DNA from: Methylococcaceae bacterium
GTDB taxonomy: Bacteria > Pseudomonadota > Gammaproteobacteria > Methylococcales > Methylomonadaceae
NCBI GenBank assembly: GCA_012965425.1
Contig: DTSI01000154.1
Coordinates: 1 to 46,868, forward strand
Direction of reading: 5' to 3'
DNA length: 46,868 nucleotides
The notes below the pieces were generated by a model. That model saw only the letters and a program-made list of their open reading frames with translations, did not search any database and was not told where the DNA came from. Position numbers and translations under genes: made by a program. This document shows positions 1 through 46,868 of this stretch, piece after piece; within the stretch, counting starts at the first letter, position 1, and each line of letters starts with the position of its first letter.

Positions 1-1841
1 AATTGAAAAACAGCCGTGGTCTGACCACTTTTCAACAATTCAAATGTTGCTATATCATCAAACGGTAATTCAGTAATATCAAGGACCGGTAAATCATTTT
101 GTTGGCGCGTTTTATTGATTGCCTGAACCGTCCAATCGATAATCGTTAACGTACGTAAACCTAAAAAATCAAACTTGACCAGACCCACACTTTCAACATC
201 ATCCTTATCGAATTGGGTTACTAAATTATCGCCCCCTTGCTCACAATAAAGTGGGGTAAAGTCAGTTAACGGCGTGGGTGAAATAACCACACCGCCGGCA
301 TGTTTTCCAGCATTCCTTACAGTGCCCTCTAAAGAAAGGCCATAACCAATTAAAGATTTAACTTCTTCATCCGTTTCATATAATTTTCGGAGCGCCTCTG
401 AATCTTCCAGTGCCTTGGTCAAAGTCATGCCTAATTCAAAGGGAATTAATTTAGCTAAATGATCAACAAACCCATACGGATGCCCTAAAACTCGACCCAC
501 ATCACGAACAACCGCTTTTGCCGCCATCGTACCGTAGGTAATAATCTGTGAAACATGATCCCGACCATAACGCTGTGCCACATAAGCAATCACTTCATCA
601 CGTCGCTCCATACAAAAATCCACATCAAAATCCGGCATTGAAATCCGCTCAGGATTTAGGAACCGCTCAAACAACAAATCAAATTCAATCGGGTCCAAAT
701 CTGTAATATTCAAAACATAGGCCACCAAGGACCCCGCCCCAGAACCACGCCCCGGACCCACGGGAATTGCATTATCCTTTGCCCATTGAATAAAGTCGGC
801 AACAATTAAAAAATAACCGGGAAAACCCATCTCAATGATAACGCCCAACTCATCATCAAGTCGTTTTTGATACACCTGAACCTGTTCATTTGAGGCTGCT
901 TGCTTGTCTGCAAAAATTTTTTTAAGACGCTCTGCTAATCCTTGATTTGACAAGGCGATAAAATGTTCCGCGAGCGTCAACCCTTCAGGCACTGGAAAAT
1001 CAGGCAAAAAACTCTTGCCCAGTGTCAGCTCTAAGTTACAGCGCTTGGCAATTTCTACCGTATTTTCTAAAGCTTCTGGAATATCAGCAAATAACTCAAC
1101 CATTTCTTCGGTACTGCGGAGATATTGCTGCGGGGTATATTCTTTGGGTCTTCGGCTATCATCCAGCACACGCCCCTGATTGATACAAACCCGTATTTCA
1201 TGAGAATTAAATTCTTCGGCCTTCAAGAACCTAACATTATTGGTCGCCACCACAGGTAATAAAGCCTTAGCTCCCAGCGATAACACACGGGCGATGTAAG
1301 TTTCTTCATCAGCCTTTCCAAGCCGTTGAATTTCTAAATAAAAACGACCCGGAAAAACCGCTTGCCACTGTTTAGCCAAACATTCTGCCAGTTCATCATT
1401 ACCAGCCACTAATGCTTGGCCAATATCACCGTCAGCCGCACCCGATAGTACAATTAGGCCCCCAGATAAGGCTCTTAGCCACTCACCCTTAATCATGGGG
1501 ACACCCTGATATTGACCTTCCTGATAGGCGCGTGAAACTAAAGCAGACAGATTCATATAACCACTATAATTCTGTGCTAACAAGGTCATCTTGAAGGGCA
1601 CAGCACAATCAGCATCATTATAAAGACAAATATCCACCCCTATAATGGGCTTAATCCCTGCCTTTTGTGCCGCACAGTAAAATTTAACTAATGAAAATAA
1701 GTTACTTTGTTCAGTTAATGCCACAGCCGGCATAGTCAGCTCAGTCAGGCGCCCCATCAATGGCTTAATTTTAACGATGCCATCAACCAATGAGAATTCC
1801 GAATGAACCCTTAAATGAATAAAATCAACTGCCACCGCCAC
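1..1841 (-). CDS. dnaE: DNA polymerase III alpha subunit, N-terminal part (gene runs off the window)
   Basis: Catalytic subunit of the replicative polymerase, acting in the cytoplasmic holoenzyme. Translation from a GTG at 1841 gives the PHP-domain opening HLRVHSEFSLVDG at residues 9-21, a GPGRGSGAGS motif, and PDFDVDF near residue 402, which holds two of the catalytic aspartates of this family. About 613 codons are present of the usual roughly 1,160. The missing C-terminal half lies beyond the window edge, so this is not a broken gene. No ATG lies nearby; the GTG was chosen because family proteins begin just before HLRVHS. A TAGG purine stretch sits 9 bases upstream. It is the last gene of the bamA-skp-fabZ-lpxA-rnhB run, 77 bp after rnhB. 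Confidence 0.97.
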   Translation of the reverse strand, partial: MAVAVDFIHLRVHSEFSLVDGIVKIKPLMGRLTELTMPAVALTEQSNLFSLVKFYCAAQKAGIKPIIGVDICLYNDADCAVPFKMTLLAQNYSGYMNLSALVSRAYQEGQYQGVPMIKGEWLRALSGGLIVLSGAADGDIGQALVAGNDELAECLAKQWQAVFPGRFYLEIQRLGKADEETYIARVLSLGAKALLPVVATNNVRFLKAEEFNSHEIRVCINQGRVLDDSRRPKEYTPQQYLRSTEEMVELFADIPEALENTVEIAKRCNLELTLGKSFLPDFPVPEGLTLAEHFIALSNQGLAERLKKIFADKQAASNEQVQVYQKRLDDELGVIIEMGFPGYFLIVADFIQWAKDNAIPVGPGRGSGAGSLVAYVLNITDLDPIEFDLLFERFLNPERISMPDFDVDFCMERRDEVIAYVAQRYGRDHVSQIITYGTMAAKAVVRDVGRVLGHPYGFVDHLAKLIPFELGMTLTKALEDSEALRKLYETDEEVKSLIGYGLSLEGTVRNAGKHAGGVVISPTPLTDFTPLYCEQGGDNLVTQFDKDDVESVGLVKFDFLGLRTLTIIDWTVQAINKTRQQNDLPVLDITELPFDDIATFELLKSGQTTAVFQ

Positions 1842-1918
1842 TGTATTTATCCTATACCTTTGATTAAATGAATGAGAAGACTGGTAATTTCAGCGCCCCA
1901 TCAAGGACGACGTTCACT

Positions 1919-2503
1919 CTACATTGCCTTAACAATTAAACTATTAACAGGGGTAAACGTAGGCCTATGAACGGCGGTTACGCCTAAATCCTTGAGCTGT
2001 TGCACATGATGCTGGGTCGGATAGCCCTTGTGTTTGGAAAAACAATACCCTGGAAAAAGAACGTCATAAAAATTCATCTCCCGGTCACGGTGTACTTTTG
2101 CAATAATAGAGGCTGCTGATATCTCAGCAATCAATTGATCCCCTTGTACAACTGAATCCCCTTGACAAGGAATATCAGGGTAACGGTTACCATCCACCCA
2201 AACCCAATCAGGGGTGATGTGTAAGCCCTGATAAGCCCGCCGCATCGCTAATAACGTTGCCTGTAGAATATTGATCGATGTTATCTCACTGACTTCGGCT
2301 CGTCCTATGCTCCAATCTAAGGCCTTCTCTAAAATACACTGTGACAGTATTGCACGCCGCCCGGGAGAAATAGTCTTTGAGTCCTGCAGCCCCACTACGG
2401 GGTTATCAGGGTCTAGAATAACAATAGCTGCCACAACTGGGCCTGCAATACAGCCTCGCCCTACCTCATCAATACCGGCAACAATTGACGCTTCTGGATC
2501 CAC
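1919..2503 (-). CDS. rnhB: Ribonuclease HII
   Basis: Cytoplasmic endonuclease that cuts the RNA strand of RNA/DNA hybrids and removes single misincorporated ribonucleotides. The 194-residue protein carries the N-terminal GIDEVGRG signature with acidic residues D12 and E13, and further acidic residues D104 (VDGNRYP) and D122 before the EISAASIIAK motif; together these match the four metal-binding acids of the family. Length is normal. The start is GTG, 5 bp after the lpxA stop, with no clear ribosome-binding site, so translational coupling to lpxA is likely. In enterics lpxB lies between lpxA and rnhB; it is absent here. Confidence 0.96.
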   Translation of the reverse strand: MDPEASIVAGIDEVGRGCIAGPVVAAIVILDPDNPVVGLQDSKTISPGRRAILSQCILEKALDWSIGRAEVSEITSINILQATLLAMRRAYQGLHITPDWVWVDGNRYPDIPCQGDSVVQGDQLIAEISAASIIAKVHRDREMNFYDVLFPGYCFSKHKGYPTQHHVQQLKDLGVTAVHRPTFTPVNSLIVKAM

Positions 2504-2508
2504 GCAAA

Positions 2509-3279
2509 TTAACGAAGAATGCCACGGGTGACATTACGCAAAAAATTAACCATATGAGACAATTCTGTACACTCACCCGCTATTTCTTCCATTTCATCAA
2601 TAGCATCTTCTAACTTTAAGTTAGATTTATACAAAATTTTATAGGCCCGCCTTATTTGTTGGGTCACTTCAGGGCTGGAGCCAGAGCGCTCCATACCCAC
2701 AGAATTAATACCATGCGGACGTGTCGGCCGCCCGCCCACCATAACAAAAGGAGGAACATCTTGGGTAATCGCACTGCCCATAGCCGAAAAACTTAAACGA
2801 CCAATTTTGGTGAACTGGTGAACCAAGGTAAACCCACCCAAAATAGCATAATCATCTAAGCGTACATGCCCCGCTAATGATGCACCATTAGCCATCGTCA
2901 CATGATTGCCCACCACACAGTCATGCGCCACATGCGTATAAGCCATAAATAAATTATCATGACCAATCTGGGTTATTGATTGATCTTGCTGCGTTCCGCG
3001 GTGAATCGTTGAAAACTCACGCACGGTATTTCGGTCACCTATTTCAAGCCGCGTCAGTTCCTGCGCATATTTTTTATCTTGTGGGTCTTCACCAATCGAA
3101 GTAAATTGAAAAATTCGATTCTCTTCACCTAAGGTGGCGGGGCCTTTGATCACCACATGGGGACCTATCACCGTCCCTTTTCCTATTTGAACATCGGGTC
3201 CAATAATTGAAAAGGCACCAATAGATACCCCTTCTTCAATCTCAGCATTACGATCAACAACAGCACTATTTTCTATCAA
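2509..3279 (-). CDS. lpxA: UDP-N-acetylglucosamine O-acyltransferase
   Basis: First enzyme of lipid A synthesis: transfers a 3-hydroxyacyl chain from acyl carrier protein to UDP-GlcNAc. The 256-residue protein is a left-handed beta-helix built of hexapeptide repeats (about residues 1-180) followed by a helical C-terminus. H119 in THVAHDC matches the catalytic His125 of E. coli. Aligning [18 protein letters not shown] with E. coli places M167 at Gly173, the acyl-chain ruler; Met at this position in Pseudomonas aeruginosa goes with 10-carbon chains, so a short 3-hydroxyacyl group is inferred. The ATG overlaps the fabZ stop by 4 bp, indicating coupled translation. Confidence 0.97.
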
Positions 3280-3722
3280 TCATCTGCCCTCGATGCTGCA
3301 CACATAATGTTAGCACTGGCCACAAATTCGCCGTCGACTTCTGCACGACAGGAAAACGACCAAATATTACGTTTATTCTTAAGGTATATAACCTCTAATT
3401 GCAATTGATCCCCTGGAACAACCGGACGTTTAAATCGTGCCTTATCCAAACCTACCAAGTAATAGGTCACACCACGCCCTAATTCATCAGAAACACTCTT
3501 TGATGCTAATAAACCTGTTGCTTGCGCTAAAGCTTCCATAATTAAGACACCCGGCATAATAGCTTGATGCGGAAAATGACCCTGAAAAAAAGGCTCGTTG
3601 TAAGTTACATTCTTAATCGCTAATAATCGTTTACCAGGCTCACATTCAACGACCCGGTCAACCATTAAGAATGGGTAGCGGTGCGGCAAAAACTCTTGAA
3701 TTTCATGAATATCCAACGTCAA
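3276..3722 (-). CDS. fabZ: 3-hydroxyacyl-ACP dehydratase FabZ
   Basis: Dehydrates 3-hydroxyacyl-ACP in type II fatty-acid elongation, competing with LpxA for the same substrate. The 148-residue hot-dog-fold protein contains [13 protein letters not shown] (residues 12-24), H49 in QGHFP and E63 in [11 protein letters not shown], the catalytic His/Glu pair. There is no ATG near the N-terminus. A TTG at 3722, or a second TTG at 3716, must start it; AAGGA lies 3 bases before the first and 9 before the second, so 3716 has the better spacing and also matches the length of the Pseudomonas protein. It overlaps lpxA by 4 bp. The usual upstream neighbour lpxD is missing. Confidence 0.96.
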
Positions 3723-3759
3723 TTTTCCTTATTTATCTGTAAAAAATATCGCCTCATTA

Positions 3760-3779
3760 ACAGCGTATAAATACGCTGT
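3760..3779. repeat. Perfect 9-bp inverted repeat between skp and fabZ
   Basis: ACAGCGTAT and ATACGCTGT are perfect complements separated by two A residues. As RNA the centre would open into a hairpin of about six pairs. It sits in the 71-bp skp-fabZ gap where lpxD lies in many relatives. No T-run follows directly on the minus strand (TTTTTT comes about 13 bases later), so it is not a standard terminator. A processing site, weak attenuator or operator are all possible. Confidence 0.5.
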
Positions 3780-3793
3780 GACTAAAGAACTAT

Positions 3794-4297
3794 TCAATTC
3801 CCTTTCATTGCCGCCAATTTCTTCTGAACCAATTCAGTGACATCCGTCTTTTCACCCACAAACAACACACCATCACGAATTAACAAATCAAAACCCTCTT
3901 CTTTACCTAAAGCCTGACTTGCTTCGTATATTTGGCGTTGTAATTTCTCCAACTCCTCATTACGACGACGAGAAAAATCTTCTCTGAATTCCCCCATAGA
4001 ACGTTTTGCGTCACGTGTTTTGGTCAGAATTTCACGATCTATTTTGCGCTTTTCAGATTCGCTCATAATACTGGCATCACGTTTTAATTTATCTTCTAAC
4101 GCTTTAATTTCTTTCTGTTGGGCCTGCAGGTGTTTCTCACGGGGCGCAAACTCTTTCTCTAAACTTTTTTTCGCAACTTGCATTTGCGGCGCCTTATCCA
4201 GCACTTTTAGTATGTTGACATAACCAATTTTCAACTCCGCATTGGCCATTCCTGAAAACAGCAATAAACCCATTACAACCACTAAATATCTACTCAT
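3794..4297 (-). CDS. skp: Periplasmic chaperone Skp/OmpH
   Basis: Holds unfolded outer-membrane proteins in the periplasm and delivers them to the Bam complex. The 167-residue protein starts with a clear Sec signal peptide (residues 1-20, cleavage after ANA before ELKIGYVN). It continues with the short beta core and long, charged, coiled-coil arms rich in Lys, Glu and Gln (about residues 45-120), as in the jellyfish-shaped trimer. The ATG has a good GAGG ribosome-binding site. It follows bamA by 81 bp in the same direction, the usual order. Confidence 0.95.
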   Translation of the reverse strand: MSRYLVVVMGLLLFSGMANAELKIGYVNILKVLDKAPQMQVAKKSLEKEFAPREKHLQAQQKEIKALEDKLKRDASIMSESEKRKIDREILTKTRDAKRSMGEFREDFSRRRNEELEKLQRQIYEASQALGKEEGFDLLIRDGVLFVGEKTDVTELVQKKLAAMKGN

Positions 4298-4378
4298 CTT
4301 ATCCTCGAAGTTTTTTCGTAGTTAAATTTTTTTATAACCTTAGATTGGGATAAATATTAACATACCCACTCACTAAAT

Positions 4379-6661
4379 TTAAAAATTTGAGCCCATGGAA
4401 AATTGAAATCTTTGCTCATCATCAGTTTCTTTTGTATTCATCGGCATCGCAGCACTCACCGTAATCGCCCCAAAAGGCGACAACCAGGTTCCCGACAAGC
4501 CAAATGAGAATCGCATATACTCGGTATCAAAGCCGCCATCACTGACCATCCCCGCATCCAAAAAGGTTCCTAAGCGCATCGATTGGTTATCTTCAAAAAA
4601 GGGCACCGGAAACAACAGTTCTGCATTGCCTAAGACCTTGGTCGAACCACCCCAAGGTCGCCCTTCGCTATCTTTTGGACCCACGGTATTATCATTAAAA
4701 CCCCGCAGTGTTTGCACACCCCCGGCATAAAAATTCTGGAAGAACGGTAGCTCCTTCGTATCGCCATAGCCATCCCCGTAGGAAATTTCGCCTTTAACAC
4801 GAAAGGTTAAATCTTTAGCAACCGGAAAATATTCCTGATGCTTATAGCCTAATTTGAAATAAGTAATATCACTACCGGGTACTGTTGCTGAAACCGAGAG
4901 CCGTTGCTGGCGCCCGGAGGTTGGAAAAATAGCACTATTAACCGTATTATGACTCCAGCCAATCGCGCCACCAAAAGTCGTATAACTACCATCACTCCCT
5001 AATTCATTGATCGCAATACCGACAGAACTCGAGACGTTATAATCTTTTAATTTTTGCTGATTAACATCTATATTAAAGCGCAGCCTATCGGTTTCATTGA
5101 TTGGAATACCAAAGTTCATCGAAGCACCTGCTGTATCCATCGTATAATAGGCGGTATTTGCATTACGTGAATTCATTTCACGCCAATTCAGGTTATAGCC
5201 TAAACTGATGCCCTCATCGGTAAAATAAGGATTATAAAAACCAAAACTGTAGACCGTCATCACATCACTGTTATTAAAATTAAGATCAACACGTTTTCCA
5301 GAGCCCAAGACATTGTTCTGCGACACGCTGGCATTTAAAACTAACCCTTGTGTTTGTGAAAAGCCAAATCCAGCCATCAAATTACCGGACGCCCTTTCAA
5401 GCACCTTATAATTAACATCAATTTCATCAGCCGCCCCCACAACCGGCGGTGTCTCTACCATCACTCGCTCAAAAAAGCCCAATTGTTGCAAGCGCACTTT
5501 AGAACGCTCAATTTTTGTTGTCGAAGCAATAGCCGACTCCATTTGCCGCATTTCACGGCGCAACACTTCGTCTCGACTGGTCGTGTTACCGGTAATATTG
5601 ACATGACGCACATACACTTTCTTACCGGGATCAACAAAAAAAGTCATATCAATCGTCTTGCGATCATTATTAATCTCCGGAATCATATTGACATTGGCAA
5701 ACACATACCCTTCTTCCCCTAATCGATCCGAAATGCTTTTAGACGTTTCCGTGGCACGTTTGCGTGAAAATACTTCTTCAGGGCCGACGCTCACTAACTG
5801 AATGAGTTCTTCGGGACTTACAACCAAATTACCGGTTAATCGAACCTTATCTAACGTGAATAAATCACCCTCATCAATATTAACGGTAATATAAATAGAC
5901 TTCTTGTCCGGCGTTATCGCAACTTGTGTGGAGTCAATTTTAAAATTAATGTAACCCTGATCCAAATAATAAGAACTCAATCGCTCCAAGTCAGCACCCA
6001 ACTTTTGTTTGGAATACTGGTCATCTTTGGTATAAAAAGACAACCAATTAGAAGTTGTCAGTTCAAACTCATCCAGTAACTCCACCATATCAAACTGACT
6101 GTTACCCACCACATTTATTTTCTTAATCGTGGCAACGCTGCCTTCCGATATTTCAACCTTGATTGCTACACGATTACGCGTCAGGTTGGCAACCTCGGTC
6201 TCTAATCGCAGGCCATATTTACCCTGACTAAAATACTGCCGCCGCAACTCTTTCTCGACTTGCTCGAGCACTTGGCGGTTAAAAACCTTCCCTTCAGATA
6301 ACCCAATTTTAGTCAACGCTTCCTCTAATACTTCATCGCTTAAATCAATATTACCTTTAAAAATAATCCTCGCAATGGAGGGTCGTTCTATAACATTAAT
6401 CACTAAGGCATTACCTTCCCGAACCAGATTAATATCTTTAAAAAAACCCGTTTTAAACAACCTCTTCATGGTCGGTGCTATTTGATTTAAATAAAAACGC
6501 TGGCCCACGGTAACCGGCAAATAATTATAAACCGTCCCGGCGGCAATACGCTGCAGGCCATTAACTTTTATTTCCTCAACAACAAAAGAATCTTCAGCTT
6601 TCAGCGGTGCGATCACCGCAAAAGCTAACACAAGATAAATAAGAGCTATAACTGCTTTCAT
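4379..6661 (-). CDS. bamA: Outer membrane protein assembly factor BamA
   Basis: Central subunit of the Bam complex that inserts beta-barrel proteins into the outer membrane. The 760-residue protein has a signal peptide (residues 1-22, LKA before EDS), five POTRA domains to about residue 420, and a C-terminal 16-strand barrel. The conserved loop-6 motif appears as LRGF (RGF at 653-655) and the protein ends in Phe, the outer-membrane barrel signature. Length is slightly short of E. coli (810). Its usual upstream neighbour rseP is absent; epmA lies 92 bp upstream. Confidence 0.97.
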   Translation of the reverse strand: MKAVIALIYLVLAFAVIAPLKAEDSFVVEEIKVNGLQRIAAGTVYNYLPVTVGQRFYLNQIAPTMKRLFKTGFFKDINLVREGNALVINVIERPSIARIIFKGNIDLSDEVLEEALTKIGLSEGKVFNRQVLEQVEKELRRQYFSQGKYGLRLETEVANLTRNRVAIKVEISEGSVATIKKINVVGNSQFDMVELLDEFELTTSNWLSFYTKDDQYSKQKLGADLERLSSYYLDQGYINFKIDSTQVAITPDKKSIYITVNIDEGDLFTLDKVRLTGNLVVSPEELIQLVSVGPEEVFSRKRATETSKSISDRLGEEGYVFANVNMIPEINNDRKTIDMTFFVDPGKKVYVRHVNITGNTTSRDEVLRREMRQMESAIASTTKIERSKVRLQQLGFFERVMVETPPVVGAADEIDVNYKVLERASGNLMAGFGFSQTQGLVLNASVSQNNVLGSGKRVDLNFNNSDVMTVYSFGFYNPYFTDEGISLGYNLNWREMNSRNANTAYYTMDTAGASMNFGIPINETDRLRFNIDVNQQKLKDYNVSSSVGIAINELGSDGSYTTFGGAIGWSHNTVNSAIFPTSGRQQRLSVSATVPGSDITYFKLGYKHQEYFPVAKDLTFRVKGEISYGDGYGDTKELPFFQNFYAGGVQTLRGFNDNTVGPKDSEGRPWGGSTKVLGNAELLFPVPFFEDNQSMRLGTFLDAGMVSDGGFDTEYMRFSFGLSGTWLSPFGAITVSAAMPMNTKETDDEQRFQFSMGSNF

Positions 6662-6706
6662 AAGAATGACGTTTTAATACGACCCATTAGAATAGAATAC
6701 TCAAAA

Positions 6707-6712
6707 ATTATA
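6707..6712 (-). promoter_or_regulatory. Possible -10 element for bamA
   Basis: A perfect TATAAT on the minus strand lies 45 bases before the bamA start in the 92-bp gap after epmA. No convincing -35 hexamer or sigma-E type promoter is visible, so this is only a candidate. Confidence 0.3.
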
Positions 6713-6753
6713 ACGTAATATAACACTATAATCGGCTTGTTAGCGGCAAATAA

Positions 6754-7755
6754 TCAAGCCCTGCCAAAGCCAAAAGACAACACCTCAGAGATATCATCAA
6801 CCCCTGCCCGCAACATTAACAACCGATCAATACCTAAGGCAATTCCTGAACAATGAGGCAACCCCTTTTCAAGCGCTGCGATCAACCGTTGATCTTTAAC
6901 TACCGCTGGCAAACCACGTTGTTGGCGATGCGCTATCTCACGATCAAATCGACGATTCTGTTCCACAGGATCGGTCAACTCCAAAAAACCATTGCCTAAT
7001 TCAATACCCTTAACAAAAACCTCAAAACGTTCACACACCGTTTTGTCATCTCGTTTCAATCGTGCCAGTGATGCTTGACAGGCTGGGTAGTCATAAACCA
7101 TCACCAGAGGCGTGTTAACTAAAACCGGTTGCACCACACAAGAAAACAAAAAATCTAACCATGTTGAGCGATCCTGACCGCAAATTGACTTAGCATCCGG
7201 CAACTCAAACCGATCCGCTGCGGCACTAAAATCGGTTACCGATGCCAATAAAGGATCCACGCCGACGGCATCTTTAAAGACTGCCTTATAAGGCACCTTA
7301 AGCGTTTTCTGGTTAGCTAATGAAGGTAATAAAGTCACCAACAACTCAGCCGTTTCTTCCATGAGCGCCTCAAGATCAAAGCCGACACGATACCATTCCA
7401 ATAAGGTGAATTCAGAGTTATGAAACCGCCCCACTTCACCTTGTCTAAACGCCTTACATAATTGAAAAATAGAGCCACTACTAGCTGCCAGCAACCGCTT
7501 CATGGCAAATTCTGGTGACGTTTGAAGAAACAACGCTTGCTGTTTTAATCCACTCTGATCGTGCGTTTCAAAAAACTGAATAGTCGGCTCAGTACCACTC
7601 GCTTGGCTTAACAACGGCGTTTCAACTTCCAAAACACACCGATGTTTAAAGAACGCCCTAATTGAAGCATAAACCTGTGCTCGTAACTGCAATATCTCAA
7701 GCGAACAACTCGGCCCCCAAAAAAGGTCGCTATTATTCCTTTGATCGCCCAACAT
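6754..7755 (-). CDS. epmA: EF-P lysine (beta-lysyl) ligase EpmA (PoxA/YjeA/GenX)
   Basis: Class II lysyl-tRNA-synthetase paralogue lacking the anticodon-binding domain; it attaches (R)-beta-lysine to a lysine of elongation factor P. Visible motifs are VLEVETPLL (motif 1 region), [32 protein letters not shown] (motif 2), ELGNGFLEL and [12 protein letters not shown] (motif 3). The chosen ATG at 7755 is preceded by AAGGGG with short spacing and gives 333 residues, close to the E. coli length. The frame is open to another start at 7791, which would overlap efp by 59 bp instead of 23. Lying in the same transcript as its own substrate strongly supports the assignment. Confidence 0.95.
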
Positions 7756-8302
7756 ATTCCCCTTTACGGGTATCAACCTTAATAAGCTCACCTATCTGAA
7801 CAAATAAAGGCACCCGAACAACGGCACCGGTTTCCAATGTTGCCGGTTTTCCACCGCCCCCTGACGTATCTCCTTTTAAACCCGGGTCTGTTTCGGTAAT
7901 AGTCAATTCTACAAAATTAGGCGGTGTAATGGACAACGGTTGATCATTCCACAAAGTCACCGTACAAACATCTTGATCCTTGAGCCATATTTTCGCATCA
8001 CCCAGAGCTTTTTCATCGGCGGAGTATTGCTCAAATGTATCAGGCACCATAAAATGCCAAAACTCTCCATCGTTATAAAGAAACTGCATTTCAATTTCAA
8101 CAACATCGGCCGCTTCAACAGATTCACTGGATTTAAACGTTCTTTCTATCACACGACCCGTTTTCAAATTCCTGATTTTAACACGGCTAAAAGCTTGCCC
8201 TTTTCCAGGTTTAACAAACTCATTCTCAATAATTGAACAAGGATCATTATCAAGGATGATTTTTAATCCCCCTTTAAATTCATTGGTACTGTAACTGGCC
8301 AT
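7733..8302 (-). CDS. efp: Elongation factor P
   Basis: Ribosome-binding factor that relieves stalling at polyproline stretches. The 189-residue protein shows the three-domain EF-P layout: an N-terminal KOW-like domain and two OB domains. The modification loop [11 protein letters not shown] places K34 at its tip, the residue that EpmA lysylates in E. coli. The C-terminal part has [19 protein letters not shown], typical of the family. The 3' end overlaps the start of epmA. epmB lies divergently upstream, so protein, ligase and aminomutase are clustered. Confidence 0.98.
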
Positions 8303-8335
8303 GATACCCTCTTAGAATATACGTCAAAATGCAAC

Positions 8336-8341
8336 ATTATA
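8336..8341 (-). promoter_or_regulatory. Possible -10 element for efp-epmA
   Basis: TATAAT on the minus strand, 34 bases upstream of the efp start, in the 188-bp divergent region. No good -35 match is seen at 16-18 bases. Confidence 0.4.
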
Positions 8342-8392
8342 ATCCCTCTAACGGCAAACGGCTATTTATCCCACCCTAAAGAAATAAAATTA

Positions 8393-8420
8393 TTGCTAAC
8401 GCACAATACTTTGTTATATC
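8393..8420 (+). promoter_or_regulatory. Possible promoter for epmB
   Basis: TTGCTA (8393-8398) and TATATC (8415-8420) are 16 bp apart, and the latter is preceded by TGT, an extended -10 feature. The pair lies about 70 bp before the epmB start. Confidence 0.4.
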
Positions 8421-8490
8421 GTCTACGCACATTAAATGCTCCTTTTAATCCAACACCCCTCTATCTACAAAGCCTCTAACTATTACTACC

Positions 8491-9519
8491 GTGTCTATGT
8501 TATCAACCCAAAGCACTTCGCAAAACTGGCAACAGCAATTAGCAAGGGCCTTTACCGATATAACCGAGCTCTGCCAATTCCTAAACCTAAACCCCAAGGA
8601 CCTTCCGGTTTCTCAACAAGCTTCTGAAAAATTTTCATTGCGCGTGCCACGCAGTTACGCTAACCGCATCAAAAAAAATGACCCTAAAGACCCCTTGCTC
8701 CTTCAGATACTGCCTATTAGCCACGAACTTCTCAGTGATATACACTACAACAACGATCCGGTCGGCGACCTCAACGCTATTGCTGGCCGCGGCATTATCC
8801 ATAAATACCATGGCCGAGCATTACTTATCAACACCGGAAGCTGCGCCATTAATTGCCGCTATTGTTTTCGAAAAGAATTCCCTTATGCTGAACAGCACCT
8901 CCGCCGAGACGCCCAAAGCAGCGCCCTTGATTATTTACAAAAACACCCGAGTATTTCCGAGATCATTCTGAGTGGCGGCGACCCACTCATTCTTAACGAC
9001 GCACGCTTAAAACAGTTATTTAGCGCCTTAAAAAAAATAAAGCACCTCAAACGCATCCGTATTCATAGTCGTGTCCCTATTGTTTTACCAGAACGTATTA
9101 CTCCCGAACTTATAAGCCTCTTAAACCAAACGGACAAAAAAATCATTATCGTATTACATTGCAATCACCCCAATGAAATAGATCATTCTGTTCAAACTAT
9201 CACGAAACAGTTCATTCAAAATGAATACACCGTTCTTAATCAGTCCGTGTTATTAAGAAATATCAATAATTCCGTTGAAACCTTGGCGCAACTCAGCGAA
9301 ACACTGTTCGAGGCCAATATTCAGCCCTACTACCTCCACTTACTCGACAAGGTCACGGGCACACAGCATTTTAATGTTCCCAAAGAAGAAGCCATCAGAT
9401 TAGTCAATGCCCTTAGAAACATCCTTCCGGGGTATCTGGTTCCACAATTAGTACAAGAACAACCCGGGAAACCAGCTAAAACAGTGATTAACCTTCAATC
9501 AACACCCGAGTCAGAATAG
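8491..9519 (+). CDS. epmB: EF-P (R)-beta-lysine aminomutase EpmB (radical SAM)
   Basis: Radical SAM enzyme of the lysine 2,3-aminomutase family, converting (S)-alpha-lysine to (R)-beta-lysine for EF-P modification. The 342-residue protein has the cluster motif CAINCRYCF with C118, C122 and C125, followed by the LSGGDPL motif, and ends near residue 342 without the long C-terminal region of clostridial aminomutases, as in E. coli YjeK. Start is GTG at 8491 or ATG at 8497; neither has an obvious ribosome-binding site. It is divergent from efp-epmA and converges on the 5'-nucleotidase gene with 3 bp between stops. Confidence 0.95.
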   Translation: MSMLSTQSTSQNWQQQLARAFTDITELCQFLNLNPKDLPVSQQASEKFSLRVPRSYANRIKKNDPKDPLLLQILPISHELLSDIHYNNDPVGDLNAIAGRGIIHKYHGRALLINTGSCAINCRYCFRKEFPYAEQHLRRDAQSSALDYLQKHPSISEIILSGGDPLILNDARLKQLFSALKKIKHLKRIRIHSRVPIVLPERITPELISLLNQTDKKIIIVLHCNHPNEIDHSVQTITKQFIQNEYTVLNQSVLLRNINNSVETLAQLSETLFEANIQPYYLHLLDKVTGTQHFNVPKEEAIRLVNALRNILPGYLVPQLVQEQPGKPAKTVINLQSTPESE

Positions 9520-9522
9520 ACT

Positions 9523-10416
9523 TTATTTTTTCTGATTCGTGATACCGTGCGGGACATGGGCTGAAACCACATGTTTTCCCGCAGAATCGCAATGCCCCTT
9601 TTGATCATCAAAAAAAATATCCGCACCAAACGCGTCCAAAAAAGGCCCTTTTTCTCGCCCTCCTAAAAACATCGCCTCATCAATTCGAATATCCCAGGCT
9701 CTAAATGTACGGACAACACGCTCATGCGCAGGCGCTGCACGCGCTGTCACCAAGGCCGTTCGAATAGGCACCGTCCCCTCACCAAAATGACTTTGCACCC
9801 GGTGTAACGCTGCCAAAAAATTCTTAAATGGACCTCCACTTAACGGCTGATCAGCTGCTAGGCGTTCATTCTCCGTAAATGCTGCAAGCCCTTGTTCTTG
9901 AAAAATTCGCTCTGATTCATCTGAAAATAAAACGGCATCGCCATCAAATGCAATCCGTAATTGATCCGGGTGTTTATCACTGCTTGCCGGGGATAAAATA
10001 GTCGCTGCCGCATAGCCGGCATTTAAGGTATTGACCACATCGTCAGCGTTGGCTGATAGAAAAAGATCCGCCTCAAAAGCCGGAATATAAAGATAGGGTG
10101 AGCGGCCACTAGAAAAAACAGCGCGCGTTATTGTAAGGTTGTGAGCGGCTATTGCATTAAAAATACGCAATCCCGTATCGGCGCTATTTTGTGAAATCAA
10201 AATAACTTCAACTAACGGCTCATCAGGGAAACAATCATTAAGTGAGAGTAATTTTTTAACCAGCCGGTAACCAAAACCAGGTTCAAGCGCCTTATTTTCA
10301 TGCTCAATCTGATAACGACAAAAGGCGTCTTTTCCTTCCGTTTCAAAAATATGATGAGATTCATCCAGATCAAAAAGTGCTCGCGATGATATCGCTACTA
10401 CCAGTTTCTTAGCCAT
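9523..10416 (-). CDS. Cytosolic 5'-nucleotidase-like protein (cN-I family, PF06189 type)
   Basis: Resembles the 5'-nucleotidase family of bacterial homologues of cytosolic 5'-nucleotidase I, HAD-fold phosphatases that dephosphorylate nucleoside monophosphates. Supporting features are the FDGDAVLFSDESERIF segment with the aspartates of the nucleophile motif, the SPYLYIPAFEADLFLSAN region, and ADIFFDDQKGHC near the C-terminus. The start is ATG at 10416 (297 residues), because GGGAGG lies exactly 8 bases upstream; a longer TTG frame would contain that ribosome-binding site. Substrate cannot be read from the sequence. It is downstream of the SPOR-domain gene and may be cotranscribed with it. Confidence 0.85.
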   Translation of the reverse strand: MAKKLVVAISSRALFDLDESHHIFETEGKDAFCRYQIEHENKALEPGFGYRLVKKLLSLNDCFPDEPLVEVILISQNSADTGLRIFNAIAAHNLTITRAVFSSGRSPYLYIPAFEADLFLSANADDVVNTLNAGYAAATILSPASSDKHPDQLRIAFDGDAVLFSDESERIFQEQGLAAFTENERLAADQPLSGGPFKNFLAALHRVQSHFGEGTVPIRTALVTARAAPAHERVVRTFRAWDIRIDEAMFLGGREKGPFLDAFGADIFFDDQKGHCDSAGKHVVSAHVPHGITNQKK

Positions 10417-10489
10417 GACTAAAGCCTCCCGAAAAAGCAAATAACGATGTTCATTAATAAGCCGCCTCTTACATTGTTAACAGTACGCC

Positions 10490-11293
10490 CTATTCCACCT
10501 GAGCCACCCAAGCGAGTTTAAGACCCAACGATGCTCGGATTTGTTCCGCATAAGCCTCAGCATCCTTTTTACCGGCAAAGCCACCAATATAAAGCCGATA
10601 CCACGTTACGCCCGTCACTTGCACCGCCGAAATTGCCACTTGTATACCTTGTTCTAATAATTTCATCGCCTGCTGCTGCGCTACCGCTTCTTCTTTAAAA
10701 GAAAACAAACTGACAATCCACTGCCCTGTGACCGGTTGCTCTATCACTAACCGATCATTAACCACTGGAGCTAACGCCTTAGCGCTTTCTTCCAATTGCG
10801 ACAAGCGTGCTTCCACTTGAGCAATAGTCTTTAAAGAAACAACCGGATCAGATGATACCTTAGCCGTTTTAAAAACACTTTCGACCTGCTCTGATAATAA
10901 CTGAATCTTATACGATAAATTGTTTTGCTTCTCCGCCAATCCGATTAAATTCTCTGAGGAACCCTGATTAATCAGTGTATTGACCTGCGGATACAGCGAA
11001 GCACCTAAAAAAACAAAAACAATAAGTAAAATCATATTAACCCATGACAACGTCAATGCCCTTGTACTTGCTATCTGACTTTTTTCAATACTCTGCCTTT
11101 CGTAACTCTGCATTCGCCCATCTAGTCGGAGTAGTGCTTCGTCTGTTTCTCGTTGCAAATTCTCTACATGCACTTTATCGTCCTGATTACGCTCACTAAC
11201 TTCTTCTTTCAAAGTAACAGAATCTGGCACTTCATAATCAAACGCTGGAAATTCTTCACCCTTTCCATCATCCTGATTGTTCTTATCTTTCAT
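10490..11293 (-). CDS. Membrane-anchored SPOR-domain protein
   Basis: Probable septum-associated protein: a single membrane helix (about residues 82-101) with a charged cytoplasmic N-terminus, a Leu/Gln/Glu-rich periplasmic stretch that could be coiled coil (115-170), and a C-terminal SPOR domain (about 188-267) beginning GQWIVSLFSF and including YRLYIGGFAGKKDAEAYA. SPOR domains bind glycan strands lacking stem peptides at division sites. The layout recalls DedD/FtsN-type proteins but I do not recognise an orthologue. The ATG at 11293 is preceded by AGAGG 8 bases upstream; the GTG at 11302 lies inside that site and is rejected. Confidence 0.85.
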   Translation of the reverse strand: MKDKNNQDDGKGEEFPAFDYEVPDSVTLKEEVSERNQDDKVHVENLQRETDEALLRLDGRMQSYERQSIEKSQIASTRALTLSWVNMILLIVFVFLGASLYPQVNTLINQGSSENLIGLAEKQNNLSYKIQLLSEQVESVFKTAKVSSDPVVSLKTIAQVEARLSQLEESAKALAPVVNDRLVIEQPVTGQWIVSLFSFKEEAVAQQQAMKLLEQGIQVAISAVQVTGVTWYRLYIGGFAGKKDAEAYAEQIRASLGLKLAWVAQVE

Positions 11294-11534
11294 CTTTACC
11301 ACCTCTTCCTTTTAGAGCACCTGTAACAAAGACACTATTAACTATTCTAAATTAACCACCACAGCACCCATCGCCACCCAAATAATACTATGGCACGAGA
11401 CTTTCTGGAAATGAATTCATTGCCTGAACAATATTAAAAATAGTGATCTAAACTTATCCCCCAAATAGTTAGTATCGCGGTATGATGATACGCTGAACCT
11501 TTCATTATCTTTTTTGCTACTATTTGATTGAACT

Positions 11535-12005
11535 ATGCCAACCCTTGCCATTGGAAAGCGCGTTACTGATTTTGAAATTTCCGCCACTAACAACACCGCC
11601 ATAAAACTATCAGATTTACGGGGAAAAAAGATCATCCTTTACTTTTACCCAAAAGATAATACCCCGGGCTGTACGACTGAAGGGCAAAATTTTCGCGATC
11701 ATATCGCAGAATTTACCGCCCATAATACGATTATCTTTGGCATCTCTAGGGACACGCTCCGCACCCATGAAAACTTCAAAACCAAACATCAATTCCCTTT
11801 TGAATTACTGTCTGACACCGATGAAACCCTGTGTAACCTTTTTGATGTTATTAAAATGAAAAACATGTACGGCAAACAAGTGAGAGGCATAGAACGCAGT
11901 ACATTTCTAATAGATGAAGACGGCGTATTAATTGAAGCATGGCGGAAAGTCCGAGTCAAAGAGCATGTCAATGCCGTACTTGCGCACCTGAAGGAACTGA
12001 ACTAA
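11535..12005 (+). CDS. bcp: Peroxiredoxin of the Bcp/PrxQ family
   Basis: Thiol peroxidase that reduces hydrogen peroxide and organic peroxides in the cytoplasm. The 156-residue protein has the AhpC/TSA fold with YFYPKDNTPGCTTEG, where C46 is the peroxidatic cysteine. E. coli Bcp has a resolving cysteine five residues later; here that position is Gln, and the only other cysteine is C100. It may therefore be a 1-Cys enzyme or use C100. No ribosome-binding site is evident. It is divergent from the SPOR gene and converges with the permease gene. Confidence 0.95.
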   Translation: MPTLAIGKRVTDFEISATNNTAIKLSDLRGKKIILYFYPKDNTPGCTTEGQNFRDHIAEFTAHNTIIFGISRDTLRTHENFKTKHQFPFELLSDTDETLCNLFDVIKMKNMYGKQVRGIERSTFLIDEDGVLIEAWRKVRVKEHVNAVLAHLKELN

Positions 12006-12058
12006 AGTCAGCGTTTCAAACGCATTAAATGATCCTGACATCAGTCCTACAAACACGC

Positions 12059-13150
12059 TTACAACACGGCATTCTGATCTTTCACTTTTGGCCAAGCCGT
12101 CAACACCGCTTGCACAACCGTTGCCAAGGGAATAGCAAAAAAGACCCCCCACATCCCCCAAATGCCACCAAAAAACAGAATCGCAACAATAATCGCTATC
12201 GGGTGAATATTGACCGCTTCTGAAAATAATAGTGGCACTAAAACCACACCATCAATCGCCTGTATGATCGAATAGGCAACTGCCGCATAAATAAACTCAG
12301 AAGAAAAACCCCATTGAAACAAGGCCACCCCTAAAACCGGTAACGTCACTAATGTTGCGCCTACATAGGGAATAATGACCGACAACCCCATAAAAACAGC
12401 CAGCAACATTGAATAATTTAAGCCAATAATACTAAAGGTCACAAAACTCGCAACCCATAATAGTAACACCTCAAAAAATTTGCCCCGAATATAACGACCA
12501 ATTTGAATATCAACCTCCTCCCATACTCGCAAAGATAATAGCCGTTCTTCTGGTAAGAACCGACCAAACCAAACCAAAATTTTTGCTTTATCTTTTAATA
12601 GAAAAAACACAACCACAGGAAGTAAGATAAGAAAAATAACCGCTGTAACAACACTCACCAATGAAGCCGCAGAGACTGACAAAACATCTTGACCATACTG
12701 AATGACTTCTCTTTGTAACGATTGCATGATCTCCAGAATCTGATCCTGATTAACCAAATCAGGATATATCTCCGGCAAACTCATGACTTTCATTTGTAAC
12801 GCTGAAATCATATTCGGAATTCGTTCAATCAACTGGATGGTTTGTTTATAAACCATCGGAATCAACACAAACAGAACAAACCCTAAAAAGGCAATAAACG
12901 CTGAAAAAACGACTAACACACAAGGCAAGCGTGGTAAATCTTTTGCCTCAGCATAATGGACAATACCTTCCAACAAATAAGCAATCACAATCGCCGCAAA
13001 AACAGGCAATAATAAATCGGCCAACAAATAAATCAAACCAAATCCAGCAAATAAAATAATAGCTAAATTAGCCGCTTGCAGATTAGGCAATAAGCGCTTA
13101 AACCAGTCTTTAAAAATATTCGATTGTGAAAACTCAGGGGGCGTTGTCAT
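12059..13150 (-). CDS. AI-2E/PerM-family transporter
   Basis: Polytopic inner-membrane protein (363 residues from the ATG at 13150) of the PerM/TqsA/YdiK family, whose members export autoinducer-2 or act as ion antiporters; the substrate here is unknown. About seven or eight hydrophobic segments are visible: two near the N-terminus, one around VVFSAFIAFLGFVLFVLIPM, and a cluster in the C-terminal half. The conserved GLSVIIPYVGATLVTLPV motif is present, as is the final GIWGMWGVFFAIPLATVVQA. A TTG four codons upstream is possible but unlikely. It is divergent from nrdA. Confidence 0.88.
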   Translation of the reverse strand: MTTPPEFSQSNIFKDWFKRLLPNLQAANLAIILFAGFGLIYLLADLLLPVFAAIVIAYLLEGIVHYAEAKDLPRLPCVLVVFSAFIAFLGFVLFVLIPMVYKQTIQLIERIPNMISALQMKVMSLPEIYPDLVNQDQILEIMQSLQREVIQYGQDVLSVSAASLVSVVTAVIFLILLPVVVFFLLKDKAKILVWFGRFLPEERLLSLRVWEEVDIQIGRYIRGKFFEVLLLWVASFVTFSIIGLNYSMLLAVFMGLSVIIPYVGATLVTLPVLGVALFQWGFSSEFIYAAVAYSIIQAIDGVVLVPLLFSEAVNIHPIAIIVAILFFGGIWGMWGVFFAIPLATVVQAVLTAWPKVKDQNAVL

Positions 13151-13377
13151 TATAATTAGCAAAAAATGTTTTTATTGAAATATTATCATCGGATTAAAAC
13201 AGAAAACATCATAAACTATAAGCAGTGCGGTATAAATGTAATTTTAACGCGTTTCTTAGCAAAACGTTGTCACCACTCAACAAAGTGCTCAGAGACAAGG
13301 TGCAATTCCCCCCATTTAAAACCCATCGCCACCAGAAATTTCTTATCCCTATAACCCGTAGTTTTTATTTCACGACC

Positions 13378-13402
13378 GCGCTCTTTAAGCGCCTTTATTT
13401 TT
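13378..13402 (+). terminator. Weak terminator-like hairpin upstream of nrdA
   Basis: GCGCT (13378-13382) and AGCGC (13388-13392) can form a 5-bp GC-rich stem with a 5-base loop, followed by CTTTATTTTT. It would end a plus-strand transcript begun upstream of nrdA, but no plus-strand gene is recognised there. The short stem makes this tentative. Confidence 0.3.
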
Positions 13403-13440
13403 CCCTTTCTTTCCAAGAAGTTAGCCTGATTAGGCACAAC

Positions 13441-13449
13441 TTATCCACA
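13441..13449 (+). promoter_or_regulatory. DnaA box upstream of nrdA
   Basis: TTATCCACA matches the DnaA consensus TTATNCACA perfectly and lies about 18 bp before the first NrdR-like box. DnaA is known to control nrdAB in E. coli, so a role in coupling reductase expression to replication initiation is inferred. Confidence 0.65.
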
Positions 13450-13466
13450 ACAAAACAACAACTAAA

Positions 13467-13482
13467 ACACACTATATGGTGT
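13467..13482 (+). promoter_or_regulatory. NrdR box 1
   Basis: ACACACTATATGGTGT matches the NrdR consensus (ACAC-W-ATATAT-W-GTGT) at 14 of 16 positions. A second box follows after a 15-bp spacer, the spacing typical of NrdR operators. NrdR represses ribonucleotide reductase operons in response to bound ATP/dATP. Confidence 0.75.
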
Positions 13483-13489
13483 TTTTTTA

Positions 13490-13516
13490 TTTACAAACCA
13501 CAATATAGTGTATAAT
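13490..13516 (+). promoter_or_regulatory. nrdAB promoter
   Basis: TATAAT at 13511-13516 is a perfect -10. TTTACA at 13490-13495 is the best -35, with a short 15-bp spacer. The predicted transcript starts near 13523, giving a leader of nearly 200 bases. Confidence 0.55.
13498..13513 (+). promoter_or_regulatory. NrdR box 2, overlapping the -10
   Basis: CCACAATATAGTGTAT matches the NrdR consensus at 13 of 16 positions and starts 31 bp after box 1, about three helical turns. Its right end overlaps the TATAAT at 13511, so binding would block the nrdA promoter. Confidence 0.7.
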
Positions 13517-13635
13517 TCGCCGTAACGAATAATACAGTTATAGTGGTCGCTGAAATCACTTTAGTGCATTGCACCAACGCCCGATGACAGGAAATAGAGC
13601 ACAGACAGGCCGCGTGTACTGCCAACTCAAACACC

Positions 13636-13668
13636 AAGAATCATCACCGCAAATAACGAATGATTCTT
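13636..13668 (+). repeat. Perfect 9-bp inverted repeat in the nrdA leader
   Basis: AAGAATCAT (13636-13644) and ATGATTCTT (13660-13668) are perfect complements with a 15-base loop, within the predicted untranslated leader. No T-run follows, so it is not a terminator. It may influence message stability or translation. Confidence 0.5.
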
Positions 13669-13721
13669 AAAGTACCGGCAATATAAAAGATAGAATTTCG
13701 CATTAATTTTTTGGAGGACTT

Positions 13722-16586
13722 ATGGCAACAGAAACGACAACCACAGCAACAAAAACCACGGCCCCAACTCCAGAACCCTTGACGCCTGCAACGGAATTTA
13801 CTGCCATGACACCCGGTGAAATCCACGTTATCAGACGTAATGGTAAAGTTACTGCCTTTGATGCTAATAAAATTTCTGTAGCCATTACCAAATCTTTTCT
13901 AGCCATTGAGGGTAGACATGCAGCCGCCAGTAATCGTATCCACGAAAACGTTGCCCACCTAACAACGCAAGTCAATTCAGCACTGACGCGTCATTTATCT
14001 GGCGGCGGCACTATTCATATTGAAGATATTCAAGATCAGGTCGAATTAGCCCTAATGCGAAGCGAGCACCACAAAGTGGCCCGCGCCTATGTCCTATACC
14101 GTGAAGAACACGCCAAGTTACGTGCCGATAAAAAACAAGCTAATAATATCGCCCCGACGGCCATCACGCTAACGGTCACGACCCCTGATGGCAACAAAAA
14201 GACTCTAGATACTAAACGACTCAAAAAGGTCATTGCCGAAGCCTGCCAAGGACTTGATGATATTGACCCTGAAATTATTTTCCATGAATCAATACGCAAC
14301 ATGTTTGATGGTGTTTCCGAAAATGATGTGGGTAAAACATTAGTCATGAGTGCACGCTCACATATCGAAAAAGAACCGAATTATTCATTTGTAGCCGCCC
14401 GGTTACTCATGGACAATTTTCGCAGTGAAGCGCTGTCATTTATCAATCAATCGACCCACACTGCCACCCAACACGAAATGTCTCTACAGTATCCGGCATT
14501 TTTTGCAAATTATATAAAACGCGGTGCTGACTTAGGATTGCTCGACAAAACACTCGAACAATACGATTTAACTCAATTGGGCAAAGCCTTACAGCCGGAA
14601 CGTGACTTACAGTTTACCTACCTTGGCCTACAAACGTTATACGACCGCTATTTCATTCACCACCAAGAGACTCGTTTTGAATTACCGCAGGTTTTTTTCA
14701 TGCGCGTCGCCATGGGCTTAGCTATTAATGAAATTAATCGTGAAGAGCGTGCGATTGAGTTTTATAACCTACTCTCTAGTTTCGATTTCATGAGTTCAAC
14801 ACCGACTCTCTTTAATTCAGGCACACTGCGCCCACAATTATCATCCTGTTACTTAACCACAATCCCCGATGATTTAGACGGTATTTTTAGCGCGATAAAA
14901 GATGATGCTATGCTGTCAAAATATGCCGGCGGTTTAGGCAATGACTGGACTCGTGTCCGTGCCATGGGTTCACACATTAAAGGGACCAATGGAAAATCAC
15001 AAGGTGTGGTCCCGTTCCTGAAAGTTGCTAATGATACCGCCGTAGCCGTTAACCAGGGCGGTAAACGCAAAGGGGCAATGTGTGCTTATCTGGAAAGCTG
15101 GCATTTGGATATTGAAGAATTTCTTGATCTACGAAAAAACACCGGTGATGACCGCCGCCGTACGCATGACATGAATACCGCAAACTGGGTACCCGACTTA
15201 TTCATGAAACGCATCGCTGAGGAAGCTGAGTGGACCTTGTTTTCCCCTGAAGAAACACCGGATCTACACGACCTGTATGGCGATGCCTTTGAAGAAGCTT
15301 ATGTTCGTTACGAACAAAAAGCAGATCGCGGTGAAATAGCCAACTTCAAACGTCTACCGGCCACGTCGTTATGGCGAAAAATGCTTTCCATGCTCTTTGA
15401 AACCGGTCACCCCTGGATTACCTTCAAAGACCCTTGCAATTTACGCTCACCACAACAACACACTGGGGTCGTACACAGTTCTAATCTCTGCACAGAGATC
15501 ACCTTGAATACCTCCGACAGTGAAATCGCTGTGTGCAACTTAGGCTCAGTCAATCTACCGGCGCATACAACAGAACAAGGCTTAGATCTTGAGAAGTTAA
15601 AAAGGACGATCAAAACAGCTATGCGAATGCTGGATAATGTCATTGACTATAACTTCTATAGCGTTCCACAAGCCCGACACTCTAACTTACGGCATCGTCC
15701 TGTTGGCTTAGGGCTCATGGGCTTCCAAGATGCCCTTTATAAAATGGGCCATGCTTATGGCTCTGAAGACGCGGTTACTTTCGCGGATCGTTCGATGGAA
15801 GCTATCAGTTACTATGCGCTTGAGGCTTCTTCTGAATTAGCTCAAGAACGAGGAACCTATTCAACCTTTAAAGGTTCGTTATGGGATCAAAGCATTCTCC
15901 CTATTGATTCAATAGCGCTATTAAAACAACACCGCGGCAAATTCTTACAAGTCGATGAGTCACAAACACTCAACTGGGATCAATTACGTGGCCGGATTAA
16001 AAAACATGGTATTCGTAACTCAAACACCATGGCCATCGCACCAACCGCAACTATTTCCAATATTTGTGGTGTTTCCCAATCGATTGAGCCAACGTATCAA
16101 AACTTATTTGTAAAATCTAATCTGTCTGGAGAATTTACCATTGTAAATCCTTATCTGGTTAGTGAATTAAAAAAACGCAACCTCTGGGATGACGTCATGA
16201 TTAATGATCTTAAATATTATGATGGCAGTGTGCAAAAAATTGCCCGTATTCCTGACGATCTAAAACAACTCTACGCAACCGCTTTTGAAATCGACTCCCG
16301 CTGGCTTATTGAAGCAGCCTCTCGCCGTCAAAAATGGATAGACCAAGGACAATCGCTTAACTTATATATGTCCGAACCTAATGGTAAAAAACTCGATACC
16401 ATTTATAAGCTAGCTTGGTTGCGTGGTCTTAAAACCACTTATTATCTGCGCAGTATGGGCGCAACACATGTAGAAAAAAGCACGCTCGCTGACAATAAAC
16501 TAAACGCAGTCCAAGTGACACCTGACTCAGGTAATGAGCCCAAAGTTTGTTCAATTCTTGACCCAGAGTGTGAAGCATGCCAATAA
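13722..16586 (+). CDS. nrdA: Ribonucleoside-diphosphate reductase alpha subunit (class Ia, two ATP-cones)
   Basis: Large subunit of aerobic ribonucleotide reductase, reducing NDPs to dNDPs with NrdB. The 954-residue protein has a Thr/Pro-rich tail (1-30), two ATP-cone domains (about 34-130 and 148-235), and the catalytic barrel. Key residues are the redox pair C376 and C605, the active-site loop N588/C590/E592 (SSNLCTEITLN), and the C-terminal CEAC shuttle pair. The double ATP-cone resembles Pseudomonas aeruginosa NrdA, where the N-terminal cone mediates allosteric activity control. The ATG has a strong GGAGG site 4 bases upstream. nrdB follows after 51 bp. Confidence 0.97.
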   Translation: MATETTTTATKTTAPTPEPLTPATEFTAMTPGEIHVIRRNGKVTAFDANKISVAITKSFLAIEGRHAAASNRIHENVAHLTTQVNSALTRHLSGGGTIHIEDIQDQVELALMRSEHHKVARAYVLYREEHAKLRADKKQANNIAPTAITLTVTTPDGNKKTLDTKRLKKVIAEACQGLDDIDPEIIFHESIRNMFDGVSENDVGKTLVMSARSHIEKEPNYSFVAARLLMDNFRSEALSFINQSTHTATQHEMSLQYPAFFANYIKRGADLGLLDKTLEQYDLTQLGKALQPERDLQFTYLGLQTLYDRYFIHHQETRFELPQVFFMRVAMGLAINEINREERAIEFYNLLSSFDFMSSTPTLFNSGTLRPQLSSCYLTTIPDDLDGIFSAIKDDAMLSKYAGGLGNDWTRVRAMGSHIKGTNGKSQGVVPFLKVANDTAVAVNQGGKRKGAMCAYLESWHLDIEEFLDLRKNTGDDRRRTHDMNTANWVPDLFMKRIAEEAEWTLFSPEETPDLHDLYGDAFEEAYVRYEQKADRGEIANFKRLPATSLWRKMLSMLFETGHPWITFKDPCNLRSPQQHTGVVHSSNLCTEITLNTSDSEIAVCNLGSVNLPAHTTEQGLDLEKLKRTIKTAMRMLDNVIDYNFYSVPQARHSNLRHRPVGLGLMGFQDALYKMGHAYGSEDAVTFADRSMEAISYYALEASSELAQERGTYSTFKGSLWDQSILPIDSIALLKQHRGKFLQVDESQTLNWDQLRGRIKKHGIRNSNTMAIAPTATISNICGVSQSIEPTYQNLFVKSNLSGEFTIVNPYLVSELKKRNLWDDVMINDLKYYDGSVQKIARIPDDLKQLYATAFEIDSRWLIEAASRRQKWIDQGQSLNLYMSEPNGKKLDTIYKLAWLRGLKTTYYLRSMGATHVEKSTLADNKLNAVQVTPDSGNEPKVCSILDPECEACQ

Positions 16587-16637
16587 ATTACCATCACCTC
16601 ATCGACCGTTCTATTTAAAATTCAGGGAGATAAAATA

Positions 16638-17849
16638 ATGCACAACTGGAATGATGATCCTTTTGCAAACTTAAGTAGTAACCTACCACCCGAAACCAAC
16701 GAACTCACCCTGGAAAACAATCAGGTTAAAGGCGCTATTATTGAAACGGCAACGCAATCATTACCAGAAGCGTCAGCCTCATCCGAAGAACACATTGGAA
16801 CAACCGGGCTAGAAAAAATTAAAATGGGTGCCCGCCGCATTCAAGTCGATGATAAAAAAATCATCAATTGCCGCGCTGATTTGAATCAATTGGTACCATT
16901 TAAATATGATTGGGCTTGGCAGAAGTATCTTGATGGCTGTGCCAATCACTGGATGCCTCAGGAAGTCAACATGACTGCTGACATCGCCTTGTGGAAAAGT
17001 AAAGACGGCTTAACTGAAGATGAGCGTATGATCATCAAACGTAACCTTGGCTTCTTTTCTACGGCAGACTCATTAGTTGCTAATAATCTGGTACTTGCCG
17101 TCTACCGCCACATCACTAACCCAGAATGCCGTCAATACCTCTTACGTCAGGCCTTTGAAGAGGCTGTGCATACGCATGCCTATCAATATGTCATAGAATC
17201 ATTAGGCATGGACGACGGTGAAATTTTCAATATGTACCGAGAACTTCCTGCCGTGGCCCGTAAAGCTGAATGGGCGCTTCCGTTCACACAACATTTAAGC
17301 GACCCAAATTTTCATACCGGTACAGTTGAAAATGACCAAATGCTGTTACGCGAACTCATTGCCTTTTACGTCATCTTTGAAGGTATTTTCTTTTATGTCG
17401 GATTCGCCCAAATTCTGTCCATGGGTCGACGCAATAAAATGACCGGTACAGCAGAACAGTTCCAATACATTCTTCGCGACGAATCCATGCATATGAATTT
17501 TGGTATTGATGTCATCAACCAAATCAAACTTGAGAACCCACACCTGTGGACCGAAACCTTTAAGGAAGAAATAATAAAAATTATTCATGAAGCGGTAGAC
17601 ATTGAAATCCAATATGCTTATGACACAATGCCACGCGGTATTTTAGGGTTAAATGCCCCCATGTTTAAGGAATACCTCCACTTTATTGCCAACCGTCGTT
17701 GCAGCCAAATAGGACTCCCTGAGCAATACCCCGGCGCTCAAAACCCATTCCCTTGGATGTCCGAGGTTCTTGACCTGAAAAAAGAGAAAAACTTCTTTGA
17801 AACACGCGTGACCGAATATCAAACGGGGGGCGCTTTGTCTTGGGACTAA
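16638..17849 (+). CDS. nrdB: Ribonucleoside-diphosphate reductase beta subunit (class Ia)
   Basis: Small subunit holding the di-iron centre and tyrosyl radical that starts catalysis in NrdA. In the 403-residue protein D115 (MTADIALW), E175 and H178 ([11 protein letters not shown]) and later glutamates and a histidine ([16 protein letters not shown]) are the iron ligands, with Y182 as the radical tyrosine by alignment to E. coli Y122. An N-terminal extension of about 60 residues precedes the conserved core. GGGAG lies 8 bases before the ATG. A strong terminator follows the stop by about 10 bp. Confidence 0.97.
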
Positions 17850-17858
17850 AGCACCTTT

Positions 17859-17900
17859 TGACGTCAGGTGGAAGTCTTCCACCTGACGTCATTATTTTTT
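17859..17900 (+). terminator. Rho-independent terminator of nrdAB
   Basis: TGACGTCAGGTGGAA (17859-17873) pairs perfectly over 15 bp with TTCCACCTGACGTCA (17877-17891) around a 3-base loop, followed by TTATTTTTT. The reverse direction has only a weak T-run, so it mainly ends plus-strand transcription before the convergent tas gene. Confidence 0.93.
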
Positions 17901-17928
17901 CCTAAAAAACCCAAATCATCCATAACTC

Positions 17929-18972
17929 TCAAGGACACGGATTAGGCCATTTTCGGTGAATAGCATCAATCGCCGCTATCAAATCAACGCTTAAATCGAC
18001 CGCTATGCTATCCAGATTTTGCTGCAGTTGTTCCAGCGACGTGGCACCTATAATCGTCGCGGTTACAAAAGAGCGACTGCTCACAAAAGCTAAAGCCATT
18101 TGGGTCGCCGTCAACCCCGCTTCCTTAGCCAGATTCACATAGGCCGCTGTTGCTTTAACTGCCACCGCATTAGAGTACCGCTGATAACTCGGAAATAAAG
18201 AAAGCCGTGCATTTTTAGGTTGTTGGTTGTGTAAATATTTACCACTTAAAACACCAAATGCTAACGGTGAATACGCCAACAAACCCACTGTCTCTTGATG
18301 CGAAACTTCCGCTAATGCAACTTCATAACTTCGATTCAACAAATTATAAGGATTTTGTATGCTGGCAATTCGCGGCCCCACACCGCCTTGACTCAGTTGG
18401 ATATATTCCATCGCACCCCAGGCTGTTTCATTAGAAACACCTATCGCTCTTACTTTTCCTGACCCGACCAACTCATTCAGGACCGATAGAGTCTCTTCAA
18501 TCGATGCGGCACTTTCATCGGGTTGATGCTGGTATTCCAATCGGCCAAAAAAATTAGTATTACGATCTGGCCAGTGTATTTGATAAAGATCAATGACATC
18601 AGTATTAAGACGCTGCAAACTATCATTTAAGGCCAATTCAATGTTACGCTTATTGAGTCGGGTACAGCCTCCCCTCACATACGGCATAAAGTCATCGGCT
18701 TTACCAATAACCTTGGTTGCCAAGATAACCCGATCACGGTTTTTACGCTGTTGAAACCATCGCCCGATAATACATTCAGTCTGGCCAAACGTTTCAGCAC
18801 GGGGCGGAATAGAATACATTTCAGCCGTATCAATAAAGTTAACACCATAATCTAACGCTCTATCGAGTTGGTCATGCCCTTCTTGTTCGGTATTTTGCTC
18901 ACCAAAAGTCATGGTGCCCAAACACAAGGAACTAACCCTCAATCCGGTTTTCCCTAATTGATTATATTTCAT
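17929..18972 (-). CDS. tas: Aldo/keto reductase, Tas family
   Basis: NADP-dependent oxidoreductase of the aldo/keto reductase superfamily. The 347-residue protein begins MKYNQLGKTGLRVSSLCLGTM and contains NFIDTAEMYS (catalytic Asp and Tyr), LATKVIG (catalytic Lys) and YQIHWPDR (His), the full catalytic tetrad. The insertion after the Tyr motif, with AETFGQTECIIGRW, is typical of the Tas subgroup. Physiological substrate is unknown. It follows the YqaA-like gene by 7 bp, so it is probably the last gene of the surE-pcm transcript, and it converges with nrdB. Confidence 0.9.
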   Translation of the reverse strand: MKYNQLGKTGLRVSSLCLGTMTFGEQNTEQEGHDQLDRALDYGVNFIDTAEMYSIPPRAETFGQTECIIGRWFQQRKNRDRVILATKVIGKADDFMPYVRGGCTRLNKRNIELALNDSLQRLNTDVIDLYQIHWPDRNTNFFGRLEYQHQPDESAASIEETLSVLNELVGSGKVRAIGVSNETAWGAMEYIQLSQGGVGPRIASIQNPYNLLNRSYEVALAEVSHQETVGLLAYSPLAFGVLSGKYLHNQQPKNARLSLFPSYQRYSNAVAVKATAAYVNLAKEAGLTATQMALAFVSSRSFVTATIIGATSLEQLQQNLDSIAVDLSVDLIAAIDAIHRKWPNPCP

Positions 18973-18979
18973 AATGATT

Positions 18980-19564
18980 TCATTGATTCAACGAAATAAA
19001 AAACTGATAAGCCAAGGCAACCATAACAACCAACAGCCATCCCAATATATTCATATAACGTCTAATTAAACGGTCTAAGCGCTCGCCACCCCAACTGATC
19101 AAGCCAGCTACTAAAAAAAATCGCGCGCCTCTCCCCAAAATAGAGGCTGCAACAAAAGGTAAAAAAACCAGCCCAAAAGCACCCGAGGCGATAGTAAAAA
19201 CCTTATAGGGAATAGGCGAGAACCCCGCCAAAAAAACCGCCCACACCCCCCACTGCTCAAACCAGCCCTGGACACGAATAAACGATGCGCTATAGACACT
19301 GTCTTGCAACCATGGCATTAACCAATCAATGGCATATAAACCAATCACATAGCCAAGAACACCGCCTAATACCGAGGCAACTGTAGTCAACAATGCAAAA
19401 AACAGCGCTCTTTTAGGCTGAGATAAGGACATCGGGGCCAACATGACATCCGGTGGTAATGGAAAAAAAGATGACTCCGCAAAACTTAAAATAAACAAAT
19501 ACTTAACCGCATGACGATGCTGCGCCCACAACAGCATCGTCTCATAGCAACGCTCAAAAAACAT
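18980..19564 (-). CDS. YqaA-family membrane protein (DedA/VTT-like)
   Basis: Small inner-membrane protein (194 residues) of the SNARE-associated/VTT superfamily, of the YqaA subgroup that often follows pcm in proteobacteria. It has about four or five hydrophobic segments, the re-entrant-type motif LSFAESSFFPLPPDVMLAP at about 27-45, and FLAGFSPIPYKVFTIASGAFG, which is the typical second half-site. DedA relatives act in undecaprenyl-phosphate or lipid flipping; whether YqaA members do so is not established. The start codon overlaps the pcm stop by one base. Confidence 0.85.
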   Translation of the reverse strand: MFFERCYETMLLWAQHRHAVKYLFILSFAESSFFPLPPDVMLAPMSLSQPKRALFFALLTTVASVLGGVLGYVIGLYAIDWLMPWLQDSVYSASFIRVQGWFEQWGVWAVFLAGFSPIPYKVFTIASGAFGLVFLPFVAASILGRGARFFLVAGLISWGGERLDRLIRRYMNILGWLLVVMVALAYQFFISLNQ

Positions 19565-20196
19565 TACTGTTTCCCCGGCACAAACGGAACAAAACTAACC
19601 GCTTCAATATCTTCAATATCAAAACCCGTAGCTGTCTTAACAACCTTTTGTAATTGCTGCCCACCTTGAGGACCAACAGGAATAATCATAGCAGCACCTA
19701 CTTGCATTTGTTGCAACAAAACTTTCGGAATTTCTGTGGGGGCTGCAGAGACTAAAACACCCTCATAAGGTGCAAAATCAGGCCAGCCCCAGCCCCCATC
19801 GCTGTGTAAATATTTAATATTCCTAATCGATAAATCCATCAGTAATTTACTGGCTTTCTTTTGCAACGGTGAAATTCGTTCCACTGAATAAACTTGATCT
19901 ACCGTTTGTGCCAATACTGCGGCTTGATAACCACACCCGGTTCCTATCTCCAAAACACGCCCCGTTACCCCATGATCGACTAATAACTCGGTCATTCTGG
20001 CGACAATATAAGGCTGTGAAATCGTCTGATTATAGCCAATCGGTAGTGCAACATCTTCATAAGCTCGGCTAGACAAGGCGTCATCCATAAACAAATGTCG
20101 CGGCATATCTCTCATAATATTAAGAACGCTATGATTACTAATTCCCTGCTCCATTAACCGGTCAATCATGCGATTTCTTGTACGCTGAGAAGTCAT
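19564..20196 (-). CDS. pcm: Protein-L-isoaspartate O-methyltransferase
   Basis: Methylates isoaspartyl residues in damaged proteins with S-adenosylmethionine, starting their repair. The conserved segments LPIGYNQTISQPYIVARMTELL and the SAM-binding VLEIGTGCGYQAAVLA are present. The start at 20196 (210 residues, MTSQRTRNR) is chosen because AGGGA lies 6 bases upstream and the Pseudomonas protein begins the same way; the frame stays open to an ATG at 20220 that would overlap surE by 4 bp. It sits in the usual surE-pcm pair. Confidence 0.95.
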   Translation of the reverse strand: MTSQRTRNRMIDRLMEQGISNHSVLNIMRDMPRHLFMDDALSSRAYEDVALPIGYNQTISQPYIVARMTELLVDHGVTGRVLEIGTGCGYQAAVLAQTVDQVYSVERISPLQKKASKLLMDLSIRNIKYLHSDGGWGWPDFAPYEGVLVSAAPTEIPKVLLQQMQVGAAMIIPVGPQGGQQLQKVVKTATGFDIEDIEAVSFVPFVPGKQ

Positions 20197-20216
20197 ACCG
20201 ATTCCCTGACGTGTTT

Positions 20217-20972
20217 TCATTTCGTCACCGCCTCATCGATCCATTCTGATAATTCATCCATTAACTCATAACGCGTCAAATCAAGTTGTAACGGTGTAAT
20301 AGAAACATAATTATTTTTTACCGCATCAAAATCAGTTCCAAAACCATCATCACGCGCCAAGCCCGGTGGACCCACCCAATAAATAGGCCGTCCCCGCGGG
20401 TCTTGGGATTTAATCACCGGTTCAGATTTATGTCGTTGTCCCAAACGCGTTACTTGATATCCTTTTAATTCAGCAGCGGGGATATCTGGAACATTAACAT
20501 TCAAAACCACATCCTGTGCCAACGGTTTTTCTTGAATGCGCTGTAAAAGATAAACCGCAACCTCTGCAGCAGTTTCAAAATATTGTGGCTCATTCGATGC
20601 TAAAGAAATCGCTATCGCCGGGAACCCTAAAAACCGTCCTTCCGTGGCTGCTGCCAAGGTGCCTGAATACAATACGTCATCCCCCATATTAGCGCCATGG
20701 TTGATACCAGCAATCACCATATCAGGCTCTGTTTCAATAAGCCCTGTGATCGCAAGATGAACACAATCAGTCGGCGTACCATCTACTTTATAAAAATTGG
20801 GCTCTATCTCATAAACTCTCAGTGGCAACTCTAAGGTCAGGGAATTACTAGCAGCACTCCGGTTTTTATCCGGTGCAACGATGGTTATGTTCGCTCGTTC
20901 TTTCAATGCCGCCGCCAGCACTAACAGGCCCTTGGCAAAATAACCATCATCATTACTCAACAAAATTCTCAT
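20217..20972 (-). CDS. surE: 5'/3'-nucleotidase SurE
   Basis: Metal-dependent phosphatase acting on nucleoside monophosphates and short polyphosphates. The 251-residue protein opens with MRILLSNDDGY, where D8 and D9 bind metal, followed by the VAPDKNRSAASNSLT loop and SGTLAAATEGRFLG; the GINHGANMGDDVLYSGT region carries the conserved Asn. Length is normal. In many relatives truD lies directly upstream; here uppP and the divergent smr separate them. Confidence 0.97.
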   Translation of the reverse strand: MRILLSNDDGYFAKGLLVLAAALKERANITIVAPDKNRSAASNSLTLELPLRVYEIEPNFYKVDGTPTDCVHLAITGLIETEPDMVIAGINHGANMGDDVLYSGTLAAATEGRFLGFPAIAISLASNEPQYFETAAEVAVYLLQRIQEKPLAQDVVLNVNVPDIPAAELKGYQVTRLGQRHKSEPVIKSQDPRGRPIYWVGPPGLARDDGFGTDFDAVKNNYVSITPLQLDLTRYELMDELSEWIDEAVTK

Positions 20973-21071
20973 AACTATTCGCTCAACCCCTTAAAAAAAC
21001 GCTAGAATCAAATATTAATTCACCCAAAGCTATTGTACTTTTCTGAAACCTCCATTACCTTTTAAATCCCC

Positions 21072-21626
21072 ATGGTCCGTGAAAAAAAAACCTCCGATGA
21101 AGACATGGCACTGTTTAGAAAAACAGTCGGGAAGGTAACATCCATTAAAAATAACCGACTTCATTTTCATAAAACCTCCAAACCAGCCGTTCTCTCGAAA
21201 CCGCCCAACGCTGACTATTATCAAACATTGCATGATACACCGAACGATACCGTTGACCTACTCGGTGACGCTGATAATTTGGAGTTTTTAGCACCTGGAT
21301 TACAAAAAAATATCCTGAAAAAAATGCGTAAAGGCTTCTTTGGAATAGATGCCGAACTCGATTTGCACGGGCTGACCCGGGCAGAGGCCAAAAATTACCT
21401 AACGCAGTTCCTCCACGACTGTATTCTAGAACATTGCCGTTGTATTCATATTATTCATGGTAAAGGCTATCGATCCCCCAACCAAAAACCCATACTCAAA
21501 AACAGTCTTAATCAATGGTTAAGACAACACGTCCATGTCCTTGCCTTTTGCTCCGCCCCTCGTCATGCGGGTGGGACCGGTGCAGTCTATGTTTTGCTCA
21601 GTTTAATGGATAAACACCGCCAATAA
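21072..21626 (+). CDS. Smr-domain endonuclease (SmrA/SmrB-like)
   Basis: Smr-domain protein of 184 residues. The N-terminal region (SDEDMALFRK) resembles SmrB, which in E. coli cuts mRNA at collided ribosomes. The C-terminal Smr domain carries DLHGLT (H99), HGKG (129-132) and GGTGA (167-171), the conserved motifs of the fold; the HGKG plus long loop also resembles SmrA (YdaL). Assignment between the two is uncertain. It is divergent from surE, without a visible ribosome-binding site, and its last 24 bp overlap the 3' end of uppP on the opposite strand. Confidence 0.85.
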   Translation: MVREKKTSDEDMALFRKTVGKVTSIKNNRLHFHKTSKPAVLSKPPNADYYQTLHDTPNDTVDLLGDADNLEFLAPGLQKNILKKMRKGFFGIDAELDLHGLTRAEAKNYLTQFLHDCILEHCRCIHIIHGKGYRSPNQKPILKNSLNQWLRQHVHVLAFCSAPRHAGGTGAVYVLLSLMDKHRQ

Positions 21627-22397
21627 CACAAACCCAAGAATAATTCGGTACCAAATGAAAGGCATCACCCCGACGCGCTCTAAGAACCTTAAGAACCAAG
21701 CAATTGACAAATAAGCGACCGCTGCTGAAACCACCACGCCCACCGCCATAAACTCCCAAACCACCGGTACCGATGATTGATAAAGTTCAATACTTTTGAG
21801 TAACCCTGCCAAAACAATGACAGGAATAGACAATAAAAAAGAAAATTTCGCTGCCTGACTTCGGGTCAGGCCCAGTAACAACCCCGCTGTTATGGTAATG
21901 CCCGAACGCGATGTACCAGGGATTAACGCAAGTGCCTGAAAACAACCCACTATCAAGGCATCTTTAATCGTAACCGTGATACGCGCCTCAGATGCTTGCC
22001 GACTTGCCCAGCCTAACAAAACCGCAAAACTAATTGTCGCGACAGCAATCACTACCGGGGAGCGCAATAATTGATCAATCCCATCAGAAATTGCAAGACC
22101 CACCAACCCCACTGGTATCGTTGCAAGAATAACCGACCATGCGAGTTGCGAATCGTCTGAACTTTGTTTTTTCGTCACCGATGAAAACCATGCAACCACC
22201 AAACGATAAACGTCTCGACGATAAAAACCAACGACAGCAAACAAGGTCCCCAGATGAACAGCAACATCAAAGGATTGTCCTTGATCTTCCCACCCCAAAA
22301 CAACCGGCACTAAAATAAGATGCGCTGAACTTGATACCGGTAAGAATTCGGTCACGCCTTGCAAAAAAGCTAACGCAAACACCTGTAAAAAATCCAT
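21603..22397 (-). CDS. uppP: Undecaprenyl-diphosphate phosphatase
   Basis: Inner-membrane enzyme that recycles undecaprenyl diphosphate to the monophosphate carrier for peptidoglycan and other glycans (BacA family). From the ATG at 22397 the protein has 264 residues and many hydrophobic helices, with the (E/Q)xxxE motif at Q13 and E17, the FLPVSSSAH loop, and the second signature PGTSRSGIT. An AGGA site lies about 7 bases before this ATG; a TTG at 22415 is rejected. It begins 1 bp after the truD stop, so both share a transcript. Confidence 0.96.
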   Translation of the reverse strand: MDFLQVFALAFLQGVTEFLPVSSSAHLILVPVVLGWEDQGQSFDVAVHLGTLFAVVGFYRRDVYRLVVAWFSSVTKKQSSDDSQLAWSVILATIPVGLVGLAISDGIDQLLRSPVVIAVATISFAVLLGWASRQASEARITVTIKDALIVGCFQALALIPGTSRSGITITAGLLLGLTRSQAAKFSFLLSIPVIVLAGLLKSIELYQSSVPVVWEFMAVGVVVSAAVAYLSIAWFLRFLERVGVMPFIWYRIILGFVLLAVFIH

Positions 22398-22398
22398 A

Positions 22399-23421
22399 CT
22401 AATTCCTGACGACAATAATTTCTTTTAAGAGTGCTGTGGCATAACTGCCTGCCGGTAAGAAAAATGATAACCTCAACGTTTGAGTACCCGTAAAAGCCCA
22501 CGTAAAATTCTCAACGACAACCCGCAATGCTCTGCGTCCTATCTTTAAATCCATCGACTCTAAACCGTCTTTAAGTTCAGCGTACTGAGTCAATATGGTC
22601 TGTTCTATGTCCCACACGTCACCGTATTCGGGCACATCACCGAGCCCCCACAAACACCCAGTTGGATGAAGTTCTAGGGCCGAAACGCGCGCTATCAGAG
22701 CGCTGTCAATCACTTCTGTGGGGAAGAAACTATTGGAGCCTTCAAATTGTAATACATCACCGGCTACAACCTGATTCCAGTTCTCCAACTCAATTCGACG
22801 CGCCAAGATACAATTAAAAAGAAATGACCGGGCCGCTGACAAATATAGACTGCGTTGATTTCTTTTGAATGACTGTCCTTGAAATAAGGATAGTGCTTTT
22901 TCAATATTCTTACCGTGGCGCCCAAAACGTTGGGCACCGTAGTAATTAGCGATGCCTCCTACAGCAATCGTATTTAACAAATGCTCCGTTTGCTTAACAT
23001 CACCCTCCCATTGACGGATCATTAAACTAAATCTATTGCCTGTTAAGACACCCCGCTTTAACTTTTTATGATGCCGGGTTATATCAATCAGGCTTATGTT
23101 TTCTTGATCCCAGCGCTGCCAATCGGGCATCGTTTTTCCTGGCAGCCAAATACTAAACCATTGCCGAGTCACCGCCTGCCGATCTTTTAAGCCGGCGTAA
23201 CCAACATCACGCGCCAAAACACCGGCAAATTTCGCCAGTTGACGGGCTACATAATCAGTATTTTCCCCACGTTTTTCAATAAAAAGAAATAGGTGCTCGC
23301 CTTCCCCACTCGGGGTGAAAGGCAGGACCTCTTCGACCTTAAAGTCTTCCGGCGCTTGACGGATAAGACCTGCCCCCTGTGGACCCCCATAGGTATTGGG
23401 CCAGTCCGGAAAATTAATCAC
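22399..23421 (-). CDS. truD: tRNA pseudouridine(13) synthase TruD
   Basis: Makes pseudouridine at tRNA-Glu position 13. Starting at the GTG at 23421 gives 340 residues aligning from the first residue with E. coli TruD (VINFPDW against its own start), with an AAGG site 9 bases upstream; a TTG at 23445 would add eight residues without support. The catalytic aspartate is D80 in GYAGLKDRQAVTRQW, the same number as E. coli. GNRFSLMIR and NYYGAQRFG are further family motifs. It sits between ispF and uppP, in the conserved ispD-ispF-truD order. Confidence 0.96.
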   Translation of the reverse strand: MINFPDWPNTYGGPQGAGLIRQAPEDFKVEEVLPFTPSGEGEHLFLFIEKRGENTDYVARQLAKFAGVLARDVGYAGLKDRQAVTRQWFSIWLPGKTMPDWQRWDQENISLIDITRHHKKLKRGVLTGNRFSLMIRQWEGDVKQTEHLLNTIAVGGIANYYGAQRFGRHGKNIEKALSLFQGQSFKRNQRSLYLSAARSFLFNCILARRIELENWNQVVAGDVLQFEGSNSFFPTEVIDSALIARVSALELHPTGCLWGLGDVPEYGDVWDIEQTILTQYAELKDGLESMDLKIGRRALRVVVENFTWAFTGTQTLRLSFFLPAGSYATALLKEIIVVRN

Positions 23422-23488
23422 TGAAAGAGCCTTAACTGATGACAAAATAAGGTAATACGCAATAAGGATAACACCTTAAGCCAGGTAA

Positions 23489-23971
23489 TTAGGATAATCC
23501 ATCGGTCATCAAGACAACGGCCTGAACAGCAATCCCCTCGCTACGCCCTTCGAAACCAAGGCGCTCTGTGGTAGTTGCCTTAACATTAATACAATCTAAC
23601 GCCACGTTCAGATCACTGGCAATATTATTTCTCATGGCATTAATATGGGGTGCCATTTTGGGTGCTTGGGCGATAATGGTAATATCTGCATTGACTAAAC
23701 TATAGCCCTTGTCAGCAACAATACTATACACATGTTTCAATAAGACACGACTATCCGCCCCCTTAAACGAAGGATCTGTATCTGGGAAATGATGGCCTAT
23801 ATCGCCCAAGGCAACCGATCCTAACAACGCATCAGATAAGGCATGAAGAACAACATCACCGTCTGAATGCGCCGCAATGCCTTTGTCAAAATCGATGGTT
23901 ACACCGCCCAAAATAACGTCACCTTCTTCTTGAAACCGGTGAACATCGTATCCTTGACCAATTCTTATCAT
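23489..23971 (-). CDS. ispF: 2-C-methyl-D-erythritol 2,4-cyclodiphosphate synthase
   Basis: Fifth step of the non-mevalonate isoprenoid pathway. The 160-residue protein starts [13 protein letters not shown], with metal ligands D9 and H11, and contains [17 protein letters not shown] (third ligand His) and the [10 protein letters not shown]-type motif as [16 protein letters not shown]. Length is normal. The ATG overlaps the ispD stop by 4 bp, so the two enzymes are translationally coupled. Confidence 0.97.
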
Positions 23972-24663
23972 TCTTGCTCCAAATAAAATTTTGCCAATAT
24001 CAAATCTTCCGGACGGGTAATTTTAATATTACCGGGTTGCCCTTCAACAATTTTCGGTTGAAAACCATTTAATTCAAACGCACTGGCTTCATCAGTGACA
24101 ACTTGCCCTTTCTCTACGGCTAATTGTAAAACCTTTTTTAACGCACCGTAACGAAACATTTGAGGCGTTAAGGCGCGCCAGACTCTATTCCTATCCACCG
24201 AATCAACAATCTGCCCCTGCATCACATTCTTTAAGGTATCATGCGATGGCAGTGCTAAGATGCCTCCCACAGGATCGCTTTTAAGTGTATTAATCAAGCG
24301 ATGAATATCTGCGACCTTGATACACGGTCTTGCCGCATCATGCACCAAAACCCAATCATCATCAGATGCCTTATCAACCAAAGCATTTAAAGCCGACAAC
24401 ACTGAGTCCACTCGCTCTTGCCCGCCCTCTGCACGAATAATTTTTTCCTGCTTCGAACAAGGTAATGTCGGCCAATAAGGGTCTTCTAATGAAATAGCCA
24501 CGGCAATCCCCGCAAAACAATCCGCCTGTAGCAACTGAAATAAAGTTTGTTCTATAACGGTCTGACCACCTAATAACAAGTATTGTTTCGGACGATCAGA
24601 CTGCATTCGTTTACCCACCCCAGCAGCCGGAACAACCCCCCAAAACTTCACTGACTTACTCAT
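23968..24663 (-). CDS. ispD: 2-C-methyl-D-erythritol 4-phosphate cytidylyltransferase
   Basis: Third step of the non-mevalonate isoprenoid pathway; couples MEP with CTP. The protein (231 residues from the ATG at 24663) has the nucleotide-binding [20 protein letters not shown], the VHDAARPC motif and the C-terminal [18 protein letters not shown] two codons upstream is possible. The ribosome-binding site is weak. It lies 133 bp after ftsB, with a hairpin in the gap. Confidence 0.97.
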
Positions 24664-24760
24664 AAACACTCAAAATATTGAAACCATACTTAGGAAAAAA
24701 ACTGAACCCGTTGCCATTTGAAAAGTCGCTATGACTATTGAGATAAACGTAATTGAAGCT

Positions 24761-24789
24761 ACCGTCAATAACCTAAGATTATTGACGGT
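24761..24789. repeat. Perfect 11-bp inverted repeat between ftsB and ispD
   Basis: ACCGTCAATAA (24761-24771) and TTATTGACGGT (24779-24789) are perfect complements around a 7-base loop, starting 7 bp after the ftsB stop on the minus strand. No T-run follows in either direction, so it is not a standard terminator; it may protect or process the ftsB end of the transcript. Confidence 0.6.
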
Positions 24790-24796
24790 GCGTGAC

Positions 24797-25078
24797 CTAC
24801 GAAGACTCACCCTGAAGATATTGATAAAATGTTTCTTCCTTTCCAATCATACCTAATTCATTTCGGGCTCTCTCTTCAAGGGCTTCATCGCCCTTTCTTA
24901 AATCCAAAACCTCACGATAAATGCGATCGTTTCGCTCTTTCTTGAGCAAATCTTGTTGGCTCAAAATATCGATCTGCTGCTGATACTCGCTAATTTGCTG
25001 CAAGCCACCTTCACCGAATATCAGCCGGTATTGTAGCATCACCGTTAACAGAACAATGACCCCCAACAAAATACGCAC
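24797..25078 (-). CDS. ftsB: Cell division protein FtsB
   Basis: Small bitopic inner-membrane protein of the FtsQLB complex that triggers septal peptidoglycan synthesis. The 93-residue protein has one N-terminal membrane helix (about 3-20), then a coiled-coil leucine-zipper-like region (about 28-65) and the typical EERARNELGMIGKEETFYQ ending. The start is GTG, with no good ribosome-binding site, 28 bp after the eno stop. The eno-ftsB-ispD order is standard in gammaproteobacteria. Confidence 0.95.
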   Translation of the reverse strand: MRILLGVIVLLTVMLQYRLIFGEGGLQQISEYQQQIDILSQQDLLKKERNDRIYREVLDLRKGDEALEERARNELGMIGKEETFYQYLQGESS

Positions 25079-25106
25079 CGTTTGTGTTTAAACTTACAAG
25101 CCTAAT

Positions 25107-28909
<3,803 letters not shown>

Positions 28910-28958
28910 TTAGCACTTTTTTATCTCACAATAATCAAGGCTTCTTTAATAGAGTATT

Positions 28959-30329
28959 TTAATAGTTATTCTCCTTTTCGTCATTCTCTTTCCTGTTATT
29001 GCTCGTTAAAGTCCATTTAAATTGTAATTTATGGCCTGCTGACATTTCGTAAAACGCATCAGCCACCCATTTATCCCCAACGGCTGCTAACTGACCATCA
29101 AAAAAAATGAACGGCACTCTTGAACGCAGCCATGGCGGCACCTTCGCTTCCTGAAATAATTTCTTAACTAAGTGAGTCCCTGAGCGACCCGGTAAGCAAA
29201 TCTTTTCTCCACCTTGTCGGTAACGAATGGTTACTTCATATTGTTGCCAAAAATCCCGCTCATCGTCCCACTGCACCTTACCCGTTCGCCGCAACTGCCC
29301 ATTGCCTTCTAACATCAATGTATTTTCACCTAGCGGCCATCGCTGTTCAAAATCCGAATCTACCGGCACAAAGGCTTGCACTAAATACAATTTATCTTGA
29401 AAACGGCGAACACAATAATCACCCACGGTTAATTCAGGACAACGGTCTTTTCCAGCGGTAAGAACTTGGGTTAACAATAAATTAACTGCGCGCTCAGAGG
29501 GCATTTCTAACCCTCGCCACTTAAACCAATGCCGAATAACCATCGGTTGCACCAAAGGATTCAAGGCTTGCAATAAGGTCGCAGATAATGCCTGCTCTTG
29601 CTGACAAAACACCTGCTGAAATAAAGGATCAATCAGTTCGGAAATTAACACATGCCCCTGATGACAATGGCGCCCAGCACGGCTTACTGTGGTATCAACA
29701 GATGGCCAACGATCCTTTATTAATGGCGTAATAATATTACGCAAATAGTTTCTATCAAAATCAATACAGGTGTTACTGGGATCCTGAATAAATTTCAGCT
29801 GATAGCCAATCGCATAATCGTCAATGGCTTGTTTAGTAACTGCTAACAGAGGCCTGATTAACTGCCCAACGCCTAAATTGGAATGTTCAGAAATCCCAGA
29901 TAATCCGACTAATCCAGCGCCTCTAAACATTTTCAATAAAATCGTTTCATATTGGTCTTCTTGATGGTGTGCAGTCAAAACAATATCGCCCGGCGCTAAC
30001 AATGCAGCTATTGCCTGATACCGCGCTTCTCGCGCCATAGCCTCAGGACTTTCACCCTGAATAGGTAACAAGGTTACAGAAACACTTTTAAATTTAACGC
30101 CTAATTGAGCTGCAGCCCGCTGACAATGTCCAGTCCAGCCTGTTGCGCATTCCTGCAAACCATGGTCAATATAAACGGCTGTAATCGATTTAGATAATGC
30201 AGGGATCCGTGAACATAAATGCAATAAAACATGGGAGTCACAACCGCCACTAAAGGCTACAAAAACATGCTGCCCTTGCGAGTATCGCTGTAGAATTCGA
30301 AGCAGTGCATCAGGGGCCAGCACCATCAT
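28959..30329 (-). CDS. tilS: tRNA(Ile)-lysidine synthetase
   Basis: Modifies C34 of tRNA-Ile(CAU) to lysidine so that it reads AUA codons. The 456-residue protein begins with the PP-loop FSGGCDSHVLLH (residues about 25-36), followed by YIDHGLQ, AREARYQAI, TAHHQEDQYETILLKMFRGAGLVGLSGI and FIQDPSNTCIDFDRNYLRN. The C-terminal domains, with LPGRSGTHLVKKLFQEAKVP, are complete. Start is ATG at 30329 or 30326; the second is better spaced from AAGGT. It lies between accA and pyrG. Confidence 0.96.
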   Translation of the reverse strand: MMVLAPDALLRILQRYSQGQHVFVAFSGGCDSHVLLHLCSRIPALSKSITAVYIDHGLQECATGWTGHCQRAAAQLGVKFKSVSVTLLPIQGESPEAMAREARYQAIAALLAPGDIVLTAHHQEDQYETILLKMFRGAGLVGLSGISEHSNLGVGQLIRPLLAVTKQAIDDYAIGYQLKFIQDPSNTCIDFDRNYLRNIITPLIKDRWPSVDTTVSRAGRHCHQGHVLISELIDPLFQQVFCQQEQALSATLLQALNPLVQPMVIRHWFKWRGLEMPSERAVNLLLTQVLTAGKDRCPELTVGDYCVRRFQDKLYLVQAFVPVDSDFEQRWPLGENTLMLEGNGQLRRTGKVQWDDERDFWQQYEVTIRYRQGGEKICLPGRSGTHLVKKLFQEAKVPPWLRSRVPFIFFDGQLAAVGDKWVADAFYEMSAGHKLQFKWTLTSNNRKENDEKENNY

Positions 30330-30423
30330 TTACCTTTCAGATTAAAAAACCCATAACAAACGATTTTTCATAGCGTCTAAACTTGAAACTGATCAAAACA
30401 ACCTACCTGCTTTAGTTCAGAAT

Positions 30424-30447
30424 GCTTAGTTATTAAAACAACTAAGC
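30424..30447. repeat. Perfect 8-bp inverted repeat between accA and tilS
   Basis: GCTTAGTT and AACTAAGC are perfect complements around an 8-base loop, about 15 bp after the accA stop on the minus strand. The adjacent T8 run precedes rather than follows it in that direction, so termination is unlikely. Confidence 0.4.
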
Positions 30448-30461
30448 CGGTAAAAAAAACC

Positions 30462-31424
30462 TTACCCTTCTTCAGTATAAGCGCCAAAATCCATAATCCG
30501 TTGAAAACGCTTCTCTAACAACGTATCAATAGAATCATTATTTAATAACTGTAAATGTGTCAACAGGGCTACTTTTAAATTATCAGCAACTTGCTGAAAG
30601 TCACGGTGACCACCGCCTAAGGGTTCCCGAACGACTTCATCCAAAAGCCCCGCTTCTCTAACGCGGTCAGAAACGATCCCCATCGCCTCTGCTGCAAGTT
30701 CAGCCTTTTCAGAACTCTTCCATAAAATAGAGGCACAGCCCTCCGGAGAAATCACCGAATAAGTACTGTATTCCAACATAAGCAAGCGATCGCCGACGCC
30801 AATCGCTAAGGCACCGCCAGACCCACCCTCACCAATAATCGTACAAATTATTGGCGTTTCAATACGTGCCATTTCAAATAAATTTCGAGCAATCGCTTCA
30901 CTTTGACCGCGTTCTTCAGCGCCAATACCCGGATATGCACCCGGTGTATCAATCAGACAGATAATCGGCAAATGAAATCGTTCTGCCAATTTCATCATCC
31001 GTAGCGCCTTGCGGTAGCCCTCTGGCTTAGGCATTCCAAAGTTACGATAAATCTTTTCCTTAGTATCCCGCCCTTTTTGATGACCAATAACCATAATAGC
31101 TTGACCCTCTAATTTAGCCAAACCACAGACAATCGCTGGATCATCAGCAAAGGCACGATCACCATGCAGTTCATAAAAATCAGTGAACATATGCTCAATA
31201 TAATCAAGCGTATAAGGGCGCCCGGGATGGCGTGACACCTGAGATATCTGCCAATCCGATAATTTCGAGTAGATGGCCTGCGTAAGATCTTGGTTCTTCT
31301 CTTCTAACTGCTTTAAGGTATCTTCAATGTCAATGTCATCATCAAATTTAACATTACGCAATTCTTCAATTTTTGCGTTCAGTTCAGCAATCGATTGTTC
31401 AAAATCAAGAAACTTTAGGTCCAT
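30462..31424 (-). CDS. accA: Acetyl-CoA carboxylase carboxyltransferase subunit alpha
   Basis: Alpha subunit of the carboxyltransferase that makes malonyl-CoA for fatty-acid synthesis. The 320-residue protein has [15 protein letters not shown] at the N-terminus, [42 protein letters not shown] and the oxyanion-region [12 protein letters not shown], all typical. Length is normal. The ribosome-binding site is weak. It heads the accA-tilS-pyrG run, with a 147-bp gap after rarA that contains a possible promoter. Confidence 0.97.
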
Positions 31425-31482
31425 AGGTATCTATTAAGGGAAGTTAACTATAAAATCAGCCATTTTCATAAATCAGCGCCAC

Positions 31483-31491
31483 ATTCTACCA
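31483..31491 (-). promoter_or_regulatory. Possible extended -10 promoter for accA
   Basis: TGGTAGAAT on the minus strand matches the extended -10 pattern TGnTAnnnT, about 59 bases before the accA start. No strong -35 is visible, as is common for extended -10 promoters. Confidence 0.4.
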
Positions 31492-31571
31492 CCTAACCGA
31501 GAATAATGCGATTTTCTCTCGCACCTAAAATCAGGTCAAAAAACACCCAATGGCTGACTTACTGGCAACAC

Positions 31572-32879
31572 TTACTCTCTCTTCTTTAAGGCTTGGCGGT
31601 CAAGAATCTTAAGATTTTTTAATTTCTCATTAATTTTAATTTCCAACCCTCTCGAAACAGGCGTATAGAAACTACTGCCCAGAAGTTCTTCTGGAAAATA
31701 ATTTTCACCGGCGGCATACCCTTCCGGCTCATTATGCGCATAACGATACGCTTTACCATAACCTAACGAGTCCATTAACTTACTGGGGGCATTCCTTAAG
31801 TGTAACGGAACCGGCAGTGAGCCACTGGTTTTTGCTGCTTGCATAGCGGCTTTATAGGCAACATAAACGGCATTACTTTTCGCAGCACAAGCCATATAAA
31901 CCACTGCCTGAGCCAAAACCAATTCTCCTTCAGGGCTCCCTAAACGCAGTTGTGCATCCCAGGCATTCATCGCTAACTGCAATGCTCTGGGGTCCGCATT
32001 ACCAATATCTTCCGAAGCAATCCTGACCATTCGTCTTGCTAAATAGCCCGGGTCACACCCGCCGTCTAGCATTCGGCACAACCAATAAAGCGCTGCATCC
32101 GGCGCACTCCCGCGTACCGCCTTGTGCAAGGCCGAAATTTGGTTATAAAACTCCTCCCCCTGATTATCAAATCGCCGCACTTCTCCCGACAACACCTCTC
32201 GGGCAATCTCTGCATTAATTTCAAACATCCCCTGAGATTCAGCGACTTCAGTTGCTATAGCCAAGAGATTCAATGCCCGCCGTGCATCACCGTCTGCTGC
32301 TTGGGCAAATTTCTTTGTTATGATTACAGCCATAGTAAATCGCCCCCCGATACCATACTCTTCATTTGCTAATGCTTGGGTTATGACACTGATTAACTCA
32401 TCTTCAGTCAGCGCATTAAGAACATAAACACGCGCCCTGGACAATAATGCGTTATTTAATGCAAACGATGGGTTCTCAGTGGTTGCACCAATAAAAAAAA
32501 TCGTACCGTCTTCTACATGAGGTAAAAAAGCATCCTGCTGAGACTTATTAAACCGATGCACCTCATCAACAAACAAAATAGTTCGCCTGTTTTCACTGCG
32601 CAGTAAATGTTGCGCTTCGGTCACCGCCAAGCGTATATCTTTAACGCCGGCTAAAACCGCCGACAGTGCGATAAATGACGCATCAGAGTGCCTTGCAATC
32701 ATCCGCGCCAACGTTGTTTTCCCAGTCCCGGGACCACCCCAGAAAATCATTGAATGAAGTCGTCCTGAGGTAATAGATTCATACAAGGGTTTACCTGGCA
32801 ACAATAAATGTTTCTGCCCTACAAAGTCGGCAATCTTTTTAGGTCTCATACGTTCAGCTAATGGCTGTGTCATATCCAT
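31572..32879 (-). CDS. rarA: Replication-associated recombination protein RarA (MgsA)
   Basis: AAA+ ATPase of the RuvB/clamp-loader group, acting at stalled replication forks. The 435-residue protein has the N-terminal LAERMRPKKIADFVGQ, Walker A GGPGTGKTTLARMIA, Walker B ILFVDEVHRF, sensor GATTENPSF, and the C-terminal tetramerisation region with GCDPGYLARRMVRIASEDIG. GAGGA lies 9 bases before the first ATG at 32879. It starts 5 bp after the lolA stop; lolA-rarA is a widely conserved pair. Confidence 0.97.
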   Translation of the reverse strand: MDMTQPLAERMRPKKIADFVGQKHLLLPGKPLYESITSGRLHSMIFWGGPGTGKTTLARMIARHSDASFIALSAVLAGVKDIRLAVTEAQHLLRSENRRTILFVDEVHRFNKSQQDAFLPHVEDGTIFFIGATTENPSFALNNALLSRARVYVLNALTEDELISVITQALANEEYGIGGRFTMAVIITKKFAQAADGDARRALNLLAIATEVAESQGMFEINAEIAREVLSGEVRRFDNQGEEFYNQISALHKAVRGSAPDAALYWLCRMLDGGCDPGYLARRMVRIASEDIGNADPRALQLAMNAWDAQLRLGSPEGELVLAQAVVYMACAAKSNAVYVAYKAAMQAAKTSGSLPVPLHLRNAPSKLMDSLGYGKAYRYAHNEPEGYAAGENYFPEELLGSSFYTPVSRGLEIKINEKLKNLKILDRQALKKRE

Positions 32880-32884
32880 TTTAT

Positions 32885-33508
32885 TTATTCCTCAAAAACA
32901 TCGACACCCGCCGGTATATTAAAAACAAACAGGGATGAATCAACCGCGCTATTTACTTCTACATCGGAAAACTTAAGCTGTGTTTTTCGACCAAAATTAT
33001 CACCAAACTCCATTGCAAATAATTGCCCCTCCTCTAAACCTAACCGGATAAATTGAAAACCACTCTGGTCCTCTTTAGGTATCACACGTAACCAGACAAT
33101 CGCATTGTTAATTGACTCAATTTCAACCCAAAATTCATGCTCCAAATCCACGTCACCTGTCAAAAAAAACAACGGTGAAAAGCCAAGCAACTTATCTGTT
33201 TTTTTAACAGTTACTTGTTCTAAATCAATATCATAAAACCAAACTTTGTTATTTGCAGCCACAATCTTCTGAACAAAAGGACGCTTATAATTCCAAAAAA
33301 AACTATCGGGCTTTAATAAAACAAACTCCCCTTCGCTTTGTTCTGTTATGCGCTCCTGCTCATCAAAATTCGTTTGTATAAATGACGCCGACATAGAGTC
33401 CGTGGCATTAAAAAAAACCCTCAATACCTCAACGGCTTTATTACTATCGCCCGCCAAAGTAATCATCGAAAATAAACTAATACATAAACCTAAAACTAAC
33501 TTATTCAT
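32885..33508 (-). CDS. lolA: Outer-membrane lipoprotein carrier protein LolA
   Basis: Periplasmic carrier taking lipoproteins from LolCDE to LolB. From the ATG at 33508 (207 residues) a signal peptide (MNKLVLGLCISLFSMITLAG) is followed by the LolA fold: SMSASFIQTNFDEQ, SEGEFVLLKPDSFFWNYK, FYDIDLEQVTVKK and the C-terminal FNIPAGVDVFEE. An AGGA site lies 6 bases upstream; a GTG at 33529 would spoil the signal peptide. It sits between mrcB and rarA, where ftsK-lolA-rarA is more usual. Confidence 0.95.
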   Translation of the reverse strand: MNKLVLGLCISLFSMITLAGDSNKAVEVLRVFFNATDSMSASFIQTNFDEQERITEQSEGEFVLLKPDSFFWNYKRPFVQKIVAANNKVWFYDIDLEQVTVKKTDKLLGFSPLFFLTGDVDLEHEFWVEIESINNAIVWLRVIPKEDQSGFQFIRLGLEEGQLFAMEFGDNFGRKTQLKFSDVEVNSAVDSSLFVFNIPAGVDVFEE

Positions 33509-33538
33509 TTCCCATCCTTGTATCCACACACTGTCATC

Positions 33539-35875
33539 TTAATTATCACCCATCATATTATTTAACCATTCATGCACCTGATTAACAGGCGTTGTGACAC
33601 AAGGTGAAAAGGCCTTAGGGGCTGATCCTTTTTTATAAGGCCAAACCTGTGCACCGGCACAAGCGGAATTAGCGCGTAGCCGCATAACCGGGTCGATCCA
33701 GACTTCCTCAATCGCCTCCGGTAAACTCAAGAGCAAAGGTTGGCGCATAATTTGGATCATTAAATCCGTCCACAGATTCAATGCACCACTCGCACCAGTC
33801 AATCCCATCGGTTTATTATCATCCCGACCCAACCATACGGTTACTAAATAATCCCCACTAAAGCCAGCAAACCAACTGTCCCGAAAATCATTTGTAGTGC
33901 CAGTTTTACCGGCGATATTAAATGTTTTAGGTATCCTTTTATAAGCCGAACGTCCCGTTCCTTCTGTCATCACTTCTTGTAATAATGTATTGGTTAAATA
34001 CGTCGCCCCTGAATCAAGCGTCTGCCGAACAGAATAAGGATACCGTTGTAATAACTTACCCTCTAAAGACATGACCGATCGAATGCCCCGTAACGGCATA
34101 GCAAAACCATCACCGGCCAAGGTCAAATACATCTGGCTAACTTCCAAAGGCGTAAATGCAGTCGCACCCAATAAAAGAGAAGGATAAAGCTTAATCGATC
34201 TTTTGACCCCTAAGTCTCTTAAGGTCTTAGCTACATGTCCAATACCGATTGACATTCCCAACCGTACTGTTGCCAAATTATAGGAGTGAGATAGTGCCGT
34301 ATGTAATGGCACATAACCGTGACTGCGACCGTCATAATTATTCGGCGCCCAATTCGTACCCTTCCGGCTTTTCAATTGCACCGGATGATCGCTCAACAAC
34401 GTGGTAACGGTATAGCGATCCGCTTGCTCCAGTGCCGTTAAATATATCGCCGGCTTAATCAATGACCCAATGGGTCGAATAGCATCCATAGCACGATTGA
34501 AACCCACAGCATGTGCGTCACGACCACCACTTAAAGCGACAATTTCACCACTCCCTGGTTGCGTTACAATCACTGCTGTCTCTAAATCATTAGTTCCTTT
34601 ACGTAACTCGAGTTGTTCAAGTTTCTTAACAATCACTTGCTCCATCTTTTGTTGCACGCGAACATCTATCGTGGTAAATATTCTCAAGCCATTTGAAGTT
34701 AAATCATCGTCACGGTATTCCTGAGTTAATTGCCGTCTGACTAATTCTAAAAAAGCAGGGTACTGATTAATCGCTTGCCGCCTAAAGGGAACTACAGCTA
34801 ATGGCTGTTGTTTAGAATAAGTCGCTTCAGCGACCGTGATATAACCTTGGTTAGCCATTTCATCCAGAACCAGATTACGCCGTTTTTTGATTCTTTCGGG
34901 ATGCCGCTTTGGATTATAATAAATCGGCCCCCGGACTAGACCCACTAGCATTGCTAGTTGGTGACGTTCTAATTTATCTAAGGGTTGTGAAAAATAAAAC
35001 TCACTCGCCAAACCAAAACCATGCACCGCACTGGCGCCATTCTGACCCAGATAAACCTCATTTAAATAACCTTCCAGAATGTCATTCTTTTCAAATCGAA
35101 ACTCTAATATAATGGCCATTAGTGCTTCATTAAATTTCCGCCACAAACTACGTTGAGGCGTTAGAAAAAAATTCTTAATCAATTGCTGGGTGAGTGTACT
35201 ACCGCCTTGAACAATTTCACCCGCTTTTACATTAACCCAAAGTGCCCGTACAATTGCCTTCAGCGAAACACCATAATGTTCATAAAAACCCCGGTCTTCA
35301 GTGGCAATTAATCCATCAATCAAAGCCGTAGGCACCTGACTTAAATCTATAAGCGTTCGATCCTCTTTCAATAGCGGATAAAAACTACCTATAAGTGCAG
35401 GGTCTAACCGGACGATAGCCAGTTTACGTCCACTCACCACATTAACTAACGATAATAAAGTATCGTCTTTAAAGACTAATCGCAATTGCCTACTGACTTC
35501 AGATTTATCCCAAAACTGAAAACTCCTGGTTCGTAATGTTAGGGATTGCCCCTTTCTGTAAAACGACCCTTCCTTAGCTAAGGACCTATCTTCGGTGTAC
35601 TGTAATTGCTGAAGTAACTCCCTGACCTCTTTTACAGATAAATGACTACCGACAAACAATTCTGTTGGGCTGGCAAAAACCTTTGCAGGCAACATCCAAC
35701 GTTTGCCTTGAAATTGTTTACAAACGATATAATCCAAATAACCAACATAAGAAAACGCAATAAACCCAAACGAAATTATGAAAAAAAACAATGTCTTTTT
35801 CAACTGAAAAGCCATTGAGAAAGAACGCTTTAATGATTTTTTTTGCGTTTTCTTAGACTTTGTTTTTTTCGCCAT
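33539..35875 (-). CDS. mrcB: Penicillin-binding protein 1B (bifunctional)
   Basis: Class A penicillin-binding protein that polymerises and cross-links peptidoglycan. The 778-residue protein has a Lys-rich cytoplasmic tail, one membrane helix (about 28-48), a UvrB domain 2-like (UB2H) segment typical of PBP1b, the glycosyltransferase domain with catalytic E193 in ATEDRGFYEHYG and QGGSTLTQQLIKN, and the transpeptidase domain with S471 in SLIK, SYN in SHSYN and KTGT. The ATG at 35875 lies just after AGGTG. 30 bp separate its stop from the lolA start. Confidence 0.95.
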   Translation of the reverse strand: MAKKTKSKKTQKKSLKRSFSMAFQLKKTLFFFIISFGFIAFSYVGYLDYIVCKQFQGKRWMLPAKVFASPTELFVGSHLSVKEVRELLQQLQYTEDRSLAKEGSFYRKGQSLTLRTRSFQFWDKSEVSRQLRLVFKDDTLLSLVNVVSGRKLAIVRLDPALIGSFYPLLKEDRTLIDLSQVPTALIDGLIATEDRGFYEHYGVSLKAIVRALWVNVKAGEIVQGGSTLTQQLIKNFFLTPQRSLWRKFNEALMAIILEFRFEKNDILEGYLNEVYLGQNGASAVHGFGLASEFYFSQPLDKLERHQLAMLVGLVRGPIYYNPKRHPERIKKRRNLVLDEMANQGYITVAEATYSKQQPLAVVPFRRQAINQYPAFLELVRRQLTQEYRDDDLTSNGLRIFTTIDVRVQQKMEQVIVKKLEQLELRKGTNDLETAVIVTQPGSGEIVALSGGRDAHAVGFNRAMDAIRPIGSLIKPAIYLTALEQADRYTVTTLLSDHPVQLKSRKGTNWAPNNYDGRSHGYVPLHTALSHSYNLATVRLGMSIGIGHVAKTLRDLGVKRSIKLYPSLLLGATAFTPLEVSQMYLTLAGDGFAMPLRGIRSVMSLEGKLLQRYPYSVRQTLDSGATYLTNTLLQEVMTEGTGRSAYKRIPKTFNIAGKTGTTNDFRDSWFAGFSGDYLVTVWLGRDDNKPMGLTGASGALNLWTDLMIQIMRQPLLLSLPEAIEEVWIDPVMRLRANSACAGAQVWPYKKGSAPKAFSPCVTTPVNQVHEWLNNMMGDN

Positions 35876-35948
35876 CACACCTGTTTATAAGTCGATAAAA
35901 TAATACTTATGAGAACTTTCGAACACCCGGTTTCATTACAACCTGCGG

Positions 35949-36941
35949 TCAAATTGTTAAAACAATTTTTCCTTGCGTATGTCCTGCCTCAATAATCGCA
36001 TGTGCACCCAGACCTTCTGCTAAAGAAAAAACCTCACTCACTTCAATAACCAATTGACCTGCCAGCATATACTCAGCACATCGCTGTAGAATAGCAACCT
36101 GCTCATCGCGCGCTTCTGATAAATTTCTTAGCATGGGTGTCAGCATCAACTCAAAAGCGATACTAAGATTACGCATTCTAGCTTCCTGAAAGTCAAAAAC
36201 ACCGGGATCTAAAATAGAAACTAAGGTGCCAAAATGTGCCGTCATTGTAATTGACGGCAAAAAGACATCTCGACCCACCGTGTCAAATACTAAATCAGCA
36301 CCCCGTCCTAACGTCAATGCTAACAACCGTTCAAGCGTATCTTCGGTGGGGTAAATAATAACCTCATCGGCACCCAAATTTCTGACAAATTGCTCTTTCT
36401 CAGAACTTGAAACCGTTGTGATGACGCGCGCACCCCGTAATTTCGCCAATTGAATAGCAACGTGTCCAACCCCCCCCGCACCGCCATGAATTAAAACAGT
36501 TTGACCCGCTTGTAATCGACCGCGATTATAAAGCGCTCCCCAAGCGGTAATTAACACCAAAGGTGCCGCTGCTGCCTCGATATAACTGGCATTACTGGGC
36601 ATAGTCGCTAACCACCGTTCATCGACCACATTAACAGGCGCATAATTACCTTGCTCTAACCCAAGGCCACCATGACAAAACCACACCTTATCTCCGGGTT
36701 TATAACGACTCACACTGGCGCCCACTTCAACCACTTCTCCTGCACCATCGCAACCTAAAATAACCGGAAAACGATCACCCTGTAACAAGCCGCCTCGCCT
36801 TATTTTAGTATCAATGGGATTAACACCGGCAGCATATAATTTTATTTTAACCTCCGATGGCTGCCTAATCACTGGCTCATCCACCTGTTGTAATTGCAAC
36901 ACCTCTGGTTCGCCGACTCTTGTCATCATTAATGCTTTCAT
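35949..36941 (-). CDS. Quinone-oxidoreductase-like MDR protein
   Basis: Medium-chain dehydrogenase/reductase of the NADPH:quinone reductase subgroup, probably zinc-free. The 330-residue protein begins MKALMMTRVGEPEVLQLQQV, has the substrate-domain motif AAGVNPIDTKIR and GCDGAGEVVEVG, and a Rossmann fold with VLIHGGAGGVGHVAIQLAKLRGA. Substrate is unknown. GAGGA lies 7 bases before the ATG at 36941. It follows the NspC-like gene by 10 bp, so the two are probably cotranscribed; a functional link is only guessed. Confidence 0.88.
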   Translation of the reverse strand: MKALMMTRVGEPEVLQLQQVDEPVIRQPSEVKIKLYAAGVNPIDTKIRRGGLLQGDRFPVILGCDGAGEVVEVGASVSRYKPGDKVWFCHGGLGLEQGNYAPVNVVDERWLATMPSNASYIEAAAAPLVLITAWGALYNRGRLQAGQTVLIHGGAGGVGHVAIQLAKLRGARVITTVSSSEKEQFVRNLGADEVIIYPTEDTLERLLALTLGRGADLVFDTVGRDVFLPSITMTAHFGTLVSILDPGVFDFQEARMRNLSIAFELMLTPMLRNLSEARDEQVAILQRCAEYMLAGQLVIEVSEVFSLAEGLGAHAIIEAGHTQGKIVLTI

Positions 36942-36951
36942 CACTCTTCCT

Positions 36952-38088
36952 CTAGGTTAACCACTGCTCACGATAATGTGCATAATCATAGGTTTTAATT
37001 TTACGCACTGTCGAGTCATCAAAGGTATAAATATCAGGAAAATTATACCCATTAAAGCGGTTTGACTTAATCAAGCTATACGCTCCAACATGACTAAAGG
37101 TAACCCGATCACCGACGTTAATTGGCTTATTAAAACGATACTCACCAAAAATATCACCGGCCAGACAGGTACAACCCACCAAGATAGCACTGTGTTCCCC
37201 AGTTAAAACTTCCTCAATTAACAGCGGTTTTCTCTGGTATTCAAACACCTCAGGATTATGATTTACGGAGGTATCTAAAACAGCCACAGTTTTACCTTCC
37301 CGTAGAAAACAGTCAATCACGGTTGCCACTAAAAATCCTGCCGCCCCCACAATACCGTTACCGGGTTCAATAAAAACATCTAATGCGTATTGCCGTTTAA
37401 TCTGCGTAACCAAATCGATCAGCGGTGCAATCTGTTCTTCAGAATCAAACAAATAACCACCGCCTAAATTAATCCATTTCAACGCTCGTAATGATGCACT
37501 GAACTGCGCCTCAATTTTTGCCATAGTCTGTTGCAACGGCTGAAAAGAATGGCTACCAAACAAAGTATGAAAATGAAGTCCCTCAATACCCTCGGGGAGT
37601 TGTGCTGATAATTGACTTAAGGGAACCCCTAATTTTGAGAACGCCCGACACGGGTCATAACGATTATCCTCCACAAAAGAAAGTTCAGGGTTTACTCTGA
37701 GCCCCGGCGAAAAATCTTCTTTTAAAAATGGCTTAAATTGTCGGTATTGCTCTAAAGAATTAAAACTAATTGCCGTAGACAGTGTCGCTAACGCATCAAA
37801 CTCGTCCACTTTTAAGCCCGGAGTTGTCACATGGAGGTCAGCTCTGCCCGAAGCGACCTCACGAGCTAAACGCAATTCAAATAACGAACTCACAGAAAAA
37901 CCATCCACAACGGTTAAGGTTTGTTTCATGACTGCTGTTAATGGCAAAGACTTAATTGAAAATAGAACCTTACACTGACTTCTTTGCTTCAATAGCCGCA
38001 AATAATGAAGGGTCTGACTAACCTTATCCTTATCAATCAAAAAAGCCGGTGTTGATTGTGGGATATCTTTTATCTCATGTGCCTGCAC
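36952..38088 (-). CDS. Divergent carboxynorspermidine decarboxylase-like PLP enzyme (NspC-like)
   Basis: Fold-type III PLP decarboxylase most like carboxynorspermidine/carboxyspermidine decarboxylase (last step of an alternative spermidine route). Seen: TPAFLIDKDKV, K46 in FSIKSLPL as the PLP lysine, HFH at 172-174, GGG at 209-211, EPGNG at 241-245 and GCTCLAGDIFGEY at 305-317, with its conserved Cys308. From memory, canonical members read EPGEA and SSEAHMPD where this protein has EPGNG and SVNHNPEV, so substrate could differ. Start is GTG overlapping the preceding stop as TAGTG. No partner dehydrogenase is nearby. Confidence 0.75.
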   Translation of the reverse strand: MQAHEIKDIPQSTPAFLIDKDKVSQTLHYLRLLKQRSQCKVLFSIKSLPLTAVMKQTLTVVDGFSVSSLFELRLAREVASGRADLHVTTPGLKVDEFDALATLSTAISFNSLEQYRQFKPFLKEDFSPGLRVNPELSFVEDNRYDPCRAFSKLGVPLSQLSAQLPEGIEGLHFHTLFGSHSFQPLQQTMAKIEAQFSASLRALKWINLGGGYLFDSEEQIAPLIDLVTQIKRQYALDVFIEPGNGIVGAAGFLVATVIDCFLREGKTVAVLDTSVNHNPEVFEYQRKPLLIEEVLTGEHSAILVGCTCLAGDIFGEYRFNKPINVGDRVTFSHVGAYSLIKSNRFNGYNFPDIYTFDDSTVRKIKTYDYAHYREQWLT

Positions 38089-38696
38089 TAAAATGATGAC
38101 TCCCGGTGATAAATAGCTGATTGGGTAAAAACAAAATCCATCGCCACATCCGTTTCCTCCATAGGAATAAAATCGAAGAGTTGCGACTCAAAACAAACCC
38201 CCTGCAGAATTGTACTGCCGCAAACCTGCTGCAAGAAATTATCATAATAACCTTGCCCATTACCCAGCCGACCTCCTCGGCGGTCAAACCCTACACCCGG
38301 CACTATAATGACCTCTAGTTCTTCAATGCCGACCTGCTTCTCGGGCTCATACCAGCGATTCTCAGGAGGCTCTAAAATACCCCACCGGCCACTTACTAAT
38401 TCTGAAAAATCACGCAATTGCCATAACCCTAACTGATTCTGCCCGTGATCATCTTGGGTACAGTAAGGAATCACAATACGTCGCCCTTGGCTCAACTCTT
38501 GTTTTATGATTGTTTGCGTTCTAACCTCTGAGCGACAACCCACATACCACATAACTGTCTTGGCACATTGGTAACTCGGCTGCTCAATGACTTTCTGACA
38601 AATCAGCTGACTCAAAAAATCTTTATCACTTTGTTTATTACGTTTGTCATAAGCGTCTACCCGAACTGTATTTTTATCTATTGACGACTGACGCAT
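38088..38696 (-). CDS. 5-formyltetrahydrofolate cyclo-ligase
   Basis: Recycles 5-formyl-THF to 5,10-methenyl-THF with ATP in one-carbon metabolism (YgfA/MTHFS family). The 202-residue protein carries the diagnostic VPGVGFDRRGGRLGNGQGYYDNFL, preceded by GILEPP, and the basic N-terminal segment. The rest of the protein is less conserved, as usual. The stop overlaps the GTG of the NspC-like gene by one base, so they are coupled. In many relatives a 6S RNA gene lies just upstream; here only 31 bp separate it from copA. Confidence 0.93.
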   Translation of the reverse strand: MRQSSIDKNTVRVDAYDKRNKQSDKDFLSQLICQKVIEQPSYQCAKTVMWYVGCRSEVRTQTIIKQELSQGRRIVIPYCTQDDHGQNQLGLWQLRDFSELVSGRWGILEPPENRWYEPEKQVGIEELEVIIVPGVGFDRRGGRLGNGQGYYDNFLQQVCGSTILQGVCFESQLFDFIPMEETDVAMDFVFTQSAIYHRESSF

Positions 38697-38727
38697 ACAT
38701 CAAAAACCCGATAATAAAGCTAATTTC

Positions 38728-40968
38728 TTAATCATTAGTTTTAACTGTTAACTTTACCCAACGCAATCGATTAGCATTCGCGACCACTGTTAAGGATGAC
38801 AATGCCATGGCCGCACTTGCAATAACGGGACTCAACAAAAAACCAAAAGCGGGATAAAGCAATCCCGCTGCAATCGGAATACTCAGTGTGTTATAAATAA
38901 AAGCACCCCATAGATTTTGTTTAATATTCGTTAAGGTTGCTTTCGATAACCCAATCGCCTGATTCATTTTAAACAATGACCCGTCTAATATAATAAAGTC
39001 AGCACTCTCAATTGCAATATCAGCCCCTGAACCCACCGCAACGCCCACATCGGCCTGCATCAAAGCGGGTGCATCATTGATCCCATCACCGACCATCGCA
39101 ACCACCTCGCCCGCCGCTTGTAACTCTTTTATAATTGCCAACTTATCACCCGGCAAGCACTGCGCTCGAAAGTGATCAATAGCCACCTTTTCAGCAATAA
39201 CCTGAGCGGTTCTGGGATGATCTCCGGTTAACATCATTACCCGAATGCCTAAAGCATGTAATTGATTTATTGCTGGCGCTGAATCTGTTTTAACCGGATC
39301 AGAAACAGCTAAAATACCAACAATCTCATTATCGACCGCTAAAATCATAGTGGTATAGCCCTGAACATAACTGTGCTGTAATGCATCGTTATAGGCACTA
39401 GCATCAAGCGCAAGCTCATCGATCAATGATTGATTACCCAGAGCAACCCGTTGGTTACCAATAAAACCCGTCACACCTAACCCAAGACGCATTTCAAAAC
39501 CAGTCACGGTTAAGGTTGTTAGCGCTTTGTCTTTAGCTGCTCGTAAAACCGACGCGGCCAGCACATGTTCAGAACCAAGCTCTAAACTAGCAGCCCACTG
39601 CAAAACTTGCTTTTGACTGAAATGATTAAAGGCTTTTATTTCGACCACCTCTGGGCGACCTTCGGTAATCGTTCCCGTCTTATCAAATACCACACAAGAT
39701 ATCTGTCCCGCTGTCTGTAACGCCTGACCATTTCTAATGAGTATACCTGCTTGTGCAGCCCGCCCTACGGCAACCATCACTGAAATCGGTGTCGCCAACC
39801 CTAAGGCACAAGGACAAGCAATAACCAAAACGGTCATTGCTGTCACAAAAGCATAACCTAAAGCGGGTTGTGGCCCGAAATAGAACCACACCCCAAAGAC
39901 TGCTATTGCAATCACAACAACAACCGGGACAAACACAGCTGCAATTTTATCAGCTAATCGGGCAATCGCTGGTTTAGCGCCCTGTGCTTGCAAGACCGTT
40001 GCTACCACTTGCGCTAGCAAAGTTTCTTTACCGATCCGATCTGCCTGATATAAAAAACTACCTTGAGTATTTAGTGTCCCCGCCTTAACTGTTGAATCAA
40101 CATTTTTTTCAATCGGCATTGCCTCTCCGGTTAACATCGATTCATCAACAATACCCAAGCCCTCTATGACCCGACCATCCACAGCAACCTTTTCACCGGG
40201 ACGAACCCTGATAATATCACCAACAAGCACATCGCCTATCACCACATCAACCTCAAGACCTTGGCGAATGAGACGTGCAGTTTTAGGCTGTAAGTTAATT
40301 AATTGCCGAATGGCACTGGAGGTCTTTCCACGCGCCCGTACTTCGATCGCAGCCCCTAAATTCAGAAAAATAAGAATAAATAAGGCCGCCTCAAAATAAG
40401 CATGTTGCGCCAAATGAGGGAGTCTGTCGCCCAAGAGCAAAACAGCGACTGAATAAAGCCAAGAAGACCCTGTTCCTAATGCCACCAAAGTGTCCATATT
40501 CGCTTGGCGATGTTGCCATGAGCGATAAGCACCTAAATAAAAGTGCTTCCCAGAATAAATCAAACAGCCTAAGGTTATCATAGCTATCAGTAACCAAAAA
40601 AATCGCCCCGGCAATGAAATAATATCAGGCAAGCCATTAATCTGATCATAAAGCATCAACGGTAACGCAAAAATAGCAGGCATTACCGCCTTATCAACTA
40701 AATGCCGAAACTCCAACTGCTCTTGTACCGCCGTGTCATCAAGTTGGCCATTATCAAGTATTAAATCAGCACCATAGCCGGCCTCAACGATCGTAGCAAT
40801 TATTTTCTCAGAACTCGTATTGCCCTGAACCTGTGCCACATGTTCAGCAAAATTAACCGTTACGTCAATAATACCATCCGTATTTTGCAACGCATTCTCA
40901 AGACTACTCACGCAACCTGCACAACGCAACCCTTGAATTGAAAAGCGCTGAACTTGATTCTGTTTCAA
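38728..40968 (-). CDS. copA: Copper-translocating P1B-type ATPase
   Basis: Inner-membrane Cu(I) export pump. The 746-residue protein has one N-terminal heavy-metal domain (GLRCAGC, C16/C19), eight predicted membrane helices, the TGEAMP actuator motif, the CPC metal site in VIACPCALGLATP, the phosphorylation DKTGT and the hinge GDGINDAP. The last helix motif MALSSLTVVANANRLR is typical of copper pumps. The start is TTG, but with an ideal AGAGG site 7 bases upstream, right after the copZ-like stop. Confidence 0.95.
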   Translation of the reverse strand: MKQNQVQRFSIQGLRCAGCVSSLENALQNTDGIIDVTVNFAEHVAQVQGNTSSEKIIATIVEAGYGADLILDNGQLDDTAVQEQLEFRHLVDKAVMPAIFALPLMLYDQINGLPDIISLPGRFFWLLIAMITLGCLIYSGKHFYLGAYRSWQHRQANMDTLVALGTGSSWLYSVAVLLLGDRLPHLAQHAYFEAALFILIFLNLGAAIEVRARGKTSSAIRQLINLQPKTARLIRQGLEVDVVIGDVLVGDIIRVRPGEKVAVDGRVIEGLGIVDESMLTGEAMPIEKNVDSTVKAGTLNTQGSFLYQADRIGKETLLAQVVATVLQAQGAKPAIARLADKIAAVFVPVVVVIAIAVFGVWFYFGPQPALGYAFVTAMTVLVIACPCALGLATPISVMVAVGRAAQAGILIRNGQALQTAGQISCVVFDKTGTITEGRPEVVEIKAFNHFSQKQVLQWAASLELGSEHVLAASVLRAAKDKALTTLTVTGFEMRLGLGVTGFIGNQRVALGNQSLIDELALDASAYNDALQHSYVQGYTTMILAVDNEIVGILAVSDPVKTDSAPAINQLHALGIRVMMLTGDHPRTAQVIAEKVAIDHFRAQCLPGDKLAIIKELQAAGEVVAMVGDGINDAPALMQADVGVAVGSGADIAIESADFIILDGSLFKMNQAIGLSKATLTNIKQNLWGAFIYNTLSIPIAAGLLYPAFGFLLSPVIASAAMALSSLTVVANANRLRWVKLTVKTND

Positions 40969-40979
40969 GCGCTAACCTC

Positions 40980-41192
40980 TCAAAGAGTTGATTGATAATC
41001 TAATTCGGCCAAGCAAGCATGGAGCTGTGCTAATTGCACCTTGTCTGCATCGTATTGGATTTCCACAGAATCCGTTTGATACGAAGCGTTAACAGTCACA
41101 ACACCTACCAATGCCGCCAATTTATCTTCAACAGACTTTTCACAGCCGCCACATTTCATGCCAAGCACCTTGAAAACTACTAATTCAACCAT
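40980..41192 (-). CDS. CopZ-like copper chaperone (HMA domain)
   Basis: A 70-residue single heavy-metal-associated domain with GMKCGGCEKSVEDKL (C14 and C17), the metal-binding CxxC, and the beta-alpha-beta pattern of Atx1/CopZ. It probably hands Cu(I) to CopA, encoded 11 bp downstream in the same transcript. AAGGT lies 6 bases before the ATG. No CueR- or CsoR-type operator was recognised in the 135-bp divergent region upstream. Confidence 0.9.
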   Translation of the reverse strand: MVELVVFKVLGMKCGGCEKSVEDKLAALVGVVTVNASYQTDSVEIQYDADKVQLAQLHACLAELDYQSTL

Positions 41193-41251
41193 CGTTCTAC
41201 CTTCACTCTGAATGATCTACCCACTAAATTATCCGTTACCCATTACCAACA

Positions 41252-41279
41252 TTGTACATCCTTGGCAAAAGAGTAGAAT
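41252..41279 (+). promoter_or_regulatory. Possible promoter for the rhodanese-hflD-mutM run
   Basis: TTGTAC (41252-41257) and TAGAAT (41274-41279) are separated by 16 bp, about 50 bp before the rhodanese start. Both hexamers are fair matches to sigma-70 consensus. Confidence 0.45.
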
Positions 41280-41327
41280 ATATTTCCCAACGCCTCATTT
41301 TTAAAAAAACTTATTAACCGACTCTTT

Positions 41328-41768
41328 ATGCGTCATACCAACCTTCTAAAAGTAATCTGGGTCATCTTATTATCAGCTATTTTATATACCCCTTGCGCGG
41401 GTGCTGAATTTAAAGAACTCAGCCCTGCTGAATTGAATTCACTGCATACCCCTCAGGCCCTTGTCGTGGATATCCGAAGGCCTGAGGAATGGTCAAAAGA
41501 GGGCATTATTGCCAATAGCAAACTCCTCACTTTTTTCAACCGCCAAGGTCATTTCGACCTACCAGACTGGCTTTCGAAATTTGCACAACTAAAAAAAACA
41601 AAAGAGACCGCAATTGTTTTAGTCTGTGCCAGTGGCAATCGATCCAAAATAGTTGCCAAGCTCTTGAGCACCGAACTGAATATGAATAAAATAAGTCATC
41701 TCAAAAATGGCATTAAAGGTTGGAAACAACAAGGCCATCTAACGATCAACCCTGACTTAAAACTATAA
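41328..41768 (+). CDS. Exported rhodanese-domain protein
   Basis: Probable periplasmic sulfurtransferase-like protein of 146 residues. A signal peptide (residues 1-26, ending CAGA before EFKEL) precedes one rhodanese domain: VVDIRRPEEW, WLSKF, the active-site loop VCASGNRSK with C100, and a C-terminal GIKGWKQQGH. The catalytic cysteine suggests activity, but its acceptor is unknown. No ribosome-binding site is visible. It is divergent from copZ-copA; a link to copper or sulfur stress is only speculation. hflD follows after 22 bp. Confidence 0.88.
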   Translation: MRHTNLLKVIWVILLSAILYTPCAGAEFKELSPAELNSLHTPQALVVDIRRPEEWSKEGIIANSKLLTFFNRQGHFDLPDWLSKFAQLKKTKETAIVLVCASGNRSKIVAKLLSTELNMNKISHLKNGIKGWKQQGHLTINPDLKL

Positions 41769-41790
41769 CCCACAATTTAAAAAATTTATT

Positions 41791-42423
41791 ATGCCTCTTA
41801 ATACGACCAGAAACCAAGTTATCGCTTTAGCCGGCCTTACACAGGCCGTTAGTCAAGTCAAAAAAATTGCCACTACCGGCATGGCTGAGCAAACGCCTTT
41901 TGAAAGTAGTATTTCCAGTATCCTTAAAATAGATGCCAAAAATGTTGAAGATATCTACGGTGGCTTAACCGGTATTTCTTCTGGCCTTAATCAATTGCAA
42001 CGGCAACTCACCGGCGCCGAACCACCCGATTCTGAACAAGGTCGTTATGCCGCTGCCATTATTTTCCTTGAAAAACAACTCAGTAAAAATACCGCCATGC
42101 TAGCAGATATTCGTACGGGTATTGAACTGTCACAAACGCAGGCCGAAGCACTTGGACCAACACATAACACTGTTTTAACCACTCTAGGCGATCTTTATCA
42201 CACCACGGTTAGCACCCTTAACCCCCGCATCCTGGTCAATGGTGAACAAAACCACCTCTCTAACATAGAAAATATTCATAAAATAAGAAGTCTTTTATTA
42301 GCCGGCATTCGTTCAGCCTTATTATGGCGCCAGTGTGGCGGTCGCCGGTGGAAATTCCTTTTATGTCGAGGTAAAATTCAAGATGGCGTGGGACTGCTTC
42401 TAAACGAAATACGACAACAATAA
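41791..42423 (+). CDS. hflD: HflD-family protein
   Basis: Peripheral inner-membrane protein named for its effect on lambda lysogeny in E. coli, where it binds CII; its general role is unclear. The 210-residue helical protein matches the family at QVIALAGLTQAVSQVKKIA, the AAAIIFLEKQLSKN segment, NPRILVNGE and RSLLLAGIRSALLWRQCGG. Length is normal. In E. coli it lies between mnmA and purB; here it lies between a rhodanese and mutM. Confidence 0.9.
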   Translation: MPLNTTRNQVIALAGLTQAVSQVKKIATTGMAEQTPFESSISSILKIDAKNVEDIYGGLTGISSGLNQLQRQLTGAEPPDSEQGRYAAAIIFLEKQLSKNTAMLADIRTGIELSQTQAEALGPTHNTVLTTLGDLYHTTVSTLNPRILVNGEQNHLSNIENIHKIRSLLLAGIRSALLWRQCGGRRWKFLLCRGKIQDGVGLLLNEIRQQ

Positions 42424-42432
42424 CATCTCACC

Positions 42433-43248
42433 ATGCCTGAATTACCGGAAGTTGAAACGACACGGCGTGGTATTGAACCGTATCTCACGGGCATTGAAGT
42501 CACCGACATTACCATTCGTCAAAAACAACTACGCTGGCCTATAAGCGACGACTTGTCCACCGCCTTTAAAAACCAGACTATTCAATCCGTCCAAAGAAAA
42601 GCAAAATATCTACTACTCAACAGCCAAGCGGGCACAACAATAATCCACTTAGGGATGTCTGGAAACTTACAAATTGTTCGACCCGAAACCCCATTAAAAA
42701 AACACGATCATGTCGATTTCCATCTCGCTAATGATTTCTACCTACGCTTCAATGACCCACGACGATTTGGCTGCATTTTATGGACTAATCAAGCGCCTGA
42801 AAAACATAAATTACTTAACAACCTGGGCCCCGAACCCTTTGCTGATAATTTTACCGGTCATTATCTCTATCTACTGGCAAGAAATTCAAAGCGTCCAATC
42901 AAAAGCTTTATTATGGATCCACATATTGTTGTGGGTGTCGGCAATATTTATGCTAATGAAGCCCTTTTCGCCGCAGGAATACATCCCACACGACACGCTG
43001 GGCGAATATCCTTAGCACGTTATCTAACACTCAACAATGCGATAAAAACCATCCTATCGCGCGCCATTGAACAAGGCGGAACGACCTTAAAAGATTTTGT
43101 CGGCGGCAGTGGAAAAGCAGGCTATTTTAAACAAGAACTTAATGTCTATGGCCGCAATAATCAACCCTGCATCCAATGTGGTCAGACTCTGATTTTAATC
43201 AGACAAAGTAACCGAGCAACTGTTTTCTGCAGCCACTGCCAACACTAA
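42433..43248 (+). CDS. mutM: Formamidopyrimidine-DNA glycosylase
   Basis: Removes 8-oxoguanine and formamidopyrimidines from DNA (bifunctional glycosylase/AP lyase). The 271-residue protein starts MPELPEVETTRRGI, giving the catalytic P2 and E3 after Met removal, with KAKYLLL, HLGMSGNL, VGVGNIYANEALF, and a C-terminal zinc finger of four cysteines (CIQCGQ and CSHCQ). It ends 18 bp before the convergent ftsX stop. Confidence 0.97.
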   Translation: MPELPEVETTRRGIEPYLTGIEVTDITIRQKQLRWPISDDLSTAFKNQTIQSVQRKAKYLLLNSQAGTTIIHLGMSGNLQIVRPETPLKKHDHVDFHLANDFYLRFNDPRRFGCILWTNQAPEKHKLLNNLGPEPFADNFTGHYLYLLARNSKRPIKSFIMDPHIVVGVGNIYANEALFAAGIHPTRHAGRISLARYLTLNNAIKTILSRAIEQGGTTLKDFVGGSGKAGYFKQELNVYGRNNQPCIQCGQTLILIRQSNRATVFCSHCQH

Positions 43249-43266
43249 CCGCATCAGCAAAACTGA

Positions 43267-44181
43267 TTATTCTGGTTTCAACCGATTTAACTGCATCACC
43301 AAAACACCCCAAGCACCCACAACACCCAACAACGATGAAACGGCAAGTAAAATAACGGAGTTCAGCACACTCAAAAAGACCACATCTTGATACCCCAAAT
43401 AAAGTCTCGTCAATTGTTCAAGAGGGGATTGTAATAACTTCATCAACCCAGTAATCATTAACAAGGCTAATATTCCTGCTAAAAATCCATACCAAAAACC
43501 ACTATAAAGAAAGGGCCGAGCGATAAAACCATTGGTTGCACCGACTAATTTAGCAATAACAACTTCTTCTTGGCGATTTTGCAATTCCAGACGAATCGTA
43601 TTTCCGGTAATAAAAATTACCGCAAAACCCAATATACTCGCCAAGACTAATACCGCACGCTCTACCAAAACAATGATTGCTTTCAGGCGCTGCACCCACT
43701 GCATATCCAGTTTAGCAACTGAGACCCCTGGCAAGCCCTTGAGCTCATCTAACAACTGTTGCAATTGTTGCTGTGTTGTTAAGCTTAAACGCGGAAAAAT
43801 CTGAACAACCATCGGTAATGGATTACTATTCAGCGCCTTTAAGGCATCACCAAAACCGCTATAATGCTCAAATTCCTTCAGTCCTTCAGCCTTAGTTATT
43901 AACCGCGTTGCCTGTATGTTTCGATGTTTTTCAAGCTGACGTTGTAATTGCCTGCCATCCTGTTCGGAAACTTGTTGCCCCAGAAACAATGTGATTTGAT
44001 TAGACGTTTCAAGATGTCCGGTTAAATAAGTCACATTCTTCACCAAAAGGTAAAACAGACCAGACAATGCAATCGAAATAGATAAAACAGCAATCGTTAA
44101 AATCGATGAGAAAGGTGTTCTAAGTTGCTGTCCTAAACTGAACAGCAACGCTTGTAAATGAACAATAAAAAACCCTTTCAT
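43267..44181 (-). CDS. ftsX: Cell division protein FtsX
   Basis: Membrane subunit of the FtsEX complex, which controls periplasmic peptidoglycan amidases via EnvC. The 304-residue protein has an N-terminal segment, TM1 (about 25-47), a periplasmic domain (about 50-165) with ITLFLGQQVSEQDG, and three further helices at about 170-190, 220-245 and 270-292. ELQNRQEEVVIAKLVGATNGFI is the conserved cytoplasmic coupling region. It follows ftsE by 9 bp. rpoH, the usual next gene, is absent; mutM converges instead. Confidence 0.96.
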   Translation of the reverse strand: MKGFFIVHLQALLFSLGQQLRTPFSSILTIAVLSISIALSGLFYLLVKNVTYLTGHLETSNQITLFLGQQVSEQDGRQLQRQLEKHRNIQATRLITKAEGLKEFEHYSGFGDALKALNSNPLPMVVQIFPRLSLTTQQQLQQLLDELKGLPGVSVAKLDMQWVQRLKAIIVLVERAVLVLASILGFAVIFITGNTIRLELQNRQEEVVIAKLVGATNGFIARPFLYSGFWYGFLAGILALLMITGLMKLLQSPLEQLTRLYLGYQDVVFLSVLNSVILLAVSSLLGVVGAWGVLVMQLNRLKPE

Positions 44182-44190
44182 AGATGCTAA

Positions 44191-44847
44191 CTAGCCACTC
44201 ACCAAACGACCTCGATCGAGGATTAATTGACGACAACCCGATTCTACAACCTGTGTTAAATCATGGGTTGCGACAAACACCGTTACCCCGACCTGCTTAA
44301 ATTGCTTAAACAAACAGATAATCTCAGTGGATAATTCAGGGTCTAAATTACCCGTCGGCTCATCGGCGAGAATCAAACTGGGTTTATTAACAACCGCACG
44401 CGCAATACCCACACGCTGTTGCTCACCCCCTGATAACGATAAGGGATAGCTTTTCTCTTTACCGACCAAACCGACTTTATCAAGAACCGCTCTGACTCGC
44501 CGCTTAATGTCTTGATGGTTATATCCTGCAACTAATAAGGGCAAGGCAATATTGTCAGCCACGGTACGATCATTTAATAACTTATAATCTTGGAAAATTA
44601 AACCAATTTTACGGCGAATAAAAGGGATTTCTCGTTGCGAAACCCGATTTAAGTTCTGCCCATCAAGAAACACTTGTCCCCGCGAAACGGTCTCGACCAA
44701 TGCTATTAATTTTAGCAAGGTACTCTTTCCAGCGCCCGAACGCCCAGTTAAAAAGACCATTTCTCCTTTGCCAATCGTAAAACTAACATTAACAAGCGCA
44801 TCACTAACCTCAGCGTAGCCTTTACTGACGCGGTCAAACTTGATCAT
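44191..44847 (-). CDS. ftsE: Cell division ATP-binding protein FtsE
   Basis: ABC ATPase partner of FtsX at the divisome. The 218-residue protein has [11 protein letters not shown], Walker [13 protein letters not shown], the signature [14 protein letters not shown], Walker [13 protein letters not shown] and the switch histidine in ATHDL. Its ATG directly abuts the stop of the ctaA-ftsY frame (TAAATG), so translation is probably coupled. The ftsY-ftsE-ftsX order is standard. Confidence 0.97.
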
Positions 44848-46839
44848 TTAATCAGTAACAAATAAGGCATCAATAAAATCCTTTGCATTAAACGCCTGCA
44901 AATCGTCAATGCCCTCGCCGATACCAATAAAACGAATGGGAATGCCTAATTGTTTCGCTAACGCAAAGACTACACCCCCTTTAGCCGTACCATCCAACTT
45001 AGTCAAGGTAATACCGGTCACCGTCATCGCCTCATTAAACTGTTTAGCCTGAACCACTGCATTTTGTCCCGTCCCTGCATCTAATACCAACATCACCTCA
45101 TGCGGGGCCGACGCATCTAATTTCCCCATAATGCGTTTAACTTTAATTAATTCTTCCATTAAATTTGCTTTGGTATGAAGTCTTCCCGCCGTATCGGCAA
45201 TCAATACATCCACACCTTTAGCCTTGGCAGACTGCAATCCATCATAAATAACTGAGGCTGAATCAGCCCCGGTTTGTTGTGCGATCACAGGGATTTCATT
45301 ACGCTCGCCCCAGGCTTGAAGCTGCTCTACGGCAGCGGCCCTAAAAGTATCACCGGCCGCTAACATGACACTGTGTCCTTGTGCCTGTAATCGTTTAGCC
45401 ATTTTACCAATGGTTGTCGTTTTACCGGCCCCATTAATTCCAACCACTAGAATAACAAAAGGGCCTGTTTGTTTCGGAATAATCAACGGCTGAGAGTACG
45501 GTTCTAAAATGGCTAACAATTGCTGTTTTAATAAATCAACACCATCGACTTGACCGTCAGCAGCTATTACGGTGGTTAACTGCGCCATAATACTGGTCGT
45601 CACCTCCATACCAACATCAGCCATAATTAAATGTGTTTCAATTTCCTCTAATAAATCATCATCAATTTTCTTCTGACCCAGCGCAAGACTGGCCAGTAAT
45701 CCACCCAACCCCGAGCGGGTTCGTTTTAACTGCGATTTTAATCGTAAATCACGGGTCGTAGAATCTGGCTCAAGATAAACATCCCGTACGACCACCGAGT
45801 CAGTTGCCGTTTCAAGCTCAACGACACCGCCTTTGGCCACCACACCTTCCGACTCTCCTGTTAAACCATATTTACAATAAAAACTCAGTCGAATTAATAA
45901 CAGCATCAATAACGCTGCGACCCCATTATGGGAAATCGCACTCCACATGGGTAAATTCATTCTAACGTTAGCAACGCCCAAACAAATCTGTAGCAAAAGT
46001 AAAGCACTTAACCAAACAGCACTTTTACGAACCAATCGTGGATAACGTCCAGAGGAAGCAATGAACATAACCATTGTCAAGACGATGAAAGTCACCAATG
46101 CACCGACCCGATGCATCCAATGTGCTGCAATCTTACCCTCGGCTGATAACGGCTCCGTATTACCGGTAATAAGTCCTTGGACTAAATTACCAGCTTCCTT
46201 ATAATCACCGACTGGCCACCAAGAATTATTACATTGCGGAAAACCTTCACAGGCCAATGCAGCGTAATTCGTACTGGTCCAACCCCCCAGAATTATCTGC
46301 AGAAACAATACCAGCATCGCAAATTGCGCTAACCGTCGAGGCCCTTGGATATGCTCTCTTCGTTCAATATCTGGACCGGTCTGTAGGAAAAACCGATATA
46401 ACAACCAACAGGTCATCATCCCTAAGAGTAGGTGACTGGTAACGACAATCGGCATCACTTTCATGGTGACTGTCCACATGCCTAAGGCCGCCTGAAAACC
46501 CACTAACAACAACAAACCAAATGAACAAGACATCGCCATGAGACGATGCGGTTTTTGGCGCCAAGCAATTAAATTCATCAACAGGATAAGGATTCCTAAG
46601 GCCCCTGCCACATAGCGGTGAATCATCTCTTTCCAGGCTTTACCTTTATCGAAAAAGACATCTGGAAAAGCTTCTCTGGCTTGTTTAATAAAGTCCGGGG
46701 TTTCACTAATAACAGGGGAACCAAAACACCCCGGCCAATCGGGACAACCCAGGCCAGCATCCGACAAGCGTACATACGCACCTAAAACAATGACCACTAA
46801 AACTAAAAGCAGACTAAGGGATATTAATTTTCTAAACAT
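44848..46839 (-). CDS. Heme A synthase (CtaA/COX15) fused in frame to SRP receptor FtsY
   Basis: One uninterrupted 663-codon frame encodes two complete proteins. Residues 1-322 are heme A synthase, which oxidises heme O to heme A for cytochrome aa3 oxidase: eight membrane helices, H74, H136, H243 and H304 as heme/substrate ligands (plus H240), and loop cysteine pairs C32/C38 (GLGCPDWPGCFG) and C197/C203. Residues about 366-663 are FtsY, the GTPase receptor for signal recognition particle: membrane-targeting helix RTRSGLGGLL, N domain KIDDDLLEEIE, P-loop GINGAGKT (467-474), DTFRAAA, DTAGR and TKLDGTAKGG. The linker (323-365) is acidic, perhaps a short A domain. Both termini of CtaA are cytoplasmic in the family, so the fusion is topologically sensible. 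A T5 run at 45879-45883 could hide an indel. Confidence 0.85.
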   Translation of the reverse strand: MFRKLISLSLLLVLVVIVLGAYVRLSDAGLGCPDWPGCFGSPVISETPDFIKQAREAFPDVFFDKGKAWKEMIHRYVAGALGILILLMNLIAWRQKPHRLMAMSCSFGLLLLVGFQAALGMWTVTMKVMPIVVTSHLLLGMMTCWLLYRFFLQTGPDIERREHIQGPRRLAQFAMLVLFLQIILGGWTSTNYAALACEGFPQCNNSWWPVGDYKEAGNLVQGLITGNTEPLSAEGKIAAHWMHRVGALVTFIVLTMVMFIASSGRYPRLVRKSAVWLSALLLLQICLGVANVRMNLPMWSAISHNGVAALLMLLLIRLSFYCKYGLTGESEGVVAKGGVVELETATDSVVVRDVYLEPDSTTRDLRLKSQLKRTRSGLGGLLASLALGQKKIDDDLLEEIETHLIMADVGMEVTTSIMAQLTTVIAADGQVDGVDLLKQQLLAILEPYSQPLIIPKQTGPFVILVVGINGAGKTTTIGKMAKRLQAQGHSVMLAAGDTFRAAAVEQLQAWGERNEIPVIAQQTGADSASVIYDGLQSAKAKGVDVLIADTAGRLHTKANLMEELIKVKRIMGKLDASAPHEVMLVLDAGTGQNAVVQAKQFNEAMTVTGITLTKLDGTAKGGVVFALAKQLGIPIRFIGIGEGIDDLQAFNAKDFIDALFVTD
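45838..45864 (-). promoter_or_regulatory. Possible internal ribosome-binding site and GTG start for separate FtsY
   Basis: On the minus strand ACAGGAGAG and GGAAGGT precede two in-frame GTG codons at 45843 and 45840 (residues 333 and 334 of the fused frame). Initiation here would give a 330-331-residue FtsY. AGGAG is 11 bases from the first GTG and GGAAGG about 4 from the second. These purines also encode protein, so chance is possible. Confidence 0.4.
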
Positions 46840-46868
46840 TTTTATTTATCCAATTTGTGATGCACGTC

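Follow-up and report, generated by a model that had tools for sequence, protein, structure and literature searches.

A Conserved Clade of NspC-Like Decarboxylases without the Dehydrogenase Partner in Methane-Oxidizing Methylococcales

The Decarboxylase Gene and Its Neighbors

The window, by which we mean the whole stretch of 46,868 nucleotides analyzed here, carries on its reverse strand a gene for an NspC-like pyridoxal phosphate (PLP) decarboxylase of fold type III (table 1). The preliminary description had placed the ORF exactly, and the two neighbors it had named, a 5-formyltetrahydrofolate cyclo-ligase and an MDR oxidoreductase, are borne out by ORF positions and family matches. Compared with three congeners, the gene has evolved under purifying selection (dN 0.11–0.12, dS 1.1–1.25, dN/dS about 0.1) and therefore is not a chance ORF.

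Table 1. Genes of the locus and active-site residues of the decarboxylase, in window coordinates
Feature	Position	Strand	Observation
NspC-like PLP fold-III decarboxylase	36952..38088	(-)	378 aa, GTG start
5-formyltetrahydrofolate cyclo-ligase	38088..38696	(-)	Family match; its stop and the decarboxylase start share one base (TAGTG)
MDR oxidoreductase	35949..36944	(-)	ADH_N and ADH_zinc_N; PIG3-like, under the PIG3 model cut-off; 7 bases past the decarboxylase stop
Lys46, Schiff-base lysine (9eaf Lys43; role from PMC11866407)	37951..37953	(-)	Lys in 88/88 clade and 23/23 canonical rows
Arg143 (9eaf 139), active-site flap	37660..37662	(-)	Arg in 88/88 clade rows; canonical Leu 20, Ile 2, Lys 1 (n = 23)
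His174..Phe177	37558..37569	(-)	PLP-stacking His kept; Phe for 9eaf Cys173
EPGN (241–244)	37357..37368	(-)	Fourth residue Lys 67, Asn 18, Ser 2, gap 1 (n = 88); canonical Glu 11, Ser 6, Gly 6
NHNPE (276–280), specificity helix	37249..37263	(-)	One-residue deletion; Glu280 for 9eaf Asp276
CLAGD (308–312)	37153..37167	(-)	9eaf Cys306 kept, then Leu as in CASDC
RFN (344–346)	37051..37059	(-)	Arg344 (9eaf 342) in 86/88 clade and 0/23 canonical rows; adjoins 9eaf 343–344, which enter the partner active site

Of the 78 decarboxylase loci that have a neighbor on the side in question, only 32 have the cyclo-ligase as the next gene upstream and only 38 the MDR oxidoreductase as the next gene downstream. 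The two neighbors are thus no strong clue to function, and the neighborhood was dropped as a functional guide. A gene of the MtdB type lies at most four genes from the decarboxylase in 21 of 81 loci (80 loci and the window). In L042, L046, L048–L050, and others, two adjoining genes of this type (methylene-H4MPT dehydrogenase) are found near the decarboxylase, and the L042 copy matches PF09176. Several Methylomonas loci adjoin genes that we take to be of the mutL/miaA type. No recurring polyamine gene was seen among the few neighbors run against Pfam. Elsewhere in the window (44848–46839, reverse strand), a 663-aa frame presumably combines heme A synthase (CtaA) and FtsY, either as a true fusion or through a lost stop.

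Family Placement and Active-Site Residues

The best NCBIfam match of the decarboxylase is nspC (TIGR01047, an equivalog model), with 280.8 bits, under a curated cut-off of 409.05. This cut-off is strict: 32 of the 100 matched genomes (own included) score lower, and among the ones tested of these 32, seven have the usual dehydrogenase partner of NspC, carboxyspermidine dehydrogenase (CASDH). Against 12 clade members, the NspC model gives a best E value of 4.6e-90. The scores with the LysA model (TIGR01048, 78.5 bits) and the FslC/FigC model (NF041039, 21 bits) are below the respective cut-offs of 297.9 and 500; a separate LysA is encoded in the window genome (536.8 bits). The solved relatives found by sequence are 9eaf, 3n29, 3mt1, and 36gy, with profile scores of 319, 290, 255, and 245 bits, respectively. 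The AlphaFold2 monomer model (pLDDT 83.4, pTM 0.83) has 9eaf as its best structural match (Foldseek E value 2.8e-36; Z 40.1, rmsd 2.9 over 360 residues); its segments 277–285 and 340–345, with pLDDT below 50, are the least certain and are also those that hold the key pocket changes. The best matches by both fold and sequence are therefore carboxyspermidine and carboxynorspermidine decarboxylases (CASDC/CANSDC; 9eaf, 3n29, 3mt1).

In a 59-row maximum-likelihood tree, a single clade (support 97/95) unites the 29 rows from methanotrophs (the window, 21 of the 80 loci, and seven more). The 21 canonical rows form their own clade (99/99), without any methanotroph row. The canonical clade includes 9eaf, 3n29, and the plasmid copies of Sinorhizobium meliloti and Paracoccus denitrificans; 3mt1 and 36gy were left out of the tree. 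Four fusion proteins constitute a third clade (100/99). The root is weak (69/80) and joins the fusion group to the outgroup, which calls for a long-branch warning. The window protein lies outside the canonical clade and, hence, outside the group of characterized enzymes. The divergence proposed in the preliminary description is thus upheld, both by this separate clade and by the 281 bits obtained against a cut-off of 409.

The four fusions (L108:1422-3158, L109:2475-4247, L110:6534-8285, and L111:1909-3684; 578–591 aa) share with the window enzyme a Glu for Asp276, the one-residue deletion, an Asn at 271, and the lack of a detected CASDH. They differ by a region of some 200 aa at the N terminus that contains a cysteine-rich motif and matches PF03692 in L109 and, below the cut-off, in L108, and by a Thr at 240, a Gln and not an Arg at 342, and their separate clade. 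In L108, L110, and L111, the fusion gene adjoins a gene for a protein of about 1,100 aa, which in L108 has protein kinase and FGE-sulfatase domains.

In 9eaf, roles have been assigned to Lys43, His170, Cys173, Glu237, Gly239, Glu240, Asp276, Cys306, and Tyr335; residues 132–142 form the active-site flap, and residues 306–308 and 343–344 of the partner subunit lie in the active site (PMC11866407). We counted residues at the corresponding positions in 88 methanotroph rows (the window, the 80 loci kept of 564 confirmed loci, and seven more) and in 23 canonical rows. The catalytic and PLP residues of CASDC (Lys43, His170, Glu237, Gly239, Cys306, and Tyr335) are each present in 87 or 88 of the 88 rows, the lone miss being a gap. 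The window enzyme also resembles CASDC/CANSDC in fold, length, its EPG motif, the conserved Tyr and FNG, and the acid of the specificity helix. All the motifs said to be kept were recovered: the PLP lysine Lys46, HFH (172–174), GGG (209–211), and CLAGD (308–312). The residue after the catalytic Cys is Leu in 86 of the 88 rows (Lys and a gap in one each). According to PMC7857480, lysine/ornithine (L/ODC), arginine (ADC), and diaminopimelate (DAPDC) decarboxylases have an Asp directly after this Cys; the window decarboxylase has none.

The clade departs from the canonical enzymes at several pocket positions. The position of 9eaf Cys173, a residue of the water network at the PLP phosphate in CASDC (PMC11866407), is occupied by Phe in 86 rows and by Tyr and Cys in one each, versus Cys in all 23 canonical rows. 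In the flap, the invariant Arg143 is accompanied in 88/88 rows by Asp141, for which canonical enzymes have mostly Thr, Gln, Phe, or His. The residue equivalent to 9eaf Arg148 (Lys152 in the window) is Lys in 88/88 clade rows and Arg in 23/23 canonical ones. One residue is missing before 9eaf His273 in all 88 clade rows, of which L176 is cut off there. At the position of Asp276, whose role in the specificity helix is known from PMC11866407, Glu is found in 84 rows, Gln in two, Arg in one, and a gap in one; all 23 canonical rows have Asp. As judged from the alignment, the differences separating the two groups are F177, D141/R143/K152, N276 with the deletion, E280, and R344. In three natural variants, L128, L135, and L161, the helix acid is replaced (by Gln, Gln, and Arg, respectively), and L128 also has Gln for Arg344.

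Two of these regions had been compared earlier with the Campylobacter enzyme. The letters given for it, EPGEA and SSEAHMPD, are correct according to the alignment with 3n29, and the window reads EPGNG and SVNHNPEV. However, EPGNG alone is no mark of divergence, because position 240 varies among canonical enzymes (Glu in only 11 of 23, table 1). For the second motif, the letters do differ, but the aligned acid is retained as Glu280 after the one-residue deletion. The Cys-to-Phe replacement near the PLP-stacking His, the invariant flap Arg, and Arg344 are better clade markers than EPGNG.

Distribution, the Dehydrogenase Partner, and Polyamine Routes

Strong homologs were identified in 38 of 61 genomes (own and 60 relatives), 37 of them full length with at least 370 bits; that of G011 (155 bits) is cut by a contig end. 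The carriers belong to three family codes: f1 (31 of 37 genomes), f4 (6 of 6), and f5 (1 of 1). No homolog was found in the 17 genomes of f2, f3, f6, f7, and f8 or in the f1 genomes G001, G008, G012, G025, G029, and G031, of which G001 and G008 are only 65% and 77% complete, the other four being nearly so. Among 398 genomes sampled across the phylum, no further clade genome was recognized; five other matches, below 350 bits, were aligned. The 80 loci come from methanotroph genera, Methylococcales, Methylococcaceae, methane-oxidizing endosymbionts, or records titled Gammaproteobacteria or proteobacterium, with at least 48% identity, and include cultured carriers such as Methylotuvimicrobium buryatense 5G and Methylomonas sp. 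LW13. Among the matches listed, the nearest homologs are those of the Methylococcales MAGs OPU3_GD_OMZ (81% identity) and ETNP20_MAG_37 (79%), whose names point to oxygen-minimum zones. Mobile copies were not encountered: there was no plasmid match of at least 60% identity among the 40 matches listed of 150 records, and no such phage match in six records.

A gene for methane/ammonia monooxygenase A (PF02461, 416 bits) is present in the window genome. Together with the homologs in Methylococcales methanotrophs, this identifies it as a methanotroph genome. PF02461 is present in 33 of the 38 carriers and also in 18 of the 23 noncarriers; the decarboxylase is therefore not required for methane oxidation, and a tie to methane oxidation as such was rejected.

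We searched for CASDH with a profile, A1, based on the products of four genes that adjoin canonical nspC in S. meliloti, P. denitrificans, Paenibacillus, and Leisingera. There was no match anywhere in the window genome (2.32 Mb, 99.77% complete), in keeping with the earlier statement that the decarboxylase is without its dehydrogenase. No full-length CASDH was detected by A1 in any of the 61 genomes, hence in none of the 38 carriers; two of these, G014 and G024, have partial, weak matches of 44 and 19 bits. As a positive control, A1 was run on 30 genomes out of the 100 that the nspC model had matched. Among the 25 with NspC at the canonical level (at least 350 bits), 24 have a CASDH of at least 500 bits, the exception being G149, and in 22 of these 24 it lies within 3 kb of nspC. 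In five genomes with lower NspC scores (203–263 bits; 65–90% complete), A1 found no CASDH. As the profile recovers CASDH in 24 of the 25 control genomes, its absence from the carriers is unlikely to reflect a blind spot.

In the window genome, PF03435 has two proteins over the cut-off and four more matches below it, and we considered both of the former as a hidden CASDH. The first, L003, has both Sacchrp_dh domains, but its PDB matches are 3abi (the closest), 3ic5, 5l78, and 5l76, none of which is named CASDH. Its sole match among the 60 relatives, of 21 bits in G042, shows that it is not the partner of the clade, and for the same reason it looks acquired. The second, L004, was rejected since it is without the C-terminal domain. 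The saccharopine-dehydrogenase-like gene (L003:694-2988; G000:C22) adjoins a gene for a 390-aa protein without Pfam match.

For the polyamine background of the carriers, presence lists were compiled by hand from the profile-search tables. Fisher tests were disregarded, since the relatedness of the genomes deprives them of independence. We call SpeA-like a PF02784 match of about 126–158 bits in a frame of at least 539 aa (370 aa in G045), which is not a SpeA model, and strong SpeE a PF01564 match of at least 160 bits. Among the 61 genomes, 40 have a SpeA-like protein (among the matches listed), 45 SpeD, and 41 a strong SpeE; none has a fold-I OKR decarboxylase over the cut-off, and there are four weak matches. 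SpeA-like matches are found in 30 of the 38 carriers, and SpeA-like, SpeD, and strong SpeE together in 29 (both counts among the matches listed), so that these 29 do not need a second spermidine route. Conversely, five carriers that are 94–99% complete (G002, G004, G006, G024, and G040) have no SpeA-like protein (among the matches listed), SpeD, strong SpeE, or full-length CASDH, in a search confined to four families and the CASDH profile. Weaker spermine-synthase-domain matches remain in the five (best 42 to 65 bits), and G006 has one further fold-III decarboxylase (145 bits). The gene therefore persists without the polyamine routes searched for. Nine genomes have SpeA-like, SpeD, and strong SpeE (among the matches listed) and are without the NspC-like decarboxylase. 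With the route in 29 carriers and not in five, and with these nine genomes, the gene neither replaces nor requires the known route.

The window genome has no SpeA-like protein among the PF02784 matches listed and no OKR decarboxylase. Its two PF02784 matches are LysA and a protein taken to be the NspC-like decarboxylase. On one contig (L251; G000:C122:47344-51117), a short SpeD-like protein (135 aa) is encoded together with a frame of 581 aa in which a spermine-synthase domain is recognized. The former is a candidate SpeD-derived ornithine or arginine decarboxylase of the kind presented in PMC10407285.

Proposed Activity of the Methanotroph Clade

The methanotroph enzymes are a conserved subfamily of a known decarboxylase family and are orphans, that is, without CASDH. 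In our judgment, they are probably homodimeric PLP decarboxylases of amino acids, with the alanine-racemase fold and with the ancestry and chemistry of CASDC/CANSDC, that have moved to another substrate, one not fed by CASDH. PLP-dependent decarboxylation itself is very likely because the core is conserved. Lys46 would hold PLP, His174 would stack on its ring, and Glu241 would bind the ring nitrogen. The α-amino group of the substrate would displace Lys46, and the α-carboxylate would leave as CO2. Reprotonation would be aided by Cys308, contributed by the partner subunit. Since the specificity helix retains its acid, the substrate presumably has a distal amine, which would meet Glu280. Two added, near-invariant arginines, one in the flap (Arg143) and one next to residues 345–346 of the partner subunit (Arg344), are expected to make the pocket more basic; the substrate would for this reason probably also bear a negative group, a carboxylate or a phosphate.

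Decarboxylases of citryl substrates provide a parallel. Relative to CASDC/CANSDC, the window enzyme combines its separate clade, its score below the NspC cut-off, and a genome in which no CASDH was found with Phe for Cys173, Glu for Asp276 after a one-residue deletion, and Arg in the flap and at position 342 (9eaf numbering). In the fold-III enzymes FigC and SbnH, basic residues lie deep in the pocket (PMC7857480); SbnH has one in the loop of Arg344 as well. The N-citrylornithine decarboxylase FslC/FigC (7kh2) shares the superfamily, the fold, and such a residue (Arg387), but lacks the specificity-helix acid, and its Cys is followed by Met (PMC7857480); its profile match to the window enzyme is weak (78 bits). 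SbnH of staphyloferrin B synthesis (6knh, 6knk) has the same fold and a profile match of 91 bits. Its His379, in the loop after the conserved Tyr, is 4.2 Å from the distal carboxylate (PMC7857480). We dropped the equivalence of Arg344 with SbnH His379 or FigC Arg387, as Arg344 is placed two residues after His379 in the profile alignment, so that these two share only the loop. As far as shown here, the likeness of the window enzyme to SbnH lies in the fold and the loop and does not take in SbnH Lys347 and Arg304. The parallel of Arg143 and Arg344 with these pockets is thus an analogy, not proof. A plasmid protein, L252, considered as a bridge to SbnH, was discarded; its best matches are LysA and BtrK.

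That the substrate might have changed had been raised in the preliminary description; the separate clade, the clade-specific pocket residues, and the absence of CASDH support this suggestion, and the change itself is what we infer from them. It is unlikely, though worth weighing, that the enzyme still decarboxylates carboxyspermidine or carboxynorspermidine. The carboxy-polyamine would then be taken up or come from an enzyme unrelated to CASDH, such as a reductase from a different family or a transferase that moves the 3-amino-3-carboxypropyl group from S-adenosylmethionine onto a diamine. The closest relatives by sequence and fold are indeed CASDC/CANSDC, and an MDR oxidoreductase is directly downstream in 38 of 78 loci. 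With a different acid in place of Asp276 and the Cys-Leu pair retained, both as in CASDC, the enzyme may still act on a carboxypolyamine-like compound. According to Li et al. 2025, CASDC contributes little to specificity, which is controlled by CASDH (PMC11999265). From this it follows that the pocket changes need not alter the physiological substrate and that the decarboxylase might accept carboxyspermidine in vitro. G149, a genome of the canonical clade also without detected CASDH, likewise counts against a change of substrate. However, the 29 carriers with SpeA-like, SpeD, and strong SpeE need no second spermidine route and five carriers have none of these, and Arg143 and Arg344 have no evident use on a purely basic substrate.

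Less probable still is that the enzyme closes a gap in the synthesis of diamines or lysine by acting on ornithine, lysine, arginine, or diaminopimelate. This would suit the window genome, with neither a SpeA-like (among the matches listed) nor a fold-I OKR decarboxylase match, but this genome has its separate LysA (537 bits), and a missing putrescine maker is not what 30 of the 38 carriers, with a SpeA-like match already (among the matches listed), would call for. Although the partner gene was not found, a decaying NspC remnant without function is very improbable given the retained PLP and catalytic residues, the dN/dS of about 0.1, and the presence of the gene in three family codes (f1 31/37, f4 6/6, f5 1/1). 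We return to a changed substrate and, more tentatively, propose that the methanotroph clade may represent a new activity of the alanine-racemase fold, decarboxylating an amino acid whose distal amine is accompanied by an acidic group, within a pathway that would be independent of both known spermidine routes and, as part of the same tentative reading, widely kept in two families of methane-oxidizing Methylococcales.

In the literature covered, which excludes most subscription journals, no title or abstract opening among the matches listed dealt with a methanotroph NspC-like enzyme. By their best model match, these genes would pass for norspermidine or spermidine synthesis in methanotrophs. As its first enzyme, CASDH, was not found in the carriers, this pathway cannot operate in them in its known form. 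Conserved in three family codes and altered in its pocket, the decarboxylase points instead to an undescribed amine of organisms that restrict the release of methane. The cultured carriers make direct testing feasible, and the clade-specific residues constitute a short list for testing how this fold changes its substrate.
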